Of a stretch of 64,000 nt of DNA, positions 1-64,000 are shown in pieces. Positions within the stretch are counted from its first letter, which is position 1. Every line of letters begins with the position of its first letter. Source of the stretch: Propioniferax innocua (GTDB taxonomy: Bacteria > Actinomycetota > Actinomycetes > Propionibacteriales > Propionibacteriaceae); NCBI RefSeq assembly GCF_006716235.1, contig NZ_VFOR01000001.1:124001-188000 (forward strand), in the 5' to 3' direction. Position numbers and translations under genes: made by a program. The notes under the pieces were generated by a model that was given only the letters and a program-made list of their open reading frames with translations, was not told the origin of the DNA and ran no database searches.

Positions 1-309
1 CGCATCGAAGGTACTGGCCCATGGATGTTCTTTCGGAGGGTGACCTGGCCGTTGTTGATGCCGACGACGTTGTTCGTCGGCGTGATCGCCACGGCAAATT
101 CCTTCAAACAGGTCGACCTGGTGTTCGTGATGACCCAAGGAGGCCCGGCTGATTCGACGAAGTTGATGCTCTACTACGTCTGGCAGACGGCCTTCGGCCA
201 GTTCCGCCAAGGCTATTCGGCGGCCATCACCGTGGCGCTCGTGGCCATTCTGCTGACCATTGCGGTGGCCCAGATCCGCTTGCTCGACAAACGTATCCAC
301 TACCGCTGA
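1..309 (+). CDS. ABC sugar-type importer permease, UgpA/MalF family (5' end outside window)
   Basis: This is the C-terminal part of an inner-membrane permease of a carbohydrate-type ABC importer. The frame is open from the first base. It shows the end of the cytoplasmic EAA loop (WMFFRRVTWPLLMPT), which couples to the ATPase, then two hydrophobic segments and a charged tail (RLLDKRIHYR) like that of UgpA-type permeases. The second permease starts 16 bases after its stop, so the two form one operon whose binding protein and the rest of this gene lie upstream of the window. UgpA-like similarity is by eye; the substrate (glycerol-3-phosphate or a sugar) cannot be decided here. Confidence 0.85.
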   Translation, partial: RIEGTGPWMFFRRVTWPLLMPTTLFVGVIATANSFKQVDLVFVMTQGGPADSTKLMLYYVWQTAFGQFRQGYSAAITVALVAILLTIAVAQIRLLDKRIHYR

Positions 310-325
310 GAAAGGCCCAGCGCGC

Positions 326-1213
326 ATGAATCGCATATCCGACCCCGTCTCGTCCGGTGACCACGAGGCCTCGTCATCGGAGGCTAGTTCGGAGCAGGTG
401 GCCCGCCCCGCAGCCAGCTTGGGGGACCGGTTGATGGTCGTGTCGGCCTGGGGCATGGCCCTTGTGTGGGTGTTCCCCCTCCTGCTGGTGCTCGTGATGG
501 CGCTTCGCGACTCACCCACCGATTTCTCGCCGTGGGGTGGCTGGACCTTCGAGAACCTCACGCGGGTCTGGAACGCTGCGCCCTTCGGGATCTTTCTGCG
601 CAACAGCTTCCTGCTCGTGGTGGGGTTGACCTCCACACAGGTCGTTCTGGGAGTACTGGCGGCCTACGCGTTCGCGCGTTTCGAGTTCCGCGGCCGGGAC
701 GTGCTGTTCTTCGTCGTGTTGGCCCAATTGGTCATCTATCCCGAGATCATGCTCTCGGAGAATTTCTTCATGATCTCGCGACTGGGACTCGACGACACGC
801 TCCTCGGCGTCGGGCTTCCCTATGCCGCCAGCGCATTCGCGATCTTCCTGTTGCGGCAGGCGTTCAAGACCGTTCCCGGTGAACTCGTCGAGGCCGCTGT
901 CATGGAAGGTATGGGGCGGCTTCGGGTGCTGTGGCATGTTTACCTGCCACTGTGCCGGTCCACCGTGGCTGCCTTCGCCATGGTGTCGGTCTCGTTCCAC
1001 TGGAACAATTTTCTGTGGCCACTGATCGCCACACGGACCAATGACGCCCGTCCGGTCACCGTCGGCGTGGTGCGGTTCATGGCTCCGGAATCGGGTATCG
1101 ACTACGCGTCGTTGACCGCGGGGACCTTCATCATCGTGACGCCACTGTTGGTGTTCTTCATCATCATGCAGCGTCAGTTCGTGCAGTCCTTCATGCGCTC
1201 GGGGATCAAATAG
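326..1213 (+). CDS. ABC sugar-type importer permease, UgpE/MalG family
   Basis: Second membrane subunit of the same importer, 295 residues. It has a short polar N-terminus, about six hydrophobic segments and the EAA loop (LVEAAVMEGMGRLRVLWHVYLPL), split here only for reading: ELVEAAVMEGMGRL then RVLWHVYLPL. The segment NNFLWPL near the end is typical of MalG/UgpE proteins. I chose the ATG at 326 because a purine-rich stretch (gagaaagg) precedes it and an earlier start would overlap the first permease. The partner permease lies just upstream. Substrate is unknown from sequence. No ATPase gene follows, so the importer may use a shared MsiK/UgpC-type ATPase, which is an inference. Confidence 0.88.
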   Translation: MNRISDPVSSGDHEASSSEASSEQVARPAASLGDRLMVVSAWGMALVWVFPLLLVLVMALRDSPTDFSPWGGWTFENLTRVWNAAPFGIFLRNSFLLVVGLTSTQVVLGVLAAYAFARFEFRGRDVLFFVVLAQLVIYPEIMLSENFFMISRLGLDDTLLGVGLPYAASAFAIFLLRQAFKTVPGELVEAAVMEGMGRLRVLWHVYLPLCRSTVAAFAMVSVSFHWNNFLWPLIATRTNDARPVTVGVVRFMAPESGIDYASLTAGTFIIVTPLLVFFIIMQRQFVQSFMRSGIK

Positions 1214-1232
1214 CCTGCCCGTGCCCACGTGG

Positions 1233-1928
1233 TCAGGAACCGCTCTGGTCCAACATGGTCCGGCTCATGCCCTCCATCAGCGAGGTGATCAGAAGCCGGA
1301 AATAACGCTCGCTGGTCTGTTGCCCCTCGTCGCTGAGCAGAGGAGTGAGGAGTTCGTCACGCATCAGCGCCACCGCGTGACTCTGTTCGGCGAGGTCGGC
1401 GAGGTTCTGGCGCATGGCCTCGATGTCGTGCCGGCGACGGGCCAGGTGGGACTGGCGGTCCCGCGCCGATATCGCGCCCATCGCCACATTGATGATCATG
1501 GCGTGGGCCGTTGTGACATGCTCGCCGAAGCCGGCGGCGGTGAGCTTGTCGATCGCTGTTTCGAACAGGGGTAGTAGATCGGCCGGGAAGTGGCCCGACT
1601 CGGAGCGTTCGACGAGGTTCTGCGTCACGCCGTGGTACTGCAGTGACGCCCGGCGCAGGGTGAGCAGTATCTCCATGTACCACTCCTGCCACGGCAGGTC
1701 GGCATCCGGCATCTCGACCGTGGCCAGGATCTGGTCGGTGACGGTGTTCTGAACGGCGGCCTTGGTGGGGAAGTAGTGGTAGATCACCGACGGGACCACA
1801 TCGAGCTCTGTTGCCAGATCCCTGATCGACCAGCCGTGGAGCCCCTTCTTCGCCGTCATCGCCAGCGCACAGGCTCCAACTCTCTCAGGAGTGAGCCCGA
1901 CCCGACGGGACGTGTCCTTGGCGGTCAT
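1233..1928 (-). CDS. TetR-family transcriptional regulator
   Basis: A 231-residue DNA-binding repressor. The N-terminal helix-turn-helix covers roughly residues 12-58, with the signature IRDLATELDVVPSVIYHYFP that is characteristic of TetR proteins. The remaining 170 residues are a helical ligand-binding and dimerization domain with no recognisable ligand motif. It is transcribed divergently from the MFS exporter, with 94 bases between their starts, and a short inverted repeat (1992-2008) lies between them, so control of the exporter and of itself is plausible. It converges on the ABC permease gene with only 19 bases between their stops. The inducer is unknown. Confidence 0.9.
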   Translation of the reverse strand: MTAKDTSRRVGLTPERVGACALAMTAKKGLHGWSIRDLATELDVVPSVIYHYFPTKAAVQNTVTDQILATVEMPDADLPWQEWYMEILLTLRRASLQYHGVTQNLVERSESGHFPADLLPLFETAIDKLTAAGFGEHVTTAHAMIINVAMGAISARDRQSHLARRRHDIEAMRQNLADLAEQSHAVALMRDELLTPLLSDEGQQTSERYFRLLITSLMEGMSRTMLDQSGS

Positions 1929-1969
1929 GGCTGGAGTGTAACCGGAGCCATGAGCGGCTTGACCGGGAT

Positions 1970-1988
1970 TTAGCTAAGGCTTACCTCT
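1970..1988. promoter_or_regulatory. Putative DtxR/IdeR iron box upstream of MFS exporter
   Basis: The 19-base string TTAGCTAAGGCTTACCTCT matches 14 of 19 positions of the actinobacterial iron-box consensus TTAGGTTAGGCTAACCTAA when aligned by eye. It sits 35 bases upstream of the MFS start and inside the TetR-MFS intergenic region. It suggests iron-dependent repression of the exporter. Confidence 0.45.
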
Positions 1989-1991
1989 GTT

Positions 1992-2008
1992 GTAGATCAT
2001 TGTTCTAC
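1992..2008. promoter_or_regulatory. Inverted repeat between TetR and MFS genes
   Basis: GTAGA - 7 bases - TCTAC is a perfect 5-base inverted repeat immediately downstream of the iron-box-like sequence and upstream of the MFS ribosome site. It is a candidate operator for the adjacent TetR protein, but the arms are short. Confidence 0.3.
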
Positions 2009-2022
2009 TCTTGGAGGGGCTC

Positions 2023-3237
2023 ATGGCGGCGATCGATTCCCGAGGTGAACGACCGAGGCAGGGTCCGCTGCTGTTGGCGATGGTGACTTTGGCCTTCATG
2101 GGGCAGATGATCCTGAATCCGGTGATCGCTCCGCTCTCACGCGCCATGGGGCTGCAGGAATGGCATGTCGGCGCGACGATCTCCTGCGCGGCCGTGGCGC
2201 TCATGCTCGCCAGCCCCTTCTGGGGGCGCCGGGCGCAACGCGTGGGCGTGCGGCGGGTGTTGGTCGTGGCGATGTCGATCGCCCTGTGTGCTCTGGTGGC
2301 TTTCGCGGCGGTCGCGTGGGTCGGAACCCGCGGCTTGGTCGCCGGGCCTGCGTTGATCATCGGGATGCTTCTCACCAGAGGTGTGATCTATGGCGGCGCG
2401 ATCGCTGCGGTGACGCCGACCGCCCAGGTGCATCTCGTCGCTCACTCCGCCACCGAGAGCGACCGCGTCAAGGCCATCGGGGCATTGGGGGCGATGCAGG
2501 GGCTGGCATCGATCCTCGGATCGGTGCTCGGCGGTGTACTTGCGGCGCTTGGTGGGCTGATGTTTCCGGTGACGGTGATGCCGGTCGTGATGCTGGCCGG
2601 AATCGTTCTGCTCCTGGCCCGTTTTCGGCCGCAACCGATCGAATCACTGATCCCCGAACCCCGCCGGGTCTCGTTCGCCGATCGCCGTGTCCTTCCGTTC
2701 CTTGTCGCTGGATTCGCCCTCTTCCTCGGGCTCTCGGCCGCAACCAGCGTTCTCGGTTTCGCGGTGCAGGACAGGTTCGGCATCGGCGACGGCGGGCAGG
2801 TCGCCGGTATCACAGCCGCTCTCCAGTTCACGATGTCGATGGTGATGATGCTGACGCAGGGTGGACTGGTCCGCAGACTTGATTGGGGGCCACGGCGTCT
2901 GCTGCGGGTCGGCTTCCTCGTCGCGCTGGGCGGGGCCGTGTCGGTGGCCCTGCACGCGGGGCTCGGGGTGATGTTCGCCGGGTGTGCGCTGATGGGGTTC
3001 GGGCTGGGCCTTGCCATGCCCGGATACACCGCTGGCCCGACCGGTGTCGTGGCCGATGATGAACAGGGCGGACTCGCCGGTGTCATCAATGCAACCAATG
3101 GCCTGACCTTCGCCATCGGGCCGGTGCTGTTCACCGCGCTCTATGGAGTCGACGCCGATATGCCCTTCCTGGGGATCGCGGCGCTGTTCGGCCTGGGGGC
3201 GATGTTCGCCTTCGTGCACCCGAGGCTACGCGGGTGA
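2023..3237 (+). CDS. Major facilitator superfamily exporter, possibly iron-regulated
   Basis: A 404-residue transporter with about twelve hydrophobic segments in two halves and the MFS loop motif between helices 2 and 3 (WGRRAQRVGVRRVL). The ATG at 2023 is preceded by GGAGGGG at a short spacing; an upstream TTG at 2011 is in frame but would place the ribosome site inside the gene. The promoter region holds an iron-box-like sequence and an inverted repeat, next to a divergent TetR gene. Both controls are typical of small-molecule exporters, so export of a siderophore or metallophore is possible, but no biosynthesis genes for one are adjacent except the NRPS-like gene two genes downstream. A drug exporter role is equally possible. 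Confidence 0.85.
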   Translation: MAAIDSRGERPRQGPLLLAMVTLAFMGQMILNPVIAPLSRAMGLQEWHVGATISCAAVALMLASPFWGRRAQRVGVRRVLVVAMSIALCALVAFAAVAWVGTRGLVAGPALIIGMLLTRGVIYGGAIAAVTPTAQVHLVAHSATESDRVKAIGALGAMQGLASILGSVLGGVLAALGGLMFPVTVMPVVMLAGIVLLLARFRPQPIESLIPEPRRVSFADRRVLPFLVAGFALFLGLSAATSVLGFAVQDRFGIGDGGQVAGITAALQFTMSMVMMLTQGGLVRRLDWGPRRLLRVGFLVALGGAVSVALHAGLGVMFAGCALMGFGLGLAMPGYTAGPTGVVADDEQGGLAGVINATNGLTFAIGPVLFTALYGVDADMPFLGIAALFGLGAMFAFVHPRLRG

Positions 3238-3281
3238 GGGCCCGATGCTGCTGATTAGGCGTTTTGGGCTGGGCCGATGTT

Positions 3282-3306
3282 TCGAGTCGGGCCGAACCCG
3301 ACTCGA
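3282..3306. terminator. Hairpin downstream of MFS gene
   Basis: TCGAGTCGGG and its exact complement CCCGACTCGA flank a 5-base loop. There is no T-tract, so it may be a weak terminator or a leader structure. The 214-base gap 3238-3451 also holds a CGGAGG-TTCT-CCTCCG hairpin at 3361-3376, which pairs a ribosome-site-like sequence; no gene is seen in the gap. Confidence 0.4.
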
Positions 3307-3451
3307 TGGTGTAGCGTGGCGGTATTGGCCTGCCCAGTCTTGCTGTGGGCCAGTGGTGATCGGAGGTTCTCCTCCGCTGGCCGCGCCGCACCATCATTTG
3401 GATGGATCAGGTCGAGCGCGCCGTGCAAGACACCCACAGTTTGGTTTTTTC

Positions 3452-4861
3452 TTGTCTGATTTTGTTTCGCTGGGTGTTCCCCAGCAGTTCTCCGCTGCGC
3501 TCGCTGAGCGTGGTATCACGTCTCCGACGCCGATCCAGCAGGCCACGCTGCCCGATTCTCTCGCGGGTCGCGATGTGCTCGGCCGCGGCCGTACCGGCTC
3601 GGGCAAGACGTACGCGTTTCTGCTGCCGATGGTCGCTCGACTGACCGAGGGGCGTGGTCGACGCGCGCCCAAGCAGCCCAGAGCACTCATCCTTGCCCCG
3701 ACGCGGGAGCTGGCCTCGCAGATCGAGGAGTCCCTCAAGCCGCTCGCGGCGGCTGGGCGGCTCCAAAGCCTCACGATTTTCGGGGGCGTCAACCAGAATC
3801 CGCAGGTGCGTTCCCTCGCCAAGGGCGTTGACGTGCTTGTGGCCTGCCCCGGGCGTCTGCTCGACCTGATGGGGCAGGGCGCGGTGGACCTGTCGGCCGT
3901 CGAGATCACGATCCTCGACGAGGCCGACCACATGGCCGACATGGGCTTCCTTCCCATGGTCAAGCGCATCCTCGACAAGGTTCCGTCCCGTGGACAGCGC
4001 ATGCTGTTCTCCGCGACGCTCGATGGCGACATCAACGTGCTCGTCAAGCGTTACCTGCACAAGCCCGTCATCCATGAGGCTGATTCGGCCGAGTCGCCGG
4101 TCTCGACGATGGATCACCATCTGATCGAGCTTTCGGCGGGGGAGAAGAACGGCGTCATCGCCGGTCTTGCAGCGGCCCCGGGTAAGACCATTTTCTTCAC
4201 CCGCACCAAGCATGGCGCGAAGAAACTCGCCAAGGTCCTCATCAACAAGGGCATCCCCGCGGTCGACCTGCACGGAAACCTCGCCCAGAACGCCCGTACC
4301 CGCAACATGGAGGCCTTCCACTCCGGGCGCGTCTCGACGCTTGTGGCCACCGATATCGCGGCCCGCGGCATCCACGTCGATGACGTGGACCTGGTGGTAC
4401 ACGCCGATCCGCCGGCCGAACACAAGGCCTACCTCCACCGTTCTGGACGCACCGCCCGGGCGGGCAAGGCCGGTACCGTGTTGACGCTGGTCACCCACGA
4501 CCAGCGTGGTGAGGTGCGCGGGCTGATGCGCGCCGCCAAGATCAAGCCGACCGTCTCCGGGGCCGATGCTGCCAGTCTCGAAACGCTCGTTCCCGGAGAA
4601 CGCACCTATGTGAGCGCCGATGAGGCGATGACGATCTCCTACCCGAACCGTCCTGCACAAACTGGACAACAGTCCGGTGGTGGAGCGCGGAAGCCCAGGA
4701 ACGGCGGGCAACGGCGTCCGGAACAGAATCCGCGTGGTCGTTCCGACTCTCGCCGTCGTGGACCGCGAGGAGGTTCTTCGGGCGCTGCGTCGTCGGGCTC
4801 GACGAAGGGGGCCGCAGGATTTTCGCAGGGCGCGGGGCGGCGTCGCACGGGAGTGCGCTGA
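3452..4861 (+). CDS. DEAD-box ATP-dependent RNA helicase
   Basis: A 469-residue RNA helicase of the RhlE/CsdA type that unwinds RNA, usually in ribosome assembly or cold adaptation. Visible motifs in order: Q motif (SPTPIQQATLP), Walker A (GRTGSGKT), APTRELA, the DEAD box (ILDEADHMADMGF), SAT (LFSATLD), and the C-terminal domain motifs ATDIAARGIHV and HRSGRTARAG. A basic, glycine- and arginine-rich tail follows. The TTG at 3452 is chosen because homology to helicases begins there (SDFVSLGVPQQF); the frame continues upstream into the MFS gene but looks non-coding. No clear ribosome site precedes the TTG, and a T-rich run does. The stop codon lies in a tandem repeat. Confidence 0.92.
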   Translation: MSDFVSLGVPQQFSAALAERGITSPTPIQQATLPDSLAGRDVLGRGRTGSGKTYAFLLPMVARLTEGRGRRAPKQPRALILAPTRELASQIEESLKPLAAAGRLQSLTIFGGVNQNPQVRSLAKGVDVLVACPGRLLDLMGQGAVDLSAVEITILDEADHMADMGFLPMVKRILDKVPSRGQRMLFSATLDGDINVLVKRYLHKPVIHEADSAESPVSTMDHHLIELSAGEKNGVIAGLAAAPGKTIFFTRTKHGAKKLAKVLINKGIPAVDLHGNLAQNARTRNMEAFHSGRVSTLVATDIAARGIHVDDVDLVVHADPPAEHKAYLHRSGRTARAGKAGTVLTLVTHDQRGEVRGLMRAAKIKPTVSGADAASLETLVPGERTYVSADEAMTISYPNRPAQTGQQSGGGARKPRNGGQRRPEQNPRGRSDSRRRGPRGGSSGAASSGSTKGAAGFSQGAGRRRTGVR

Positions 4862-4925
4862 TGGATGGTCGCATGGGAGTGCGCTGATCGGTTGGTCGCA
4901 CGGGAGTGCGCTGATGGTTGGTCGC
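4842..4925. repeat. Tandem repeat, 26-27 base unit, starting at helicase 3' end
   Basis: Units begin at 4842, 4868 and 4895, with the start of a fourth at 4921. Each contains GGGAGTGCGCTGAT, so the TGA that ends the helicase (4859-4861) recurs in each later copy. The rest of the 213-base gap up to 5074 shows no gene. Confidence 0.9.
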
Positions 4926-5074
4926 GCTCCTCGACCCCGGTGTCGATTCTGTTCCTTGGCCCGTGACGGGACATGTCATCGATGATGGTGTTCATCGATG
5001 GTGTGTCCCGCAGGGGTGGGGCACGTTCGGCGCGCCTGAACCCGTTTCCCTTCGAGTTTCGAGAGAGTTCTCAC

Positions 5075-8000
5075 GTGACACACAGCACTTCTGGCGGTTT
5101 CTCGGATCCGCTTCTTGCAGGCGATCGTGCACCTTCTCCCCGGACCCTCGTCGACATCTTCTTGGACACCGTTGCGAAGTGCGGTGACTCCCCGGCCTTG
5201 GACGCCGGTGGAACTGTGCTGACCTACGGCGAGTTCCACGAGGAATCCGGTGAGGTCGCCGCGGCCCTCAACGACCTCGGTATCGGACGCGGCGACAAGG
5301 TCGGCGTCCGCGTCCCCTCCGGGACAGCCGACCTGTATGTCTCCATCATGGGCATCCTGCTCGCTGGAGCCGCCTATGTTCCGGTGGACGCAGACGACCC
5401 CGACGAGCGCGCACGCACGGTCTTCTCCGAGGCCGACGTCGCCGCGGTCATCACCGCCGACCGTGTCATCACCCCGCGTGATCCCGATGCGACCGCGCAG
5501 CCGGTCGAACCGGCCCCGCCCGACCTCGGCGACGACTGTTGGGTGATCTTCACCTCCGGCTCCACTGGAAAACCCAAGGGTGTGGCGGTGAATCATCGCA
5601 GCGCGGCTGCGTTCGTCGACGCCGAATCGCGACTGTTCCTGCAGAAGGCCCCGCTGGGTCCGGGCGATCGCGTCATGGCTGGTCTCTCGGTGGCTTTCGA
5701 CGCCAGTTGTGAAGAGGTCTGGCTCGCCTGGGCGCATGGTGCCTGTCTGGTTCCCGCGCCGCGTTCCCTTGTGCGTTCGGGCATGGATCTTGGCCCCTGG
5801 CTCATCGCCAATGACATCACCATCGTCTCCACGGTCCCGACGCTCGTGTCGTTGTGGCCGGCCGAGGCGATGGATCGCGTCCGTCTCCTGATCGTGGGCG
5901 GTGAGGCGTGCCCGCCGGAGCTCGGCGCCCGGTTGGCCAATGAGAACCGTGAGGTGTGGAACACCTACGGCCCCACCGAGGCGACCGTCGTGGCCTGTGC
6001 AGCCCAGCTCACCGGCGAACCGCCGGTTCGGATCGGTCTTCCGCTCGATGGGTGGGATCTCGCGGTCGTCGATGACGAGGGGAACCCGGTGCCGGAGGGG
6101 GAGAGTGGCGAACTCATCATCGGCGGCGTCGGGCTGGCGCGTTATCTGGATCCGGAGAAAGACGCGGAGAAGTACGCGCCCATGCCGACGCTCGGCTGGG
6201 ATCGCGCTTACCGTTCCGGTGACGTGGTGGTCAACGATCCCGAAGGGCTCTTGTTCCGCGGACGCGCCGACGACCAGGTCAAGGTCGGTGGGCGTCGTAT
6301 CGAACTCGGTGAGATCGACGCTGCGCTGCTCGCACTGCCGGGGGTTGCAGGTGCTGCCGCCGCGGTGCGCAAGACCGCCAGCGGCAACTCGCTGATCGTC
6401 GGGTACCTCACTGTTGACGACGAATTCGACCGTGCGGCGAGCCTGGAGCGTCTTCGCGCCGACATGCCGGCGGCCCTCGTGCCGCGCCTGGCTGTGGTTG
6501 ATGACCTCCCCACCCGCACCAGCGGGAAGATCGACCGTGACGCCCTCCCATGGCCCCTGCCCGAGGAAGAGGGCGATGACTCGGCGCTCGGCGAGGTCGG
6601 TTCCTGGGTGGCAGACATCTGGAACGATGTGCTGGGTGCCCGACCCACCGACCCCGATGAAGATTTCTTCGACCTCGGCGGTGGTTCATTGACCGCTGCC
6701 CAGATCATTGCCCGCGTCCGTGAACGCTATGTCAACGCCACTGTCGCCGATGTGTACGAACACACGACGATCGGCGGTTTCGCGGCGTGGCTCGAAGACT
6801 TGGACACGCCTGCGGGGCGCCTCAATGAACAGGTCCACCCGGTTCCCACCAAGACCCAGGCCGGTCAGATCCTGGCCCTTCTGGGTCTGCGGACCATCAG
6901 TGGTCTGCGAGCAGTTTTCTGGATCGGGCTCGGCCTGCGTGCGGTCGACGCGCTTGGCTGGGATCTTCCCGGAAGCGTGATTCCACTCGTGCCGTGGTGG
7001 GCATTGGCGGTGCTCTGGTTCTTCCTGGTGTTCTCGCCCGGGCGTCTGGCACTCAGCGCGCTTGCGGCCCGCATCCTGCTGCGCGGCGTCGAGCCGGGCC
7101 AGTACCCACGTGGTGGACGGATCCACCTGCGGCTGTGGTTGGCCGAACGTTTCGCCGACGAAGCGGGGGCCGGGCTCATCGCCGGCGCCGGAATCGTCCG
7201 TTGGTACGCCAAGCTCCTCGGCTGTCGGGTGGGCAAGGACATCGATCTGCATGCCATGCCGCCGATCACCGGTCACCTCGAACTCGGTGACGGCTGTTCG
7301 GTGGAACCCGAGGTCGACCTTCAGGGTCATTGGATCGACGGCTCCACCCTGCACATCGGCGAGATCGAGATCGGGGCGAACGCCCGCATCGGCGCCCGAT
7401 CCACGTTGTTGGGTGGCTCTCGTGTCGGCAAGGCCGCCGAGATCGCACCCGGCTCCACCGTCTTTGGCAAGGTCAAGGCCGGCGGGCGGTTCTCCGGTTG
7501 CCCCGCCGTGCGGATCGGCGACGCGCGCGGCCCTTGGGAGAAACGGCCCAGGAGTCGTCCCATCTTCACCGCTCTCTATGCCATGACCGGCGTCGGGATC
7601 TCGCTCCTGCCGATCATCGCCATCGTGATCGCCGGTTCCGTGCTCTGGGGGCCGTTGCACCAGACCACGACGCTGGCCTCGGCAGCGACCACGGCTCTGC
7701 TGTGGCTGCCGCTTGCGGGGTTGGCCGGTTATGCGTCGCTGGCGCTGATGATCCTGATCCTGGTGCGGCTGTGGGGGCTCGGACTCGAGGGGGGACACCA
7801 CCCGACACAGGGCGTCCGCGCCCTCCAGGCGTGGGCGACACTCCGACTCATGGATGAGGCCCGCACGTGGCTGTTCCCGCTGTACGCCGGTGCAGCGACC
7901 ACCTGGTGGCTGCGTGCCCTGGGAGCCCACATCGGCAAGGACGCAGAAGCATCCACGGTGTTGATGATCCCCAGCCTGACCAAGGTCGGTGCCGGCGCGT

Positions 8001-8953
8001 TTCTCGCGGACGACACCTTGATCGGTGGCTATGAACTCGGAGGTGGCTGGCTGCGCATCGAACGCGTCAAGATCGGTCGCGGAGCCTTCGTCGGAAACTC
8101 CGGCATGACCGCTCCCGGGCGCAAGGTTCCCAAGGAATCCCTCGTTGCGGTGCTCTCGGCTGCGCCACGCCGCAAGAAGGCCAAAGCGGGATCGTCCTGG
8201 GTGGGCTCTCCGCCGGAGAAACTGCGCCGCACTCATTCCGAGGTCGATGCCTCCCGCACATACGCACCTCCGGCCAGGCTCCGGATCGCACGCGGACTGG
8301 TGGAGACCTGCCGTGTCTTCGCTCTCCTGGCCCATCTGTGCCTGCACCTGCTCAACATCACGGTGCTGGTGTGGCTCGCCACGACGCTCGGTTGGGGCGC
8401 GGCTGCGGTGCTCTCCGGGCTTGTTCTGTTGGTCTGTGGTGCCCTGGCCGTCGGCATCGCCGTCGTGGCGAAGTGGTTGCTCGTCGGACGCTGGAGGAGC
8501 TCGGAGCATCCCCTGTGGTCCAGCTTCGTCTGGCGGGGTGAATTGGCTGACGCCTTCGTCGAAGTGGTCGCGGTTCCCTGGCTGCTGCGTGCGGTGCCGG
8601 GCACGGCACTGCTCGGTCTCTATTTCCGTTCGATGGGTTCGACCGTGGGCCGTGGCGTCTGGTGTGAGACGTATTGGTTGCCCGAGCACGATCTCATCGA
8701 GCTCGGTGACGGCGCCACGATCAACCGGGGCTGCGTCGTGCAGACGCACCTGTTCCACGATCGCGTCTTGGCGATGGACGCTGTTCGGCTCGGCCCGGGC
8801 GCCACGCTGGGTCCGAACTCGGTCATCCTCCCGGCTGCGACGCTCGGCCGCCATGCGACAGTGGGGCCCGGATCGCTCGTGATGCGCGGCGAAGCAGCAC
8901 CGGACAAGACACGGTGGATCGGCAACCCGATCGGCCCGTGGGCCGAGGGCTAG
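5075..8953 (+). CDS. Pls-like single-module non-ribosomal peptide synthetase (poly-amino-acid synthetase candidate)
   Basis: A 1292-residue membrane NRPS without a standard condensation or thioesterase domain. Residues about 30-480 are an adenylation domain: TSGSTGKPKG near 160, FDASCEEVW (A4), NTYGPTEATV (A5), YRSGD (A7) and TSGKIDRDALP (A10). A carrier domain follows with DEDFFDLGGGSL; Ser538 would carry the phosphopantetheine. The C-terminal half (about 600-1292) has three pairs of membrane segments alternating with three left-handed beta-helix-like hexapeptide regions (for example EIGANARIGARSTLLGG), matching the TIGR02353 terminal domain and the architecture and size of epsilon-poly-lysine synthetase. 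GTG at 5075 has GAGAGAG seven bases before it; an ATG at 4973 is in frame but unsupported. A peptidase gene follows closely. Product is inferred, not known. Confidence 0.88.
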   Translation: MTHSTSGGFSDPLLAGDRAPSPRTLVDIFLDTVAKCGDSPALDAGGTVLTYGEFHEESGEVAAALNDLGIGRGDKVGVRVPSGTADLYVSIMGILLAGAAYVPVDADDPDERARTVFSEADVAAVITADRVITPRDPDATAQPVEPAPPDLGDDCWVIFTSGSTGKPKGVAVNHRSAAAFVDAESRLFLQKAPLGPGDRVMAGLSVAFDASCEEVWLAWAHGACLVPAPRSLVRSGMDLGPWLIANDITIVSTVPTLVSLWPAEAMDRVRLLIVGGEACPPELGARLANENREVWNTYGPTEATVVACAAQLTGEPPVRIGLPLDGWDLAVVDDEGNPVPEGESGELIIGGVGLARYLDPEKDAEKYAPMPTLGWDRAYRSGDVVVNDPEGLLFRGRADDQVKVGGRRIELGEIDAALLALPGVAGAAAAVRKTASGNSLIVGYLTVDDEFDRAASLERLRADMPAALVPRLAVVDDLPTRTSGKIDRDALPWPLPEEEGDDSALGEVGSWVADIWNDVLGARPTDPDEDFFDLGGGSLTAAQIIARVRERYVNATVADVYEHTTIGGFAAWLEDLDTPAGRLNEQVHPVPTKTQAGQILALLGLRTISGLRAVFWIGLGLRAVDALGWDLPGSVIPLVPWWALAVLWFFLVFSPGRLALSALAARILLRGVEPGQYPRGGRIHLRLWLAERFADEAGAGLIAGAGIVRWYAKLLGCRVGKDIDLHAMPPITGHLELGDGCSVEPEVDLQGHWIDGSTLHIGEIEIGANARIGARSTLLGGSRVGKAAEIAPGSTVFGKVKAGGRFSGCPAVRIGDARGPWEKRPRSRPIFTALYAMTGVGISLLPIIAIVIAGSVLWGPLHQTTTLASAATTALLWLPLAGLAGYASLALMILILVRLWGLGLEGGHHPTQGVRALQAWATLRLMDEARTWLFPLYAGAATTWWLRALGAHIGKDAEASTVLMIPSLTKVGAGAFLADDTLIGGYELGGGWLRIERVKIGRGAFVGNSGMTAPGRKVPKESLVAVLSAAPRRKKAKAGSSWVGSPPEKLRRTHSEVDASRTYAPPARLRIARGLVETCRVFALLAHLCLHLLNITVLVWLATTLGWGAAAVLSGLVLLVCGALAVGIAVVAKWLLVGRWRSSEHPLWSSFVWRGELADAFVEVVAVPWLLRAVPGTALLGLYFRSMGSTVGRGVWCETYWLPEHDLIELGDGATINRGCVVQTHLFHDRVLAMDAVRLGPGATLGPNSVILPAATLGRHATVGPGSLVMRGEAAPDKTRWIGNPIGPWAEG

Positions 8954-9003
8954 GGTGGAGCGTTTGCCTTTTCCGCCACTTACTGACTCTGATTGGAGTG
9001 CGT

Positions 9004-10320
9004 ATGCACCATCCCGACCCGTATCTGCACGGGCACGGTGACACCCGTTATCGGGTGTCACATTACGAGCTGGACCTTACCTACAAGGTCGCCACGAATC
9101 GGCTCGACGAACGGGCGCAGTTGCATGTGGAGATCGTCGAGCCGACGCCGCGCATCGACGTGGATCTCCGTGGCCTGCATGTGGGCAAAGTGCTCCTGGA
9201 CGGTCGCCCCACCCGTTATCGACGCAAGGCGAACTGCGTCACCGTCGAGGTCGGACGCCGTGAACCGGGGGAGAGGTTCGTCTTGGACCTCCGCGTCTCC
9301 GGCAAACCGGGGCCAATCCCCGGTGCCCATGGTGAAGCCGGCTGGGAGGAGCTCAGCGATGGGTCCATGGTGGGATCGCAACCCCAGGGTGCCCCGAGCT
9401 GGTTTCCCTGCAATGACGATGCCGCAGACAAGGCCACCTATCGGATCACGGTGACAGCCGACGCCGACTATCACGTCATCGCCAACGGGACGCGGACCGA
9501 GTGCACTCGCGTCGGCGGCAACAACCGGTGGACCTATGAGATGAGGCGACCCATGTCTCCGTATCTCGCGACGGTGCAGATCGGTGACTACGTCGAGGAC
9601 GAACGCAGCGCCGGTGTACCGGTGTCGATCGTGCACCCCGGTGGGCTCGACGTGGGGGAGGGAACCTCGTTCGAGTACCAGGGCGCGATGGTGGACTTCT
9701 TCAGCGAGTGTTTCGGCCCCTACCCTTTCGCGGAGTATCGGGCCGTCGTCGTGGAGGATGATCTGGAGATCCCTCTGGAGGCCCAGGGGCTGAGCACGTT
9801 CGGCAGAAATTTCGTTCCCCCGGCTTGGGAGAATGAACGACTCGTGGCGCATGAACTGGCACATCAGTGGTTCGGCAATCTCGTCACCGGGCAGCACCTG
9901 GCCGATATCTGGCTTCATGAGGGCTTCGCCTGCTACAGCGAATGGCTCTGGTCCGACCATCGCCGTCATTGGTGTGAGAGCGAGACCGTGCAGGAACAGG
10001 CTGCCCGCCACCACGCCGGACTGCCGAAGGATCTCGGAGACGTGACCCTTGCTGATCCCGGCATGGATGCCATGTTCGACGACTGGGTGTACAAGCGTGG
10101 GGCTCTCACCCTGCATGCGGTGCGGTCGATCACCGGTGATGAGGTGTTCTTCGGGATGCTTCGTGAGTGGACGCGGCTGCAGGCCGACAGCGCCGTCACC
10201 ACTGGGCAGTTCATCGAACACTGCCGAACTTCCTCGGGTGAACTCGGCGATCAGGTCGTCGAGACGCTCCATGCCTGGCTCCACGAGCCCGCTCTTCCTG
10301 ATCTGCCGGTCCTGAGCTGA
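9004..10320 (+). CDS. M1-family zinc metallopeptidase (aminopeptidase)
   Basis: A 438-residue zinc peptidase that would remove N-terminal residues from peptides. The zinc site is HELAH at residues 283-287 with the third ligand Glu306 in LHEGFACYSEW, exactly the HEXXH-18-E spacing of M1 enzymes. In place of the usual GAMEN exopeptidase loop there is LEIPLEAQGLSTFG, as in some short actinobacterial members. It lacks the long C-terminal helical domain, so it is about half the length of aminopeptidase N. No signal peptide is seen, so it is probably cytoplasmic. The ATG at 9004, 50 bases after the NRPS stop, has GGAGTGCGT upstream. Its position suggests co-transcription with the Pls-like gene and perhaps turnover of its product. 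Confidence 0.9.
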   Translation: MHHPDPYLHGHGDTRYRVSHYELDLTYKVATNRLDERAQLHVEIVEPTPRIDVDLRGLHVGKVLLDGRPTRYRRKANCVTVEVGRREPGERFVLDLRVSGKPGPIPGAHGEAGWEELSDGSMVGSQPQGAPSWFPCNDDAADKATYRITVTADADYHVIANGTRTECTRVGGNNRWTYEMRRPMSPYLATVQIGDYVEDERSAGVPVSIVHPGGLDVGEGTSFEYQGAMVDFFSECFGPYPFAEYRAVVVEDDLEIPLEAQGLSTFGRNFVPPAWENERLVAHELAHQWFGNLVTGQHLADIWLHEGFACYSEWLWSDHRRHWCESETVQEQAARHHAGLPKDLGDVTLADPGMDAMFDDWVYKRGALTLHAVRSITGDEVFFGMLREWTRLQADSAVTTGQFIEHCRTSSGELGDQVVETLHAWLHEPALPDLPVLS

Positions 10321-10364
10321 ATGGTCGAGGCGCCTTGCCTCGTCTCGGATCCGGACCACTTTCG

Positions 10365-10386
10365 TAACCTACGGAACCGTAGGTTA
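10365..10386. promoter_or_regulatory. Perfect palindrome upstream of reductase-desaturase pair
   Basis: TAACCTACGG - AA - CCGTAGGTTA is a 22-base perfect inverted repeat ending 10 bases before the reductase start. It looks like the operator of a TetR-type repressor; such sites commonly precede fatty-acid desaturase operons. Its closeness to the ATG implies that it overlaps the transcription start. Confidence 0.75.
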
Positions 10387-10396
10387 GCGTTGGTGC

Positions 10397-11467
10397 ATGC
10401 GCCGTTCCCCGAGCAGTCTCCTCGTCGGTGGTCTTCGTCGCGTGGCTCGTGCGCTGGCCTCGCCACGTGACCCGGGCGACTATCTCGACATGTTCAGTCC
10501 GCTGCGCCCGGGAGCCGCGCTCCGAGGGCGGATCACCTCGATCGTGCGCGAGCCGACCGGGGCGGTCACCGTCACCATCCGGCCAGGAAAAGACTGGGCG
10601 GGGCACCGGCCCGGGCAGTACGTGCGAGTGGGAATCCAGGTGGACGGAGTACGCCAATGGCGTGCCTACTCCATCACCAGTCCCGGCGCCGAGCGGACGC
10701 TCACCATCACGGTCAAGCCCGTGGAGGGGGGCGTGGTGAGCAACCACCTCGGCACCCGTGCTCGTGTGGGCGAGTTGGTCAGTCTCGAGCAGGCGGCAGG
10801 GGAGTTCGTCCTCCCCGACGCCGTGCCGCCCAAACTGTTGTTCGTGGCGGCCGGTTCGGGCATCACCCCCATCATGGGAATGTTGCGCGGGCATGCCGAT
10901 GCGCTGACCGATGTGGTGATGATCCACAGTTCGGCGTCCGAGCGGGCTGCGTTGTTCGGCCCGGAGTTGCGCGTTCTGGGTGAGGACCCCCGTGTCCGAC
11001 TGATCGAACGGCACACCGATACCCAGGAGCGTCTGGGGTTCGACGAACTTGACGAACTCGTTCCGGACTGGACCGATCGGCAGGCGTGGGTGTGTGGCCC
11101 GGCAGCCATGCTCGATGAAGCCGAGGAGCATTGGGCTGAGGCCGGGATCGAGGACCGACTCCACATCGAACGTTTTCGCCCGGTCATCCTCGGCGACCCC
11201 GAGGATGGGGGCGAGGTGACCTTCCGCGTGAGTGGGCGCACCGTCGACGCTCCCGGAGACCGTCCCCTGCTGGACGTCGGGGAGGAGTCCCACGTGCTCA
11301 TGCCCTCCGGGTGTCGTATGGGGATCTGCTTCGGCTGTGTGGGGTCCCTGGCGGAGGGGACGGTCCGTCACCTGCGCACCGGTGAACTCATCGAGACGAC
11401 CGAGGATCCGGTTCAAATTCAGACCTGCATCACAGCGGCTGCAGGCCGCTGCGTCATCGATCTCTGA
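10397..11467 (+). CDS. Ferredoxin-type oxidoreductase, electron donor to fatty acid desaturase
   Basis: A 356-residue flavoprotein that should pass electrons from NAD(P)H through FAD to a 2Fe-2S centre. The order is: short N-terminal extension, FAD domain (RAYSITS near residue 90), NAD(P) domain (FVAAGSGITPIMGML), and a C-terminal plant-type ferredoxin domain with cysteines spaced as CRMGICFGC plus a distal cysteine in IQTCITAA. It is followed after 28 bases by a desaturase, the same pairing known for mycobacterial DesA3 and its reductase Rv3230c. A palindromic operator lies just upstream. The ATG at 10397 has no clear ribosome site, so a leaderless or near-leaderless transcript is possible. 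Confidence 0.9.
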   Translation: MRRSPSSLLVGGLRRVARALASPRDPGDYLDMFSPLRPGAALRGRITSIVREPTGAVTVTIRPGKDWAGHRPGQYVRVGIQVDGVRQWRAYSITSPGAERTLTITVKPVEGGVVSNHLGTRARVGELVSLEQAAGEFVLPDAVPPKLLFVAAGSGITPIMGMLRGHADALTDVVMIHSSASERAALFGPELRVLGEDPRVRLIERHTDTQERLGFDELDELVPDWTDRQAWVCGPAAMLDEAEEHWAEAGIEDRLHIERFRPVILGDPEDGGEVTFRVSGRTVDAPGDRPLLDVGEESHVLMPSGCRMGICFGCVGSLAEGTVRHLRTGELIETTEDPVQIQTCITAAAGRCVIDL

Positions 11468-11495
11468 CCGCCCTCACAGAACAGGACGCTGACAC

Positions 11496-12692
11496 ATGAC
11501 CCAGACCATCGCAGCATCGGCCACGTCCGGAACCACGACGACTTCACACAACCTCACCCCGGAGCAGATCGAGGAGCTCGGGCGTGAGCTAGATGAGATC
11601 CGTGACGACATCATGAGCACTCTCGGCGCACGGGACGCGGCCTACATCCGCACCGTGATAACCGTTCAGCGGGCCATCGAGCTGAGCAGCCGTGCTGTCC
11701 TGCTGTTCTCCAGGGTCCCCGCTGCATGGGTGCTGGGAACCGCCGGTCTCGCCGTGGCCAAGACGCTGGAGAACATGGAAATCGGGCACAACATCCTCCA
11801 CGGGCAGTGGGACTGGATGCGGGACCCGAAGATCCACTCCAGCACCTGGGAGTGGGATGCCATCTCCCCGGCAAAGCAGTGGCAGTACACCCACAACGAA
11901 CTGCATCACACGTACACCAACGTCATCGGACGTGACAATGACTTGGGCTACGGCATCATGCGCGTCTCCGAGGACCAGCCGTGGACGCTGTACTCGCTGA
12001 TCCAGGCACCGGTGAATCTGCTCAACGCCGCGTTCTTCGAGTACGGCATCGCGCTGTACGACATGGAGGCGCTTGAGTACGTCGAGGGGCGCGTCGAGAA
12101 GGACGTGTTCGTCGGTAAGGCGAAGGAGGCCGCCCGCAAGCTGGGGCGTCAGGTGGCGAAGGATTACATCATCCATCCGCTCGTCTCCGGCCCGAATGCG
12201 CTCTCGACGCTGACGGCGACGTTCACCGCCAACATGTTGCGGAACCTCTGGACCCATTCGGTCATCATCTGTGGGCATTTCCCCGAGGGCGTCGAGACCT
12301 TCGAGACCGATTCGATCGAGGGGGAGACTCGAGGTGGCTGGTATCTGCGTCAGATGCTCGGCTCGGCCAATATCTCGGGGCCGTATCTGATGCACGTGAT
12401 GACGGGCAATCTGTCGTTCCAGATCGAGCATCATCTGTTCCCCGACATGCCCTCCAACCGTTATGCGGAGGCCGCGCCCCGCGTCCGGGAAGTGTTCGAT
12501 CGGTACGGGCTGCGCTATGTCTCGGGCCCGCTTCACAAGCAGCTCGGGTCGGCCTGGTGGAAGATCATCCGACTGTCGGCTCCGAACCACGACCCGGACC
12601 GAACCCGACTGGAGACGATCACCAACGCGGTGCGCGAATCGGTGCGAGGTCTTGGGGGACGGTTGCAGTCGATGCTGGGACGTGGGCGCTGA
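11496..12692 (+). CDS. Membrane fatty acid (acyl-CoA) desaturase
   Basis: A 398-residue di-iron desaturase that introduces a double bond into an acyl chain. The three histidine boxes are present: HNILH near residue 88, HNELHH near 132 and QIEHH near 309. Hydrophobic segments lie around residues 60-90 and 230-260. Two of the spacings resemble actinobacterial stearoyl-CoA delta-9 desaturases, so unsaturated membrane lipid synthesis is the likely role, with the upstream reductase as its donor. The protein shares the palindrome-controlled operon. The regiospecificity cannot be read from the sequence. Confidence 0.9.
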   Translation: MTQTIAASATSGTTTTSHNLTPEQIEELGRELDEIRDDIMSTLGARDAAYIRTVITVQRAIELSSRAVLLFSRVPAAWVLGTAGLAVAKTLENMEIGHNILHGQWDWMRDPKIHSSTWEWDAISPAKQWQYTHNELHHTYTNVIGRDNDLGYGIMRVSEDQPWTLYSLIQAPVNLLNAAFFEYGIALYDMEALEYVEGRVEKDVFVGKAKEAARKLGRQVAKDYIIHPLVSGPNALSTLTATFTANMLRNLWTHSVIICGHFPEGVETFETDSIEGETRGGWYLRQMLGSANISGPYLMHVMTGNLSFQIEHHLFPDMPSNRYAEAAPRVREVFDRYGLRYVSGPLHKQLGSAWWKIIRLSAPNHDPDRTRLETITNAVRESVRGLGGRLQSMLGRGR

Positions 12693-12754
12693 CGCACACC
12701 CTGCCCTCGCCGATGATTCGCAATCGGCCTTGAATTCTGGCTCCAGCTCGTATC

Positions 12755-13345
12755 ATGGCTCCCATGGGGGGAAGACTTTTTGCCGCAATTCGTCCGCCTG
12801 TCGATGTCGTCGAGCGCATCGACTCGCTCGTCGAGCCCTACCGCGCGTCCGATCCACGTCTGTTGTGGGTCTACCCGCAGCAGTGGCACATCACCACGGT
12901 GTTCATGGCCGAGGTCAGCCCGGAGGCGCAGGACCAGCTGGTTGAGGGGCTGAGTGATCTCGCGGCCCGGACGCCGGCCTTCCCCGTGCTCTTGGCACGG
13001 GGCGGATGTTTTCCGAACCCGTTCCAGGCCCGGTTGCTGTATCTCGGCGTCGAGACCGGAAACCGTGAGATCGCCGACTTGGGGCGCTCCTGCCGTGGGA
13101 TCGCGAATCATGCCGGGGCACGCCCCGACGGCTCGCGGTTCGTCCCGCACCTCTCGATCGCCCGGACCCGCAACCCGTTCGATGCGACTCGGTGGATGCA
13201 CGTGCTCAATGGCTTCGGTGAGATCACCTGGCAGGCGACCGAGATGGAACTCGTCCAGTCCTATCTCGGGGAGGGCCCTCGCCGCACCGCACGGTACGAG
13301 GTCATCGAGAAGTTTCCGTTCGCCCAAGCGCGGCGCGCGATCTGA
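12755..13345 (+). CDS. thpR: RNA 2',3'-cyclic phosphodiesterase (LigT/ThpR family)
   Basis: A 196-residue member of the 2H phosphoesterase superfamily, which opens 2',3'-cyclic phosphates on RNA ends. Both catalytic motifs are visible: HITT near residue 49 and HLSIAR near 131. The N-terminus RLFAAIRPP is typical of the family. The start may be the ATG at 12755 or one three codons later. It stands alone between the desaturase and a convergent LysR gene, with 62 and 35 bases to its neighbours. Confidence 0.85.
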   Translation: MAPMGGRLFAAIRPPVDVVERIDSLVEPYRASDPRLLWVYPQQWHITTVFMAEVSPEAQDQLVEGLSDLAARTPAFPVLLARGGCFPNPFQARLLYLGVETGNREIADLGRSCRGIANHAGARPDGSRFVPHLSIARTRNPFDATRWMHVLNGFGEITWQATEMELVQSYLGEGPRRTARYEVIEKFPFAQARRAI

Positions 13346-13380
13346 CTCAGCCCGCAGGGGCACGAGCCGGTGATGCGCGA

Positions 13381-14268
13381 TCACCCGCGTTCGGAGGCAA
13401 GACGCACGAGCGTCGTCGCGTGTTCACCGAGGTGCTGCGGCCCGGACCACACCGCCCGCAGCGGGCGACGGAACGATGCGCCCGCGACCGGCAGGGCGAT
13501 CAACTGGCCTGCGCGGAGGGCATCTCTGACGGCCAGGTGACTCAATACGGCTGGACCAGCCCCGGCGGTCACGGCGACCCGGACCGCGGTGTTGCTGTTC
13601 AGCTCCATCTGCGGCGTCACCGGGTGGGGAAGCGCGTCGTCCAGGACTCGACGTGTGCCCGAACCGCTCTCACGGGTGATCAGGATGCCATCGAGAAGCT
13701 GCTCGGCTGCGATCGGCTCATCACGTTGGGCCCACCGATGATCGGGCGAGACCACCAACACCAGTTCGTCGTGTGCCACGATCTGCGCGTGGGCCGAACC
13801 GTGGGGCAGCGGGCCCTCGATGAACCCGATCTCGCATGCGCCACTGTGCAGCTGGGCGAGAACTCCGTCGGTGTTCTCGACCCCCACCTGCAGTTGTACC
13901 TCCGGATGCACCGAGCGGAAGCGCGTCAGCCAGCCCGGTAGCAGATGCTCGGCGATCGTCTGACTCGCCACCACCGAGAGTCGCCCGCCGTCGGCGTCGT
14001 GCAGCGCCGTGGCGTTGGCCACGAGAGCGTCGACCTCGTCCAGGACCTGCCGTGCCCACTCCACCACCAGATACCCCTCGGGAGTGGGGACCGAGCCGGT
14101 CGTGGAGCGGTTCAGCAGACGCAACCCGAGACGCCGCTCCAGCGTCGACAACGAACGACTCGCATTGGGCTGGGCCATCCCGACCTCACGTGCGGCGGCC
14201 GACATGCTTCCATGATCGGCAACGGCGACGAGCACCTTCAGCGCGATCAGCTCCGGCATCTGTCCCAT
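13381..14268 (-). CDS. LysR-family transcriptional regulator
   Basis: A 295-residue regulator with an N-terminal winged HTH (residues about 5-63, with SMSAAAREVGMAQPNASRSL and LERRLGLRLLNRSTTG) and a periplasmic-binding-like effector domain. It is divergent from a TDT-family transporter, and a perfect inverted repeat covers its own start codon, which is the usual arrangement of LysR autoregulation and control of the neighbour. The effector is unknown; TDT transporters carry sulfite, tellurite or dicarboxylates, so one of those could be the signal. Confidence 0.9.
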   Translation of the reverse strand: MGQMPELIALKVLVAVADHGSMSAAAREVGMAQPNASRSLSTLERRLGLRLLNRSTTGSVPTPEGYLVVEWARQVLDEVDALVANATALHDADGGRLSVVASQTIAEHLLPGWLTRFRSVHPEVQLQVGVENTDGVLAQLHSGACEIGFIEGPLPHGSAHAQIVAHDELVLVVSPDHRWAQRDEPIAAEQLLDGILITRESGSGTRRVLDDALPHPVTPQMELNSNTAVRVAVTAGAGPAVLSHLAVRDALRAGQLIALPVAGASFRRPLRAVWSGPQHLGEHATTLVRLASERG

Positions 14269-14283
14269 ATGGGAATCATATGG
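14265..14283. promoter_or_regulatory. LysR-type operator at the LysR start codon
   Basis: CCATATG - GGAAT - CATATGG is a perfect 7-base inverted repeat with a 5-base spacer that includes the LysR start codon. It fits an autoregulatory site shared with the divergent transporter. Confidence 0.55.
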
Positions 14284-14365
14284 CGGGCTGTGAGATCGGG
14301 GTCTACCGGATGTCCCCGCCGTGGCTGATGGTTGTCAGGTGCTCTCCCTGCCCCGATACATCTCC

Positions 14366-15430
14366 ATGCGCCCCACGAGTGAAAGACCTGTAGTGCCGGA
14401 CGCGCCACCGCGCGCCGTTCGGGTTCCTGCTGGGCCGCCATGGTGGGGGTCGGTGATGGGTACCGGCATGCTGGCGACCCTGACGCATCTGCATGCGGGG
14501 GACTCCCCGCTCGGTGCCTGGGGATCGCGGATGTTGGTGGTGGTCGGTTGGTCGCTGGCGGTGACTCTCACCGCGGCGTTCGCTCGACGCATCGGTCAGG
14601 ATCCCGGTGTCTGGCGAAACTCGGTCACCGGTGTCGGGTCGGCCGCCTGGGGCATGGTGTCGATGGGGATCCTCGCCATCGGGTCGGCGACGGGAGCGAT
14701 CGTCCCCGCCTGGTCAGCCGAGTCAGCGGACGTGGCCCAAGCGGTGTTCGTCGCGTGCTGGGGTCTCGGCACGCTCATCGGGCTGATCAGCACCTTCGGG
14801 TTCTCGGCGGGGCTCGTTCGGCGGCGTCCACCGGATCCACGCCCGTCGTGGGGGCTGGCCGTGGTGCCGCCCATGGTCAGTGCGACGACCGGGGCGACGC
14901 TGACATCCGAACTGGGCCTGCCCGGGGCCTTCATCGATGTCCTGATGGCGTGTTTCGTGTGCTCACTGGTGCTGGGCGGGATCATCTTCACCATCGCGTA
15001 CCGGCACCATGCGGTCGTGGAGGAGATCCCTGTCGCGCTGGCGCCCACGGCATGGATCCCACTGGGCGTCGTCGGCCAGTCGAGCGCCGCAGCGGTCGCG
15101 ATCGCCGGTCTGTCGGTCGAGCGACTCGGTGCCCCTCACTGGGCCGACGTCGTCGGCGTGGGCTATGCGGCCGGAATGCTGGGGCTCGGTGTTCCCCTGT
15201 CGTTGTTCGCGGTATTTCTCACTGTTCGGGGCTTCGTGCGTCGGATGCCGTTCTCGCCGGTCTGGTGGTCGCTGACCTTCCCGATCGGGACGCTCAGCCT
15301 GGGCTCGCTCTATCTGTCGCGCCATCTTCCGGCCATGGAACACGTCAGCGTGGCCATCTGGATGGTCCTGATGGGAACCTGGACTCTCTGCGCCACCGCC
15401 AGCCTGCGCAGTCTGCGGGGTGGCGTCTGA
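14366..15430 (+). CDS. TDT-family transporter (TehA/Ssu1/SLAC1-like)
   Basis: A 354-residue protein with about ten membrane segments of the tellurite-resistance/dicarboxylate transporter family. Typical features are the early WWGSVMGTGML segment and the late FSPVWWSLTFPIGTLSLGS segment, which line the pore in SLAC1/TehA proteins. I prefer the ATG at 14366; a GTG at 14321 is in frame but adds an unconvincing N-terminus. No clear ribosome site precedes either. It is divergent from a LysR gene and only 50 bases upstream of metX. That position makes sulfite efflux an attractive role, but this is inference. Confidence 0.85.
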   Translation: MRPTSERPVVPDAPPRAVRVPAGPPWWGSVMGTGMLATLTHLHAGDSPLGAWGSRMLVVVGWSLAVTLTAAFARRIGQDPGVWRNSVTGVGSAAWGMVSMGILAIGSATGAIVPAWSAESADVAQAVFVACWGLGTLIGLISTFGFSAGLVRRRPPDPRPSWGLAVVPPMVSATTGATLTSELGLPGAFIDVLMACFVCSLVLGGIIFTIAYRHHAVVEEIPVALAPTAWIPLGVVGQSSAAAVAIAGLSVERLGAPHWADVVGVGYAAGMLGLGVPLSLFAVFLTVRGFVRRMPFSPVWWSLTFPIGTLSLGSLYLSRHLPAMEHVSVAIWMVLMGTWTLCATASLRSLRGGV

Positions 15431-15480
15431 CGGCCGGACGTGGTGCATGGGGCAGCGCGCGGGTCAGTAGCATCGCCTGC

Positions 15481-16590
15481 ATGCTCACTGAATCGGGAAC
15501 CACGCGTCTGTTCACCTCCGACGCACCCCTGACCATGAGCAACGGCGCCACCCTCGGTCCGGTGGATGTGGCATGGGAACGCTACGGTGAGTTGGCTCCC
15601 GACCGCTCCAACGTGGTGTTCATCTGCCATGCCCTCACCGGTGACGCCCACGCTGCCGGACTCCGCGAAGGGGACACCAAACCCGGCTGGTGGGATTCGA
15701 TCATCGGCCCCGGCAAGCCGATCGACACCGACCGTTTCCACGTGATCTGTGCGAATCTGCTCGGCGGATGTCGAGGCACCACCGGGCCTGCCAGCGTCGA
15801 CCCGGCGACGGGGGAGAGCTATGGGCTGACCTTTCCCGAGATTCACGTGGCCGACTACGTCAACGTGCACCGTGCCCTGATGAAGGAGTTCGGGATCGAG
15901 CGTCTGGCTGCGGTCGTCGGCGGCTCCATGGGAGGAATGCAAGCACTCCATTGGGGTCTCCGCCACCCCGAGGAGTTGCGTTCCATCGCGGTCATCGCAG
16001 CCTCCAGCCGCCTCACCGCGCAGAACATCGCCTTCTCCGCAGTGGCACGCGCGGCGATCATGCGTGACCCCGGATTCCATGACGGGCGATACCTCGAACT
16101 CGGTGACCAGCCGTCGATGGGCTTGTCGATCGCCCGCATGATGGCCCACATCACCTACCTCTCCGAGGAAGGGATGGCCGAGAAGTTCGGCCGTCGGTTC
16201 CAGGAGGGGGATGCCAAGCATGGGTTCGGCGTCGATTTCGCCGTGGAGAGCTACCTCGAGTATCAGGGGCGTACCTTTCTCAACCGCTTCGACGCCCTCA
16301 CCTACCTGTATCTGACGCGGAGCATGGACTATTTCGACCCGTTCGCCGACGCCGATGCCGCCCACATGATGGCGGAGCTGCAGATCCCGGCTCTGGTGGT
16401 GTCGTTCGACTCCGACTGGCGTTTTGACACCGGGCATTCCCGACGCATCGTGCGCGAACTGGAACAGGCCCGGGTACCGGTGAGTTTCCGTGAGATCTCC
16501 TGCCCATGGGGGCACGATTCGTTCCTGCTCAGCGACCCCGATTACCACGCCACCGTGCGGGCGTTCCTGCAAGGAGTCCAGTATGTCTGA
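15481..16590 (+). CDS. metX: Homoserine O-acyltransferase, MetX family
   Basis: A 369-residue alpha/beta-hydrolase-fold enzyme that activates homoserine by O-acetylation (or O-succinylation in some members) for methionine synthesis. The nucleophile elbow GGSMGG gives Ser149. The late Asp (SFDSDWRFD) and His (WGHDSFL) complete the triad. The motif NLLGGCRGTTGP is a family signature. It overlaps metW by 8 bases. No SAM riboswitch fits in the 50-base upstream gap. Acetyl versus succinyl specificity is not settled from sequence. Confidence 0.94.
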   Translation: MLTESGTTRLFTSDAPLTMSNGATLGPVDVAWERYGELAPDRSNVVFICHALTGDAHAAGLREGDTKPGWWDSIIGPGKPIDTDRFHVICANLLGGCRGTTGPASVDPATGESYGLTFPEIHVADYVNVHRALMKEFGIERLAAVVGGSMGGMQALHWGLRHPEELRSIAVIAASSRLTAQNIAFSAVARAAIMRDPGFHDGRYLELGDQPSMGLSIARMMAHITYLSEEGMAEKFGRRFQEGDAKHGFGVDFAVESYLEYQGRTFLNRFDALTYLYLTRSMDYFDPFADADAAHMMAELQIPALVVSFDSDWRFDTGHSRRIVRELEQARVPVSFREISCPWGHDSFLLSDPDYHATVRAFLQGVQYV

Positions 16591-17218
16591 GTCGATCACC
16601 ACAGCTTCCTCGGAGTTGCGTGCGGATCTTGCCCTCGTCGCCGAACTGATTCCTCGAGGGAGCCGTGTGCTCGACCTGGGTTGTGGGCGCGCCTCGCTTC
16701 TGCGCCACCTCATCGATGAGAAGGGATGCACCGGGACCGGCGTCGATGGAGACCCCGAGCGCCTGGTCACCGCCATCGCGCGCGGCGTGCCGACGATCCA
16801 ACTCGATCTTGACTCCGAGCTGGGGGAATTCAGCGATGACTCGTATGACGTGGTCGTTCTGAGCAGGACCCTCCAGGCGATCCGGCGCCCCGCGAATGTT
16901 CTTGCCGAGATGGGCCGGATCGGCACCCGGTGCATCGTGTCGATGCCCAACTTCGGGTTCTGGCGCAATCGTGTGTCGGTGCTCTTCGGACGGATGCCCG
17001 TGTCGCGCCAGCTGCCGTACACCTGGCATGACAGCCCGAACCTGCGCTACACGACGCTCAAGGACCTCGAGGACTTCTTCGCCGCTGCGGGGTACACGGT
17101 CGAACGCAGGATAGGCGTCACCGATGCAGGTGTTCCGCTGCCGCGAGGGGAGGTCGCGACGAACCTGCGGGCTGGTGCAGCGGTGTATCTGCTTCGCCGG
17201 GATCGTCGGCGGCGTTGA
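16583..17218 (+). CDS. metW: Methionine biosynthesis protein MetW
   Basis: A 211-residue class I methyltransferase-fold protein. The SAM-binding motif VLDLGCGRASLL and the MetW signature MPNFGFWRNR...RLPYTWHDSPN-type region (here QLPYTWHDSPNLRYTT) are clear. MetW is usually encoded beside MetX and supports its activity. It starts inside metX, so the two are translationally coupled. Its stop codon (17216-17218) lies inside the first unit of a 29-base tandem duplication. Confidence 0.93.
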   Translation: MSESITTASSELRADLALVAELIPRGSRVLDLGCGRASLLRHLIDEKGCTGTGVDGDPERLVTAIARGVPTIQLDLDSELGEFSDDSYDVVVLSRTLQAIRRPANVLAEMGRIGTRCIVSMPNFGFWRNRVSVLFGRMPVSRQLPYTWHDSPNLRYTTLKDLEDFFAAAGYTVERRIGVTDAGVPLPRGEVATNLRAGAAVYLLRRDRRRR

Positions 17219-17250
17219 GAGTTCGCCGGGATCGTCGGCGGCGTTGAGAG
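17193..17250. repeat. Perfect 29-base tandem duplication at metW stop
   Basis: Two identical 29-base units, 17193-17221 and 17222-17250, both beginning TTCGCCGGGATCGTCGG. The metW stop codon is in the first unit and its copy is in the second. Confidence 0.95.
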
Positions 17251-17293
17251 TTCGAGCCGCTGGGCTGAAGGTTTTTTCGTCTGACGCCTTCGA

Positions 17294-17387
17294 AGTGTCA
17301 TATGTCACGGGATCGGACGCGGCACGCGTGAAACCCGAGATGACTTCCTCTGTCGAGCCCCCTAAACTACGCGCTGTAGGACTACAG
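17294..17387. promoter_or_regulatory. Candidate control sites of the DMSO-reductase operon
   Basis: Two partial palindromes lie in the promoter gap. AGTGTCATATGTCACG (17294-17309) resembles a CRP/GlxR site (GTG, central TA, TCAC) with mismatches. CTGTAG-GA-CTACAG (17374-17387) is a perfect 6-base inverted repeat 20 bases before the dmsA start. Either could mediate anaerobic or carbon control. Confidence 0.3.
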
Positions 17388-17407
17388 GTGTCAGAGAGGA
17401 GCCCGGC

Positions 17408-19861
17408 ATGAGTGTGGGCGCGATGTCCAGACGGACATTCAACAAATGGGCAGGTGCCGTCGCGGGAACGACGGCATTGGTGGGGGCTGCCGGATGGGAA
17501 TCTCGACATGCAGCGACGCCGGCCGCTGCCGACGGCCTTGCGTCCGCGGATCGAACCGTCTGGAACGCCTGCATCGTCAACTGCGGTTCACGCTGCCCCC
17601 TGCGCGTCCAGGTCAAGAGTGTCGACGGTGAGGATCGCGTCGTGCGCCTGTTGCCGGACAACACTGGCGATGACGAGCTGATGACACGCAACATCAAGGC
17701 CTGCGTGCGTGGCCGCAACATGCGTGAACGTCTCTACAGCCCCGACCGGATCAAGTACCCCATGAAGCGCAAGGAGGGAACCAAGCGCGGTGACGGGGAG
17801 TGGGAGCAGATCTCCTGGGACGAGGCCGCCACGCTCTTCGCCGAGAAGCTTAAGGGTGTCTACGAGAAATACGGGCCCGAGGCCGTGCATCGCATGTACG
17901 GGTCGGGTACATGGAACTCGCACATCAATTACAAAGTGATGTGGCGCCTGCTCAACGCAGCCGGTGGCCAGCTCATGTACTACGGCAACTACTCGTTCTC
18001 ACAGCTGCACACCGCCAACAAGTATCACTACGGCGAGTACGGCGAGAGTCCTTCCAATTCCTTCGAGGATTCGATCGAGAACTCCAAGCTGTTGGTGTTG
18101 TGGGGTAACAACCCGCAGGAGACCCGGATGTCGGGCGGTGGCGCGCTGTTCACCTCGCTGGCGGCCTCCCGCAAGGAGGGGCTGAAGATCATCGTGATCG
18201 ACCCCATCCACAGCGATACCGCCGCACTCCTCGCCGACGAATGGATCGCACTGCGCCCCGGAAGCGATGCCGCACTGGTGGCGGGCATCGTGCATGTGTT
18301 GCTCGAGAACGACCTGCACGATCAGAAGTTCCTCGACAAGTACTGCGTCGGCTTCGATGAGAAGCACATGCCCGACGGCGTCCCGAAGAACCTCTCGTAC
18401 CGGTCCTACATCGAGGGCAAGGGCGCCGACGGCGTCGAGAAGACACCCGAGTGGGCGGCCGAGATCACCGGCGTCCCCGCCGACACGATCCGTGAACTCG
18501 CCCTCGAGCTGGGGAACACTTCACCGGTGAACATCACCCAGGGGTGGGGCCTGCAACGACAGGCCAATGGCGAGGCCAACTGCCGCGCGGTGTACACGCT
18601 GGCCGCCGTCCTGGGACAGATCGGTATTCCCGGTGGTGGCAATGGTGGACGCGACGGCTACTTCTGGCCGCTGTCGGAGTCACTGCCGGATCTCGCTGAT
18701 GACAACACCACCGAAGCACAGATCTCGTGCTTCGGGTGGCTTGACGCGATTCAGTTCGGGTCCACCATGACCGAGACGCAGGATGGCATCCGAGGCGTCG
18801 AGAAGTTGTCGACCGACCTCAAGTTCCTCGTCGCCATGGGCAGTAACGTGCTGCAGAGTCAGCATGCCGACGTGCAGCAGGTGCGCGAGATCCTCAAGGA
18901 CGAGAGCAAGCTCGAATTTCTCGTCTACATCGACAACCAGTTCACGCGTTCCGCGGAGATGGCTGACCTCGTCCTGCCGGACTGCACGCAGTTCGAGCGC
19001 TGGGATCTGGTGCCCAGCGAGTACACCGGCGATATGACCTATCTGCTCATGTGTGAGCCGGCGGTGGAGCCTTTGTACGAATCCATGTCCGGCTACGACA
19101 TGTGCGCCCTGATCGCCGACAAGCTCGGGATCAAGGACAAGTACACCGAGGGCCGCAGCCTGCAGGAATGGACCGAGCACCTCTATGAGCTGAGCCGGGA
19201 ATCCATCCCCGACCTGCCGTCATTCGAGGAGTTCCGCAAGCAGGGGGTCCACCGTTACTACTCGCCAGATGGCCTGACCGTGAGCATGAAGGACTTCCGG
19301 AAGGATCCGAAGGCGAACAAGTTGGAGACCCCCTCGGGCCTCATCGAGATCTTCTCGAAGGATCTGTACGAGATGGACAAGACCTGGACGTTCCGGAACA
19401 AGCGCAAGGGAGACCGCATCGCGGCGCTTCCGGAGTTCATCGACACCTGGGAGGGGCCGCTCGAAGCCTCTGCGGGAGGGAAGTATCCGATCCAGCTGAT
19501 CGGCCACCACTTCAAGGGACGCACGCACTCGACGTACGCGAATCTGCCGCATTCGAAGGCGCTGCACCCACAGGTGCTGTGGATCAACTCCAGTGACGCC
19601 GCCGAGCGAGGTATCAAGCACGGCGACATGGTCGAGGTGTTCAACGACCGCGGTCGCGTTCACATCCCCGCGCGTGTGACGCCACGCATCCGCCCCGGTG
19701 TCGCTTCGCTGCCCCAGGGCGCGTGGTTCAACTTCGAGGAGAAGAAGGGGATCGACACCGGCGGAGCGGTCAACACGCTGTCGTCACTGCACCCCGCACC
19801 GCTCGCCAAGGGCGGCGCTCAACACACGTCGTTGGCCCAGATCAAGAAGGTGGAGGACTGA
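17408..19861 (+). CDS. dmsA: Molybdopterin oxidoreductase, DMSO reductase-type catalytic subunit
   Basis: An 817-residue bis-MGD molybdoenzyme that would reduce an S- or N-oxide outside the membrane. The twin-arginine signal SRRTFNKWAG precedes a hydrophobic stretch at residues 10-30, so it is exported folded by Tat. An N-terminal 4Fe-4S site is C55-x3-C59-x3-C63-x35-C99. The segment YYGNYSFSQLH aligns with the DmsA region that supplies the serine ligand to Mo; Ser196 is the likely ligand. WGNNPQETRMSGGG and the C-terminal GRTHSTYANLPH region bind the cofactor. GAGAGGAG precedes the ATG. It starts a tight operon with Fe-S, membrane and chaperone genes. The physiological acceptor is inferred only. 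Confidence 0.92.
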   Translation: MSVGAMSRRTFNKWAGAVAGTTALVGAAGWESRHAATPAAADGLASADRTVWNACIVNCGSRCPLRVQVKSVDGEDRVVRLLPDNTGDDELMTRNIKACVRGRNMRERLYSPDRIKYPMKRKEGTKRGDGEWEQISWDEAATLFAEKLKGVYEKYGPEAVHRMYGSGTWNSHINYKVMWRLLNAAGGQLMYYGNYSFSQLHTANKYHYGEYGESPSNSFEDSIENSKLLVLWGNNPQETRMSGGGALFTSLAASRKEGLKIIVIDPIHSDTAALLADEWIALRPGSDAALVAGIVHVLLENDLHDQKFLDKYCVGFDEKHMPDGVPKNLSYRSYIEGKGADGVEKTPEWAAEITGVPADTIRELALELGNTSPVNITQGWGLQRQANGEANCRAVYTLAAVLGQIGIPGGGNGGRDGYFWPLSESLPDLADDNTTEAQISCFGWLDAIQFGSTMTETQDGIRGVEKLSTDLKFLVAMGSNVLQSQHADVQQVREILKDESKLEFLVYIDNQFTRSAEMADLVLPDCTQFERWDLVPSEYTGDMTYLLMCEPAVEPLYESMSGYDMCALIADKLGIKDKYTEGRSLQEWTEHLYELSRESIPDLPSFEEFRKQGVHRYYSPDGLTVSMKDFRKDPKANKLETPSGLIEIFSKDLYEMDKTWTFRNKRKGDRIAALPEFIDTWEGPLEASAGGKYPIQLIGHHFKGRTHSTYANLPHSKALHPQVLWINSSDAAERGIKHGDMVEVFNDRGRVHIPARVTPRIRPGVASLPQGAWFNFEEKKGIDTGGAVNTLSSLHPAPLAKGGAQHTSLAQIKKVED

Positions 19862-19864
19862 CCC

Positions 19865-20476
19865 ATGCTCGGTTTCTATTTCGACCAGTCCGCGTGCAAT
19901 GGATGCAAGGCGTGTTCCATGGCCTGTCAGGACAAGCACGACCTGCCGGTGGGGGTTCAATGGCGTCGGATCTATGAGTACACCGGCGGCACATGGAGCG
20001 TCGACGGTGCCACGGCCACGCCGAACATCTTCACGTATTACACGTCGATCTCGTGCAATCACTGTGACAACCCGGTGTGCGTCGAGGTCTGCCCGACCAC
20101 GGCGATGCACCGTGACGATGATGGCGTGGTCTCGGTGGATCCAGACAAGTGCATCGGCTGCCGGTACTGCGAATGGGTCTGCTCCTACAGCGCTCCACAG
20201 TTCAACCCCGACAAGGGGATCATGACCAAGTGCGACCTCTGCGCGGACTACCGCGCCGAAGGTCAGAACCCGGCCTGCGTCGACGCCTGCCCCTCCCGTG
20301 CCCTGGACTGGGGGCCGATCGATGAGCTGCGTGCCCAGTACGGCGACGCCTCCGGCATCGCGCCCCTGCCCAATCCCGAGGTGACCAAGCCGAATCTCGT
20401 CATCACGCCGCACAAGAAGGCGCAGTCGTGGGACGAGGGAACCGGTTCCGTGGCGAACCAGACAAGTGAGATGTGA
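19865..20476 (+). CDS. dmsB: DMSO reductase-type iron-sulfur subunit
   Basis: A 203-residue electron-transfer subunit with four 4Fe-4S cluster motifs. The first is CNGCKACSMAC (residues 12-22), later ones include CNHCDNPVCVEVC, CIGCRYCEWVC and CDLCADYRAEG...CVDAC. This matches DmsB/NrfC-type subunits, which pass electrons from the membrane anchor to the catalytic subunit and are co-exported with it. It begins 3 bases after dmsA. Confidence 0.95.
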   Translation: MLGFYFDQSACNGCKACSMACQDKHDLPVGVQWRRIYEYTGGTWSVDGATATPNIFTYYTSISCNHCDNPVCVEVCPTTAMHRDDDGVVSVDPDKCIGCRYCEWVCSYSAPQFNPDKGIMTKCDLCADYRAEGQNPACVDACPSRALDWGPIDELRAQYGDASGIAPLPNPEVTKPNLVITPHKKAQSWDEGTGSVANQTSEM

Positions 20477-20478
20477 TC

Positions 20479-21423
20479 ATGACCGAAGTGTTCGTCCATG
20501 AGTGGCCGCTGATCCTGTTCACCCTGCTGGGGCAGTTGGCCGTGGGATCGTTCATCGTCCTGGGGTTGGTCAACGTTCTGGCGACACCGCGCTACTCCGC
20601 GAAAGTCGTGGACCGGGTCGCGGACCCTGCGTTGTATGCGATCGGACCGGCCATGGTGGTCGGGTTGATCATCTCCATGCTTCATCTGGGGAATCCGCTC
20701 AATGCCATCAATGCGTTCCGGCACCTCGACACCTCGTGGTTGTCCCGTGAGGTGTTCTTCGGTGCGCTGTTCGCCGGGCTCGGCTTCGTGTTCGCCGTGT
20801 TGCAGTGGCGACGCTGGGGGTCGCGCAAGCTGCGTCAGCTTCTCGCCGTGGTGACGGCACTGGTGGGAGTCCTGCTGGTCATCAGCATGGCCTTCGTCTA
20901 CATGCGTCCGACCCTGCCGTACCTCAATCGTTGGACGACTCTCGTCGGTTTCGGGGTCACCACCATCCTGCTCGGCTGCCTGGCCATGGGAGTGGCCCTC
21001 ACCGGCTCACCGAAGGTGGGTACCGGCCTGCAGGAACGGCTGTTCCCGAGCTTCGCGCCGTTGAAGGATCACGAGGAGCTGGGGGTCGAGAAGTTGTTGA
21101 CCAACACACTGCGATGGATCGGCGTCACCACCATGGCGCTGCTGCCCCTGCAGTTGTTGGTGATGATGTTCGCCATCCTGCCGCCGACTGCCCCCGATGC
21201 TCAGATGCATGAGTTCAGCATGGTGGGGCTCGTGACTCGTGGAATCCTTCTGATCGTCGGCGCTGGAGTGCTCGGACTGTTTCTGTTCATCGGAGGGCGT
21301 GAACAGGCCAGCACCGGGATTCTGCTGGGACTTGTGAGCAGTGCGTTCATCATCACGATCGTGGCGGAGTTCCTCGGGCGGATCATGTTCTACGCGGCCC
21401 TGGTGCCGACAGGCGTCGGGTGA
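20479..21423 (+). CDS. dmsC: DMSO reductase-type membrane anchor subunit
   Basis: A 314-residue integral membrane protein with eight hydrophobic segments, matching the DmsC anchor that oxidises menaquinol. It starts EVFVHEWPLILFTLLGQLAVG, close to the DmsC N-terminus, and contains LGNPLNAINAFRHLDTSWLSREV, a DmsC hallmark, read here as LGNPLNA and DTSWLSRE. The ATG at 20479 is chosen over the GTG at 20473 that overlaps the dmsB stop. Confidence 0.92.
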   Translation: MTEVFVHEWPLILFTLLGQLAVGSFIVLGLVNVLATPRYSAKVVDRVADPALYAIGPAMVVGLIISMLHLGNPLNAINAFRHLDTSWLSREVFFGALFAGLGFVFAVLQWRRWGSRKLRQLLAVVTALVGVLLVISMAFVYMRPTLPYLNRWTTLVGFGVTTILLGCLAMGVALTGSPKVGTGLQERLFPSFAPLKDHEELGVEKLLTNTLRWIGVTTMALLPLQLLVMMFAILPPTAPDAQMHEFSMVGLVTRGILLIVGAGVLGLFLFIGGREQASTGILLGLVSSAFIITIVAEFLGRIMFYAALVPTGVG

Positions 21424-22070
21424 GCGACATGGAGGATCGGACTGAAGAGGCCCAAGCCCTCGACGTTGCGGCCCGCGTGGTGTCGAATCTGCTCCTGGGG
21501 CCACCCGGGGACGATCTGCGTGCGATGTTCACCGACGCCGATGCTGCGCAGGAATGGCCGCTGCGGGATGAGGGGGCGATGCAGGCGCTCCGCGATGTGG
21601 CCGCTGCGGCCCCTGATCCGGAGGACATGCTGCGCAGGGATCATTTTCGACTCTTCGTGGGCCCCGGGCGAGGTTTCGCCTGCCCGTACGAATCGGTGTA
21701 CACCTCACGGGATCAGTTGGTCTTCGGGGACGAGACACTCGATGTGCGTGCCACGTATGCACGCATCGGGCTCGAGGCGCCCGGCGGTGGCAGCGAACCC
21801 GACGATCATCTTGGGTTCGAGATCGCTTACATCGCCGAGGTCGCACACCGCATCGTGCATGCAGCCGATGATGAGCAGACCCAGCACCGACTGCGGTCGG
21901 AGCTGGGACGGTTTCTCGTCGATCATGTGAATCGGTACGCCGACCAGGTGATGGCTTCGGTGGCAGAGCACGCCGAGACTGCGGTGTATCGGGCGCTTCC
22001 TGCGTTGACACACAGCGTGATCGAAGCGTCCCATGCGCTCGCGGTGCGACATCTTCCCATCGAACGATGA
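21420..22070 (+). CDS. TorD/DmsD-family molybdoenzyme chaperone
   Basis: A 216-residue all-helical chaperone that would hold the catalytic subunit and its Tat signal until the cofactor is inserted. Family features are DHFRLFVGPGRGFACPYESVY (shortened: LFVGPG and PYESVY) and EPDDHLGFEIAYIA. It overlaps the membrane-subunit gene by 4 bases and the next gene by 4 bases, indicating translational coupling. GTG at 21420 is the likely start; an ATG three codons later is possible. Confidence 0.88.
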   Translation: MSDMEDRTEEAQALDVAARVVSNLLLGPPGDDLRAMFTDADAAQEWPLRDEGAMQALRDVAAAAPDPEDMLRRDHFRLFVGPGRGFACPYESVYTSRDQLVFGDETLDVRATYARIGLEAPGGGSEPDDHLGFEIAYIAEVAHRIVHAADDEQTQHRLRSELGRFLVDHVNRYADQVMASVAEHAETAVYRALPALTHSVIEASHALAVRHLPIER

Positions 22071-23023
22071 GTAGACCCACCGATCGCCTCGTGGCTCAGG
22101 TGGATGGCGACACGGGCACGGTGGTGCTCTCGTGCGCCGCCACCGTGCCACGGGTCCCTCGGCACATGACGCTCGCCCACCTGCGGGTATGTCTGATCGG
22201 CGAGGGGATGCACACGGTCCCCGAGATCCTCGCCGCCGGGGCATCCACCGTCTTGGTGGATCCGGCATGTCCACATGACGCCACGGCCCTCGCATCGTGC
22301 ATCGAACGCTGGCAGGCGTGGTGTGGCCCCGAACGGGTGGGAGTGTGGCAACCCGAAGGTCACTTCTGGCGTGCGGCCACGCCGCTGGATCTGACCAGTC
22401 GGGCCGAGGCGCGTAGAGCGGCGTTCGGAGTGTTGACCCGACGCGAGCCCGAAGAGGAAGACCTCGGACGCTCCGATGAAGCGCGCTTGCGTACGGCTCT
22501 GCGTGAACTCGGCATCCATCAGGAAAATGGGTCCGATCAGGCCGAGAGAGCCCCAGCAAGCAGAACACAGGCAGCCAGAACACAAGAAGCCAGAACACAG
22601 GAAACCAGAACACAGGCAGATGAGGGCATCAGTGCTGCGGCGAGGTTGGAGGTGTCGGACGCCTGCACCGCCTGCGGGGTCTGTATCCGTAGCTGTCCCA
22701 ATGACGCGTTGTCGTTTGCGCTGGAAGGCGATACGACAGGATTGATGCATGATCCGGGCCGGTGCGAGGGGGAGCAGTCCTGTGTGTCGTTGTGTCCGGT
22801 GAGCGCCATCACAACGGATGGTTCGTGGCCGCTGGAGCGTAGCGTCCAGGCCGAATCGGTGTCCCTGATCGAGATGCGGAGCGTCGAGTGCACGCGATGT
22901 GGTCAACGTCACCGTGGCGAGGGTTCACTGTGCGAGAGTTGCTCCTATGTCGCTCACCGTGGGCTCGGAGCGGCGATGAGTGTCGAGGAAGTGCTTGCGC
23001 TCGGGCGTCCACATCGATATTGA
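22067..23023 (+). CDS. Unusual ferredoxin-like protein of the DMSO-reductase operon
   Basis: A 318-residue protein in two parts. Residues 1-145 have no recognised domain, but contain hydrophobic LRVCLIGEGMHTVPEILAAGA. Residues 165-185 form a linker of four ARTQ-type repeats. The C-terminal part has two ferredoxin 4Fe-4S motifs (CTACGVCIRSCPN and CEGEQSCVSLCPVS) followed by a CTRCGQRH...CESC pair that looks like a zinc-ribbon. It overlaps the chaperone gene by 4 bases, so it belongs to the operon. It may pass electrons or deliver clusters, but its function is unknown. No Tat or Sec signal is seen, so it is probably cytoplasmic. Confidence 0.8.
   Translation: MSRPTDRLVAQVDGDTGTVVLSCAATVPRVPRHMTLAHLRVCLIGEGMHTVPEILAAGASTVLVDPACPHDATALASCIERWQAWCGPERVGVWQPEGHFWRAATPLDLTSRAEARRAAFGVLTRREPEEEDLGRSDEARLRTALRELGIHQENGSDQAERAPASRTQAARTQEARTQETRTQADEGISAAARLEVSDACTACGVCIRSCPNDALSFALEGDTTGLMHDPGRCEGEQSCVSLCPVSAITTDGSWPLERSVQAESVSLIEMRSVECTRCGQRHRGEGSLCESCSYVAHRGLGAAMSVEEVLALGRPHRY
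22561..22620. repeat. In-frame 15-base tandem repeat (linker)
   Basis: Four units of 15 bases with core CAGAACACAGG encode a repeating RTQ(A/E) linker. The stretch is AT-rich compared with its gene. In-frame units allow length change without frameshift. Confidence 0.9.
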
Positions 23024-23089
23024 GATCCTACGGTGGGTCCGGAATCACCTAATGTGTCAGCGATGGACGACCAGCTCGAAGGACATGCC

Positions 23090-23674
23090 ATGCCCCTGTC
23101 GATTCCACTGCAGTTCCACACCGACGATTCGGTGGAGGGACGTCTGGCCAACGTGCGCGTGCTTGTGGCCGGCGGTAGCCCGCTGGGGCTGCGAGTGGTG
23201 TCGATGCTGCAGAAGGTGGGCGTCCGCAACGTGACCGAGGCCTTCGGTGCCACTGGTGATGCCCTGATCGAGACGGTCAACGAGCACGACCTGGTGGTGA
23301 ACGCGTGCCGGACCGTCGGAGAGATGCTCGAGCTCGCCGATGCCTGCGTCCGTACCGGACGTCCTTTCGTGTGGGGTGAGGTACAGGGCAATGTGCACCG
23401 TTCCTCGGTGTTCTGGCCGCAGGCGCCGGGGGAGTGGCCTCTGACGACCCTGCGTCACCTCTACCCGGTGGTTCCCGAAGTGGACCCTGAACCTGCCGAT
23501 CCTGATCTGGAGATCGTGTGGAGCCGCTTGGCCACCGTGCTCATCACCGAGGTGCAGAAGCTGATCCAGGGGATCGGAGAACCGCTGATCGGACGCCTTC
23601 TCGAGGTGGACACCATCGCGGCCGATTGGGACGTGCGGGAGATCACTCCGGCACAGCCTCCTCGGAAATCCTGA
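23090..23674 (+). CDS. Degenerate ThiF/MoeB-like protein
   Basis: A 194-residue protein related to the E1-like adenylyltransferases MoeB, MoeZ and ThiF. The nucleotide-loop-like segment VLVAGGSPLGLRVVSMLQKVGV and later GRPFVWGEVQGNVHRSSVFWP and GIGEPLIGRLLEVDTI match MoeB in order. About 60 residues between them are missing, including the usual Asp, Arg and Lys that hold ATP, and no zinc cysteines are visible, so adenylation is unlikely. GAAGGA six bases before the ATG at 23090 supports that start. It lies 66 bases after the ferredoxin-like gene, in the molybdoenzyme operon, which suggests a role in cofactor handling. Confidence 0.7.
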   Translation: MPLSIPLQFHTDDSVEGRLANVRVLVAGGSPLGLRVVSMLQKVGVRNVTEAFGATGDALIETVNEHDLVVNACRTVGEMLELADACVRTGRPFVWGEVQGNVHRSSVFWPQAPGEWPLTTLRHLYPVVPEVDPEPADPDLEIVWSRLATVLITEVQKLIQGIGEPLIGRLLEVDTIAADWDVREITPAQPPRKS

Positions 23675-23854
23675 GCCGAGTCCCGGAGCGTCCCTGTGTT
23701 CGGAGTCGACCTGCGAGGTTGGTTGCTCAATCTGCGAGGTCGGTTGGTTTGGGGCGGTGTCTTGCAGGGGTTGGTCGTACCCCCTGTATGGATGGAAAAA
23801 CATTGAGGACAGATGTTGACCTCGGTGAACGAGGATCTGTTCCTGAAAAGTGCA

Positions 23855-23918
23855 GTTGAGGACACGATGCGTCCTCAACGAAAAACGATGTATGGAGCCC
23901 CGGTCGGTGGGGCTCCAT
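23855..23918. terminator. Two hairpins between convergent genes
   Basis: GTTGAGGAC-7-GTCCTCAAC (23855-23879) and ATGGAGCCCC-7-GGGGCTCCAT (23892-23918) are both perfect stems. They lie between the MoeB-like and HNH genes and are likely terminators for both directions; neither has a strong T-tract. The remaining gap from 23675 shows only a weak 21-base direct repeat. Confidence 0.65.
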
Positions 23919-23974
23919 GTGTGGTGGGGCTCAATGTGTGGTGGGGCTCAGCGCGCAGTGGGGCTCAGCGTGCG
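23907..23974. repeat. 17-base tandem repeat at HNH gene 3' end
   Basis: Four units begin at 23907, 23924, 23941 and 23958, with core GTGGGGCTCA. The HNH stop codon (TCA, 23965-23967 on this strand) is in the last unit and is repeated in the others. The first unit overlaps a hairpin. Confidence 0.9.
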
Positions 23975-24408
23975 GTGAGCTGTGCCCGCGTCGGCACGAA
24001 TGGCTCGAAACGAAGCTCCATGCCCGCCTCGCGCGGGGTCCGGTCGGCTTTTCGCATATTGCAGGGGCTGCAGGCCGCGATCGTGTTGAGCCATGAATTG
24101 GGGCCGCCACGTGACTGTGGGAGCAGGTGATCCACCGTCGTGGCGTGCTGCCCGCAGTAGGTGCACGTGCGTCGATCTCGTATGAGCACGCCACGCTTGG
24201 TCCACCCTGGAGGCCGGGTGTACATGAAGTGGGTCTTCACGTAACGGACGAGCCGGAGCACCAATGGCCAGGGGTATGGGCCGATCAGGCGCCCCTCCTG
24301 TGCCTCCTCCACGATGGCGACCTCGCGCACCAACATGCCGATGGCGTGCTTGACCGACACCGTGTGCAGCGCGGTGTTATCGGCGTTCAACACCAGTACT
24401 CCGTTCAT
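23965..24408 (-). CDS. HNH endonuclease family protein
   Basis: A 147-residue protein. The N-terminal 60 residues (VLVLNADNTALHTVSVKHAI and following) are the conserved leader of a common actinobacterial HNH group, and the nuclease core is CTYCG-x6-VDHLLPQSRGG then NTIAACSPCNMRKADRTP: two zinc CxxC pairs flanking the catalytic DH. The ATG at 24408 follows GGAGGG. This family is widespread and chromosomal, with an unclear role, so it is not in itself evidence of a mobile element. It is separated from the upstream small gene by a terminator. Confidence 0.88.
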   Translation of the reverse strand: MNGVLVLNADNTALHTVSVKHAIGMLVREVAIVEEAQEGRLIGPYPWPLVLRLVRYVKTHFMYTRPPGWTKRGVLIRDRRTCTYCGQHATTVDHLLPQSRGGPNSWLNTIAACSPCNMRKADRTPREAGMELRFEPFVPTRAQLTAR

Positions 24409-24483
24409 CGGCCCTCCCTCCATCCTGCGTGGACCTTCGAACTGTCGTGGACCTGCAATCGATTCCGACACGTGCTGGGTATG

Positions 24484-24513
24484 AAAAAACCGTCCAGCGG
24501 CACGCTGGACGGT
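24484..24513 (-). terminator. Rho-independent terminator after the cysteine-rich peptide gene
   Basis: ACCGTCCAGCG-GCA-CGCTGGACGGT is an 11-base perfect stem (24489-24513). Read on the minus strand it ends in a run of six T (24484-24489). It lies between the peptide gene and the HNH gene. Confidence 0.85.
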
Positions 24514-24560
24514 TGACCACTTCGTAGTGACCCGGGCCCGTTGGAACGGGCGCACGTCAC

Positions 24561-24719
24561 TCAGCAGGGACAACCGTCGATGGTGCGGCAGCGCGGGCCG
24601 ACCCCGGAGGGAGCGCACGTCAGCACATCGCCAGATGTGGCGCAGCGAATCACGGCACAGTCGGTGAGCATCATGATCTGGATGGTCGCGCTGTGATTGC
24701 GTCCTGACTGTCGTGACAT
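24561..24719 (-). CDS. Small cysteine-rich peptide, unrecognised
   Basis: A 52-residue peptide with six cysteines at positions 21, 26, 35, 44, 50 and 52, all in the last 32 residues, ending in DGCPC. The N-terminal 20 residues are basic then hydrophobic (TIQIMML) and cysteine-free, which looks like a leader plus core arrangement. The gene has its own strong ribosome site (GGAGGGG, six bases before ATG 24719) and a Rho-independent terminator 47 bases after its stop, so it looks like a real, independent unit. I do not recognise it. It could be a metal-binding peptide, a RiPP precursor or a cysteine-responsive leader. No maturation enzyme is adjacent. Confidence 0.55.
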   Translation of the reverse strand: MSRQSGRNHSATIQIMMLTDCAVIRCATSGDVLTCAPSGVGPRCRTIDGCPC

Positions 24720-24861
24720 GCTTCCCCTCCTTCCGATCGTCCGCACGTGTTGCTTTCTCGGATGTGTCATTCCTCACGTGCTGGGACCATCATTTTGCCC
24801 CATGGGTAAGGGATGGTGACGACAGGGTGAACTGTCGCCCAACAAATCGGGACGAGCGCCG

Positions 24862-24948
24862 GATGTCAGATGCCGGGTGTCAGGTGTCGGGTGTCACGTC
24901 GGGTGTCAGGCGTGGGGTGTCACGTCGGGTGTCAGGCGTCGAGTGTCA
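24862..24948. repeat. Short tandem repeats at exonuclease 3' end
   Basis: Many copies of GGGTGTCA-type words, with a 26-base tandem duplication at 24891-24916 and 24917-24942 (GTGTCACGTCGGGTGTCAGG core). The exonuclease stop (TCA at 24946-24948) is one of the GTGTCA words. A CGACAG-6-CTGTCG hairpin lies at 24820-24837. Confidence 0.85.
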
Positions 24949-25878
24949 GGAATGGAGCGCCTCGAGGATGCGGTCGGCGCTTTTGCCGAGACCCAGGCGT
25001 CGAGACAGGGCTTCGAAAGCCTCGTGGTCGACGCAGCCTGTGCGACTCCCACCTGTTCGGCCCGAGAGCCCCTTGGCGTCCCGGACCACGGTGATGACCT
25101 TCTCCGCTGCCCGCAGGTGGTCGGCGGCGTCTTTGATGCGCTCACGTTGCGACTTCGTGAGGCCCGTGGCATCGGGATCGGCAGCCGCGGTGAGGATCGC
25201 GTCGAGTGAGCCGAACCGGTCGAGGAGCTGTGCGGCTGTCTTCTCCCCGATTCCGCGGACGCCGGCGATCCCGTCGCTCGGGTCACCGCGGAGAGCAGCG
25301 AGCGCCACATACTGACCGGGATCCACCAGGTGCTTGGCTCGGACGGCCGCGGCGTCGAATATCTCCTTCTTCTTGACGCCACCTGCGATCCACACCACCT
25401 GCACGCGGCGTTCATCATCGACGAGCTGCATCAGATCCCGATCGCCGGTCACCACGAGCGTTCCGGCGTCATCGTGGGCGGCGAGCGAGGCGATGACATC
25501 GTCAGCCTCCAGACCGGGAACCCCGATCACCGGGAAGCCGAGTGCTTCCAGTGCCTCTCTGATCCATGGAATCTGACGGGCGAGATCGTCGGGAACCTGC
25601 TCCTCGGCGATTCCTTCGCCGTCGGATGCCACGCGATGAGTCTTGTAGCTGGGCAGTAGATCCACACGCCACTGCGGACGCCAGTCCTCATCCCAACAAC
25701 AGATCACCTCGCCGGGTGCGAGATCGGTGATCAGATTGGCCAGGAGGTCAAGCACCCCTCGGACGGCATTCACCGGGTGACCGTCCGGAGTCCGGATGCT
25801 GTCCGGAACGCCGTGGAAGGCCCGAAAATACAGATAGGACGTGTCCACGAGCATGCGGTCTCCGCGCGTCTCACTCAT
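24946..25878 (-). CDS. 5'-3' exonuclease (Pol I N-domain type)
   Basis: A 310-residue flap-nuclease-type exonuclease, homologous to the N-terminal domain of DNA polymerase I. Metal-binding acidic motifs are visible: MLVDTSYLYFRAFHG at the start, CCWDEDWRPQWR, LEADDVIAS, TGDRDLMQLV, and the helix-hairpin-helix region GDPSDGIAGVRGIGEKTA. Stand-alone enzymes of this kind are common in actinobacteria and act in repair and RNA primer removal. It is divergent from an Lrp gene. Its stop is in a repeat tract. Confidence 0.92.
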   Translation of the reverse strand: MSETRGDRMLVDTSYLYFRAFHGVPDSIRTPDGHPVNAVRGVLDLLANLITDLAPGEVICCWDEDWRPQWRVDLLPSYKTHRVASDGEGIAEEQVPDDLARQIPWIREALEALGFPVIGVPGLEADDVIASLAAHDDAGTLVVTGDRDLMQLVDDERRVQVVWIAGGVKKKEIFDAAAVRAKHLVDPGQYVALAALRGDPSDGIAGVRGIGEKTAAQLLDRFGSLDAILTAAADPDATGLTKSQRERIKDAADHLRAAEKVITVVRDAKGLSGRTGGSRTGCVDHEAFEALSRRLGLGKSADRILEALHS

Positions 25879-25926
25879 ATGAGAAGAATACGTCCAGTAC
25901 GAGGAAGTGACTGGCAGGATGGCGTA

Positions 25927-26487
25927 ATGGAAGAAATCGATCGGGAGATCCTGAATCTCCTTGCCGCTGAAGGCCGTATGTCTTTCACCGACATCGGCAA
26001 ACGCACGGGATTGTCGACATCAGCCGCACAGCAGCGGGTGCGTCGGCTGGAACGACGCGGCGTGATAACCGGGTATCGTGCACTCGTCGACGCTGACGCA
26101 GTGGACCGTGGCATCACCGCCTTCGTCCAGGCGGAGCCACTGGATCATGACGGTCGTCTGGGAGAACCGAAGTCACTCGAGGGGATCGACGGGATCGTGT
26201 CGTGCTGGAACACGGCCGGGCCCGCGAGCTTTTTGATGCGCGTGCAGGTTCCCTCCACGGCGGCGTTGCAGGAGGTCCTGAATCGCATCAGGACCGAGGC
26301 GCTCATGAGTACGCATACGATGCTGGTGTTGGAGACGGTGTTCGAGGACCGTCCCCTGTGGTCCAAGTCCGGTGATGCCCTCACCGAGTCCCCGGTGGAT
26401 GACTCGGGTGCGGCGGTGCCGCATGCCGAGGCGCAGGGCACTGGACGCAAGAAGCAGCGACACAAGAAGGAGAACGACAAGTCGTGA
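25927..26487 (+). CDS. Lrp/AsnC-family transcriptional regulator
   Basis: A 186-residue regulator with an N-terminal winged HTH (EEIDREILNLLAAEGRMSFTD and following, residues 1-60) and a RAM ligand domain (residues about 70-145). The tail from about 150 is polar and lysine-rich (GRKKQRHKKENDK), longer than usual. The ATG at 25927 begins exactly at the conserved domain. It overlaps the amidohydrolase gene by 4 bases, so it may sense a metabolite handled by that enzyme. Confidence 0.9.
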   Translation: MEEIDREILNLLAAEGRMSFTDIGKRTGLSTSAAQQRVRRLERRGVITGYRALVDADAVDRGITAFVQAEPLDHDGRLGEPKSLEGIDGIVSCWNTAGPASFLMRVQVPSTAALQEVLNRIRTEALMSTHTMLVLETVFEDRPLWSKSGDALTESPVDDSGAAVPHAEAQGTGRKKQRHKKENDKS

Positions 26488-28040
26488 TCGTCCTGACCGG
26501 GTGCACTCTGGCTGGTATCGGCCCTGCGGCACTGGCCATCGATGGAGGCCGCATCGCGTGGGTCGGAGATCCGGCCAAAGCGGTGACTCTCGGTGCCCCG
26601 GTCATCGATCTGGAGGCGCGACTCGGCCCCACCCTGGTGGCCCCGGCCTTCGTGGATGCGCACGCCCACATCCTGTTGACGGGCCGTGGTCTTGCGGGAG
26701 TTCGCTGCGATGATGTGACCTCAGCAGCCGAGCTCCTGGCACGGGTGGCCCAGCGCAGGGAGGAGGAGTCGGGCGGCATCATCACCGGGCAGGGCTGGGA
26801 CGACTTCGACTGGCCGGAGGGACGCCCACCCACGATGGCCGAGCTTGACCGGGCCGCTGGCGACACACCGGTGATGCTGACGCGAGTCGAAGTGCATTCG
26901 GCGTTGGTGAACTCCGCTTTCGTCGACCGGGTGCCCGGGCTCCGTGATGCGGCCGGTTTCCAGAGTGACGGCTTCATCCGGCGTGATGCCTTCCATCTGG
27001 CGGGTGAGGGAGCATCGAAGCTCTACACGGCGTCACAGCGCAGCGCGCATGCGGGGTTGGCCATGGATGAGGCCCTTTCCTGCGGTATCGGGACGATCCA
27101 CGAGATGAGCGCTCCGCACCTGGGGCCGTGGGAGGATCTGACGCTGATCCGCAACGAGGCCGAACAGCGCAGGATGCGCGTCCCCCTGTATTGGGGGGAA
27201 CAAGCCGATGATGATCTGGTGGCCGAAGCGCTTCGATTCGGGGTGCGTGGTCTGGCCGGTGACCTCAACTGCGATGGAGCTTTGGGGTCACGCACGGCCT
27301 GTCTGTCGCACGGTTACCACGACGATCAGGACACCACCGGGTTCCGCTACATCGATCCAGAGCAGCTGGCCGAACACGTGATCGCATGCACCAAAGCCGG
27401 TCTTCAGGCCGGATTCCACTGCATCGGTGATGTGGGAGTGTCCTCCTCGGTGGAGTCCATGCGTCGTGCCGCCGACGCGCTGAGCCCTGAACTCGTGCGG
27501 CGTGCACGTCACCGCCTCGAACACGTGGAGATGGCCAGTGACGCCGACATCGCCACCATGGCCGAACTCGGCGTCATCGGCAGCATGCAGCCGATGTTCG
27601 ACGCCTGGTGGGGTGGCCCCGGGGGCCTGTATGACGACCGACTCGGTCCAGACCGTCCGGCTCTGGACCGTATCGGCTCCATGCAGCGTGCCGGTGTGCC
27701 GCTCGCGTTCGGCTCGGATGCGCCGGTGACGCCGTTCTCGGGATGGAAGGTGATTCGCGCGGCGGTCAATCATTGGCGAGAAGAGGAACGTGTCAACGTC
27801 GCCGAGGCGGTCCACGCCGCCACGGCCGGGGCCCACTTCGCCGGTTTCGAACCCGAATCCGCCGCCGGACTCGGCACTTTCCGCGTGGGGGCGCCGGCGG
27901 ACTTGGCCATCTGGACCGCGAATGACATGGAAGGGGCGTGGCCGGTGCTCGAGATGAACGCCATGCTGCCGACCTGTGCTGCCACGCTCGTGGCCGGACA
28001 TCCCGCATATGACGACCGCGGGATCTTCGCAGAGCGATGA
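26484..28040 (+). CDS. YtcJ-like metal-dependent amidohydrolase
   Basis: A 518-residue enzyme of the amidohydrolase-3 group. The metal-binding motif FVDAHAHILLTGRG is near residue 55, followed by the family motif GQGWDDFDWPEGR. Later motifs are HCIGDVG (His), RHRLEHVEM (His) and AFGSDAPVTPF (Asp). These are intracellular hydrolases of unknown substrate, related to N-substituted formamide deformylases. It starts with GTG overlapping the Lrp stop and ends overlapping lnt, so it sits inside a coupled operon. Confidence 0.9.
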   Translation: MIVLTGCTLAGIGPAALAIDGGRIAWVGDPAKAVTLGAPVIDLEARLGPTLVAPAFVDAHAHILLTGRGLAGVRCDDVTSAAELLARVAQRREEESGGIITGQGWDDFDWPEGRPPTMAELDRAAGDTPVMLTRVEVHSALVNSAFVDRVPGLRDAAGFQSDGFIRRDAFHLAGEGASKLYTASQRSAHAGLAMDEALSCGIGTIHEMSAPHLGPWEDLTLIRNEAEQRRMRVPLYWGEQADDDLVAEALRFGVRGLAGDLNCDGALGSRTACLSHGYHDDQDTTGFRYIDPEQLAEHVIACTKAGLQAGFHCIGDVGVSSSVESMRRAADALSPELVRRARHRLEHVEMASDADIATMAELGVIGSMQPMFDAWWGGPGGLYDDRLGPDRPALDRIGSMQRAGVPLAFGSDAPVTPFSGWKVIRAAVNHWREEERVNVAEAVHAATAGAHFAGFEPESAAGLGTFRVGAPADLAIWTANDMEGAWPVLEMNAMLPTCAATLVAGHPAYDDRGIFAER

Positions 28041-29620
28041 GTGAGTCACCGCGAAAAGGCCGCCGAGTGGGGCTGGGCGCGTGGTTGTTCGCTGCTGGAC
28101 TCGGCGGGCTCGCCGGTCTGGGTTTCGAGCCCACCGCCTGGTGGCCCTGCCACCTCATGGGTCTGGCTGGGCTGTTCGTGCGTCTGCGTGCTGCGAGCAC
28201 GTGGCGTCAGGCTGCCGGATGGGGGTATGCCTTCGGGTTCGGCATGAACTTGGTCTCCCTGTCCTGGTTGTCGAGTCTGCTGCCCGGCGCCGGTCCTGTG
28301 ATCGCGGTGGTCCTCGTCGCCTTCATGTCCACCTACTTCGCGCTGGTCGGTGTGGCGGCGCGGTGGGTCTGGCGTCTGCCGTGGCCGGTGGTGGGACTGG
28401 CATCGGTCTGGGTTGCGGGGGAGTGGCTCTATTCACGATTCCCGTTCGGGGGGTTCGGGTGGACGCGAACCGCCTACACCATGGTCGACTCTCCCCTGGA
28501 TGGCTGGTTGCCACTGGTGTCGGTGGCCGGAGTCTCCGGACTGGCCGCGCTGGTCTCGGCGCTCGCGGCGTGGGCGTGGGGGCGACGTCGAGAGCTTTCT
28601 GAGCATCGTGTCGCCGTGATCGCGGCCGCGACCACGATCGTTGCCCTGGGGACGGGCGGCTTGGTGCTGCGGGGGGCCGATCTGGTTCCGGAGCATTCGG
28701 AGGAATTGACCATCGGCATGGTGCAGGGCAATGTCGACGGCGTGGGTGTCGGCGGCATGGGACGCGCCCGCTCGGTGACCAACAACCACTACTCCGAGAC
28801 CGTCACGTTGATGGCGAAGGCTCGGGCCGGCGAGGCCGCCGGACCAGACTTCGTGCTGTGGCCGGAGAACTCCACCGATGTGGATCCGATCGAGGATCTG
28901 CAGACTCGACGCCTTGTGCAGTCCGCAGCGGAGGTGGCGGACGTGCCGATCCTGGTGGGTGCTGTCACGCGGGGGCCCGGCACCGATGAGCGTCAGACCA
29001 CGGCCCTGTGGTGGATGCCCGATGGGCGGGTCACCGACAGCTATCACAAGAGGAATCTGGTTCCCTTCGGTGAGTACATTCCCTTTCGTGACCGGTTGCT
29101 CCCCCTGATTCCTCTGCTGGAACTCGTGGGAGCGCAGTCGATCCCCGGTACCTCTCCCGGAGTGGTGGACGCCGAACTGGCTGATGGACGTCGGGTCGCG
29201 GTCGGAGACGTGATCTGTTTCGAGCTGGCCTATGACGACACCGTGCGTGAGGCCGTCGCGGGTTCGCAGGTGCTGGTGGTGCAGTCCAACAACGCCACCT
29301 ATCGGGGCACACCACAGATCGATCAACAGTTCGCGATCACTCGGGTCAGGGCGATGGAGGCCCGACGCGAGGTGGTCGTCGCCACCACGAATTCGGTGTC
29401 GGGACACATCGATCACCGGGGGCGGGTCCTGGACCGCACCCAGGAGATGCAGGCGGCGTCGGCGTCCTACACGGTTTCCCTCCGGGACACGACCACACCT
29501 GCCACGCGGTTCGGTGGAGTGATTGAAGCAGTTCTCACGGTCTTGGGGGCGCTGTCCTGTGGACTCGGCGCGTTGGCTGCATGGCGCCGTGACGGGGCTG
29601 GCACAATGGGAGGTCCGTGA
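28037..29620 (+). CDS. lnt: Apolipoprotein N-acyltransferase
   Basis: A 527-residue membrane enzyme that adds the third acyl chain to lipoproteins. About seven hydrophobic segments occupy residues 10-215. The nitrilase domain has the catalytic triad in place: Glu277 in LWPENS, Lys338 in YHKRNLVPFGEY and Cys394 in VICFELAYDD. It overlaps the amidohydrolase by 4 bases and precedes the mannosyltransferase. In mycobacteria lnt and ppm1 are fused or adjacent (the Ppm1 locus), so this arrangement fits an actinobacterium. Confidence 0.95.
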   Translation: MSESPRKGRRVGLGAWLFAAGLGGLAGLGFEPTAWWPCHLMGLAGLFVRLRAASTWRQAAGWGYAFGFGMNLVSLSWLSSLLPGAGPVIAVVLVAFMSTYFALVGVAARWVWRLPWPVVGLASVWVAGEWLYSRFPFGGFGWTRTAYTMVDSPLDGWLPLVSVAGVSGLAALVSALAAWAWGRRRELSEHRVAVIAAATTIVALGTGGLVLRGADLVPEHSEELTIGMVQGNVDGVGVGGMGRARSVTNNHYSETVTLMAKARAGEAAGPDFVLWPENSTDVDPIEDLQTRRLVQSAAEVADVPILVGAVTRGPGTDERQTTALWWMPDGRVTDSYHKRNLVPFGEYIPFRDRLLPLIPLLELVGAQSIPGTSPGVVDAELADGRRVAVGDVICFELAYDDTVREAVAGSQVLVVQSNNATYRGTPQIDQQFAITRVRAMEARREVVVATTNSVSGHIDHRGRVLDRTQEMQAASASYTVSLRDTTTPATRFGGVIEAVLTVLGALSCGLGALAAWRRDGAGTMGGP

Positions 29621-29712
29621 GACCGCGCGGATGCTTCATGGCATTCGCCGTACCCCAGTAGACCGATCCCCAGCGGTCGAGCCCGAAGGGTTCGACGAGG
29701 AAGAAGGCAGCA

Positions 29713-30501
29713 GTGGACGAGACACTCACCACAACCGACAGCGACACCACGACGGAGTCGCCCCTGGGCACCGTGCTCGTCATCATCCCGACCTTCAACG
29801 AGCGGGAGAACATCCCGCTCATCACTGCGAGGCTGCGGGCAGCGGTGCCCAACGCCCACATCCTCGTGGCCGATGACAACTCGCCCGACGGCACCGGTGA
29901 GATCGCCGACGAGCTCGCCGAGAACGACGAGAACGTGCATGTGCTGCACCGTGAGGGCAAGCAGGGCCTCGGTGCGGCCTACATCGCCGGATTTGCCTGG
30001 GGCCTGGAGAACGGTTACGGCGTCCTCGTGGAGCACGACGCCGACGGCTCGCACCAGCCCGAGCAGCTGCCCGATCTGCTGGCCGCGCTCGAGAACGCCG
30101 ACATGGTGAAGGGCTCGCGCTATGTCAAGGGCGGTTCGACGGTGAACTGGCCCAAGTACCGCGAGATGATCTCGCGTTGCGGAGGCCTGTGGACGTGGAT
30201 CTGCCTCGGCATCAACATCAAGGATCCGACGGGTGGCTTCAACGCCTTCCGCGCCGCAACGCTCCGTGCCATCGACTTCGAATCGGTCCAGTCCGCCGGC
30301 TACTGCTTCCAGATCGACCTCACCTGGCGCACCATCAGCCGAGGAATGAAGGTCGTCGAGGTTCCGATCGAATTCAAGGAGCGTGAGTTCGGCACCTCGA
30401 AGATGAACCAGTCGATCATCCTCGAGGCCTTCTGGCAGGTCGCCAAGTGGGGTGCCGAGCATCGCGTCAAGCAGATCAAGGGCCTGTTCAAGCGTCGCTG
30501 A
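29713..30501 (+). CDS. Polyprenyl-phosphate mannosyltransferase (GT2)
   Basis: A 262-residue glycosyltransferase family 2 enzyme that transfers mannose from GDP-mannose to polyprenyl phosphate, feeding lipoglycan and protein mannosylation at the membrane. Motifs: IPTFNERENIP, VADDNSPDGTGEIAD (nucleotide-sugar and metal), EHDADGSHQPEQ (DxD-like), GSRYVKGGSTVNWP and the late QID...W region. It follows lnt after 92 bases and overlaps fxsA by one base. GTG at 29713 is the start, preceded by GAGGAAG. This is the Ppm1/Dpm1-like enzyme. Confidence 0.93.
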   Translation: MDETLTTTDSDTTTESPLGTVLVIIPTFNERENIPLITARLRAAVPNAHILVADDNSPDGTGEIADELAENDENVHVLHREGKQGLGAAYIAGFAWGLENGYGVLVEHDADGSHQPEQLPDLLAALENADMVKGSRYVKGGSTVNWPKYREMISRCGGLWTWICLGINIKDPTGGFNAFRAATLRAIDFESVQSAGYCFQIDLTWRTISRGMKVVEVPIEFKEREFGTSKMNQSIILEAFWQVAKWGAEHRVKQIKGLFKRR

Positions 30502-31043
30502 TGAATTCAGCAGATCAGCACCGGACGCCGCCACGTCGCCCGTGGGTCATCCCTGCGGTGCTCGTGGCGATGGTGGGTATGCCCATCATCGAGATCTGGG
30601 CACTCATCCGGATCGGTGGTTGGATCGGTTTTTGGCCCACACTGTTGGTGATCCTCGTGCTCACCGGTGTCGGCGGATGGCTGATCTCACGTGAGGGACG
30701 CAAGGCTTGGCGTGCCCTGAGCGACGCGGTCTCCCGCGGCATGGATCCGGGGCCGGAACTCACCGATGCCGTGCTGGTGCTGCTTGGCGGAATCCTGCTG
30801 CTCCTGCCGGGGTTCCTGACCGATGTGGTCGCGCTCGTCTTCCTGCTGCCGTTCACTCGGGCCCTGCCGCGGCTGTGGCTTCGGAAGCTGACGCGACGCT
30901 CGGGGTGGAAGACCACCACGGGCTTTCGTGGCGGCACGGTGATCACCGGGGAAACAGCCGATCCCACATATGAGCACGGTGGGGCGGACGCTGCCGGCAC
31001 CGTGATCGAGGGCGAGATAGAACCACCTCATCGGGAACCCTGA
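30501..31043 (+). CDS. fxsA: FxsA-family membrane protein
   Basis: A 180-residue protein with three or four membrane segments. The family motif IGFWPTLLVILVLTGVGGWL and LLLLPGFLTDVVALVFLLPF (shown in two parts) are typical of FxsA, known in E. coli as a suppressor of F exclusion of phage T7 but of unknown general role. It starts at TGATG with the mannosyltransferase stop. A C-terminal acidic tail of about 45 residues is cytoplasmic. A strong hairpin terminates the operon. Confidence 0.92.
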   Translation: MNSADQHRTPPRRPWVIPAVLVAMVGMPIIEIWALIRIGGWIGFWPTLLVILVLTGVGGWLISREGRKAWRALSDAVSRGMDPGPELTDAVLVLLGGILLLLPGFLTDVVALVFLLPFTRALPRLWLRKLTRRSGWKTTTGFRGGTVITGETADPTYEHGGADAAGTVIEGEIEPPHREP

Positions 31044-31073
31044 GTGGAGCAAGATTCCTGACCAGAGCTGATC

Positions 31074-31104
31074 CGCCCCGCTCGTGTGCTTCACGAGCGG
31101 GGCG
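31074..31104. terminator. Bidirectional terminator between fxsA and rbpA
   Basis: CGCCCCGCTCGTG-TGCTT-CACGAGCGGGGCG is a 13-base perfect stem between convergent genes. No strong T-tract follows on either strand. Confidence 0.75.
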
Positions 31105-31127
31105 AGTCGTGTCCGTCGAGTGTGGTG

Positions 31128-31460
31128 TCAGCCCTTCTGACGCAGGGTGTCGATCCGCTCGGCGAGGAGCTCCTCGAGCTCGGGGATCGAACGCCGTTCA
31201 CGCAGCATGTCCCAGTGAGTGCGCTGCGGCTTGGTCTCCTTCACGACCTTCGGAACACCATCGGAGCGTTCCGATTCACGGCCGCACCGCGGGCATTCCC
31301 ACAGAGTCGGCAGCTCGGCCTCCTCCGAGAACACCTTCGTGAAGTGATGCCCCAGGGGGCAGTCGAATCCGATCTCCTGCCGGGGCGCGAATTCCACACT
31401 CGTCTCGTCCTCGAAGCTCTTGGCTCCGAGACCGCTACCTCGCAACGTACGATCAGCCAT
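31128..31460 (-). CDS. rbpA: RNA polymerase-binding protein RbpA
   Basis: A 110-residue actinobacteria-specific activator that binds RNA polymerase and the principal sigma factor. It begins MADRTLRGSGLGAKSFEDE, the conserved RbpA N-terminus, then a zinc-ribbon-like CPLGHHFTKVF with CPRC, and a C-terminal sigma-interacting helix (THWDMLRERRSIPELEELL). The order lnt - mannosyltransferase - fxsA - rbpA is a known actinobacterial block and supports the lineage call. Confidence 0.96.
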   Translation of the reverse strand: MADRTLRGSGLGAKSFEDETSVEFAPRQEIGFDCPLGHHFTKVFSEEAELPTLWECPRCGRESERSDGVPKVVKETKPQRTHWDMLRERRSIPELEELLAERIDTLRQKG

Positions 31461-31535
31461 GGTCTACCTCCTCGACAGGAGAACAGCGCAGAAGTCGCAA
31501 CTGTTCCGACCCGACCCAGAGTAACAACCATGTTC

Positions 31536-32357
31536 TCACCACAGGCCGCGGGCGCTCAACACATCCTTCAACACATCGGGCCGGTCGGTGACCAGACCGT
31601 CGACGCCGAGGTCGATGAGCCGCTCCATTTCGGCGCGTTCGTTGATCGTCCACACATGTACGTGCTGGCCCATGCGATGGGCACGATCCACGAAACGCTC
31701 GGTGACGATCGAGACACGGCGACCCCGGACCGTGTGGTGAATGGGTACCTGGAAAGCCTGGCCGTGGGCGCGGAACCGGTGAGGGAGCACCGGGAAGAAA
31801 GCTGTTCGGGCGACGCCGGGAGGAGCCACCGAGGTGGCCACGCGCGTACCCATGCGGCGCCGGAACGCGTCGATCGATCGGGTGTGAAAGGAGCCGACGC
31901 ACACCCGGTCATGAGCGCGATGGTGCTCGATCAAGCGGGCCAGGGGTTCAATCGCCCCGGGTGCCTTGATGTCGATGTTGAACCGGCACTCGGGAAATGA
32001 CTCGAGGAGTTCGTCCATCAACGGGATGCCTTCTGCCTCACCGTTGGGGCGGAGAATGCGTGCGGCACGGGCCGTGGCCCAGGGTGTCTCGGCAATGGCG
32101 CCCCGTTGGTCGGTGACGCGGTCCAGATGCGTGTCGTGAAACGCGACGAGAACCCCGTCAGAGGTCGCGTGCACATCGGTCTCGAGCCATCGGTAGCCAA
32201 GACTCACCGCATTGGCGAAGGCCGCCACCGTGTTCTCGATGCCCTCATTGTCTGCCAGGAGAGTTCCACCGCGATGAGCCAGTGCGATGAACGGGGCATC
32301 GAAGTAGGGGTGGGTCGTTGCAGGGGAAGGGCTGGGACGGTCCGGGGCGGCTCGCAT
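31536..32357 (-). CDS. Glycerophosphodiester phosphodiesterase
   Basis: A 273-residue TIM-barrel hydrolase that releases glycerol-3-phosphate from glycerophosphodiesters. The HRGG motif (LAHRGGTLLADNEGIENTVAAF) and LETDVHATSDGVLVAFHD carry the metal and catalytic residues (His, Glu, Asp, His), and the C-terminal VWTINERAEM is a family feature. No signal peptide is evident, so it is probably cytoplasmic. It is followed downstream by rbpA, 75 bases away, and preceded by a small membrane protein gene. Confidence 0.93.
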   Translation of the reverse strand: MRAAPDRPSPSPATTHPYFDAPFIALAHRGGTLLADNEGIENTVAAFANAVSLGYRWLETDVHATSDGVLVAFHDTHLDRVTDQRGAIAETPWATARAARILRPNGEAEGIPLMDELLESFPECRFNIDIKAPGAIEPLARLIEHHRAHDRVCVGSFHTRSIDAFRRRMGTRVATSVAPPGVARTAFFPVLPHRFRAHGQAFQVPIHHTVRGRRVSIVTERFVDRAHRMGQHVHVWTINERAEMERLIDLGVDGLVTDRPDVLKDVLSARGLW

Positions 32358-32393
32358 ACCTCGAGTATGCCGAGGCCGGCCATCGGCTGCGAA

Positions 32394-32816
32394 TCACTCC
32401 ACGTGAGGGAGCAGACGCAGAGCGTCGATCATCTTCTGGGGAAGCCACGTGGGGATCCCACTCCAGCTGAGCCAGGCCCAGATACCCAGCCAGGCGACGA
32501 CGACCACCACGACCCAGAACAGGTACCGCAGCCATCTGGGCCAGGCGAGGTAATGGTCGAACAGGCGACGGAAGAAGGACCACAGGCGATGCGCCCAGTG
32601 GAACTCGGTGGCGAGCACCGCGATGCCGCCGAGGAACAACGGTATGCCACCGGGGCCCGGAAGCGGCCCCAACGCCATTGCCGTCAGCATCAACCCACCA
32701 CCCAGAACGGCGATGAGGACCTTGCGCACTGGCGTGGGCATGCGTCGGAAGCGGCCGCCACGCTGCGCGGCCGCATCATGAGCGTGGGTGTTCTCCCGCT
32801 GCGGTGCGGTCTGCAT
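32394..32816 (-). CDS. PGPGW-type small membrane protein (TIGR02611-like)
   Basis: A 140-residue protein with a polar N-terminus and two to three hydrophobic segments: VLIAVLGGGLMLTAMALG, then LPGPGGIPLFLGGIAVLATE, which carries the PGPG turn, and WLRYLFWVVVVVVAWLGIWAWL. The pattern fits the actinobacterial PGPGW membrane family, whose function is unknown. It precedes the GDPD gene in the same direction by 36 bases and is divergent from pdxY. Confidence 0.8.
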   Translation of the reverse strand: MQTAPQRENTHAHDAAAQRGGRFRRMPTPVRKVLIAVLGGGLMLTAMALGPLPGPGGIPLFLGGIAVLATEFHWAHRLWSFFRRLFDHYLAWPRWLRYLFWVVVVVVAWLGIWAWLSWSGIPTWLPQKMIDALRLLPHVE

Positions 32817-32866
32817 ACCCAGAGGTTACGTGACTGCATACAGGCGCGCGTGGCATCATCGCGCGG

Positions 32867-33718
32867 GTGACCACCGTTCTTTCCATCCAGTCCCACGTCG
32901 CCTACGGCCATGCCGGCAACTCCGCAGCGGTGTTTCCACTGCAACGCAGGGGAGTCGATGTATGGCCGGTGCACACGGTGTGCTTCTCGAACCACACCGG
33001 CTACGAGGACTGGGCCGGCCCCCTGCTTCCGGCGGGGGAGATCTCCGAGATCATCGACGGCATCGATCGGCGTGGTGGGCTCGCTCGACTCGACGCGGTG
33101 CTCTCGGGCTATCAGGGCGGTGAGGATGTCGGCGCGAGCATCGTGCGAGCGGTGGACCTGGCCAAGGAACGTAATCCCGCCGCCTTGTACTGCTGCGACC
33201 CGGTCATGGGGGATGTGGGAGCCGGGTTCTATGTGGGCCCCGGCATTCCGGAGTTCCTCCGGGATCGCGTGGTGCCCCGGGCCGACATCGTAACTCCCAA
33301 CCACTTCGAACTCGAGTTCCTGGCCGGGCGATCCCTCACCCGGCTCGACGAGGTGCTCGAGGCGGCCGCCCACCTCCGGGATCAGGGGCCGTCGACGATC
33401 CTGGTGACGAGCGTCCGGACCACCGATGTCGCCGATCACGAAGTGGCGATGGTCGCCGTCGACGCAGAGGGCGCCTGGCGGGTGGTGACGCCGGCCTTCG
33501 ATCGGAACTTCACCGGATCGGGCGATCTGACCAGTGCCGTCTTCCTCAGCGAGATCCTGGCCGGGCACGAGCTGCGTGAGGCGCTGGGAACGACCGCCTC
33601 GGCGGTGTACGGGGTGCTGAAGGCGACGGTCGCCGCCGACAGCTCCGAACTGGTGCTGGTGGGAGCACAGGACGAGATCGCCCAGCCGGGGACGACCTTC
33701 GAGGTCACCGCGGTCTGA
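32867..33718 (+). CDS. pdxY: Pyridoxal kinase
   Basis: A 283-residue ribokinase-like enzyme that phosphorylates pyridoxal to make PLP. It begins with VLSIQSHVAYGHAGNSAAVFPLQ, the PdxY/PdxK substrate signature, read here as SIQSHVAYGHAGN. The segment CDPVMGD and the anion-hole-like FTGSGDLTSAVF near residue 210 are also typical. GTG at 32867 is the start. It stands alone, divergent from the PGPGW gene and convergent with the HTH-MurA gene. Confidence 0.93.
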   Translation: MTTVLSIQSHVAYGHAGNSAAVFPLQRRGVDVWPVHTVCFSNHTGYEDWAGPLLPAGEISEIIDGIDRRGGLARLDAVLSGYQGGEDVGASIVRAVDLAKERNPAALYCCDPVMGDVGAGFYVGPGIPEFLRDRVVPRADIVTPNHFELEFLAGRSLTRLDEVLEAAAHLRDQGPSTILVTSVRTTDVADHEVAMVAVDAEGAWRVVTPAFDRNFTGSGDLTSAVFLSEILAGHELREALGTTASAVYGVLKATVAADSSELVLVGAQDEIAQPGTTFEVTAV

Positions 33719-33745
33719 GCGATCCCGTCCGGGGCGTGGCCGGCG

Positions 33746-35293
33746 TCAGTCCTGGAAGACCTCGATGTTGGCGCCGACCTTGTTGAGGCGGTTGGCGAGA
33801 TCCTCGTAGCCACGGTTGATGACGTACACATCGCGCAGGATCGAGGTGCCCTTCGCCGCGAGCATCGCCAGAAGGATGCACACCGCCGGACGCAGCGCCG
33901 GTGGGCACACGATCTCCTGATAACGCCACTTGGTGGGGCCATGGACGATCACGCGGTGCGGGTCGAGCAACTGCACGTTGGCGCCGAGGCGGTTGAGATC
34001 GGTCATCCGGATCGCCCGGTTCTCGTACACCCAGTCGTTGATGAGTGTGCGGCCCTCTGCCGCTGCGGCGATGACGCCGAAGAAAGGCAGGTTGTCGATG
34101 TTGAGGCCGGGGAACGGCATGGGGTGGATCTTGTCGATCGGCGCGGTGAGTTTCGAGGGGCGCACCGTGAGATCCACCAGGCGGGTCCGTCCGTTCTGGG
34201 AGGGGTACTCCTCGGTCCGCGAGTAGTCCAGACCCATCTCGTGGAGGATCGAGAGCTCGATCTCCAGGAACTCGATCGGTGCGCGCTGGATCGTGAGTTC
34301 CGAGCCGGTCACGATGGCGGCGGTGAGCAGGCTCATCGCCTCGATCGGATCCTCCGAAGGCGCGTACTCGACGTCCTTGGAGATCTCACCGACGCCGTCG
34401 ATGGTCAGCGTCGTGGTGCCGATGCCTTCGATCGTGACGCCGAGCTCCTGCAGGAAGAAGCAGAGGTCCTGCACCATGTAGTTCGACGAGGCGTTGCGCA
34501 GCACGGTGCGTCCCTGCGTCATCGCCGCGGCCATGAGGGCGTTCTCGGTGACGGTGTCGCCGCGCTCGGTGAGCACGATCGCACGCTGGGGGACGTGGCG
34601 TTGGCTGTGAGCCTGGTAGAAGCCCTCGGTGGCCTCGACATCGAGCCCGAATGAACGAAGGACCTGCATGTGCGGCTCGACGGTACGCGCGCCGAGATCG
34701 CAGCCACCGGCGTAGGGCAGATGGAAATCCTCGAACAGGTGCATCAGCGGGCCGAGGAACATGATGATCGAACGCGTGCGACGTGCGGCCTTCAGATCCA
34801 TGGACTCCAGGCGCAGACGGTCGGGGCGACGCAGCGTCAGATCACTGCGATCCTCGGACCAGGTGACCTCCACGCCGATGGACGTCAGCACCTCGACGAT
34901 GCGGTTGACCTCCTCGATACGGGCGATACCGCGCAGCACCGTGGTGCCCTTGTTGAGCAACGACGCGCACAGCAGCGCGACGGCGGCGTTCTTGGAGGAA
35001 CGGACGTCGATGGCGCCGCTGAGCTTGGTGGGGCCGGTGACGCGCAGGTGTTCTGGGCCGGTCGGTCCCACGGAGATGAGTTCGCTGCCGAGTGCTGCGG
35101 CGATGCGATTCACCATGTCCAGCGAGAGGTTCTGATTGCCCGACTCCATGCGGTGGATCGCGCTCTGGCTGGTGCCGAGGATCTCGGCGAGTTGATTCTG
35201 GGTCAGTCCACGATGCTTGCGGGCGTCACGGATGAGGCCACCGATCGTGTCCTTGGCGGGGGTGTTTTCCAGGGGTGTGTCAGTCACGCGCAT
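33746..35293 (-). CDS. MurA-family enolpyruvyl transferase fused to an XRE-type HTH
   Basis: A 515-residue protein. Residues 18-72 are an XRE/Cro-type helix-turn-helix (LIRDARKHRGLTQNQLAEIL and TSQSAIHRMESG). Residues 80-515 are an EPT-family domain like MurA, which adds enolpyruvate to UDP-GlcNAc in peptidoglycan synthesis. The conserved Lys-Asn (K101-N102, SSKNAAVAL) and the catalytic-site cysteine (C198 in GGCDLGAR) are present, so catalysis is possible. HTH-MurA paralogues are known in actinobacteria, often besides a standard MurA. The start may be the ATG at 35293 or a GTG one codon earlier. A dual regulatory-enzymatic role is inference. Confidence 0.9.
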   Translation of the reverse strand: MRVTDTPLENTPAKDTIGGLIRDARKHRGLTQNQLAEILGTSQSAIHRMESGNQNLSLDMVNRIAAALGSELISVGPTGPEHLRVTGPTKLSGAIDVRSSKNAAVALLCASLLNKGTTVLRGIARIEEVNRIVEVLTSIGVEVTWSEDRSDLTLRRPDRLRLESMDLKAARRTRSIIMFLGPLMHLFEDFHLPYAGGCDLGARTVEPHMQVLRSFGLDVEATEGFYQAHSQRHVPQRAIVLTERGDTVTENALMAAAMTQGRTVLRNASSNYMVQDLCFFLQELGVTIEGIGTTTLTIDGVGEISKDVEYAPSEDPIEAMSLLTAAIVTGSELTIQRAPIEFLEIELSILHEMGLDYSRTEEYPSQNGRTRLVDLTVRPSKLTAPIDKIHPMPFPGLNIDNLPFFGVIAAAAEGRTLINDWVYENRAIRMTDLNRLGANVQLLDPHRVIVHGPTKWRYQEIVCPPALRPAVCILLAMLAAKGTSILRDVYVINRGYEDLANRLNKVGANIEVFQD

Positions 35294-35354
35294 CACGGTA
35301 ACTCACATACGAGATAATTCAAGGAACCAGGCGGTGCCGTGTCGAACTTCCGAC

Positions 35355-35385
35355 GGGGTGCCCCGAGCGAATGTCGGGGCACCCC
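35355..35385. promoter_or_regulatory. Strong hairpin in lpd leader
   Basis: GGGGTGCCCCGA-GCGAATG-TCGGGGCACCCC is a 12-base perfect stem ending 15 bases before the lpd ATG. It lies between the divergent murA-like and lpd genes, with no T-tract, so it is more likely a leader structure or operator than a terminator. Confidence 0.55.
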
Positions 35386-35400
35386 ACTAGAGTTGCGTCC

Positions 35401-36801
35401 ATGAGTTCACACTTTGACGTCGTCGTGTTGGGAGCCGGCCCCGGCGGGTACGTGGCTGCGATCCGAGCAGCCCAGCTCGGGAAGAACGTGGCCATCATCG
35501 AGAAGAAATACTGGGGTGGCGTGTGCCTGAACGTCGGGTGCATCCCGACGAAGGCCCTCCTGCGCAACGCGGAGCTCGCCCACCTGGTCACCAAGGAAGC
35601 CGACACCTTCGGTATCAGCGGCGACATCAGCGTCGACTACGGCAAGGCCTTCAAGCGCTCGCGTCAGGTCTCGGAGCGCATGGTCAAGGGCATCCACTTC
35701 CTGATGAAGAAGAACAAGATCACCGAGATTCACGGCTGGGCGAACTTCAAGGACGCCAAGTCGCTCGAGGTCGAGCTGAACGACGGCGGCACCGACACCG
35801 TCACCTTCGATGACTGCATCATCGCCACCGGCGCAACCACCCGGATGCTCCCCGGCGTCGAGGTGAGCGAGAACGTCGTGACCTACGAAGAGCAGATCCT
35901 CGCCGACGGCGTGCCGAACTCCATCATCATCGGTGGCTCGGGTGCCATCGGCATCGAGTTCGCCTACGTGCTGAACAGCTACGGCGTCGACGTGACCGTG
36001 GTCGAGTTCCTCGATCGCATCGTCCCGTCGGAGGACGAGGAGATCTCCAAGGAACTCCTCAAGGCCTACAAGAAGCTCGGCGTGAAGGTGATGACCTCCA
36101 CCAAGGTGGAGAAGGTCGTCGACAACGGCGATTCGGTCCAGGTCACCGTGTCCCCGGCCAAGGGCGGCGAGTCGCAGACCCTTCAGGCCGACAAGATGCT
36201 CTCCGCGATCGGTTTCGCGCCGCGCACCGAGGGCTACGGCCTGGAGAACACCGGCGTGGAGCTCACCGACCGCGGCGCCATCGCGATCGATGACTACATG
36301 CGCACCAACGTGCCCGGCATCTACGCGATCGGTGACTGCACCTCCAAGCTCATGCTGGCCCACACCGCCGAAGCCCAGGGCGTCGTGGCTTCGGAGACCA
36401 TCGCCGGCGCCGAGACCATGCCGATCAACTACGACATGATCCCGCGTGCCACCTACTGCCAGCCGCAGATCGCCTCCTTCGGTTACAGCGAGAAGCAGGC
36501 CAAGGAGAAGGGCTACGACGTCAAGGTCGCCAAGTTCCCGTTCTCTGCCAATGGCAAGGCCTGGGGCCTCGGCGACGCCACCGGTTTCGTCAAGCTCGTG
36601 GCCGATGCCACACACGGCGAGATCCTCGGCGCAGCGATGATCGGCCCCGATGTCACCGAGCTGCTGCCCGAGCTGACGCTGGCCCAGCAGTGGGACCTCA
36701 CCGCTCACGAGGTGGCCCGCAACATCCATGCGCACCCGACCCTGTCCGAGGCCCTCAAGGAGACCGTCGAAGGCATCGCGGGGCACATGATCAATTTCTG
36801 A
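35401..36801 (+). CDS. lpdA: Dihydrolipoyl dehydrogenase
   Basis: A 466-residue flavoenzyme that reoxidises the lipoyl groups of 2-oxoacid dehydrogenases. The FAD motif [20 protein letters not shown], the redox disulfide [13 protein letters not shown], a second nucleotide motif ([14 protein letters not shown]), and the C-terminal HAHPTLSE with the active-site His are all present. Length is typical. The ATG at 35401 is chosen because the protein family starts there; an ATG at 35371 is in frame but falls within a hairpin. It is followed by a NUDIX gene after 4 bases. Confidence 0.96.
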
Positions 36802-36805
36802 CGTC

Positions 36806-37231
36806 ATGACACGTCAGTTGGTCGCCGCCGGGCTGGTCGTCGACGACCTCTTCGCCCCCACGCAGGTGGTGGTCGGTCGACGCATCAGCCCTTGGGAACT
36901 CGCCGGTATGTGGGAGTTCCCGGGCGGCAAGGTCTTCGAAGGAGAGGCTCCCGAGGTCGCCGTCGAGCGTGAACTCATGGAGGAGCTCGGCTGTGCGGTC
37001 CATCTGGGTAGCGAACTTCGTAACCCCGGTGGGGGAGCGTGGCCCATCAATGACGCACTGGAGATGCGTCTGTGGTGGGTCACGCCCCTCACGGGGATCG
37101 ACGCGGTGATCCCCGAACACGGGCCCAGCCACGATGAGATCATCTGGGCCGACGCTGCGCGACTAGGCACCCTTTCGTGGGTGCCGGCCGATCACCACGT
37201 GGCGCAGGTCGTCGCCAACCACCTGCGCTGA
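36806..37231 (+). CDS. NUDIX hydrolase, MutT-like
   Basis: A 141-residue NUDIX pyrophosphatase. The Nudix box is intact: GGKVFEGEAPEVAVERELMEELG, with the REXXEE core ERELMEELG. The short length and the WEFPGGK lead-in resemble MutT, which destroys 8-oxo-dGTP, though other nucleotide substrates are possible. It starts 4 bases after lpdA and is likely co-transcribed. It converges on the RluA gene with a 4-base gap. Confidence 0.9.
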   Translation: MTRQLVAAGLVVDDLFAPTQVVVGRRISPWELAGMWEFPGGKVFEGEAPEVAVERELMEELGCAVHLGSELRNPGGGAWPINDALEMRLWWVTPLTGIDAVIPEHGPSHDEIIWADAARLGTLSWVPADHHVAQVVANHLR

Positions 37232-37235
37232 CGCA

Positions 37236-38147
37236 TCATGGGCTCGGCGCCTCGGCCAGGCGTCGGTGCGAGGTGAAGATTCGCGGCTCATCGGTGAGGG
37301 GATCGGTGAACTCGAGCCGATGCGCGAGCAGCTGCAGTGGTGCGGAGAAGTCGTCGAGACGCCAACCGCTCACCGTGGGGTAGAGCGGGTCGTTGATGAT
37401 CGGAAGCCCCAGTCGCAGGAAGTGCAGACGGATCTGGTGCGTCTTCCCGGTGTGGGGGACCGCCTCGTACAGGCCCCGATCACCATCTGAGTCCAGAAGC
37501 CTGATGGTGGTGGACGCGTTGGGCTCGGCGTCGGGCACCTCGCGGGCCTGCCACACGCCCCGGTCCTTGACGATGTGACTGCGTACCGTGACCGGGTCCC
37601 GCAGCGTCGGATCCGCCGCAGCGACGACCCGATAGGTCTTCGACGCGCGTCGATACTCGAAGACTTGTTGGTAGGGAGCACGGAACTCGCGGCGGGTGGT
37701 CAGCAGCAGGACGCCGGCCGTCACCCTGTCCAGCCGGTGAGCCGGCGACAGCTCCGGCAGGTCCAGTTCCTGGCGCATACGCACCACGACGCTCTGCCGC
37801 ACGTGATTGCCGCGGGGGATGGCGGCGAGGAAATGTGGCTTGTCGACCACGACGATGCGGTCATCGCGATACAGCACGTCGACGGCGAAGGGCACCTCGA
37901 CCTCGTCGGGAAGATCACGGTGGAACCAGACGAAGCGATTCGGCACGAAGGGCGCGTCGGCAGGTAGGGGATCGCCCTGCTCATCACACCAGCGCCCTTC
38001 GGCGAACATCTCATCGATGCGCGTGGGGCTCAGCTTGGGGATGCGGTCCACCAGATGGTCACGAAGAAGTGTCCATCCGCCCGATGACGGAGTGCGGATC
38101 CACGCGGCGTCGAGACCGTCGCGTTGGGGGAGAGGGGATCTGGGCAT
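37236..38147 (-). CDS. RluA-family pseudouridine synthase
   Basis: A 303-residue enzyme that isomerises uridine to pseudouridine in RNA. The catalytic motif AHRLDRVTAGVLLL carries the Asp, and PHTGKTHQIRLHFLRLGLPI is the C-terminal RluA signature, shown as TGKTHQIRLHF. No S4 domain is evident. It is the last gene of a five-gene operon, overlapping the response regulator by one base (TGATG). The target site in rRNA or tRNA cannot be read from sequence. Confidence 0.92.
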   Translation of the reverse strand: MPRSPLPQRDGLDAAWIRTPSSGGWTLLRDHLVDRIPKLSPTRIDEMFAEGRWCDEQGDPLPADAPFVPNRFVWFHRDLPDEVEVPFAVDVLYRDDRIVVVDKPHFLAAIPRGNHVRQSVVVRMRQELDLPELSPAHRLDRVTAGVLLLTTRREFRAPYQQVFEYRRASKTYRVVAAADPTLRDPVTVRSHIVKDRGVWQAREVPDAEPNASTTIRLLDSDGDRGLYEAVPHTGKTHQIRLHFLRLGLPIINDPLYPTVSGWRLDDFSAPLQLLAHRLEFTDPLTDEPRIFTSHRRLAEAPSP

Positions 38148-38752
38148 CAGAGCCAGCCGTTCTGTACCGCCACGCGTGCAGCAGCGGCACGATTGGGGGT
38201 ACCGGTCTTGGTGATGGCCGCCGAGAGGTGATTGCGGACCGTGCCGGGGGAGAGATGGAGGTCGGCGGCGATGGCCCGGATCGGGCGACCATCCAGGCTG
38301 GCCTCGAGCACGTCACGTTCGCGAGGGGTCAACGGGGAACGCCCGGTGAACAGCGACTCGTTGGCCAACTCCGAATCGATCACATGGAGCCCCTGGGCCA
38401 CCTTGCGGATGGCTTCGGCCAGGGCATCGGGCTCGGCGTCCTTGGCCACGAAGCCACTGGCGCCCGCGTCCACGGCACGGCGAAGATAACCGGGGCGCTC
38501 GAACGTGGTGAGGATGATGACGCGGACCTCGGGGAGTTCGGTGCGCAACGGCTCACACACATCGAGGCCGGTGCCGCCGGGCATCTCGATATCCAACAGG
38601 GCGATGTCGGGGCGATGCTCGCGGGCGGCGGGCAACACCTCGTCGCCGCGACCGACGGCGGCGGCGACGCTGAAATCCGGCTCGAGCGTCAGCAGGCTGG
38701 TCAGCGCGGTGCGGAACAGGGCCTGGTCGTCGGCCAGGAGGATGCGGATCAT
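38147..38752 (-). CDS. NarL/LuxR-family response regulator
   Basis: A 201-residue DNA-binding regulator. The receiver domain begins MIRILLADDQALFRTALTSLL and carries the phosphoacceptor Asp54 (LLDIEMPGG). The C-terminal LuxR HTH is LTPRERDVLEASLDGRPIRA with HLSPGTVRNHLSAAITK. The upstream kinase gene overlaps by 4 bases. It should control the adjacent ABC exporter, as in DesKR- and LiaSR-type systems. The ATG at 38752 is the natural domain start. Confidence 0.94.
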   Translation of the reverse strand: MIRILLADDQALFRTALTSLLTLEPDFSVAAAVGRGDEVLPAAREHRPDIALLDIEMPGGTGLDVCEPLRTELPEVRVIILTTFERPGYLRRAVDAGASGFVAKDAEPDALAEAIRKVAQGLHVIDSELANESLFTGRSPLTPRERDVLEASLDGRPIRAIAADLHLSPGTVRNHLSAAITKTGTPNRAAAARVAVQNGWL

Positions 38753-39840
38753 GCGAACTCCAGAACCACGTGAGTGCCGGTGTCCCCGGTGACGGTGAGG
38801 CGGGCGCCGAGTGTCCTCGCGCGGGAACGCATGCTGCGCAGACCGTGTCCGAGGGTCTCCTTGGCCTCGTCGAAACCCAACCCATCGTCGATGATCTCGA
38901 CTCCATGGGCGGTCAGGGTGATGTGACACCGCTCCGCGTGCGCGTGCCGTACAACGTTCGTGGTCGCCTCCCGCAACACCCATGCGGCCAGTCGGCGTCC
39001 GCTCTCTGGGACGTCCTCCGGCGAACCGGACACCGTGACCTCGACGCCCGCCGACTCCAACCCATTGCGTGAAAGCTGAAGTTGCCGGGCCAGATCGGGG
39101 GCGCTGAGTTGCTGCATCGTGGCACGCACCTCATCGGTGGCTTCACGCGACAGGCCGGTGATCTCGGTGAGCTCGCGGGATGCGGCGTCGGGGTCGGAAT
39201 GCACGAGACGGCGTGCGAGCTCAGCCTTGACCGTGATGAGCGACAGGGAATGGCCCAAGAGATCATGGACGTCGGAGGCCACACCCTCGCGGGTCTCGGC
39301 GCGAGCCAGCTCGATCTGCAGGGCGGTGGCACGGGCCTCGGTGCCCGCGGCGAAGCGGCTCACCATCAACGCAAGGGATGTCCACAGCAGCGGCAGCCAA
39401 GCCCAGGTGACCTCGTGGAGAGGAAACCACAGCCCGGCCAGCACGATGGAGATGGAGACCAGAAGAACGGTGAGGACGAACGCGATCACAGTCGGCGTGA
39501 GGAACACGGTCGTGGCGACGATGTAGGTCACCATCGGCAGGGCTCCGACCTTGAGGGCGGGCGTCATCGCCGCGGTCGCGAGCATCTGCAGAACCATGAG
39601 CGTCGCCGTGGGCCGGACCCACTTCCGGCCGTGATCCACAAGGTCGATCCGGCTCATCATCGCCAATCCGATGGCGAAGAGCACGACGTGGCCGAGGAGC
39701 CCCAACCAACCGAGGACGGTGGCCGGCAGGGGCGCCGGTTCGACGATGAGGAAGTAGGCGGGGATGATCGCGAACAGCAGCCAGACGAGCTGGGCCCGCA
39801 ACGGACCCAGCTCGCGCAACCAGGAACTCAAACGGGTCAC
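38749..39840 (-). CDS. Sensor histidine kinase (HisKA_3/DesK type)
   Basis: A 363-residue membrane kinase with about five hydrophobic segments in residues 15-160 and little extracytoplasmic sequence, so it probably senses within the membrane. The phosphoacceptor His192 is in DVHDLLGHSLS. The ATPase domain has REATTNVVRHAHA and the DDGLGF and GHGLRSMRSRA boxes. GTG at 39840 overlaps the permease stop as GTGA; a longer frame upstream runs antisense-like through the permease gene and is not used. The order ABC ATPase, permease, kinase, regulator suggests sensing of a drug, peptide or envelope stress. Confidence 0.92.
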   Translation of the reverse strand: MTRLSSWLRELGPLRAQLVWLLFAIIPAYFLIVEPAPLPATVLGWLGLLGHVVLFAIGLAMMSRIDLVDHGRKWVRPTATLMVLQMLATAAMTPALKVGALPMVTYIVATTVFLTPTVIAFVLTVLLVSISIVLAGLWFPLHEVTWAWLPLLWTSLALMVSRFAAGTEARATALQIELARAETREGVASDVHDLLGHSLSLITVKAELARRLVHSDPDAASRELTEITGLSREATDEVRATMQQLSAPDLARQLQLSRNGLESAGVEVTVSGSPEDVPESGRRLAAWVLREATTNVVRHAHAERCHITLTAHGVEIIDDGLGFDEAKETLGHGLRSMRSRARTLGARLTVTGDTGTHVVLEFA

Positions 39841-40598
39841 TGGCGTGCGGTGCCGCGCTTCAGCCCCAGCGCGGTCAGGAGTGCGAAGATCAGAGCCCAC
39901 GCCCCCATGTTCGCAGCAAGGAACCAGAGGGGGTCGGTGGCGTCCGGATCGATGATGCCTTCGAGTACGGGGTAACGAGCCAACCCGATCAAACCGTATG
40001 CCGGGGTGAAGCGTCCGATCTCGAGCATCAGCCCACTCAGGGGCAGGAATCCGTTGCCGAGGAAGAACAGGACCACGAGCAGCCCGCTTGCCAACCCCAC
40101 CGCCTCCTCCGAGCGGAACCAGGTCGCGATGGCCAGCCCATAGAGCGAGAACACCATGGCACCGAGCATGCACAGGCCCCAGATGGCGGGCCAACGCCAC
40201 CAGGCAGCCAACTCGGCATTGGTCACCGCGCCGGTGAGCAGGACCACGGTGACCGGCAGAGCGGCCACGCTCATGGCCATGAGCACCTTCCCCGCGATGA
40301 ACTGGGCCGAGGTGTAAGGGGTGAGCGCGAGTTGTCGTCGCCAGCCGGTCTGTTGTTCGAGAGCGGCCGTCCCGGCCAGCGATGACGTGGCGGTGACCGC
40401 GCCGTAGACGGCCATCGAAGCCATCATCATGGCCGAGACATTGCCGTGCAGCGTGGCTTGGGTCGCATAGTCCTGAGTGACGCCGAACACCACGTACATG
40501 ACCGTTGGAAGGATGATGGTGAAGAACAGATTCACCGGCATACGCAACTGGCGGGCGAAATCCAGCCACACGTAGCGTGGATTGATCAAGGTGCTCAT
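39837..40598 (-). CDS. ABC-2 type exporter permease
   Basis: A 253-residue permease with six hydrophobic segments of the ABC-2 group, which exports drugs, peptides or polysaccharides. The segment TGWRRQLALTPYTSAQFI is typical of the coupling region. It overlaps the ATPase gene by 4 bases and the kinase by 3. The substrate is unknown. Confidence 0.9.
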   Translation of the reverse strand: MSTLINPRYVWLDFARQLRMPVNLFFTIILPTVMYVVFGVTQDYATQATLHGNVSAMMMASMAVYGAVTATSSLAGTAALEQQTGWRRQLALTPYTSAQFIAGKVLMAMSVAALPVTVVLLTGAVTNAELAAWWRWPAIWGLCMLGAMVFSLYGLAIATWFRSEEAVGLASGLLVVLFFLGNGFLPLSGLMLEIGRFTPAYGLIGLARYPVLEGIIDPDATDPLWFLAANMGAWALIFALLTALGLKRGTARQ

Positions 40599-41497
40599 GC
40601 CGTGGCTCCTGTCGTTGTGGTGCGGGTCAGTGCGGCGAAGGCGGAGTCGAGGTCCGCGGTTGTGATCTCGAGGTCGGTGGCGGCGGTGCTGGTGAGCAGG
40701 TGGAGCGCCAGTGCGTCGGAATCATCGGCCCACCAACGGACACGTTCTCCCTCGCGCTCATGGTGAGTGACCCCGGGCAGCGAGATATCCGGCGTCCAAC
40801 CCGGCCAGTGTGCGCTCACCGAGCGTCCCGCACCGAGACGACGGATCTCATCGACCGTGCCATCGGCCACGATGCGGCCTTCGGCGATGAGGATGATGCG
40901 GTCGGCGAAATCCTGGGCCTCCTTGAGGTAATGGGTCGCGAACAGGACGGTCTGCCCATTGGCGGCCTCCTGATGCGTGGTGGCCCAGAACTCCGCTCGA
41001 GCATTGACGTCCATGCCGGCGGTGGGCTCGTCGAGGATGAGGATGTCGGGATCGGGTATCAGAGCCAGAGCGAACCGCAGGCGCTGGCGTTCGCCTCCGG
41101 AACAGTGGCTGACGCGCCTGGACGCCAGCGGGGTGAGGTTGGTTCGACGCATGAGTGTGTCGAGATCGATGCGTCCGGGATGCAGGGTCGCGATCATGGT
41201 GAGCGTCTGGTGCACGGTGAGGTCGTCGAGCAGCCCTCCGCTCTGCAGGATGGCGCCGATCCTCCCGGCTTGCACCGCCGCGCGCGGCGAACCGCCGTGC
41301 ACCTGGACCGTGCCGTGCGTCGGGTCGGTGAGCCCGAGCATCATGTCGATGCAGGTGCTCTTGCCAGCGCCGTTCGGGCCGAGGAAGGCCACGACTTCGC
41401 CGGGGTCGAGCATCAGGTTCACATGATCGACGGCACGGACCGGACCATCGCCGGTGGGGAAATCCTTGACCACATCACTCAGGGCAATCGCTGTCAT
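40595..41497 (-). CDS. ABC-2 type exporter ATP-binding protein
   Basis: A 300-residue ATPase with Walker A GPNGAGKST near residue 40, Q-loop (ILQSGG), signature CSGGERQRL (usually LSGGE; the first residue is Cys here), Walker B ILILDEPTAGMD and the H-loop FATHY. A further C-terminal region of about 90 residues follows. It is the first gene of the exporter-kinase-regulator operon. A DrrA-like or bacitracin-type efflux role is possible. Confidence 0.92.
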   Translation of the reverse strand: MTAIALSDVVKDFPTGDGPVRAVDHVNLMLDPGEVVAFLGPNGAGKSTCIDMMLGLTDPTHGTVQVHGGSPRAAVQAGRIGAILQSGGLLDDLTVHQTLTMIATLHPGRIDLDTLMRRTNLTPLASRRVSHCSGGERQRLRFALALIPDPDILILDEPTAGMDVNARAEFWATTHQEAANGQTVLFATHYLKEAQDFADRIILIAEGRIVADGTVDEIRRLGAGRSVSAHWPGWTPDISLPGVTHHEREGERVRWWADDSDALALHLLTSTAATDLEITTADLDSAFAALTRTTTTGATA

Positions 41498-41730
41498 GGT
41501 TCGACCATCTCGCGGTCCGGATCGCGCGAGAAGTCGACGATGTCACGTATCGATGCGTGACCGATGTCATGGATGCGGTTCCCTCGTGGTGCATCAGCGT
41601 TCGGAGGCGCGAACCGGGCCGGACACGTGGTGCGTGATCAGGTTGGAAAACTCCCCAGGCGAGAGCGTACTGAGGTAGATTTTCGGGCTGGCAGTTGTCG
41701 GCTTTGATCATCGAACGAGTGAGGCGAACC

Positions 41731-43338
41731 ATGGTGGAGCAGTGGCCGGTCCTGACGTTGCTACCACCGGTGGTGGCCATCATCCTTGCGATCTGGACAC
41801 GCAAGGTGCTGCTGAGCCTAGGCATGGGCGTGGTCCTGGCGGCGTTGCTCGTCAGCAATTTCGGCCCGGTGGGTTTCCTGAGGCAACTGTGGGCCGCGTT
41901 CGCGGGGATCTTCTGGGCTGAGGGAGCGGTCAACACCGGCAGCGTGTTCATCCTGCTGTTCCTGCTGATTCTCGGCATGATCACCGCTCTGGTGCTCATG
42001 GCCGGCGGTAGTGAGGCGTTCTCCGACTGGGCCGCGCAAAAGATCACCTCACGTCGTGGCGCGAAGTCCCTCGCTGCGGGACTGGGCATCGTGCTCTTCA
42101 TCGACGACTACTTCAACGCACTGGCCGTGGGGCAGATCGCCAAGCCGGTCACTGACAGATTCCGAGTCTCCCGCGCGCATCTGGCCTACATCATCGACTC
42201 CACGTCGGCGCCGGTCTCGGTGCTTGCGCCGTTCTCGAGCTGGGGTGCCAGCATCATCGGGCTCATGGCACCGATCATCATGGCCGGGGGAGTGGCGTCC
42301 AACGATGTGCTGGGCTTTCTCGGTGCGGCTGCATCCAACTACTACGCGATCGCTGCGGTCGTCGCGGTGATTCTGGTGATCTGGTTCGGGTTGGAGATCG
42401 GTCCGATGCGCAAGGAGGAGCGTCGGGCGCTGAAGAAGAATCGGATGTACGGCAAGAAGGCGGAGATCCCCGGAGAGCTTTCGGAGGATCTTCCGGTGCA
42501 CCGGCCGGGGGCCATGAGTTCGATCATCGTCCCCTTCGTGGCGCTGGTGCTGGGCGTCATCGCCTCGATGTTCGCCACCGGTTATGCAGAGTCCGGCAGC
42601 GCTGCTCCCATGGACATGCTCGCCAACACCGTGGTGGCCGATTCGCTGCTGTACGGATCTTTGATCGGGCTGGCCGTCGCGTTGGGGTATTACCTGCGCC
42701 ACACCCGCAACAATGACCAGTTCAAGGGAGCGACCCTCATCAACGGACTGCGTCAGGGGGCGGCCTCGATGCTGCCCGCGATCTGGATTCTCATGCTCGC
42801 GTGGATGCTGGGGGCTCTGGTTGGGGAACTCGGCACGGGGGAATTCCTGGGCGGGTTGGTGACCGAGGCAGGTCTTCCGACACAGTGGCTCATCCCCATC
42901 ATGTTCCTCGTGGCCACCGGTATGGCGTTCTCGACCGGGACCTCGTGGGGCTCGTTCGGCATCCTCATTCCGCTCGCCGGTGACATCCTGCTGCACGTCC
43001 AGGCCGATGAATACCTGATCCCCGCGCTGGGAGCGGTTCTCGCCGGCGCGGTGATGGGGGACCATTGTTCGCCGATCTCGGACACGACGATCCTGTCCAG
43101 CACCGGTGCCGGCTGCGATGTGGTGACCCACGTGCGCACACAGCTTCCCTACGCGCTTGCAGCCGGAGGCGCATCACTGCTGGGTTATGTGGTGCTCGCG
43201 TTGACCGCCTGGGTGTGGCTGGGGCTGATCGTCACGCTGGTGGTGCTGGCTGGTTCGATCGTCATCGCGACCCGGCGGATAGACGGGTTGGAAGAGAAAT
43301 ATCCACTGCCTGAGACCGAGGCGAGCAGCAAGGCCTAG
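41731..43338 (+). CDS. NhaC-family Na+/H+ antiporter
   Basis: A 535-residue membrane protein with about eleven hydrophobic segments. Family motifs are FIDDYFNALAVGQIAKPVTD and STSAPVSVLAPFSSWG in the first half, and GTSWGSFGILIPLAGDIL and GDHCSPISDTTILSSTGAGC in the second. It exchanges sodium for protons, possibly with a metabolite as in MleN. The ATG at 41731 has GAGG at a good spacing; a TTG at 41695 is in frame. The 233-base gap before it shows no gene. Confidence 0.9.
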   Translation: MVEQWPVLTLLPPVVAIILAIWTRKVLLSLGMGVVLAALLVSNFGPVGFLRQLWAAFAGIFWAEGAVNTGSVFILLFLLILGMITALVLMAGGSEAFSDWAAQKITSRRGAKSLAAGLGIVLFIDDYFNALAVGQIAKPVTDRFRVSRAHLAYIIDSTSAPVSVLAPFSSWGASIIGLMAPIIMAGGVASNDVLGFLGAAASNYYAIAAVVAVILVIWFGLEIGPMRKEERRALKKNRMYGKKAEIPGELSEDLPVHRPGAMSSIIVPFVALVLGVIASMFATGYAESGSAAPMDMLANTVVADSLLYGSLIGLAVALGYYLRHTRNNDQFKGATLINGLRQGAASMLPAIWILMLAWMLGALVGELGTGEFLGGLVTEAGLPTQWLIPIMFLVATGMAFSTGTSWGSFGILIPLAGDILLHVQADEYLIPALGAVLAGAVMGDHCSPISDTTILSSTGAGCDVVTHVRTQLPYALAAGGASLLGYVVLALTAWVWLGLIVTLVVLAGSIVIATRRIDGLEEKYPLPETEASSKA

Positions 43339-43362
43339 TACACCTAGTCGTGGCGTGCGCAA

Positions 43363-43421
43363 TGCAGCGTTTGATCCATGATCGTTGCGCTGGAGAGCGC
43401 GAGGGCTCGTGAAACGCTGCA
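43363..43421. repeat. Long-loop inverted repeat between convergent genes
   Basis: TGCAGCGTTT (43363-43372) and AAACGCTGCA (43412-43421) are perfect complements separated by 39 bases. It may be a terminator stem or a relic of an element end. Confidence 0.5.
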
Positions 43422-43431
43422 CTGTGACAGG

Positions 43432-44532
43432 TCATTCCTCTTCAGCCAGCAGTCGGTCCCGCAGGTAGGGGAGGCAGAACTCCACGACACCACGTGCGGG
43501 CGCGGAAATCAGCCCCTGATCGATCAGGCGCCGCCGATACATCCCGGCGTGCCCTGCGGTGACACCCAGCCGTTCGGCGACCTCACCGGTACGTGAGGGA
43601 CCGTCGTCGCTGGCCATGGCGCGCAGATACTCCATGTCCTTGGGGGAGAGTGCGGCCAGAGCGGTGTCGTGGACGTTACGGGTGAGAATGCGCCGGGCTC
43701 GCGGGATGGCCGAACGGACATGGCGCTCGTTGATCTCGCTGGAGTGGTCGACCTCGGCTGCACGGAAGGATTCGGAGCCGACGAGTTGAACGAGGAAGGG
43801 ATACCCCTGAGCACCGGCGACGGCTTCGGCCGCGCCCTCGCGGGAGAAAGGGAGTCCGGCATCCCGGGCCGGTTCGAACAGAGCGCGCCGAACGGCGTGG
43901 TCGGGGAGGCGGTCCAGGTCGAAGCGGCTGGCTCGCCGCAGGAAGGTGAGCACATCGTCGTGGAGCAGATCGGAGACAGATGTGGGCAGCCCGGCGGCCA
44001 CGAAGACGATCGACCGTTCCTCGCGGATCGCGTGCTGCACGAGCACGGTGAGCTGGCGCAGATCATCGGCAGCATGACGATGGATCTCGTCCACAGTTAT
44101 GACAAGCCCGGTGCGTTCGGTGATCTCATTGATGTACCGGCGCGCATCCCAGCCCACGGGGCGCTCGTTCTCCACCTCGGATCGCACACTTGCGCTGACT
44201 CCGAGCGCACCGACCGAGGCACCCGAGACGGACCGACGATGGCCGGGGCCCGCCAGACCATCGAGGATCTGGGGGAGTTCGCTGCTGGTGAGTCGATCGA
44301 GCAAGCCGGGAAGGGATGTCTCACTGATCACGGCCCAGCCGGCGTTTCTTGCGATGCGCTCGAACTCGTTGAGCATGACGGTCTTGCCCATGCCGCGGGC
44401 TCCGGTGATGAGGCCGACGCGCGCCATTGCGCCGGGATTCTCCAGCGCGTAGGCGAATTCGTCGAGATGGTCCTGTCGGCCTGCGGTCACCGGAGGCGTG
44501 CGGCCGAACGATGGAGTGAAGGGGTTTCCCAT
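43432..44532 (-). CDS. AAA+ ATPase with C-terminal winged HTH
   Basis: A 366-residue ATPase of the Orc1/Cdc6-like AAA_16 group. Walker A is GARGMGKTV near residue 45, Walker B is LVITVDEIHRH, and a sensor-1-like segment follows. The C-terminal 70 residues form a winged HTH (SRTGEVAERLGVTAGHAGMY). Stand-alone members are scattered in actinobacteria and are thought to be chromosomal proteins or parts of toxin-like systems; the function is unknown. It has its own promoter region with a 24-base AT-rich palindrome just upstream, which may be its own operator. Confidence 0.82.
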   Translation of the reverse strand: MGNPFTPSFGRTPPVTAGRQDHLDEFAYALENPGAMARVGLITGARGMGKTVMLNEFERIARNAGWAVISETSLPGLLDRLTSSELPQILDGLAGPGHRRSVSGASVGALGVSASVRSEVENERPVGWDARRYINEITERTGLVITVDEIHRHAADDLRQLTVLVQHAIREERSIVFVAAGLPTSVSDLLHDDVLTFLRRASRFDLDRLPDHAVRRALFEPARDAGLPFSREGAAEAVAGAQGYPFLVQLVGSESFRAAEVDHSSEINERHVRSAIPRARRILTRNVHDTALAALSPKDMEYLRAMASDDGPSRTGEVAERLGVTAGHAGMYRRRLIDQGLISAPARGVVEFCLPYLRDRLLAEEE

Positions 44533-44545
44533 GGGCCCACGCTAA

Positions 44546-44569
44546 CCTTCTTTATAAAGATAAAGAAGG
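44546..44569. promoter_or_regulatory. AT-rich palindrome upstream of AAA ATPase gene
   Basis: CCTTCTTTAT - AAAG - ATAAAGAAGG is a perfect inverted repeat with 10-base arms, 14 bases before the ATPase start. It is strikingly AT-rich for this genome. A TATAAAG-type -10 sequence lies within it on the minus strand. It is likely an operator over the promoter. Confidence 0.6.
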
Positions 44570-44595
44570 GAAACGGGGCCCATGGGCGGAAATGG

Positions 44596-45429
44596 TCAGT
44601 TGCCAGGGTTCTGGCTGGTCGGGGCGGTGCCCGGCTGGAAGTTCTGGCCGGCCTCCGGGGTGTTGGGGACTTCGAGGGAGTCGCGCGTCTGGCAGTTGAC
44701 GATTCCCCAGTGCAGGTGCGGGCCGCTCGAGTAGCCGGTGTTGCCCGAGGTGCCGATCGCGGTGCCTGCTTCGACCTGGGTGTTGACGCTCACGTCCAGC
44801 GTGTCCATGTGTGCGTACTGGGAGCAGCGGTTGTCGCCATGGTCGATGAGGACCATGTTGCCGTAGCCCGTCTGATCCTCGCCGGAGAAGACGACGGTGC
44901 CGGGGGCTGACGCGTACAGGCCGGTGCCCACCGGCATGCCGAAGTCGACGGCGTAACGGTTCCACTGGTCGTAGTGCGAGAAGCCGCCGCCGGGGCCCTG
45001 CGTCACCTGGTGGGAGCTTCCCTTTGCGAAGGGAAGGAAGTAGGTGCCGTCGCCGGGGTTGGGCTGCTCGGGGGTGGATTCGCCACCTTCGTCGCATTTC
45101 GGCACGCCGTCGATGTAGCCGTTCGTGCCAGTGTCGACCCAGCCGTCGGAGACATATCCGCCGTTGACGCGATTCCAGATCTCTGTCGAGCCCCAGTTGC
45201 CGGTGACGGCCTGGCCTGCGCTCTGGCATTCGATGGTGACCTGCGAGCCCTGCGCAGCCCAGCTCTTGATGGTCGATGACGTGTTGGGGGCCTCGCGCAC
45301 GGCGAGCTGTGGGGCCACGACGGTGGCCGTGGTGCTGGCTGCCTGCGCGTCGGGCAAGGCGATGGTGCTCCCGGCGGCGATTGTTGCGGCTGCGGCGGCA
45401 GCTGCGGCGAGCAAGCGCTTGTGAATCAT
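44596..45429 (-). CDS. Secreted M23 peptidase (LytM-type) with SH3-like domain
   Basis: A 277-residue exported protein. A Sec signal of about 30 residues ends ALPDAQA-AS. An SH3b-like domain (residues about 40-115, QLAVREAPNTSSTIKSWA) follows, then a linker rich in Pro and Gly. The M23 peptidase core (about 135-250) has the zinc ligands His...Asp in FSHYDQWNRYAVDFGMP and the HLH motif in SSGPHLHWG, so it is likely an active glycyl-glycine or peptidoglycan cross-link hydrolase. Its 450-base upstream gap is discussed separately. Confidence 0.93.
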   Translation of the reverse strand: MIHKRLLAAAAAAAATIAAGSTIALPDAQAASTTATVVAPQLAVREAPNTSSTIKSWAAQGSQVTIECQSAGQAVTGNWGSTEIWNRVNGGYVSDGWVDTGTNGYIDGVPKCDEGGESTPEQPNPGDGTYFLPFAKGSSHQVTQGPGGGFSHYDQWNRYAVDFGMPVGTGLYASAPGTVVFSGEDQTGYGNMVLIDHGDNRCSQYAHMDTLDVSVNTQVEAGTAIGTSGNTGYSSGPHLHWGIVNCQTRDSLEVPNTPEAGQNFQPGTAPTSQNPGN

Positions 45430-45882
45430 GCTGACGTCCTTGTGTGTCTCGTGGGGGTGGCGACGCGATGCGTCAGCTCGGACGCAATCACATGAGATGC
45501 GGGACGGAAATGCCGTGTGGGCTGGAAATTTCCACTGCGTGCAGGTTCTGGGGCTCCTGCAGCCTCATTGCAAGAGTCCGATAATCAGCATTATGTCATT
45601 ATGGGTGTGGATGGGCGCCCTCTCAAGGTGGATGCCCTCGCAAATCGTCAAACCATGCACGACCCCACGCCTCTGATGACGTCCTCTCGCCCCCTGTGCT
45701 GCCGGAATGGGATACAAGTGCGACGTGACCGCCGTCTCTCGCGGGATTCCGCGAGAGGACATCTGGAGGCACCCAGCTGGTGGCCCCGACTCTGCCGCCG
45801 CGGCCGTGCAGCGGTTCGTTCGGCGTGGAACGCCCTGTGGCTGAACCTGACCGGTGATGGCACAGTCCAGCGCGGGTGGCTC
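45430..45882. other. Gene-free 453-base stretch upstream of M23 peptidase
   Basis: No convincing gene is seen. Short frames on both strands look non-coding. An AT-rich ATAAT-CAGC-ATTAT repeat (45581-45594) and CATAAT words lie near 45590-45600, which may be the peptidase promoter. I looked for a c-di-AMP (ydaO) riboswitch, common upstream of such peptidases, and did not find its conserved elements. Confidence 0.5.
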
Positions 45883-46575
45883 TTAGCGTGGATGAGGCCC
45901 TGTCGCTGCTTTCCCACTGCGGCGCGCTGAACGCCGGGCATAGGTCAGGCACCCAGGGAGCCAGGCCAGATACAGCAACACCATGCCGACGATGACGATG
46001 CTCAGTGATGTCGTGCTGTCCACCTCGCTCGCGAGCTGATTCTCCAGCCGACCGGACGGATCGATCAGCAGCGTGGTCCTCCCGCCCTCGTACACGCCGT
46101 CATAGCCACCGTCGCCGCGGTAGATGAGCGGTTCGGGCTGCGGTCCGCCATCCAGTCGCGTGAACGTGTAGGTGTAGGTGACCACCTGCCGCGACCCGCC
46201 CTCGGTGTTTCGCCGCCGCTCCACCTTCCGTGTCACATCGGTCACCAACACTTCGACCGGCTCCCCCGCCGATTCCAGCGCCATGTCGGGCCCCAGGTCG
46301 GCGGTCCCGGCCATCAGGAACAGGCCGGCCAGCCCGATCGGTATGCCCGTGAGGATCCTGGAAAGCCATCCGGTCGTGAGCGCGATCCACGTGGTGAAGC
46401 ACACGATGATGCATGCGGCGATCGCCACGATGATCGACACATTGCGGTTGTGCGGGATCAAGAACCCGACGGCGACCGGAACCGCCATCAACAGCGCCAT
46501 GAGGACGGTCCAGATCGCGAAGAACCGGCGGCGGGCCGGATGGAGCCGTGGGCGTTCCGGTGGCGCGAAATGCAT
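45883..46575 (-). CDS. Membrane protein, DUF3592-like
   Basis: A 230-residue protein with three hydrophobic segments at residues 20-90, an extracytoplasmic domain of about 110 residues rich in beta strands (VTDVTRKVERRRN, VVTYTYTFTRLDG, LIYRGD), and a final membrane segment before a basic tail. The layout resembles DUF3592 proteins, whose role is unknown. I start it at the ATG at 46575; the open frame continues upstream but runs antisense to tenA. It is divergent from tenA by 51 bases. Confidence 0.7.
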   Translation of the reverse strand: MHFAPPERPRLHPARRRFFAIWTVLMALLMAVPVAVGFLIPHNRNVSIIVAIAACIIVCFTTWIALTTGWLSRILTGIPIGLAGLFLMAGTADLGPDMALESAGEPVEVLVTDVTRKVERRRNTEGGSRQVVTYTYTFTRLDGGPQPEPLIYRGDGGYDGVYEGGRTTLLIDPSGRLENQLASEVDSTTSLSIVIVGMVLLYLAWLPGCLTYARRSARRSGKAATGPHPR

Positions 46576-46626
46576 GGGCACCGGTGTACCACTGGGGTGG
46601 TCACCGGTCGGGTAGCGTCCGGTGGC

Positions 46627-47304
46627 ATGAGTGCATCCACCGAGCCCACGACCACCCTGTTCGGCGAGCTCAAGAAAGCCATCGCCGACGATTGGCACGA
46701 CTACACCCATCACGCCTTCGTCGAGCAACTGGGCGCTGGCACGCTCTCCCTCGACGCGTTCAAGGATTACCTGGTGCAGGACTACCTGTTCCTCATCCAG
46801 TTCTGCCGTTCCTATGCTCTGGCCGGGTACAAGGGCGAGAACCTCGATGACATCCAGGCCTCCATGGAGGGTCTGCAGGTGATCCTCGATGAGACCCGCC
46901 TGCACGTGAAACTGACCGCGTCCTGGGGCATTGAGGAACAGGAACTGCTCAAGGCTCCCGAGAAGGTCGGCACCGTGGCGTACACCCGTTACGTGCTCGA
47001 CGCCGGCATGACCGGCGATCTGCTCGACCTGCACGTGGCGCTGGCCCCCTGCGTCATCGGCTACGCCGAGATCGGCGAGCGCCTCGCTCCCCTGCTCGAA
47101 GGACGCGATGACCACCCCTACCGTGAGTGGATCTCCACCTATGCCTCCGCCGAGTTCCAGGAGGGTGCTCGCAAGGCTGTGGAGCAGCTCGACGCGCTCC
47201 ATGACAGGTTCGGCTCCCCCGCGCGCTTCGAACAGTTGGCCCATGTGTTCCGCACCGCCACGCGCATGGAGTCCGGGTTCTGGCAGCAGGCACTCGAGAA
47301 GTAG
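46627..47304 (+). CDS. TenA-family thiaminase II-like protein
   Basis: A 225-residue helical enzyme that hydrolyses thiamine breakdown products to salvage the pyrimidine. It has the TenA_C features: WHDYTHHAFVEQL near the start, the Cys in ALAPCVIGYAEIG, and late aromatic Tyr and Glu residues. The cysteine is catalytic in TenA_C proteins. No thiamine genes are beside it, but a ferritin gene starts 10 bases downstream, which is unusual company. Confidence 0.9.
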   Translation: MSASTEPTTTLFGELKKAIADDWHDYTHHAFVEQLGAGTLSLDAFKDYLVQDYLFLIQFCRSYALAGYKGENLDDIQASMEGLQVILDETRLHVKLTASWGIEEQELLKAPEKVGTVAYTRYVLDAGMTGDLLDLHVALAPCVIGYAEIGERLAPLLEGRDDHPYREWISTYASAEFQEGARKAVEQLDALHDRFGSPARFEQLAHVFRTATRMESGFWQQALEK

Positions 47305-47314
47305 TCTTCACGCC

Positions 47315-47833
47315 ATGAAGATGTCGGAAAAGCTTGAGAAGACGTTCAACGACCAGATCACGCTCGAACTGGAGTCGTCGATGGTCTACCGCCAGCTGGC
47401 CATCGAGTGCGATGCCCAGGACCTGCCCGGGATGGCCGCATGGTTGCGTCACCAGGCTGACGAAGAGACCGTGCACGCCAACAAACTGATTGATCACCTG
47501 CTGGATCGTGGCAACCACCCGGTGATCGGAGCCGTTTCCGCTCCGTCGATCAAGCCCGAGATGACGCCCCTTGATGTGTTCGAAGCAGCGCTGGAGCACG
47601 AGAACAAGGTCTCGGCCGCCATCCGCGAACTCTGGAAGGCCGCCGACAGCGATGGCGATCTCGACGCCCGCCCGCTGCTCACGTGGTTCCTCTCCGAACA
47701 GCTCGAGGAGGAAGCAACCGTGAGCGAGATCGTGGGCCGTCTCAAGCTCACCGGCGATGACGGTTCGGGCCTGCTGCGTCTGGACGAGGATCTCGCAACG
47801 CGTCCGGTCGCCACCACCGAATCCGGCGCCTGA
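47315..47833 (+). CDS. Ferritin
   Basis: A 172-residue four-helix-bundle ferritin for iron storage. Ferroxidase residues are visible: Glu in LELESSMVYRQLA, the EETVHANKLIDHL helix (Glu-x-x-His) and EQLEEEATVSEIV. It is similar to mycobacterial BfrB. It follows tenA closely. No iron box is seen before it; control may lie upstream of tenA. Confidence 0.93.
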   Translation: MKMSEKLEKTFNDQITLELESSMVYRQLAIECDAQDLPGMAAWLRHQADEETVHANKLIDHLLDRGNHPVIGAVSAPSIKPEMTPLDVFEAALEHENKVSAAIRELWKAADSDGDLDARPLLTWFLSEQLEEEATVSEIVGRLKLTGDDGSGLLRLDEDLATRPVATTESGA

Positions 47834-47926
47834 GGCTCACTCCCCCGGGGCGTCCTCGCCTGTGCCTGCGTCCGAATGGCCGCAGCCAGGCGGGGCACCC
47901 GGCGGCCGGGTTCTGCATGCGCAGGT

Positions 47927-49393
47927 CTATGCCAGTCCCAAGCCGATGTACTTCGTCTCGAGGTACTCCTCGATGCCCGCGAAACCACCCTCGCGGCCCA
48001 GCCCGGACTCCTTCACGCCGCCGAACGGGGCCGCGGCATTCGACACCACGCCCTGGTTGAGCCCGACCATGCCGGTCTCCAGCGCCTCGCTGACGCGGAT
48101 GCCGCGGGCCAGATCCGTGGTGTAGACGTACCCCACCAGACCGAAGGGCGTGTCATTGGCGGACGCGATCCCTTCGGCTTCGGTGTCGAACTCGCTGAGC
48201 GCAGCGACCGGTCCGAAGATCTCGGTCGAGGTGATCTCGGCCTCCGTGGGCACACCGGTGAGCAGCGTCGGCTCGTAGAAATGGCCGTCTCCGTCATGGG
48301 CCCTGCCGCCGAGCTCCAGCGTCGCTCCCCTGCTGATCGCGTCTCGCACGAGGGAATCGACCTTGTCCACCGCCTCGGCATCGATGAGTGGCCCCACCAC
48401 GGCCTCGTCGGTGACACCGCGCCCCACGGTCAGTGCCGCGAGGCGTTCCCGAAGACGCTCGGCGAACTCGGTGGCGATCGGCCGCTGCACCAGAATGCGG
48501 TTGGCTGCGGTGCAGGCCTGCCCGATGTTGCGCATCTTCGCCTGCATGACGCCATCCACAGCGGCATCGAGGTCGGCGTCCTCGAACACCAGGAACGGCG
48601 CATTGCCGCCGAGCTCCATCGATGTGCGCATCACGGTCCGTGACGCCTGCTCCAGCAACTTCTTGCCCACCGGCGTCGACCCGGTGAAGGACAGCTTGCG
48701 AGACCGCGGGTCGGAGATCAGGCCACCCATCACCTCGCCGGAGGTGCTGGTGGTCACGACGTTGACCACGCCCGCCGGCGCGCCGGCCCGCTCGAGGATC
48801 TCGGCGAGCGCCAGCGTCGAGAGCGGCGTCTGTGAAGCGGGTTTGATGACCGACGTGCACCCGGCCGCCATCGCCGGCCCGATCTTGCGCGTGCCCATGG
48901 CCAGCGGGAAGTTCCACGGGGTGATGAACACGCATGGCCCCACGGGCTGACGCGCCACCAGCACGCGGCTGCCGCCGACGGGCGAGGTCATGTAGCCGCC
49001 GTCGATCCGGACCGCCTCCTCGGAGAACCAACGGAAGAATTCGGCCGCGTACGCCACCTCTCCCCTGCTCTCGGTGAGTGGTTTGCCCATCTCCAGGGTC
49101 ATGATGAGGGCCAGACGCTCGGTCTCCTCGGTCATGATCGAGAAGGCCCGACGCAGGATCTCGGCCCGCTCGCGCGGCGGCGTCGCGGCCCACTCTCCCT
49201 GCGCCCGGTCCGCGGCGTCCAACGCTTCCACCCCCTGGTCGGCATCGGCATCGGCGACCCGGCACAGGACCTTCGCCGTCGAGGGATCCTCCACGGCGAA
49301 GGTCGACGCCCCGGGGCGCCACTGGCCGTCGATATGGAGCTCCTTGGGAACCGAGTTGATCGCGCCGACTTCATTGTGCTTCGTCTCGGTCAT
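47927..49393 (-). CDS. Succinate-semialdehyde-type aldehyde dehydrogenase
   Basis: A 488-residue NAD(P)-dependent aldehyde dehydrogenase. The catalytic Cys is in NIGQACTAANRI, Glu in MELGGNAPF, and the NAD fold is marked by PWNFPLAMGTRKIGPA and FTGSTPVGK. Its closest group is GabD-like succinate-semialdehyde dehydrogenase. AGGAGG eight bases before the ATG at 49393 is a perfect ribosome site. It converges on the ferritin gene and is divergent from the PTS operon. Confidence 0.88.
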   Translation of the reverse strand: MTETKHNEVGAINSVPKELHIDGQWRPGASTFAVEDPSTAKVLCRVADADADQGVEALDAADRAQGEWAATPPRERAEILRRAFSIMTEETERLALIMTLEMGKPLTESRGEVAYAAEFFRWFSEEAVRIDGGYMTSPVGGSRVLVARQPVGPCVFITPWNFPLAMGTRKIGPAMAAGCTSVIKPASQTPLSTLALAEILERAGAPAGVVNVVTTSTSGEVMGGLISDPRSRKLSFTGSTPVGKKLLEQASRTVMRTSMELGGNAPFLVFEDADLDAAVDGVMQAKMRNIGQACTAANRILVQRPIATEFAERLRERLAALTVGRGVTDEAVVGPLIDAEAVDKVDSLVRDAISRGATLELGGRAHDGDGHFYEPTLLTGVPTEAEITSTEIFGPVAALSEFDTEAEGIASANDTPFGLVGYVYTTDLARGIRVSEALETGMVGLNQGVVSNAAAPFGGVKESGLGREGGFAGIEEYLETKYIGLGLA

Positions 49394-49497
49394 GGCCGAA
49401 CCTCCTGAATCGGGTGGACACACGTGGATCGTCTGGCAAGTCCTACGCCACGTAGTGTATGGTTGTGTCAACCGAGGGCCCGCTGGGGCCTGCCACA

Positions 49498-49563
49498 GGG
49501 TTGTTACTCGCTGGGATCAACGAGGCAAGACCTGGGACATCATCCGTGTCCCGGGTCTTTTTT
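49498..49563 (+). promoter_or_regulatory. RAT antiterminator plus overlapping Rho-independent terminator
   Basis: GGGTTGTTACTCGC (from 49498) through GAGGCAAGACC (to 49532) matches the ribonucleic-antiterminator (RAT) consensus of BglG/LicT/GlcT targets. It overlaps by five bases a terminator stem, AGACCTGGGACA (49528-49539) and TGTCCCGGGTCT (49547-49558), followed by T-run 49558-49563. When the antiterminator binds, the terminator cannot form and the PTS operon is read. The cognate protein gene lies in the same operon. Confidence 0.88.
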
Positions 49564-49621
49564 GCTGCCCGCACTTTGTTGACCGGACGCGAGAGCACCC
49601 CCGGATCAAGGAGTCATGACG

Positions 49622-51697
49622 ATGCCGTCTACAAAGACCTCCGCCGAGGCCATCGTGGCCGGGCTGGGAGGGCCGGAAAATATCCGGTCCTTCACGCACT
49701 GTGCCACGCGCCTCCGCTTCGAGCTCGAGAATGCGGACAAGGTCGACAAGTCCGCTCTCGAAGAGATTCCCGCTGTCATGGGTGCGGTTCCCCAGAGCGG
49801 CGACCGTTACCAGGTGATCGTCGGTGGCGCTGTCGAATCCCTCTACGACGGGATCAAGCAGCTACCGTCCATCAGCAATCGCAAGGCCGATGCCGCTCGC
49901 TCCGATGACGACGTCAAGGCCGAACAACGCGCCAAGGCCCGTGGCAAGATGCCCTGGCTGGACAACTTCTTCGAGTTCCTCTCCGATTCGTTCCGGCCGA
50001 TCATCGGCGTGCTTCTCGGTGCCTCGCTCATCATCGCCATCGCCTCGGTGATCGATGCGCTCGGCATCGTCGACTTCCGTGCCGAGGACAAGGGCGCATC
50101 GTGGGTCTTCATCGACGCGATGTGGAACGCCGTCTTCTACTTCCTGCCCATCATGGTGGCCTACAACGCCGCGAAGAAGCTGAAGATCGACCCGTGGGTC
50201 GGCGCCGCGATCATGGCGGCGTTGATGACTCCGGACCACTTCATGAAGCTCTCCGACACCGAGCGCTTCGCCGACACGATCTGCACCATGAACGAGACGC
50301 TCGGCACCGAGCAGTGCACGGCGCAGATCTTCGGCATTCCGCTGCAGCTCAATGAATACGGTGGACAGGTCTTCGTCCCGCTCATCATGGTCGCGGTGCT
50401 CGCGATGGTCTACAAGGGCCTGCAGAAGATCTTCCCGGCGAACGTGCAGATGGTGTTCGTACCCTTCCTGTCGATGGCGATCATGATCCCGGTCACCGCC
50501 TTCCTGCTCGGCCCCCTGGGCGTCTGGCTCGGCAACGGCCTCGGCGTCGGCCTCTCCTGGATGAACTCGAACGCCCCCTTCGTCTTCGCCATCCTCATCC
50601 CGATGCTGTACCCGTTCCTGGTTCCGCTGGGCCTGCACTGGCCACTCAACGCCCTGATGCTCATCAACATCCAGACGCTCGGCTACGACTTCATCCAGGG
50701 CCCCATGGGTGCATGGAACTTCGCCTGCTTCGGCGCCACCGCCGGTGTGCTGGTGATCTCGCTGCGCGACCGGGACACCCAGATGCGTCAGACCTCCATC
50801 GGCGCCCTGGCCGCTGGCCTGTTTGGTGGTATCTCCGAGCCCTCGCTCTACGGCATCCACCTGCGCTTCAAGCGGATCTACCCCCGCATGCTCGTGGGAT
50901 GTTTCGCCGGTGGTCTGACGATCGCGATCCTCAGTGCGCCGTTCGAGGGCGTGCAGACGCATGCCTTCGCATTCACCTCGCTGCTCACGATCCCCGTCTT
51001 CGACCCGATGTGGGTCTACGCCATCTCGGTCGGTGTCGCCTTCTTCACCGCCATGGCCCTGATCGTCATCACCGATTACCGGACTCCCGAGGAACGCGCC
51101 GAGGTCCGGGCACGCGTGGCTGCGGCAACCGCCGGTGGCGGCTCTGCCGCAGCGCTCCATGCCGCTGATGACGCCGACTCCCCCGTCGCCGACTCCCCCG
51201 CCGCCGACTCCCCCGTCGCCGACTCCTCGTCGGACGCCGGGGAGACCGTGGAACTCCTCGCCCCCGTTTCGGGCAAGGTCGTCGCTCTCGACGATGTGCC
51301 CGACAAGGTGTTCGCCTCACGGGCACTGGGTGAGGGCGTCGGGATCCAGACCACCGAGGGAACGATCGTGGCACCGGTGTCGGGTGAACTCGTCACCGTC
51401 GCCAAGACCGGGCATGCCTTCGGGATCCGCACCGCCGACGGCGTCGAGGTGCTGGTGCACGTCGGTATCGACACGGTGCAGATGAAGGGTGAGGGGTTCG
51501 ACGTGGCCGTGACCAAACGCGACCACGTCAAGGCAGGCGATGTTCTCGCAACGGTGGACCTCGCAGCCATCGAGAAGGCCGGTCATGACACCACCACCGT
51601 CATGACGGTGACCAACAGTGCCACACTGGGAGGCGTCACACCGATCACCGGAATCGACGCCACGCCGAGCGTGGCGGTGATCTCGGTCCAGCGCTGA
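49622..51697 (+). CDS. PTS glucose-type transporter, fused EIIBCA
   Basis: A 691-residue sugar permease that phosphorylates its substrate during uptake. The order is EIIB, EIIC, EIIA as in corynebacterial PtsG: Cys27 in THCATRLRF carries the phosphate in EIIB, EIIC spans about residues 110-490 with LHWPLNALML and GGISEPSLYGIHLRF, and EIIA has His613 in VLVHVGIDTV. A low-complexity linker of ADSPV repeats joins EIIC to EIIA. ATG at 49622 is preceded by AAGGAG eight bases earlier; ATG 49616 is too close to it. The upstream RAT controls it. A glucose substrate is likely, but a beta-glucoside or amino sugar is possible. Confidence 0.9.
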   Translation: MPSTKTSAEAIVAGLGGPENIRSFTHCATRLRFELENADKVDKSALEEIPAVMGAVPQSGDRYQVIVGGAVESLYDGIKQLPSISNRKADAARSDDDVKAEQRAKARGKMPWLDNFFEFLSDSFRPIIGVLLGASLIIAIASVIDALGIVDFRAEDKGASWVFIDAMWNAVFYFLPIMVAYNAAKKLKIDPWVGAAIMAALMTPDHFMKLSDTERFADTICTMNETLGTEQCTAQIFGIPLQLNEYGGQVFVPLIMVAVLAMVYKGLQKIFPANVQMVFVPFLSMAIMIPVTAFLLGPLGVWLGNGLGVGLSWMNSNAPFVFAILIPMLYPFLVPLGLHWPLNALMLINIQTLGYDFIQGPMGAWNFACFGATAGVLVISLRDRDTQMRQTSIGALAAGLFGGISEPSLYGIHLRFKRIYPRMLVGCFAGGLTIAILSAPFEGVQTHAFAFTSLLTIPVFDPMWVYAISVGVAFFTAMALIVITDYRTPEERAEVRARVAAATAGGGSAAALHAADDADSPVADSPAADSPVADSSSDAGETVELLAPVSGKVVALDDVPDKVFASRALGEGVGIQTTEGTIVAPVSGELVTVAKTGHAFGIRTADGVEVLVHVGIDTVQMKGEGFDVAVTKRDHVKAGDVLATVDLAAIEKAGHDTTTVMTVTNSATLGGVTPITGIDATPSVAVISVQR
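51173..51232. repeat. In-frame 15-base repeat in the EIIC-EIIA linker
   Basis: Three units of GCCGACTCCCCCGTC type plus a diverged fourth encode ADSPV repeats. Unit length is a multiple of three, so the linker can vary in length. Confidence 0.9.
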
Positions 51698-51735
51698 ACC
51701 GGTAGCGTTCCGGTTCAACCGAACACGGAAGAATC

Positions 51736-52629
51736 ATGGACATCCTGCGTGTGTTCAACAACAACGTCGTCCTTGCCCGGTCTGCCGGGGGCGACGAGGT
51801 GATCCTGGTCGGGCGCGGTCTGGGTTTCCAGGCCCGGCCCGGCCAGCCGGTCGACCCGAAGCGGGTGGTGCGGAAGTTCGTGCCCGCAGACGGGCGCGAC
51901 CCGGATCACCTGGCCGAACTGCTCGCCGATGTTCCGCCGGAATATGTGGCGTTGCTCAGCGAGGCCATGGTCAAGGCCGGGTTGGACCAGCAGGTCCATG
52001 ATTCCCCGACGCTCGTCATCGCGTTGGCCGATCACGTCGCTTTCGCGCAGAAGCGTCTGGCCGCTGGCGTCAGCGTCGAATACCCCCTGTTGGCCGAGGT
52101 GCAGCACCTCTACCCTGAGGAATACGCCGAGGGCCGACGCCTGTGGGCCAGTCTGCGGGAACTCGACATGGATCTCCCCGAGGCCGAATCCGTGGCGTTC
52201 ACACTGCATCTGGTCAACGCCGGGTTCGCCAGTGGCGATCTCTCCCAGACCTATCGCATGACCGGCGTCATCCAGCAGATGCTGGACGTGATCGCCACCA
52301 CCTACGACATCGACCTCGACCAGAGCTCGGCGAATGTCGGACGGTTCATCACCCACCTTCGGTACCTGTTCGTCCGCATCCACGAGCATGCGCAACTCGC
52401 CGAGGACCACGCGGCGATCAACCTCGCCATCCGGCAGGCCCACCCGGTGGCGCTCCAGTGCGCCGAAAGACTGGCTCACATCATGGAACTGCGTCTCGGA
52501 TCAGGGCTCACCGAGGACGAAATGGCCTACCTGACCCTCCACGTGGCCCGAGTGGCCGACGACCGGCTCGCAGCCGACACCACACCTGCCCGCAAGAAGG
52601 AAAGTCCAACGGAAGGAAACCCCTCATGA
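51736..52629 (+). CDS. BglG/GlcT-family transcriptional antiterminator
   Basis: A 297-residue RNA-binding regulator. Residues 1-55 are the co-antiterminator domain (MDILRVFNNNVVLARSAGG and GRGLGFQARPGQPVD). Two PRD domains follow, with the four phosphorylatable histidines visible as LADHVAF, FTLHLVN, RFITHLRYL and AYLTLHVAR. Phosphorylation by HPr or EIIB sets its activity. It should bind the RAT in the leader of its own operon. In Bacillus the homologue GlcT controls ptsGHI by the same mechanism. Here the gene is inside the operon, so it controls its own expression. It overlaps ptsH by 4 bases. Confidence 0.93.
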   Translation: MDILRVFNNNVVLARSAGGDEVILVGRGLGFQARPGQPVDPKRVVRKFVPADGRDPDHLAELLADVPPEYVALLSEAMVKAGLDQQVHDSPTLVIALADHVAFAQKRLAAGVSVEYPLLAEVQHLYPEEYAEGRRLWASLRELDMDLPEAESVAFTLHLVNAGFASGDLSQTYRMTGVIQQMLDVIATTYDIDLDQSSANVGRFITHLRYLFVRIHEHAQLAEDHAAINLAIRQAHPVALQCAERLAHIMELRLGSGLTEDEMAYLTLHVARVADDRLAADTTPARKKESPTEGNPS

Positions 52630-52892
52630 TCACCCGAACCGCCACCATCGCCTCCAGCGTGGGGTTGCATGCCCGCCCCGCCGCGATCTTCGCCAAGGCA
52701 GCCGCGGACACCGATCTGGACATCACGATCTCCCTCGGTGACGAGGAGGCCGACGCCGCCAGCGTTCTCGAGGTGATGACCCTGGGCGCCAAGCACGGCG
52801 ATGAGGTCACCCTTTCCTGCGAGGACGACGGTGCCGAGGCCGCCCTCGATTCCCTCGTCGATCTGCTCGGGCGCGATCTGGACAAGGAGTGA
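52626..52892 (+). CDS. ptsH: Phosphocarrier protein HPr
   Basis: An 88-residue phosphocarrier of the PTS. His15 in GLHARPAA accepts phosphate from enzyme I, and the segment ASVLEVMTLG contains the region of regulatory Ser46. It lies between the antiterminator and ptsI genes, overlapping the first by 4 bases. Confidence 0.95.
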   Translation: MITRTATIASSVGLHARPAAIFAKAAADTDLDITISLGDEEADAASVLEVMTLGAKHGDEVTLSCEDDGAEAALDSLVDLLGRDLDKE

Positions 52893-52899
52893 ACCCCTG

Positions 52900-54606
52900 A
52901 TGCCTGACCCCACCGACCTGACTGTTGACCCCCACCGTGTGCTGACCGGTATCGGCGTGTGCGCCGGCACCGCCAGCGCCCCGATCGTGCTGGTGAGCCC
53001 GGCACCCGGCGTCGACGAGGACGAACCCCCGTGCACCGATCCGGCCGCCGATGGGCAACGCGTCCGTGACGCCATGAAGGCCGTCGCAGACGATCTGACC
53101 GCCCGAGCCGAGGCGACCGACGGCACCACGCGGCAGATCCTCGAGACGACGGCCCAGCTCGCCACCGACCGGGCCATCGCCAAGGCGGTCGACAAGCAGC
53201 TCAAGAAGGGGTCAGGCATCACCCGCGCCGTGCACGACGCCACGGCCACCTATGCCGAGATGCTCGCGCAGCTCGGCGGCTACATGGCCGAACGCGTCAC
53301 CGACCTCATGGACATTCGGGATCGGGTGATCTGCGAACTCCGAGGAGTCCCGGCCCCCGGTGTGCCGCGTCTGGAGCAGCCCACCATCGTGGTCGCCCGG
53401 GATCTCGCGCCCGCCGAGACCGCGACCCTCGATCCCGAGCTCGTGGCCGGCATCGTCACCGAACAGGGCGGCCCCACCAGCCACACCGCCATTCTCGCCG
53501 CCCAACTCGGGATTCCCGCCGTGGTGCGCGTCAACGGTGCCCTCGAGCTGACCGCGGACGACCGCCTCGCCATCGACGGTGGCGCCGGACGCGTCATCGT
53601 CTCCCCCACCGACGACGAAGTCGCCGAACTCGCCGAACGGGCCCGCCGCCGAGAAGCGGCCCTCGCCGACTCCCACGGCTCGGGACGCACAGCGGACGGA
53701 CACGCCGTTCCGTTGCTGGCGAACATCGGCACCGCCGACGACGCCCGCCGCGCCGCGACCCAGGACGTCGAGGGCTCGGGACTGTTCCGCACCGAGTTCC
53801 TCTTCCTCGACCGGGACCAAGCTCCGACCCTCGAAGAACAGACCGAGACCTACACCACGGTTCTCGAGGCCTTCGGTGAACGCAAGGTCGTGGTGCGCAC
53901 ACTCGACGCCGGCGCCGACAAGCCCCTCGTGTTCGCCGACCAGGGCGAGGATGAGAACCCGGCCCTGGGCGTGCGTGGCCTGCGTCTCTCCCGTGCCCGG
54001 GAAGACCTCCTCGACACCCAACTGGAGGCTCTTGCCGCCGCGCACCGCGCCACCGGAGGAGACCTCCACGTCATGGCGCCCATGGTGGCGACCGTCGAGG
54101 AAGCCCGCTGGTTCGCCGAGAAGGTGCGTGCCACCGGTCTGCCCCACGTCGGCATCATGATCGAGGTCCCGGCGGCGGCCATCAACGCGCGGCATCTGCT
54201 GGCCGAGGTCGACTTCGCCTCCATCGGCACCAACGACCTCTCCCAGTACACCTACGCCGCCGACCGCATGCAGGGCGAACTCGCCGACCTGCTCTCCCCC
54301 TGGCAGCCCGCGCTGCTCGCCATGGTGCAGGCGGCCTGCATCGGTGGTGCGGAGACCGACTCCGCCATCGGGGTCTGCGGTGAAGCAGGCGGAGACCCCC
54401 TGGTCGCCCTCGTCCTCGTCGGGCTCGGCGTGTCCACGCTCTCGATGGCTCCGGGCAAGGTCACCGCGGTGCGAGCCGCCCTCGCCCGCCATGACTTGGC
54501 GACCTGTCAGGAAATGGCCCGACGCGCGGTCGCGGCCCCCACCGCCGAAGCGGCCCGGCAGGCCGTGATCGATCTGGCACACCCCGAGGTCCTCGACCTG
54601 CTGTGA
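52900..54606 (+). CDS. ptsI: PTS enzyme I
   Basis: A 568-residue enzyme that takes phosphate from PEP and passes it to HPr. The phospho-His195 is in GGPTSHTAILAAQ, the PEP-binding domain has EGSGLFRTEFLFL, and IGTNDLSQYTYAADR and GVCGEAGGD are C-terminal signatures. Length fits the family. The ATG at 52900 is just after ptsH. A strong hairpin ends the operon. Confidence 0.96.
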   Translation: MPDPTDLTVDPHRVLTGIGVCAGTASAPIVLVSPAPGVDEDEPPCTDPAADGQRVRDAMKAVADDLTARAEATDGTTRQILETTAQLATDRAIAKAVDKQLKKGSGITRAVHDATATYAEMLAQLGGYMAERVTDLMDIRDRVICELRGVPAPGVPRLEQPTIVVARDLAPAETATLDPELVAGIVTEQGGPTSHTAILAAQLGIPAVVRVNGALELTADDRLAIDGGAGRVIVSPTDDEVAELAERARRREAALADSHGSGRTADGHAVPLLANIGTADDARRAATQDVEGSGLFRTEFLFLDRDQAPTLEEQTETYTTVLEAFGERKVVVRTLDAGADKPLVFADQGEDENPALGVRGLRLSRAREDLLDTQLEALAAAHRATGGDLHVMAPMVATVEEARWFAEKVRATGLPHVGIMIEVPAAAINARHLLAEVDFASIGTNDLSQYTYAADRMQGELADLLSPWQPALLAMVQAACIGGAETDSAIGVCGEAGGDPLVALVLVGLGVSTLSMAPGKVTAVRAALARHDLATCQEMARRAVAAPTAEAARQAVIDLAHPEVLDLL

Positions 54607-54614
54607 GGCTGTCC

Positions 54615-54644
54615 GTGGATCGGTCGGTTCACCGACCGATCCAC
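54615..54644. terminator. Terminator between ptsI and AEC transporter
   Basis: GTGGATCGGTCGGT-TC-ACCGACCGATCCAC is a 14-base perfect stem nine bases after the ptsI stop. It merges with the first unit of a tandem repeat. No T-tract follows. Confidence 0.75.
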
Positions 54645-54720
54645 GACGCATCACAACGTGCCGATCCACGACGCATCACAACGTGCCGATCCACGACGCA
54701 TCACAACGTGCCGATCCACG
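54636..54720. repeat. 25-base tandem repeat at AEC transporter stop
   Basis: Three perfect 25-base units (54636-54660, 54661-54685, 54686-54710) with core CCGATCCACGACGCATCAC, plus the first ten bases of a fourth. The transporter stop (TCA 54701-54703, minus strand) is in the third unit and recurs in the others. Confidence 0.95.
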
Positions 54721-55618
54721 GCAACATCCACGTCACCAACGCCACCGTCACGAAGCTCATCACCGTGGTGACCGTGACGGTGTCGCCGACCGTGCGGGTA
54801 TCGCCCTTCATCTCGATCGCAAACAGATAGGCGTTCACTGCCGACGGCATCGCCGACGCCAGCACCAGCGACTGCAACGGAATTCCGTGCATGCCGATGA
54901 GCAGACCCACGCCGACCGCAACCACCGGCATCACGAAGATCCGGATTCCACTGGCCACCAGCACGGACGCAGTGAGCCGTGGACGTCCCGTTGCCCCGAG
55001 CTGGATTCCCAAGGCCAACAGCACCATCGGAAGAGTGGCCTGCGACAACAGCTCGACGCCGGACATGACACCCTGCGGCAGCGACCATCCGAGTGACCTC
55101 AGGATCACGGCGAGCAGCATCGCCCACATGACCGGCATGCGGATCATCTTCATCACCGCCGAACGCATACCTCCGGCCGAGCCGTAGACCAGCGGAAACA
55201 CGATGAAACCCAGGACGACCGAGGCTATGAACAACAGGACGCTCTGATCGAATCCGACCTGTCCGAGCGCGAACAGTGCAATCGGCAGCCCCATGTTCCC
55301 GGTGTTGCCGATGGCTCCGGTCACCATCACCGCGCGTCGTTTCTCCGACGGCAGTCCCATCCCCATTCCGATGACCAAACCGAGAACCACACCCACCAGG
55401 GTGACTGCGGTGTAGGCCACCGACACCTGCACCATCGCACCAGCCGACACCTCGGTGGTCAGCAGCGTGTGCAGCGCGAGTGCGGGAGTGAGCGCCTGAA
55501 GGCTGATCTTGCTGATCGTCTGAGTGTCCAGCGTGAATCGGCGCGCCAGAACCGCACCCGTGCCGGCCACGAGGACCACCGGGACGATCACGTTGAACAG
55601 CGCATTCAGCAGGGCCAC
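54701..55618 (-). CDS. AEC-family (auxin efflux carrier-like) transporter
   Basis: A 305-residue permease with ten hydrophobic segments of the AEC family, which exports malonate, malate or other organic acids in bacteria. The central AIGNTGNMGLPIALFALG motif (a conserved N-x-x-x-G-x-P region) and the NAYLFAIEMKGD segment near the end are typical. It converges on ptsI, with a hairpin and tandem repeat between. Substrate is unknown. Confidence 0.9.
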   Translation of the reverse strand: MALLNALFNVIVPVVLVAGTGAVLARRFTLDTQTISKISLQALTPALALHTLLTTEVSAGAMVQVSVAYTAVTLVGVVLGLVIGMGMGLPSEKRRAVMVTGAIGNTGNMGLPIALFALGQVGFDQSVLLFIASVVLGFIVFPLVYGSAGGMRSAVMKMIRMPVMWAMLLAVILRSLGWSLPQGVMSGVELLSQATLPMVLLALGIQLGATGRPRLTASVLVASGIRIFVMPVVAVGVGLLIGMHGIPLQSLVLASAMPSAVNAYLFAIEMKGDTRTVGDTVTVTTVMSFVTVALVTWMLPWIGTL

Positions 55619-55702
55619 TCACGCACCATAACGGGGCCGACGCCGGGTTGGACCCGATTCCACGAGCCACATCCCCTCATCCGATGACAGCCGGGGGTTG
55701 CG

Positions 55703-56212
55703 TCAGTCGACGAGGCGACCTTCATGGTCGAGCACCGAGTGACGCCGTGGGAACACCCAAAAACGCATCATGAGGTACATGTACAGGCCCTCCACCACCG
55801 CTGCACAGATCCGGGCCACCTCCGGTGGCGTCCCGGACCACTCCAAGAGGCTCGAGAAACCGAGCACCCAGAGCAGATAGTTGGAGATGACCACCACTGA
55901 TTGTTTGCCGGACTGTTTGGCGAAGTCACCTTCGGCACGGAAGTTCAGCCACCGATTCAGCAGGAAGTTCACGATGGACGCCACCCCGAATCCGATCGAC
56001 ACCGCCACCGGATACGGCACCCCGCCGACGTGCACGAGGAGGCTCAACAGTGCGATGTCCAGAGCGAATGTCGTCAGGGAGAGGATGGCCCAGCCGATCC
56101 AGGTGGCGGGGATCCACGACAGCCACGTGGGCAGAAGTCGATGCACACCGTGCGTGAATGCGTTGTACCGCTCGGCAGCACTTGTGGTGCGTGACGACTC
56201 CGACGAACCCAC
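55703..56212 (-). CDS. GtrA-family membrane protein
   Basis: A 169-residue protein with four membrane segments of the GtrA group, which flips or supports polyprenyl-linked sugars. The FLLNRWLNFRAEG motif and the late MYLMMRFWVFPRR are typical. GTG at 56212 starts it 8 bases after the DUF423 stop, so the two are co-transcribed. The longer frame upstream overlaps DUF423 and is not used. Confidence 0.85.
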   Translation of the reverse strand: MGSSESSRTTSAAERYNAFTHGVHRLLPTWLSWIPATWIGWAILSLTTFALDIALLSLLVHVGGVPYPVAVSIGFGVASIVNFLLNRWLNFRAEGDFAKQSGKQSVVVISNYLLWVLGFSSLLEWSGTPPEVARICAAVVEGLYMYLMMRFWVFPRRHSVLDHEGRLVD

Positions 56213-56220
56213 GTGTGGCC

Positions 56221-56577
56221 TCAGGCGCGCGGCGGGCGCAGATCGAAGGCGGACAGGGCGAGGCCCACGATCATGAGCACGCCGCCGATGGGGGTGATGG
56301 CTCCGAGCCATCCGGTATCGGTGAGGACCAGGAGATAGAGAGTGAAGGAGAAGATCGCCGAACCGGCCACGATCAACAGCCCGGCGCGACGCCGGACCCC
56401 GGCAACCCCCAGACCGATGAGCGCGAGCGCCGCGTACATGTGATAACGCGCCCCGGTTTCGAAGGTTGCCACGCGCTCAGGACTCAGCCCTTCAGGGAGG
56501 CCATGGGCGCCGAATGCCCCGATGGCCACGGCCAGTGCCGCCCACAGAGCCCCCAGACGGACAAGTCCCGAACTCAT
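56221..56577 (-). CDS. DUF423 (YwdK/YgdD-like) membrane protein
   Basis: A 118-residue membrane protein with four hydrophobic segments. The start AIGAFGAHGL and the ending ITPIGGVLMIVGL mark the DUF423 family, of unknown function. The ATG at 56577 is preceded by GAGGGG. It precedes GtrA in the same transcript. Confidence 0.9.
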   Translation of the reverse strand: MSSGLVRLGALWAALAVAIGAFGAHGLPEGLSPERVATFETGARYHMYAALALIGLGVAGVRRRAGLLIVAGSAIFSFTLYLLVLTDTGWLGAITPIGGVLMIVGLALSAFDLRPPRA

Positions 56578-56773
56578 TATTCCCCTCTCATCAATGGCCG
56601 GTGAGACTCCCTTCCAGCAGCCTCCGACCATAACGCCTGCATAACTTTCCTTGCGGCGAAGCCCCTAGTCAGAGGCTGATCGTCGATGCCGATGACGCTT
56701 TGCCGCCACAACATTCCACGGTTGATGACAGCGTAGGCGTTAGCATGCCATGGTGGCTCGTCGCGCCGAAAAC

Positions 56774-56825
56774 GGCCGATACCTGCTGAAACCTATGTGG
56801 GCCGATACCTGCTGAAACCTATGTG
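56774..56825. repeat. Perfect 26-base tandem duplication upstream of proV
   Basis: Two identical units, 56774-56799 and 56800-56825, each GGCCGATACCTGCTGAAACC followed by TATGTG. The second ends 13 bases before the proV GTG start. This is the only such repeat at a 5' end in the window, and it may alter promoter or leader spacing. Confidence 0.9.
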
Positions 56826-56838
56826 GATGGAGTAGTAC

Positions 56839-58095
56839 GTGAGCGCTGGGAACGCTGAACCCGCCAGTGGGGTCCGCAGAGAGGGGGAAGCGACGGAATC
56901 GGCGGCCGATCTCTCTGCTGTACCAGCCATCCAAGCGAAGAACGTCTGGAAGATCTTCGGATCCAAGACCTCGCACTATGCACGGCTCCTGAAGTCCGGA
57001 GAAGAACTCGATCCGGATTCGATCCATGGCACAGCGGCGGTGGTGAACGCCTCCTTCGAGGTGAAACGCGGCGAGACCTTCGTGGTCATGGGGCTCTCCG
57101 GCTCAGGAAAGTCGACGCTGCTGCGAACTCTCAACGGACTGAACCCGGCCACTGCAGGTGATGTGCTCATCAACGGTCAGGCCCTGACCGGAGTCTCCAA
57201 GCAGGAACTCCGCAGGATCCGTCGCGATGAACTCTCCATGGTGTTCCAGCACTTCGCGCTCCTGCCCCACAAGACCGTCCTGGACAATGTCGCCTACGGG
57301 CTGGAAGTGCGGGGCGTGGACCGGAAGTCGCGCTATGAGACCGCCATGCGGTGGATCGAACGTGTGGACCTCACCGGCAACGAGGGTTACTACCCCGACC
57401 AGCTATCTGGTGGCATGCGTCAGCGCGTCGGCCTGGCTCGAGCCCTCGCGGCCGAGACCGACATCCTGCTGATGGACGAAGCCTTCTCCGCACTCGACCC
57501 GCTCATCCGCGCCGACCTTCAGCAGCAGCTGCTGGATCTGCAGCAGGAGCTGGGCAAGACGATCGTGTTCATCACCCATGACCTCAACGAGGCCATGCGT
57601 CTGGGCGATCGCATCGCCATCATGAAATCCGGGCGCATCGTGCAACTCGGCACCACCACCGAGATCCTCTACTCCCCCGCCGACGACTATGTCCGCCGCT
57701 TCATCCACGACGTGGACCGAAGCCGCGTCCTCACCGCTGGGATGGTCGTGGACAAGACGGCTCCCACCTTCAAACCCGATGAGAGCGCGGAGGAGGTCTG
57801 TCGTCGGCTCGAGGCCGCCGGGCACACCGCGGGGTCCGTGCTCGAGGGCGGCAAGGTTCTGGGCGTGGTGCATCTGCGCAATGTCCGGTCCGCCACGGGG
57901 ACGATCCGGGAAGTGATGAACACCGCCGAACCGGTCGGTAGATACACACCGATAGCCGAGCTCTTCAGCAGGGCGGCCGAACAGATCGAACCGCTGGCCA
58001 TCATGGATCGCGATGGAACTCTTCTGGGCCTGCTGAGCCAGGACCGCATGCTCGATTCCATGTCCGGCTCCGACACCTCGGGAGGTCACGCCTGA
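56839..58095 (+). CDS. proV: Glycine betaine/proline ABC importer, ATPase subunit
   Basis: A 418-residue ATPase that drives uptake of compatible solutes. Walker A GLSGSGKSTLL, signature LSGGMRQRVGLARAL, Walker B LLMDEAFSALDP and the H-loop FITHD are present. The C-terminal 110 residues carry two CBS-like repeats (GVVHLRNVRSATG and GLLSQDRML), which sense ionic strength in OpuAA/ProV. GTG at 56839 follows GATGGAG. It overlaps proW by one base. Osmotic induction is likely but no site is identified except the duplicated leader. Confidence 0.94.
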   Translation: MSAGNAEPASGVRREGEATESAADLSAVPAIQAKNVWKIFGSKTSHYARLLKSGEELDPDSIHGTAAVVNASFEVKRGETFVVMGLSGSGKSTLLRTLNGLNPATAGDVLINGQALTGVSKQELRRIRRDELSMVFQHFALLPHKTVLDNVAYGLEVRGVDRKSRYETAMRWIERVDLTGNEGYYPDQLSGGMRQRVGLARALAAETDILLMDEAFSALDPLIRADLQQQLLDLQQELGKTIVFITHDLNEAMRLGDRIAIMKSGRIVQLGTTTEILYSPADDYVRRFIHDVDRSRVLTAGMVVDKTAPTFKPDESAEEVCRRLEAAGHTAGSVLEGGKVLGVVHLRNVRSATGTIREVMNTAEPVGRYTPIAELFSRAAEQIEPLAIMDRDGTLLGLLSQDRMLDSMSGSDTSGGHA

Positions 58096-59072
58096 TGTTC
58101 GATCCGATCAATCCCGACATCCCCGTTGGCGAATGGATCGCCGACGGTATCGACGTCCTCACCGACGCATGGGCCGGATTCTTCGACGTCGTCGAAGAGG
58201 TTCTGGCGACTCTCCACGAGCAGCTCCTGTCCATTCTGGCGGGCCCTCCGTACTGGGTGATGATGATCGTGTTCGCGGCCATCGCCTACCTGGTTGGATC
58301 GCACCGTTCCTCCCTGAAGATCGGGAAAACCTCGGTTCCTGTTCTCGTCGGCTCCTGGCGTCTCGCCCTTTTCTCCTTGATCGGGTTCTACGTGATCCGC
58401 GGCATGGATGTGTGGGAGCACGCGATGGACACGATCGCCTTGGTGATCGTGGCCGTGGCTCTGGCGCTTCTGATTGCGATTCCGCTTGGCATCCTGGCGT
58501 CGAAAGTCACGTGGGTGTCGCGTGTTCTGCGCCCGATCCTGGACCTGATGCAGACCATGCCCGCCTTGGTCTACCTCGTGCCCGCCATCACGATCTTCGG
58601 CGTGGGCGTCGTTCCCGGCGCGATCGCCACGGTCATCTTCGCCATGCCTCCTGGCGTCCGTCTCACCGAGCTGGCACTGCGTCAGGTGGATGAAGAACTC
58701 GTGGAGGCAGGGCAGGCCTTCGGCGCCACGGGGTGGCGGATCCTGTGGCAGATCCAGGTCCCCGTCGCCATGAAGACCATCATGGCCGGTGTCAACCAGG
58801 TCATCATGCTCGCCCTGTCCATGGTTGTCCTGGCCGGTATGGCCGGTGCCGGCGGCTTGGGTGGTGACGTGGTCGGCTCGCTCGCGTCGTTGAACGTCCC
58901 GCTGGGTATGAGTGCCGGTATGGCCGTGGTCATCATCGCCATCTGGCTCGACCGCGTCAGCAATGGCCTCAGTGACCGGCGTCCACGCACCAAGAAGGCA
59001 CCAACCACCGGACCCGACGACGCGGATGAATCGTCAGAACAGACCGAGCACGCCGAGCAGGGTGCAGCCTGA
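58095..59072 (+). CDS. proW: Glycine betaine/proline ABC importer, permease subunit
   Basis: A 325-residue permease with about six to seven hydrophobic segments. The coupling motif EAGQAFGATGWRILWQIQVP is characteristic of OpuAB/ProW, and LDLMQTMPALVYLVP is the family channel motif. A polar acidic tail of about 30 residues ends the protein. It follows proV directly. Confidence 0.94.
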   Translation: MFDPINPDIPVGEWIADGIDVLTDAWAGFFDVVEEVLATLHEQLLSILAGPPYWVMMIVFAAIAYLVGSHRSSLKIGKTSVPVLVGSWRLALFSLIGFYVIRGMDVWEHAMDTIALVIVAVALALLIAIPLGILASKVTWVSRVLRPILDLMQTMPALVYLVPAITIFGVGVVPGAIATVIFAMPPGVRLTELALRQVDEELVEAGQAFGATGWRILWQIQVPVAMKTIMAGVNQVIMLALSMVVLAGMAGAGGLGGDVVGSLASLNVPLGMSAGMAVVIIAIWLDRVSNGLSDRRPRTKKAPTTGPDDADESSEQTEHAEQGAA

Positions 59073-59162
59073 GACCGTCGGGCGCCCACAGGAAACACGG
59101 AATTCAATCCCGAGAACAAGTACCAAGAGACCACACGAAGAAGCGAGATCCAGGAGGACATC

Positions 59163-60179
59163 GTGACCATCAAGGCCAAGTACATCGCGGCGCTGGCTGC
59201 AACCGGCGCATTGGCACTGGCTGGCTGTGGGGCCAGCAACTCCGGTGGTGAAGGTGGAGAAGGTGGCAGCGGAGACAGCAAGGGCTCCGACACCGCCGCC
59301 GCATTCACCGACTGCACCGTTGGCGAGAGCTTCGCCGCGGCCGAGGGTGAGGGCACCGGTGAGGACAAGGACACCGAGCTCACCATCGGTGCCTTCAACG
59401 GCTGGGACGAGTCGTTCGCGACCGCGCACCTGCTCAAGGCCGTCCTTGAGGAGGAGGGCTACACCGTCACGGTCGAGGCCTTCGAAGCCGCGCCGGCCTT
59501 CGCAGGTGTCGCAGCGGGTGACATCGACATCATCACCGATGCGTGGATGCCGGTGACCCACCCGCAGTACATCGAGCAGTTCGGTGACGACATCGAGCAT
59601 CTGGGCTGCTGGTACGACAACGCCAAGCTGACCCTTGCTGTCAACGAGGACTCCCCCGCCAAGAGCATCGAGGACCTTCCCGAGATGGCCGATGAGTACG
59701 GCGGCAAGATCTATGGGATCGAGCCCGGCGCCGGTCTGACCAAGACCACGCAGGAGAAGGCGATCCCCGAGTACGGCCTCGAGGACTACGAGTTCGTCGT
59801 GTCGTCGACGCCCGCCATGCTCACGCAGGTCCAGAAGGCGACCGACAGCAACGAGAACGTTCTTGTGACGCTGTGGCGTCCGCACTGGGCCTACAGCTCG
59901 TTCCCGATGCGCGACCTCGAGGACCCCAAGGGTGCCATGGGCGATGCCGAGATCATCTCTTCGGCAGCCCGTAGTGGCTTCGCCGAGGAGAACCCGCGTG
60001 CGGCTCAGATCATCAAGAACCTCGCGCTGGACGATGAGCAGCTCTCCAGCCTCGAGGACAACATGATGAACCCCGAGAAGCATGACGGCGCGAACCACGA
60101 TGCTGCCGTCGCCGATTGGCTGAAGGAGAACCCCGAGTTCGCCGACCAGCTGATCGCCGGTGAGCTGAACGCTGGCTGA
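59163..60179 (+). CDS. proX: Glycine betaine-type binding lipoprotein
   Basis: A 338-residue substrate-binding lipoprotein. The lipobox LALAGC gives a lipidated Cys near residue 21. Motifs of OpuAC-type binding proteins are GAFNGWDESFATA, ITDAWMPVTHP and LVTLWRPHWAYSSFPM, which supply the aromatic cage residues (Trp) for quaternary amines. GTG at 59163 follows AGGAGG. A 15-base hairpin terminates the operon. Confidence 0.94.
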   Translation: MTIKAKYIAALAATGALALAGCGASNSGGEGGEGGSGDSKGSDTAAAFTDCTVGESFAAAEGEGTGEDKDTELTIGAFNGWDESFATAHLLKAVLEEEGYTVTVEAFEAAPAFAGVAAGDIDIITDAWMPVTHPQYIEQFGDDIEHLGCWYDNAKLTLAVNEDSPAKSIEDLPEMADEYGGKIYGIEPGAGLTKTTQEKAIPEYGLEDYEFVVSSTPAMLTQVQKATDSNENVLVTLWRPHWAYSSFPMRDLEDPKGAMGDAEIISSAARSGFAEENPRAAQIIKNLALDDEQLSSLEDNMMNPEKHDGANHDAAVADWLKENPEFADQLIAGELNAG

Positions 60180-60200
60180 CCTTCGTCCTTCATCAGCGCG

Positions 60201-60234
60201 ACGTGCCCCCAACCGAGACCGGTTGGGGGCACGT
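60201..60234 (+). terminator. Terminator after proX
   Basis: ACGTGCCCCCAACCG-AGAC-CGGTTGGGGGCACGT is a 15-base perfect stem, 21 bases after the proX stop. The T-tract is weak. Confidence 0.8.
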
Positions 60235-60265
60235 CTGTGTTCACGGCTATCTCGGAGGCACGTGC

Positions 60266-60385
60266 TTGGGAGTGGATTTCGGAACGACGCACAGCGTCGT
60301 GTCAGCGGTTGACCGTGGGAACTACCCCATCGTCGCGTTCACCGACACCCATGGCGACATGGTTGACCATCTCACCGTTCGGTGA
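60266..60385 (+). pseudogene. Hsp70-family N-terminal remnant
   Basis: Forty codons starting at TTG 60266 (GGAGG seven bases before) encode GVDFGTTHSVVSAVDRGNYP and then IVAFTDTHGDMVDHL, the ATPase phosphate-loop start of Hsp70/DnaK-like proteins. It then hits a stop after LTVR. A whole Hsp70 is over 400 residues, so this is a truncated leftover. The toxin-antitoxin genes follow within 65 bases and may have replaced the rest of it. Confidence 0.7.
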
Positions 60386-60412
60386 GGGTGTCAGCCCGTT
60401 CGAGCCGGGCGC

Positions 60413-60432
60413 TGTAGACTCTCTTGTCTACA
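60413..60432. promoter_or_regulatory. Operator palindrome of the toxin-antitoxin pair
   Basis: TGTAGAC-TCTCTT-GTCTACA is a perfect 7-base inverted repeat with a 6-base spacer, 18 bases before the antitoxin ATG. TAGACT within it may be the -10 element. Confidence 0.6.
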
Positions 60433-60449
60433 CGGGGCAGAATGAACTC

Positions 60450-60647
60450 ATGAGCGACACCACCACCATCCGGGTCAGCCGCCAGACACACGGCCGCATC
60501 ACAAGATTGGCCCAGCAGCGCCACGAGACCATCGACCAGACGGTCGATCGGGCCCTGCGTGCGTTGAGACAGCTGTCGATGGGGCGCGAGTTGAACGACG
60601 AGCTCACCGATGAGGAAAAGACCTGGCTCGATGCTGAACTCGGGTGA
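60450..60647 (+). CDS. MazE-like (ribbon-helix-helix) antitoxin
   Basis: A 65-residue protein. The N-terminal TTIRVSRQTHGRITRLAQQ suggests a ribbon-helix-helix DNA-binding fold, and the acidic C-terminus (ELNDELTDEEKTWLD) is typical of an antitoxin tail that wraps the toxin. It overlaps the toxin gene by 17 bases. Confidence 0.85.
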   Translation: MSDTTTIRVSRQTHGRITRLAQQRHETIDQTVDRALRALRQLSMGRELNDELTDEEKTWLDAELG

Positions 60648-60969
60648 CATCGTCGAGGTCGATCTCGGCACCCCGATCGGCAGCGAGGCGGGCCTGCGGC
60701 GACCAGCCGTGATCGTGACTGCCGCTGGCGTACTGCGAGGCAGCCCGAACGTGGTGCAGGTCGTTCCCCTGACCCGGACCATTCGGTCCAGCGGAGCGGA
60801 AGTGTACGTCGAGCCAGACGAAGAGAACCAGCTCAGCGCGCCATCAGCTGCTCAGTGCCAACACGTGCGATCAGTCTCGGTCGATCGACTCATCGCCACC
60901 CGTGGCATGGTGGGTCCAGCCCTGCTCGCTGAGATTCGCGAAGTGCTTGGCCTGCTGTTGGACCTCTAG
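60631..60969 (+). CDS. MazF/PemK-family mRNA interferase toxin
   Basis: A 112-residue endoribonuclease. It begins with GDIVEVDLGTPIGSEAGLRRPAVIV, the MazF/PemK signature (Arg in GLRRPAV and the GDIV start), and has VVPLTRTIR and the conserved S/T region. ATG at 60631 follows the antitoxin frame; an ATG at 60610 is also in frame. With the preceding gene and operator it forms a classic type II system. Confidence 0.9.
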   Translation: MLNSGDIVEVDLGTPIGSEAGLRRPAVIVTAAGVLRGSPNVVQVVPLTRTIRSSGAEVYVEPDEENQLSAPSAAQCQHVRSVSVDRLIATRGMVGPALLAEIREVLGLLLDL

Positions 60970-61023
60970 TTGTACTCGACCACGTCGTCGTTGACAGCGT
61001 GCCCCTTCGACTTCACTGCTACG

Positions 61024-61067
61024 AAAAGACGCCCCGGCCCTGGTCGATCAACCGGGGCCGGGGCGTC
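61024..61067 (-). terminator. Terminator downstream of tpx
   Basis: GACGCCCCGGCCC (61028-61040) pairs exactly with GGGCCGGGGCGTC (61055-61067), with an inner GGT/ACC pair. On the minus strand a TTTT run follows (61024-61027). Confidence 0.85.
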
Positions 61068-61088
61068 AGAACAGGACGCTTTGACAGG

Positions 61089-61586
61089 TCAGCCGAGAGC
61101 GGCCACCGCTGCGTCATAGTTCGGTTCAGTGCCGATCTCGGGGACCAGCTCGGTGTGCACGACCTGGCCCTCGGCGTCGAGCACGATCACAGCGCGAGCC
61201 AGAAGGCCGGCGAGCGGGCCGTCAGCCATGGTCAGCCCGTAGTCCTGGCCGAACGTGCTGCGGAAGCCGGAGGCGCTGACGACGTTCTCAATGCCCTCGG
61301 CCCCACAGAAGCGGGCCTGTGCGAAGGGCAGGTCGTGTGAGACGCAGATGACCGAGGTGTTCTCGAGTCCGGCAGCGATCTCGTTGAAGCGGCGCACGCT
61401 CGTGGCGCACACCCCGGTGTCGATGCTGGGGAAGATGTTGAGCACCACGCGGCGTCCACGCAGGTCGGCGCTGGTCACCTCTCCGAGGTCGGTGCCGGTG
61501 AGGGTGAAGTCGGGCGCAGATGCACCGGTCTGCGGCAGTTCACCGACGGTGTTGACGGGATTTCCCTTGAAAGCAGTCGTAGCCAT
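61089..61586 (-). CDS. tpx: Thiol peroxidase
   Basis: A 165-residue peroxiredoxin of the Tpx (atypical 2-Cys) type. The peroxidatic Cys is in [18 protein letters not shown] and the resolving Cys in [13 protein letters not shown]. It starts [10 protein letters not shown] like other Tpx proteins. The ATG at 61586 is chosen over a GTG two codons earlier. It reduces hydroperoxides with thioredoxin. It stands alone with a terminator. Confidence 0.96.
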
Positions 61587-61609
61587 GGGCACCAGTCAAC
61601 CACGCTGAG

Positions 61610-62365
61610 TCACTGTGCCGAAGGATGCCCGCCGGATGATTCGGATGAATCGTCTGGTGCCTGTTCGGCCTCGGCCTCGGCTTTGGCCGCCTGCTTCGCC
61701 TGCCGGGCGTCCTGCTTCTCCTGTTGTGCGACCAGCGGATGCGGACGCAGGATTCCCAATCGGGAACGGTTGCGGGCGCTCGCGTCGAGGGATACGACTC
61801 GGGTTCCGCCTTCACCGCAGACGGGAAGCCGTACGGTGGCGCCCTTCATGCGCTCCAGCGCGTTGCCGGGAAAGTCCGCTCGAAAGTTCGGCGGCGACGC
61901 CTCCTCCGTGGTCTGGCCCCACTGGTGACGTGGGCTCTGCACCAATCGCACATCGCGAGGGTGGAGTTCGGGGTCGAAGTGCAGCGTCGTGATCCGCCAC
62001 GGATGTTGACGCAGCGGACCGCGCACCAACAGATAGGCCCGCAGGCCGAACACCGAGGCGATGAGCGCCCCGACGGCGATGCCGACGCCGAGAATCACGA
62101 GCCAACGTGCCACCGACTCGATGTGCCACCACATGGTCACCGTCACGATGACCAGAGCGATGCCCAACGCAGCCAGGATGAGCCCGATCACCGGGCTGAT
62201 CAGACGTCGCTGGGCGAGACGCCGGGTGTCGGCGTCCTCCCAAGCGACCTCCTCGGTCTCGGGACGCATCGGCCGCCACGCGCTCGAACCGGTCGGCGGC
62301 GTTGTCGCAGGCCGAGGGTCCTGGGATGCGCCGGGATGCGGGAAGGGTTCGGATGGTTGGGTCAC
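61610..62365 (-). CDS. Actinobacterial membrane protein of unknown function
   Basis: A 251-residue protein. After a proline-rich polar N-terminus there are two membrane segments (ISPVIGLILAALGIALVIVT and WLVILGVGIAVGALIASVFG), then a cytoplasmic domain of about 90 residues, and a Lys/Ala/Glu-rich coiled-coil tail ending with acidic serines. I do not recognise the family. GTG at 62365 is a tentative start; the frame continues upstream into the metal transporter gene. It lies 16 bases after that gene and may be its downstream partner. Confidence 0.6.
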   Translation of the reverse strand: MTQPSEPFPHPGASQDPRPATTPPTGSSAWRPMRPETEEVAWEDADTRRLAQRRLISPVIGLILAALGIALVIVTVTMWWHIESVARWLVILGVGIAVGALIASVFGLRAYLLVRGPLRQHPWRITTLHFDPELHPRDVRLVQSPRHQWGQTTEEASPPNFRADFPGNALERMKGATVRLPVCGEGGTRVVSLDASARNRSRLGILRPHPLVAQQEKQDARQAKQAAKAEAEAEQAPDDSSESSGGHPSAQ

Positions 62366-62381
62366 GGCCCTTGAGTGTAGG

Positions 62382-63149
62382 TCAGTCGACGGGTGGATGG
62401 AGACCTCGAGTGCCGAAGGCCTCCACCAGGTGCTCCTCGAGCAGCACCTCATCGGGGGGCCCCTCGGCGACCACTCGCCCACCCATCAGGATCACGTGAT
62501 CCGCCGCAGCGGCTTCGGAGAGATCATGGGTGGTGTGGATGACGGTCCGCCGGTCACCGGTGCGGCTGTCCCCGGTATCGTGGACGATGCCGTCGATCAC
62601 CTCGGCTGAGACGACGTCGAGCCCGGCCAGGGGTTCGTCGAGGATGAGGATGTCGTGCTCCTGCGCGAGTCCTTGGGCCACCAGAACACGATGGCGCTGT
62701 CCCCCGGACAACTCGTGAAGATGACGATGGGCCAGATCGGCTATCCGCATGCGTTCCAGTGCCGCGTCGATGGCGTCCCTGTCGGTGGATCGCAGCCGAC
62801 GGAACCACCCGAGTGAGGCGTAACGGCCCATGGCCACCGTCTCCCGGACCGTCAGCGGAAGATCGACCGGGGCCTCCACGTTCTGCAGCACGTAGGACAC
62901 ACGTGGACGAGCGTCGACCGGGCGTTGGCCAAGCACCGCCAAGGTGCCGCCGACCGGAACGATCAGACCGGTTACCGAGTTCAGGAAGGTCGACTTCCCC
63001 GAACCATTGGGGCCGATCACGGCTGTCACTCGGCCGGCGGGAATGTGGCAGCTACTCTTGGCGAGAGCCACGAAGGTCCCGTGGGCGAGGGTGATGTCGG
63101 TCGCCTCCACCGCGTGCGGGGTGTCAACTTCCTGTGAGGTCTCAGGCAT
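62382..63149 (-). CDS. Metal (zinc/manganese-type) ABC importer ATPase
   Basis: A 255-residue ATPase with Walker A GPNGSGKSTF, signature LSGGQRHRVLVAQ, Walker B ILILDEPLAGLD and H-loop TTHDL. The short length and pairing with a ZnuB-like permease place it in the manganese/zinc family. It overlaps the permease gene by 8 bases. The binding protein gene presumably lies outside the window. Confidence 0.9.
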   Translation of the reverse strand: MPETSQEVDTPHAVEATDITLAHGTFVALAKSSCHIPAGRVTAVIGPNGSGKSTFLNSVTGLIVPVGGTLAVLGQRPVDARPRVSYVLQNVEAPVDLPLTVRETVAMGRYASLGWFRRLRSTDRDAIDAALERMRIADLAHRHLHELSGGQRHRVLVAQGLAQEHDILILDEPLAGLDVVSAEVIDGIVHDTGDSRTGDRRTVIHTTHDLSEAAAADHVILMGGRVVAEGPPDEVLLEEHLVEAFGTRGLHPPVD

Positions 63150-63984
63150 GGGCCACCCCTCGGCGACGGACGTTGACCACGATCTGCTGCACGGTCAGCA
63201 GAATGAAGAACAGGGCCACCGGAACCAGGCCCATGGTGGCCGACGCCGCGGTGCTCAGGTGATAGCTGACCACCAGGCCGATGACGACCGAGAACAATGC
63301 GATGGTGACCGCCAGCACCATCATCTGGCGGACCGAGCGGGCGAACAGTGAGGCGGTTGCGGCCGGGCCCACCATGAGTCCGAACACGAGCAGAGTGCCG
63401 ACGGTGCGATAGCTCCCGATCACCGACATGGCGATCATCGCCAGCAGCAGCCCGTTGGCGAGCCGGGGGTTCATGCCAAGGGCGGCTGCCTTGCCCTCAT
63501 GGAGGGCCATGGTGATCAAGGGACGGTGCAGCACGATGCTGAGGCCGATGACCAGCGTGGCGATGACCGCCTGTGTGCGCAGATCTTGAGGTGTGATGCC
63601 CAAGGCGTCGCCGAACAGGATGCTGGTGATGCTCCCTGCATAGGACGGTGTCTTGGACACCATCACCACGCCCAATGCCAGCATGCCCACGAAGAGCAGC
63701 CCGATACCTGCATCTTCACGCAGAGCAGTTTGTCGACGCACGACCTCCAATCCCACAACCATGACCAGGGCGGCCAGGGCGGCCCCCAGCATCGGTGAGA
63801 AGCCGAAAAGCACGGCCGCGGCGATCCCTGGTAGGACGCCGTGCATGAAAGCGTCGCCGAAGAAGGTCATGCCGCGCAGGACCAGCCACGTGCCAGCAAC
63901 AGGCGCCATGAGTGCAACGAGGATTCCACCCATGAGCGCCCGTTGCTGGATTCCCATGAGAAAGGGGTCAAGTAGCCATTCCAC
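63142..63984 (-). CDS. Metal ABC importer permease, ZnuB/AztB family
   Basis: A 280-residue permease with about eight hydrophobic segments. Family motifs are GTWLVLRGMTFFGDAFMHGVLPG, read as RGMTFFGDAFMHGVLPG, and LALGVVMVSKTPSYAGSI. GTG at 63984 is the first start in the window, but the frame is open to the window end, so the true start may be a few codons upstream and outside. Zinc is the likeliest substrate by family; manganese is possible. Confidence 0.88.
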   Translation of the reverse strand: MEWLLDPFLMGIQQRALMGGILVALMAPVAGTWLVLRGMTFFGDAFMHGVLPGIAAAVLFGFSPMLGAALAALVMVVGLEVVRRQTALREDAGIGLLFVGMLALGVVMVSKTPSYAGSITSILFGDALGITPQDLRTQAVIATLVIGLSIVLHRPLITMALHEGKAAALGMNPRLANGLLLAMIAMSVIGSYRTVGTLLVFGLMVGPAATASLFARSVRQMMVLAVTIALFSVVIGLVVSYHLSTAASATMGLVPVALFFILLTVQQIVVNVRRRGVAHA

Positions 63985-64000
63985 CAGTGGTTCAGCCCAG

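Follow-up and report, generated by a model that had tools for sequence, protein, structure and literature searches.

A probable epsilon-polylysine operon with a linked M1 peptidase gene in Propioniferax innocua

Two adjacent genes in the window

The window analysed here, a 64,000-nucleotide stretch of Propioniferax innocua DNA, carries on its forward strand a gene (pls) for a homologue of epsilon-poly-L-lysine synthetase (Pls), followed by a gene for a two-domain M1 zinc peptidase, a putative homologue of PldII. Their coordinates, and those of the domains and residues discussed below, are collected in Table 1. An in-frame ATG upstream, at 4973, would lengthen the pls frame to 1326 residues. 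Several homologues among the best 80 of 582 confirmed stretches have matches that begin at residue 1 or 2 of the 1292-residue form, and the shorter frame is preferred for this reason.

Table 1. Features of the pls-peptidase locus (window coordinates)
Feature	Position	Strand	Details
pls, epsilon-poly-L-lysine synthetase homologue	5075..8953	+	1292 aa, GTG start
Adenylation domain	5129..6565	+	residues 19-497; from alignment to 7wew and pocket-code table
Pocket residues	in adenylation domain		209, 210, 213, 252, 273, 275, 297, 305, 306, 485 = DAESIGTVVK; placed by motif
Carrier domain	6605..6793	+	residues 511-573; attachment Ser538
Pls/PosA terminal domain	6866..8932	+	residues 598-1286; three membrane-helix pairs, three hexapeptide-type domains
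Gap between pls and peptidase	8954..9003	+	50 nt; ribosome-binding-like GGAG at 8995-8998
putative pldII homologue, two-domain M1 zinc peptidase	9004..10320	+	438 aa; ATG at 9004, stop at 10318-10320
Conserved peptidase residues			HExxH 283-287, Glu306, Glu259, Tyr363

Pfam matches to the synthetase at E ≤ 0.001 comprise an AMP-binding domain (residues 32-356), the carrier domain (511-573) and hexapeptide matches. No further family reached this threshold, and the protein thus has no condensation or thioesterase domain. The NCBIfam model of the Pls/PosA terminal domain scores 660 bits over residues 598-1286 against a cut-off of 423, and the attachment serine of the carrier domain is present in all 118 aligned loci. 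Hydropathy analysis gave six main peaks arranged as three pairs, near residues 599-617/635-653, 839-857/879-897 and 1081-1099/1112-1130; the scan is crude and also flagged overlapping windows as well as 86-104, 413-431 and 1164-1182, the first two of which lie in the adenylation domain, which is soluble. Residues 588-1292 were modelled with AlphaFold2 from 38 aligned sequences (pLDDT 82, pTM 0.86); the model predicts three units, in each of which a group of long helices precedes a strand-rich domain, with parts of the strand-rich domains below a pLDDT of 70. When this model was compared with the PDB using Foldseek, the best matches were to hexapeptide acyltransferases (serine and maltose acetyltransferases), and these were weak and partial (best E 5e-4).

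The Pls architecture consists of adenylation, carrier and terminal domains in this order, the last comprising three membrane pairs and a tandem of three soluble domains, and it lacks condensation and thioesterase domains. The initial annotation, drawn from the DNA letters, had described just this organization in a protein of 1292 residues, and Pfam, NCBIfam, hydropathy and AlphaFold2 agree with it, including on the missing condensation and thioesterase domains. A conventional single-module NRPS or amide synthetase was considered and rejected, given that no condensation, thioesterase or reductase family was found at E ≤ 0.001 and that a full Pls terminal domain is present.

The second gene begins 50 nt after the pls stop, as the initial annotation had stated, and its 438-residue product matches Peptidase_M1 of Pfam with 91 bits. 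Chance can be dismissed as a source of the domain scores of the two genes. His283, His287, Glu306, Glu284, Glu259 and Tyr363 do not vary across an alignment (A2) of 36 peptidase sequences; of 36 listed loci it used 35, L098 having been removed manually, as the start selected for it made the frame too long. We take His283, His287 and Glu306 to be the M1 zinc ligands, Glu284 and Glu259 the catalytic and amino-binding glutamates, and Tyr363 the catalytic tyrosine. Among solved structures the window peptidase is closest to a two-domain M1 peptidase from Deinococcus radiodurans, with which it shares about 31% identity; the pls-linked peptidases of four other loci (L101-L104) are 43-44% identical to it. 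Two other M1 matches are encoded in the genome, both in long frames (828 and 902 aa).

Three tandem copies of a 22-base motif, spaced at 26-27 bases, lie at 4841-4915, a span that runs from the end of the preceding DEAD-box helicase gene into the interval ahead of pls. The motif occurs nowhere else in the genome when up to 2 mismatches are allowed. A promoter and terminator scan showed no excess over shuffled sequences.

Substrate pocket and product

Among solved structures, the adenylation domain is closest to Streptomyces Pls (7wew, 618 bits; the next scores 389), which, together with the terminal-domain score, bears out the assignment in the initial annotation to the epsilon-poly-lysine synthetase architecture. 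All ten residues of the pocket equal those of 7wew in an alignment read by eye, and every one of the 110 loci whose synthetase exceeds 50% identity to the window protein has the same pocket. These 110 lysine-code loci represent 108 distinct ones, with the window's own locus (L016) counted among them. By pairwise identity the window protein falls with the lysine-code enzymes, being 50-79% identical to these loci and 24-34% identical to 13 divergent family members.

The second pocket position helps to tell substrates apart, alanine having been proposed to indicate lysine, methionine ornithine, and phenylalanine diaminopropionate or diaminobutyrate (PMC10522769). In the window protein this position is occupied by Ala210 and not by the methionine of PosA-type enzymes. 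Phenylalanine occurs there, in a fully readable code of the same type, in four divergent members (L118, L119, L122 and L123). In two others (L105 and L115) the code differs, and its letters depend on how the sequences are aligned; in seven of the 13 the code is not fully readable in the frame taken. L117 and L120, without a match at 1e-20 in the first family comparison, were included at 1e-5 in the comparison of the 13 divergent members. A literature search did not find the code DAESIGTVVK; PMC8117764 gives its codes in a figure.

No match to KamA-type lysine 2,3-aminomutase (TIGR00238) was found in the genome, and poly-beta-lysine is therefore an unlikely product; an epsilon-poly-beta-lysine synthetase was rejected as a candidate on this ground. 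Phosphopantetheinyl transferase has two matches in the genome, in frames of 172 and 238 aa. A Pls/PosA-type synthetase might nonetheless act on another diamino acid (ornithine, diaminobutyrate, diaminopropionate or beta-lysine) and make a different cationic homopolymer, since the wider family includes all of these substrates within one conserved architecture (PMC10522769). We consider this very unlikely here: the pocket is identical to that of Streptomyces Pls, its second residue is neither methionine nor phenylalanine, the four phenylalanine-type relatives all lack a comparable peptidase nearby, and the aminomutase is missing from the genome's matches. By analogy with characterised synthetases, the product of pls is most likely epsilon-poly-L-lysine. 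The earlier proposal of a homopoly-amino-acid maker is backed by comparisons and literature, which would narrow it to this polymer.

The terminal domain also appears in other proteins. Two genomes of one genus encode proteins of 1112 and 1100 aa (L117:3281-6616, reverse strand, and L125:3985-7284, forward strand) with an N-terminal Pls/PosA-like terminal domain that scores below the cut-off (342 and 327 bits). Pfam detects no adenylation or carrier domain in either, the C-terminal part of the L117 protein gives only a faint phosphopantetheinyl-transferase hint (E 0.25), and at both loci the next gene encodes a G5-domain protein. This is an unusual use of a polymer-synthetase domain.

Linkage and co-occurrence of synthetase and peptidase

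A peptidase gene lies downstream of pls on the same strand in 107 of the 108 distinct lysine-code loci, the window included. It follows directly in 99 of the 108, with a start between -30 and +170 nt from the pls stop, and lies farther downstream (304-3938 nt) in 8. The one locus with no peptidase within 6 kb, from Gordonia jacobaea (L097), belongs to a genome with a peptidase homologue elsewhere (46% identical, 381 bits). The peptidase frame overlaps the pls stop in 59 (latest start) to 80 (earliest start) of the 99 adjacent loci; starts were chosen by rule, and for the window gene, to which the rule gives an overlapping start, the ATG at 9004 is preferred instead. Eleven lysine-code loci fetched later comprise ten with an adjacent peptidase and one without, and are not summed with the 108, at least five of them being already in the earlier set. 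One genome encodes two lysine-code synthetases: one copy is followed by the peptidase, and the second (L126:4041-7922, reverse strand), 50% identical to the window protein, has none within 4 kb. None of the 13 divergent family members has a comparable peptidase nearby, L120 being cut at a contig end and L123 having a weak 55-bit match 3.4 kb away.

Some details of gene arrangement were noted along the way. Loci L071, L073, L077, L080, L084, L090, L093 and L113 have 0.3-4 kb between pls and the peptidase gene, and several of these widely spaced loci contain a small acetyltransferase-like or DoxX-like frame in between, as judged by eye. L126 adjoins a mannosyltransferase-like gene.

When nine flanking window genes were sought beside pls in 120 loci, the only match was one partial desaturase hit (L038); a tenth gene, homoserine acyltransferase-like, had none. 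Of these 120 loci, 21 are shorter than 6 kb and show little flank. A larger gene cluster was rejected because the DEAD-box helicase, MFS, TetR and transporter permease genes, along with the flavin reductase, desaturase (bar the L038 hit), LigT, LysR and SLAC1 genes, were not found beside pls elsewhere. The tandem flavin/iron-sulphur reductase and fatty acid desaturase genes at 10397-12692 are likely to form a desaturase system that is not conserved with pls.

Co-occurrence was measured in 57 genomes (P. innocua itself and 56 relatives) and in 296 genomes drawn across the phylum, two sets that share at least G000 and G034. In the relatives set, the Pls/PosA cut-off is exceeded in 20 of 57 genomes, of which G011 and G050 have phenylalanine-type codes. 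Peptidase matches of at least 370 bits occur in each of the remaining 18 and in no other genome of the set, the next best match scoring 217. Across the phylum, a terminal domain above the cut-off is encoded in 14 of 296 genomes. All 14 carry the lysine code, and they are also the only ones whose peptidase match reaches at least 341 bits; the next (243 bits) falls in a genome that lacks pls. With lysine-code pls and peptidase matches from 341 bits up, both genes are thus present in 18 and absent from 39 of the 57 genomes, and the figures for the phylum set are 14 and 282 of 296. M1 homologues of lower score are common; 22 of 57 and 36 of 296 genomes give at least one match at E ≤ 1e-40. In an order-wide search the Pls/PosA cut-off was exceeded in 109 of 293 genomes, and 16 places were fetched as loci. 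Every lysine-code pls genome that was searched for the peptidase has a close homologue, and the restriction of close homologues to such genomes in the two sets provides independent genomic support for the peptidase as part of the system.

These data bear on whether the enzyme is a housekeeping aminopeptidase that lies beside pls by chance. It has the M1 fold and the catalytic residues of general aminopeptidases, the closest solved structure is that of a Deinococcus M1 enzyme, determined with various amino acids as ligands, and lower-scoring M1 homologues (at most 217 and 243 bits in the two sets) are present in genomes with and without pls. Yet the genome has two other M1 matches in its longer frames, close homologues of the window enzyme are confined to lysine-code pls genomes, and the peptidase stays next to pls when the other neighbours tested do not. 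A chance neighbour is, in our judgment, extremely improbable.

Role of the peptidase and comparison with known systems

Directly observed gene structure, domains, pocket identity, linkage and co-occurrence lead us, with high confidence, to read the two genes as a pls-pldII operon in which Pls would make secreted epsilon-poly-L-lysine and the adjoining M1 peptidase would degrade the polymer and so protect the producer. Characterised relatives are our guide to substrate, polymerisation and secretion and to the substrate and role of the peptidase. On their pattern, Pls would activate L-lysine with ATP and load it onto the carrier domain at Ser538; the three hexapeptide-type domains attached to the membrane would then join lysines one by one through the side-chain amine. 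The chain, an epsilon-poly-L-lysine a few tens of residues long, would be secreted, and the peptidase encoded alongside would break it down, protecting the producer.

Degradation of epsilon-poly-L-lysine for self-protection is the most likely role of the peptidase by analogy with Streptomyces albulus, where pldII follows pls and its repression lowered self-tolerance and gave longer chains, of more than 40 residues (PMC9223678). PldII of S. albulus is presumably itself an M1 enzyme, judging by the shared gene context. The longer chains could also mean that the main task of the peptidase is to trim chains and so set product size, and product trimming had been suggested in the initial annotation. 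We think this unlikely, since inactivation of both Pld and PldII in Streptomyces is reported to have left production and degree of polymerisation unchanged (Yamanaka 2010, cited in PMC8506220) and Pls alone yields a spread of chain lengths in vitro (cited in PMC8506220). Action of the peptidase on the product is supported by linkage, co-occurrence and literature, and trimming, on which reports conflict, is the weaker reading.

A review places PldII on the cell surface, at the outer face of the membrane (PMC9205021). By crude hydropathy, with starts chosen by rule, no obvious export signal was seen in the window peptidase or its homologues (109 peptidase homologues; matches below 180 bits were left out, and L027 and L075 run off their contigs). 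In the first 60 residues of these 109, mean hydropathy over 18 residues reached at most 1.44, a value that comes from the window's own peptidase when read from an alternative early start; read from the ATG at 9004, it has no 19-residue stretch above 0.84. To judge from sequence, the absent signal would fit a cytoplasmic peptidase better than an exported one. It is conceivable, though we put it forward only tentatively and consider it rather unlikely, that PldII-type peptidases are cytoplasmic guards that remove polylysine retained on, or leaked back to, the inner face of the membrane, rather than surface enzymes, and that they are an obligatory partner of lysine-specific Pls and not of synthetases of other polymers. 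Such a role would explain the close homologue in every lysine-code pls genome searched, the lower self-tolerance on loss and the disputed effect on chain length.

The two adjacent genes are very probably the known operon for epsilon-polylysine, an antimicrobial polymer. The initial annotation saw a coherent two-gene system, which it is, but the pair is not a new one, having already been published for Streptomyces and Corynebacterium (PMC8117764, PMC9223678). Both the architecture and the operon were described for Corynebacterium variabile and Streptomyces by Jiang et al. (2021), who also listed homologues in Brevibacterium, Arthrobacter, Micrococcus, Dermacoccus and others (PMC8117764). By that account the C. 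variabile pls, in the same peptidase context, yielded epsilon-polylysine of 26-35 residues in S. coelicolor; none was produced by cultures of C. variabile itself or by C. glutamicum carrying the gene. Our literature searches on polylysine with Kytococcus returned only a review on topical formulations, and those pairing a polylysine synthetase with an M1 peptidase, or with an adjacent aminopeptidase and NRPS, returned nothing. The pair is known from related soil, cheese and skin bacteria, and the window holds a real, coherent and ordinary further member of the published operon. By itself it leaves the known picture unchanged; it is a potential source of an enzyme for a food preservative.

Among known enzymes, the two-domain M1 peptidase of D. 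radiodurans (6a8z, 6ifg) shares its fold (TM 0.87) and catalytic residues with the window peptidase at the identity given above. We know of no link between the Deinococcus enzyme and a synthetase. PosA, the delta-poly-L-ornithine synthetase of Acinetobacter baumannii, has adenylation, carrier and membrane terminal domains in common with the window protein; it differs in having methionine at pocket position 2 and a reported single-gene operon (PMC10522769), whereas the window has alanine and a peptidase gene. The pls-pldII genes of S. albulus are like those of the window in domain order, pocket code (7wew) and the metallopeptidase gene after pls, but are reported to be translationally coupled (PMC9223678), whereas the window genes lie 50 nt apart. 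With the operons of C. variabile and other coryneform bacteria (PMC8117764) the window shares architecture and gene context. The C. variabile product was proven by heterologous expression. The lineage of the window protein differs: its nearest named relatives are from Kytococcus aerolatus (79%) and Kocuria (77-78%), among the best 80 of 582 confirmed stretches, a selection whose counts lean to near relatives; the scan may omit the own genome and very near ones. With the window genes, the bacteria known to carry the polylysine operon come to include a lineage close to Kytococcus and Kocuria.
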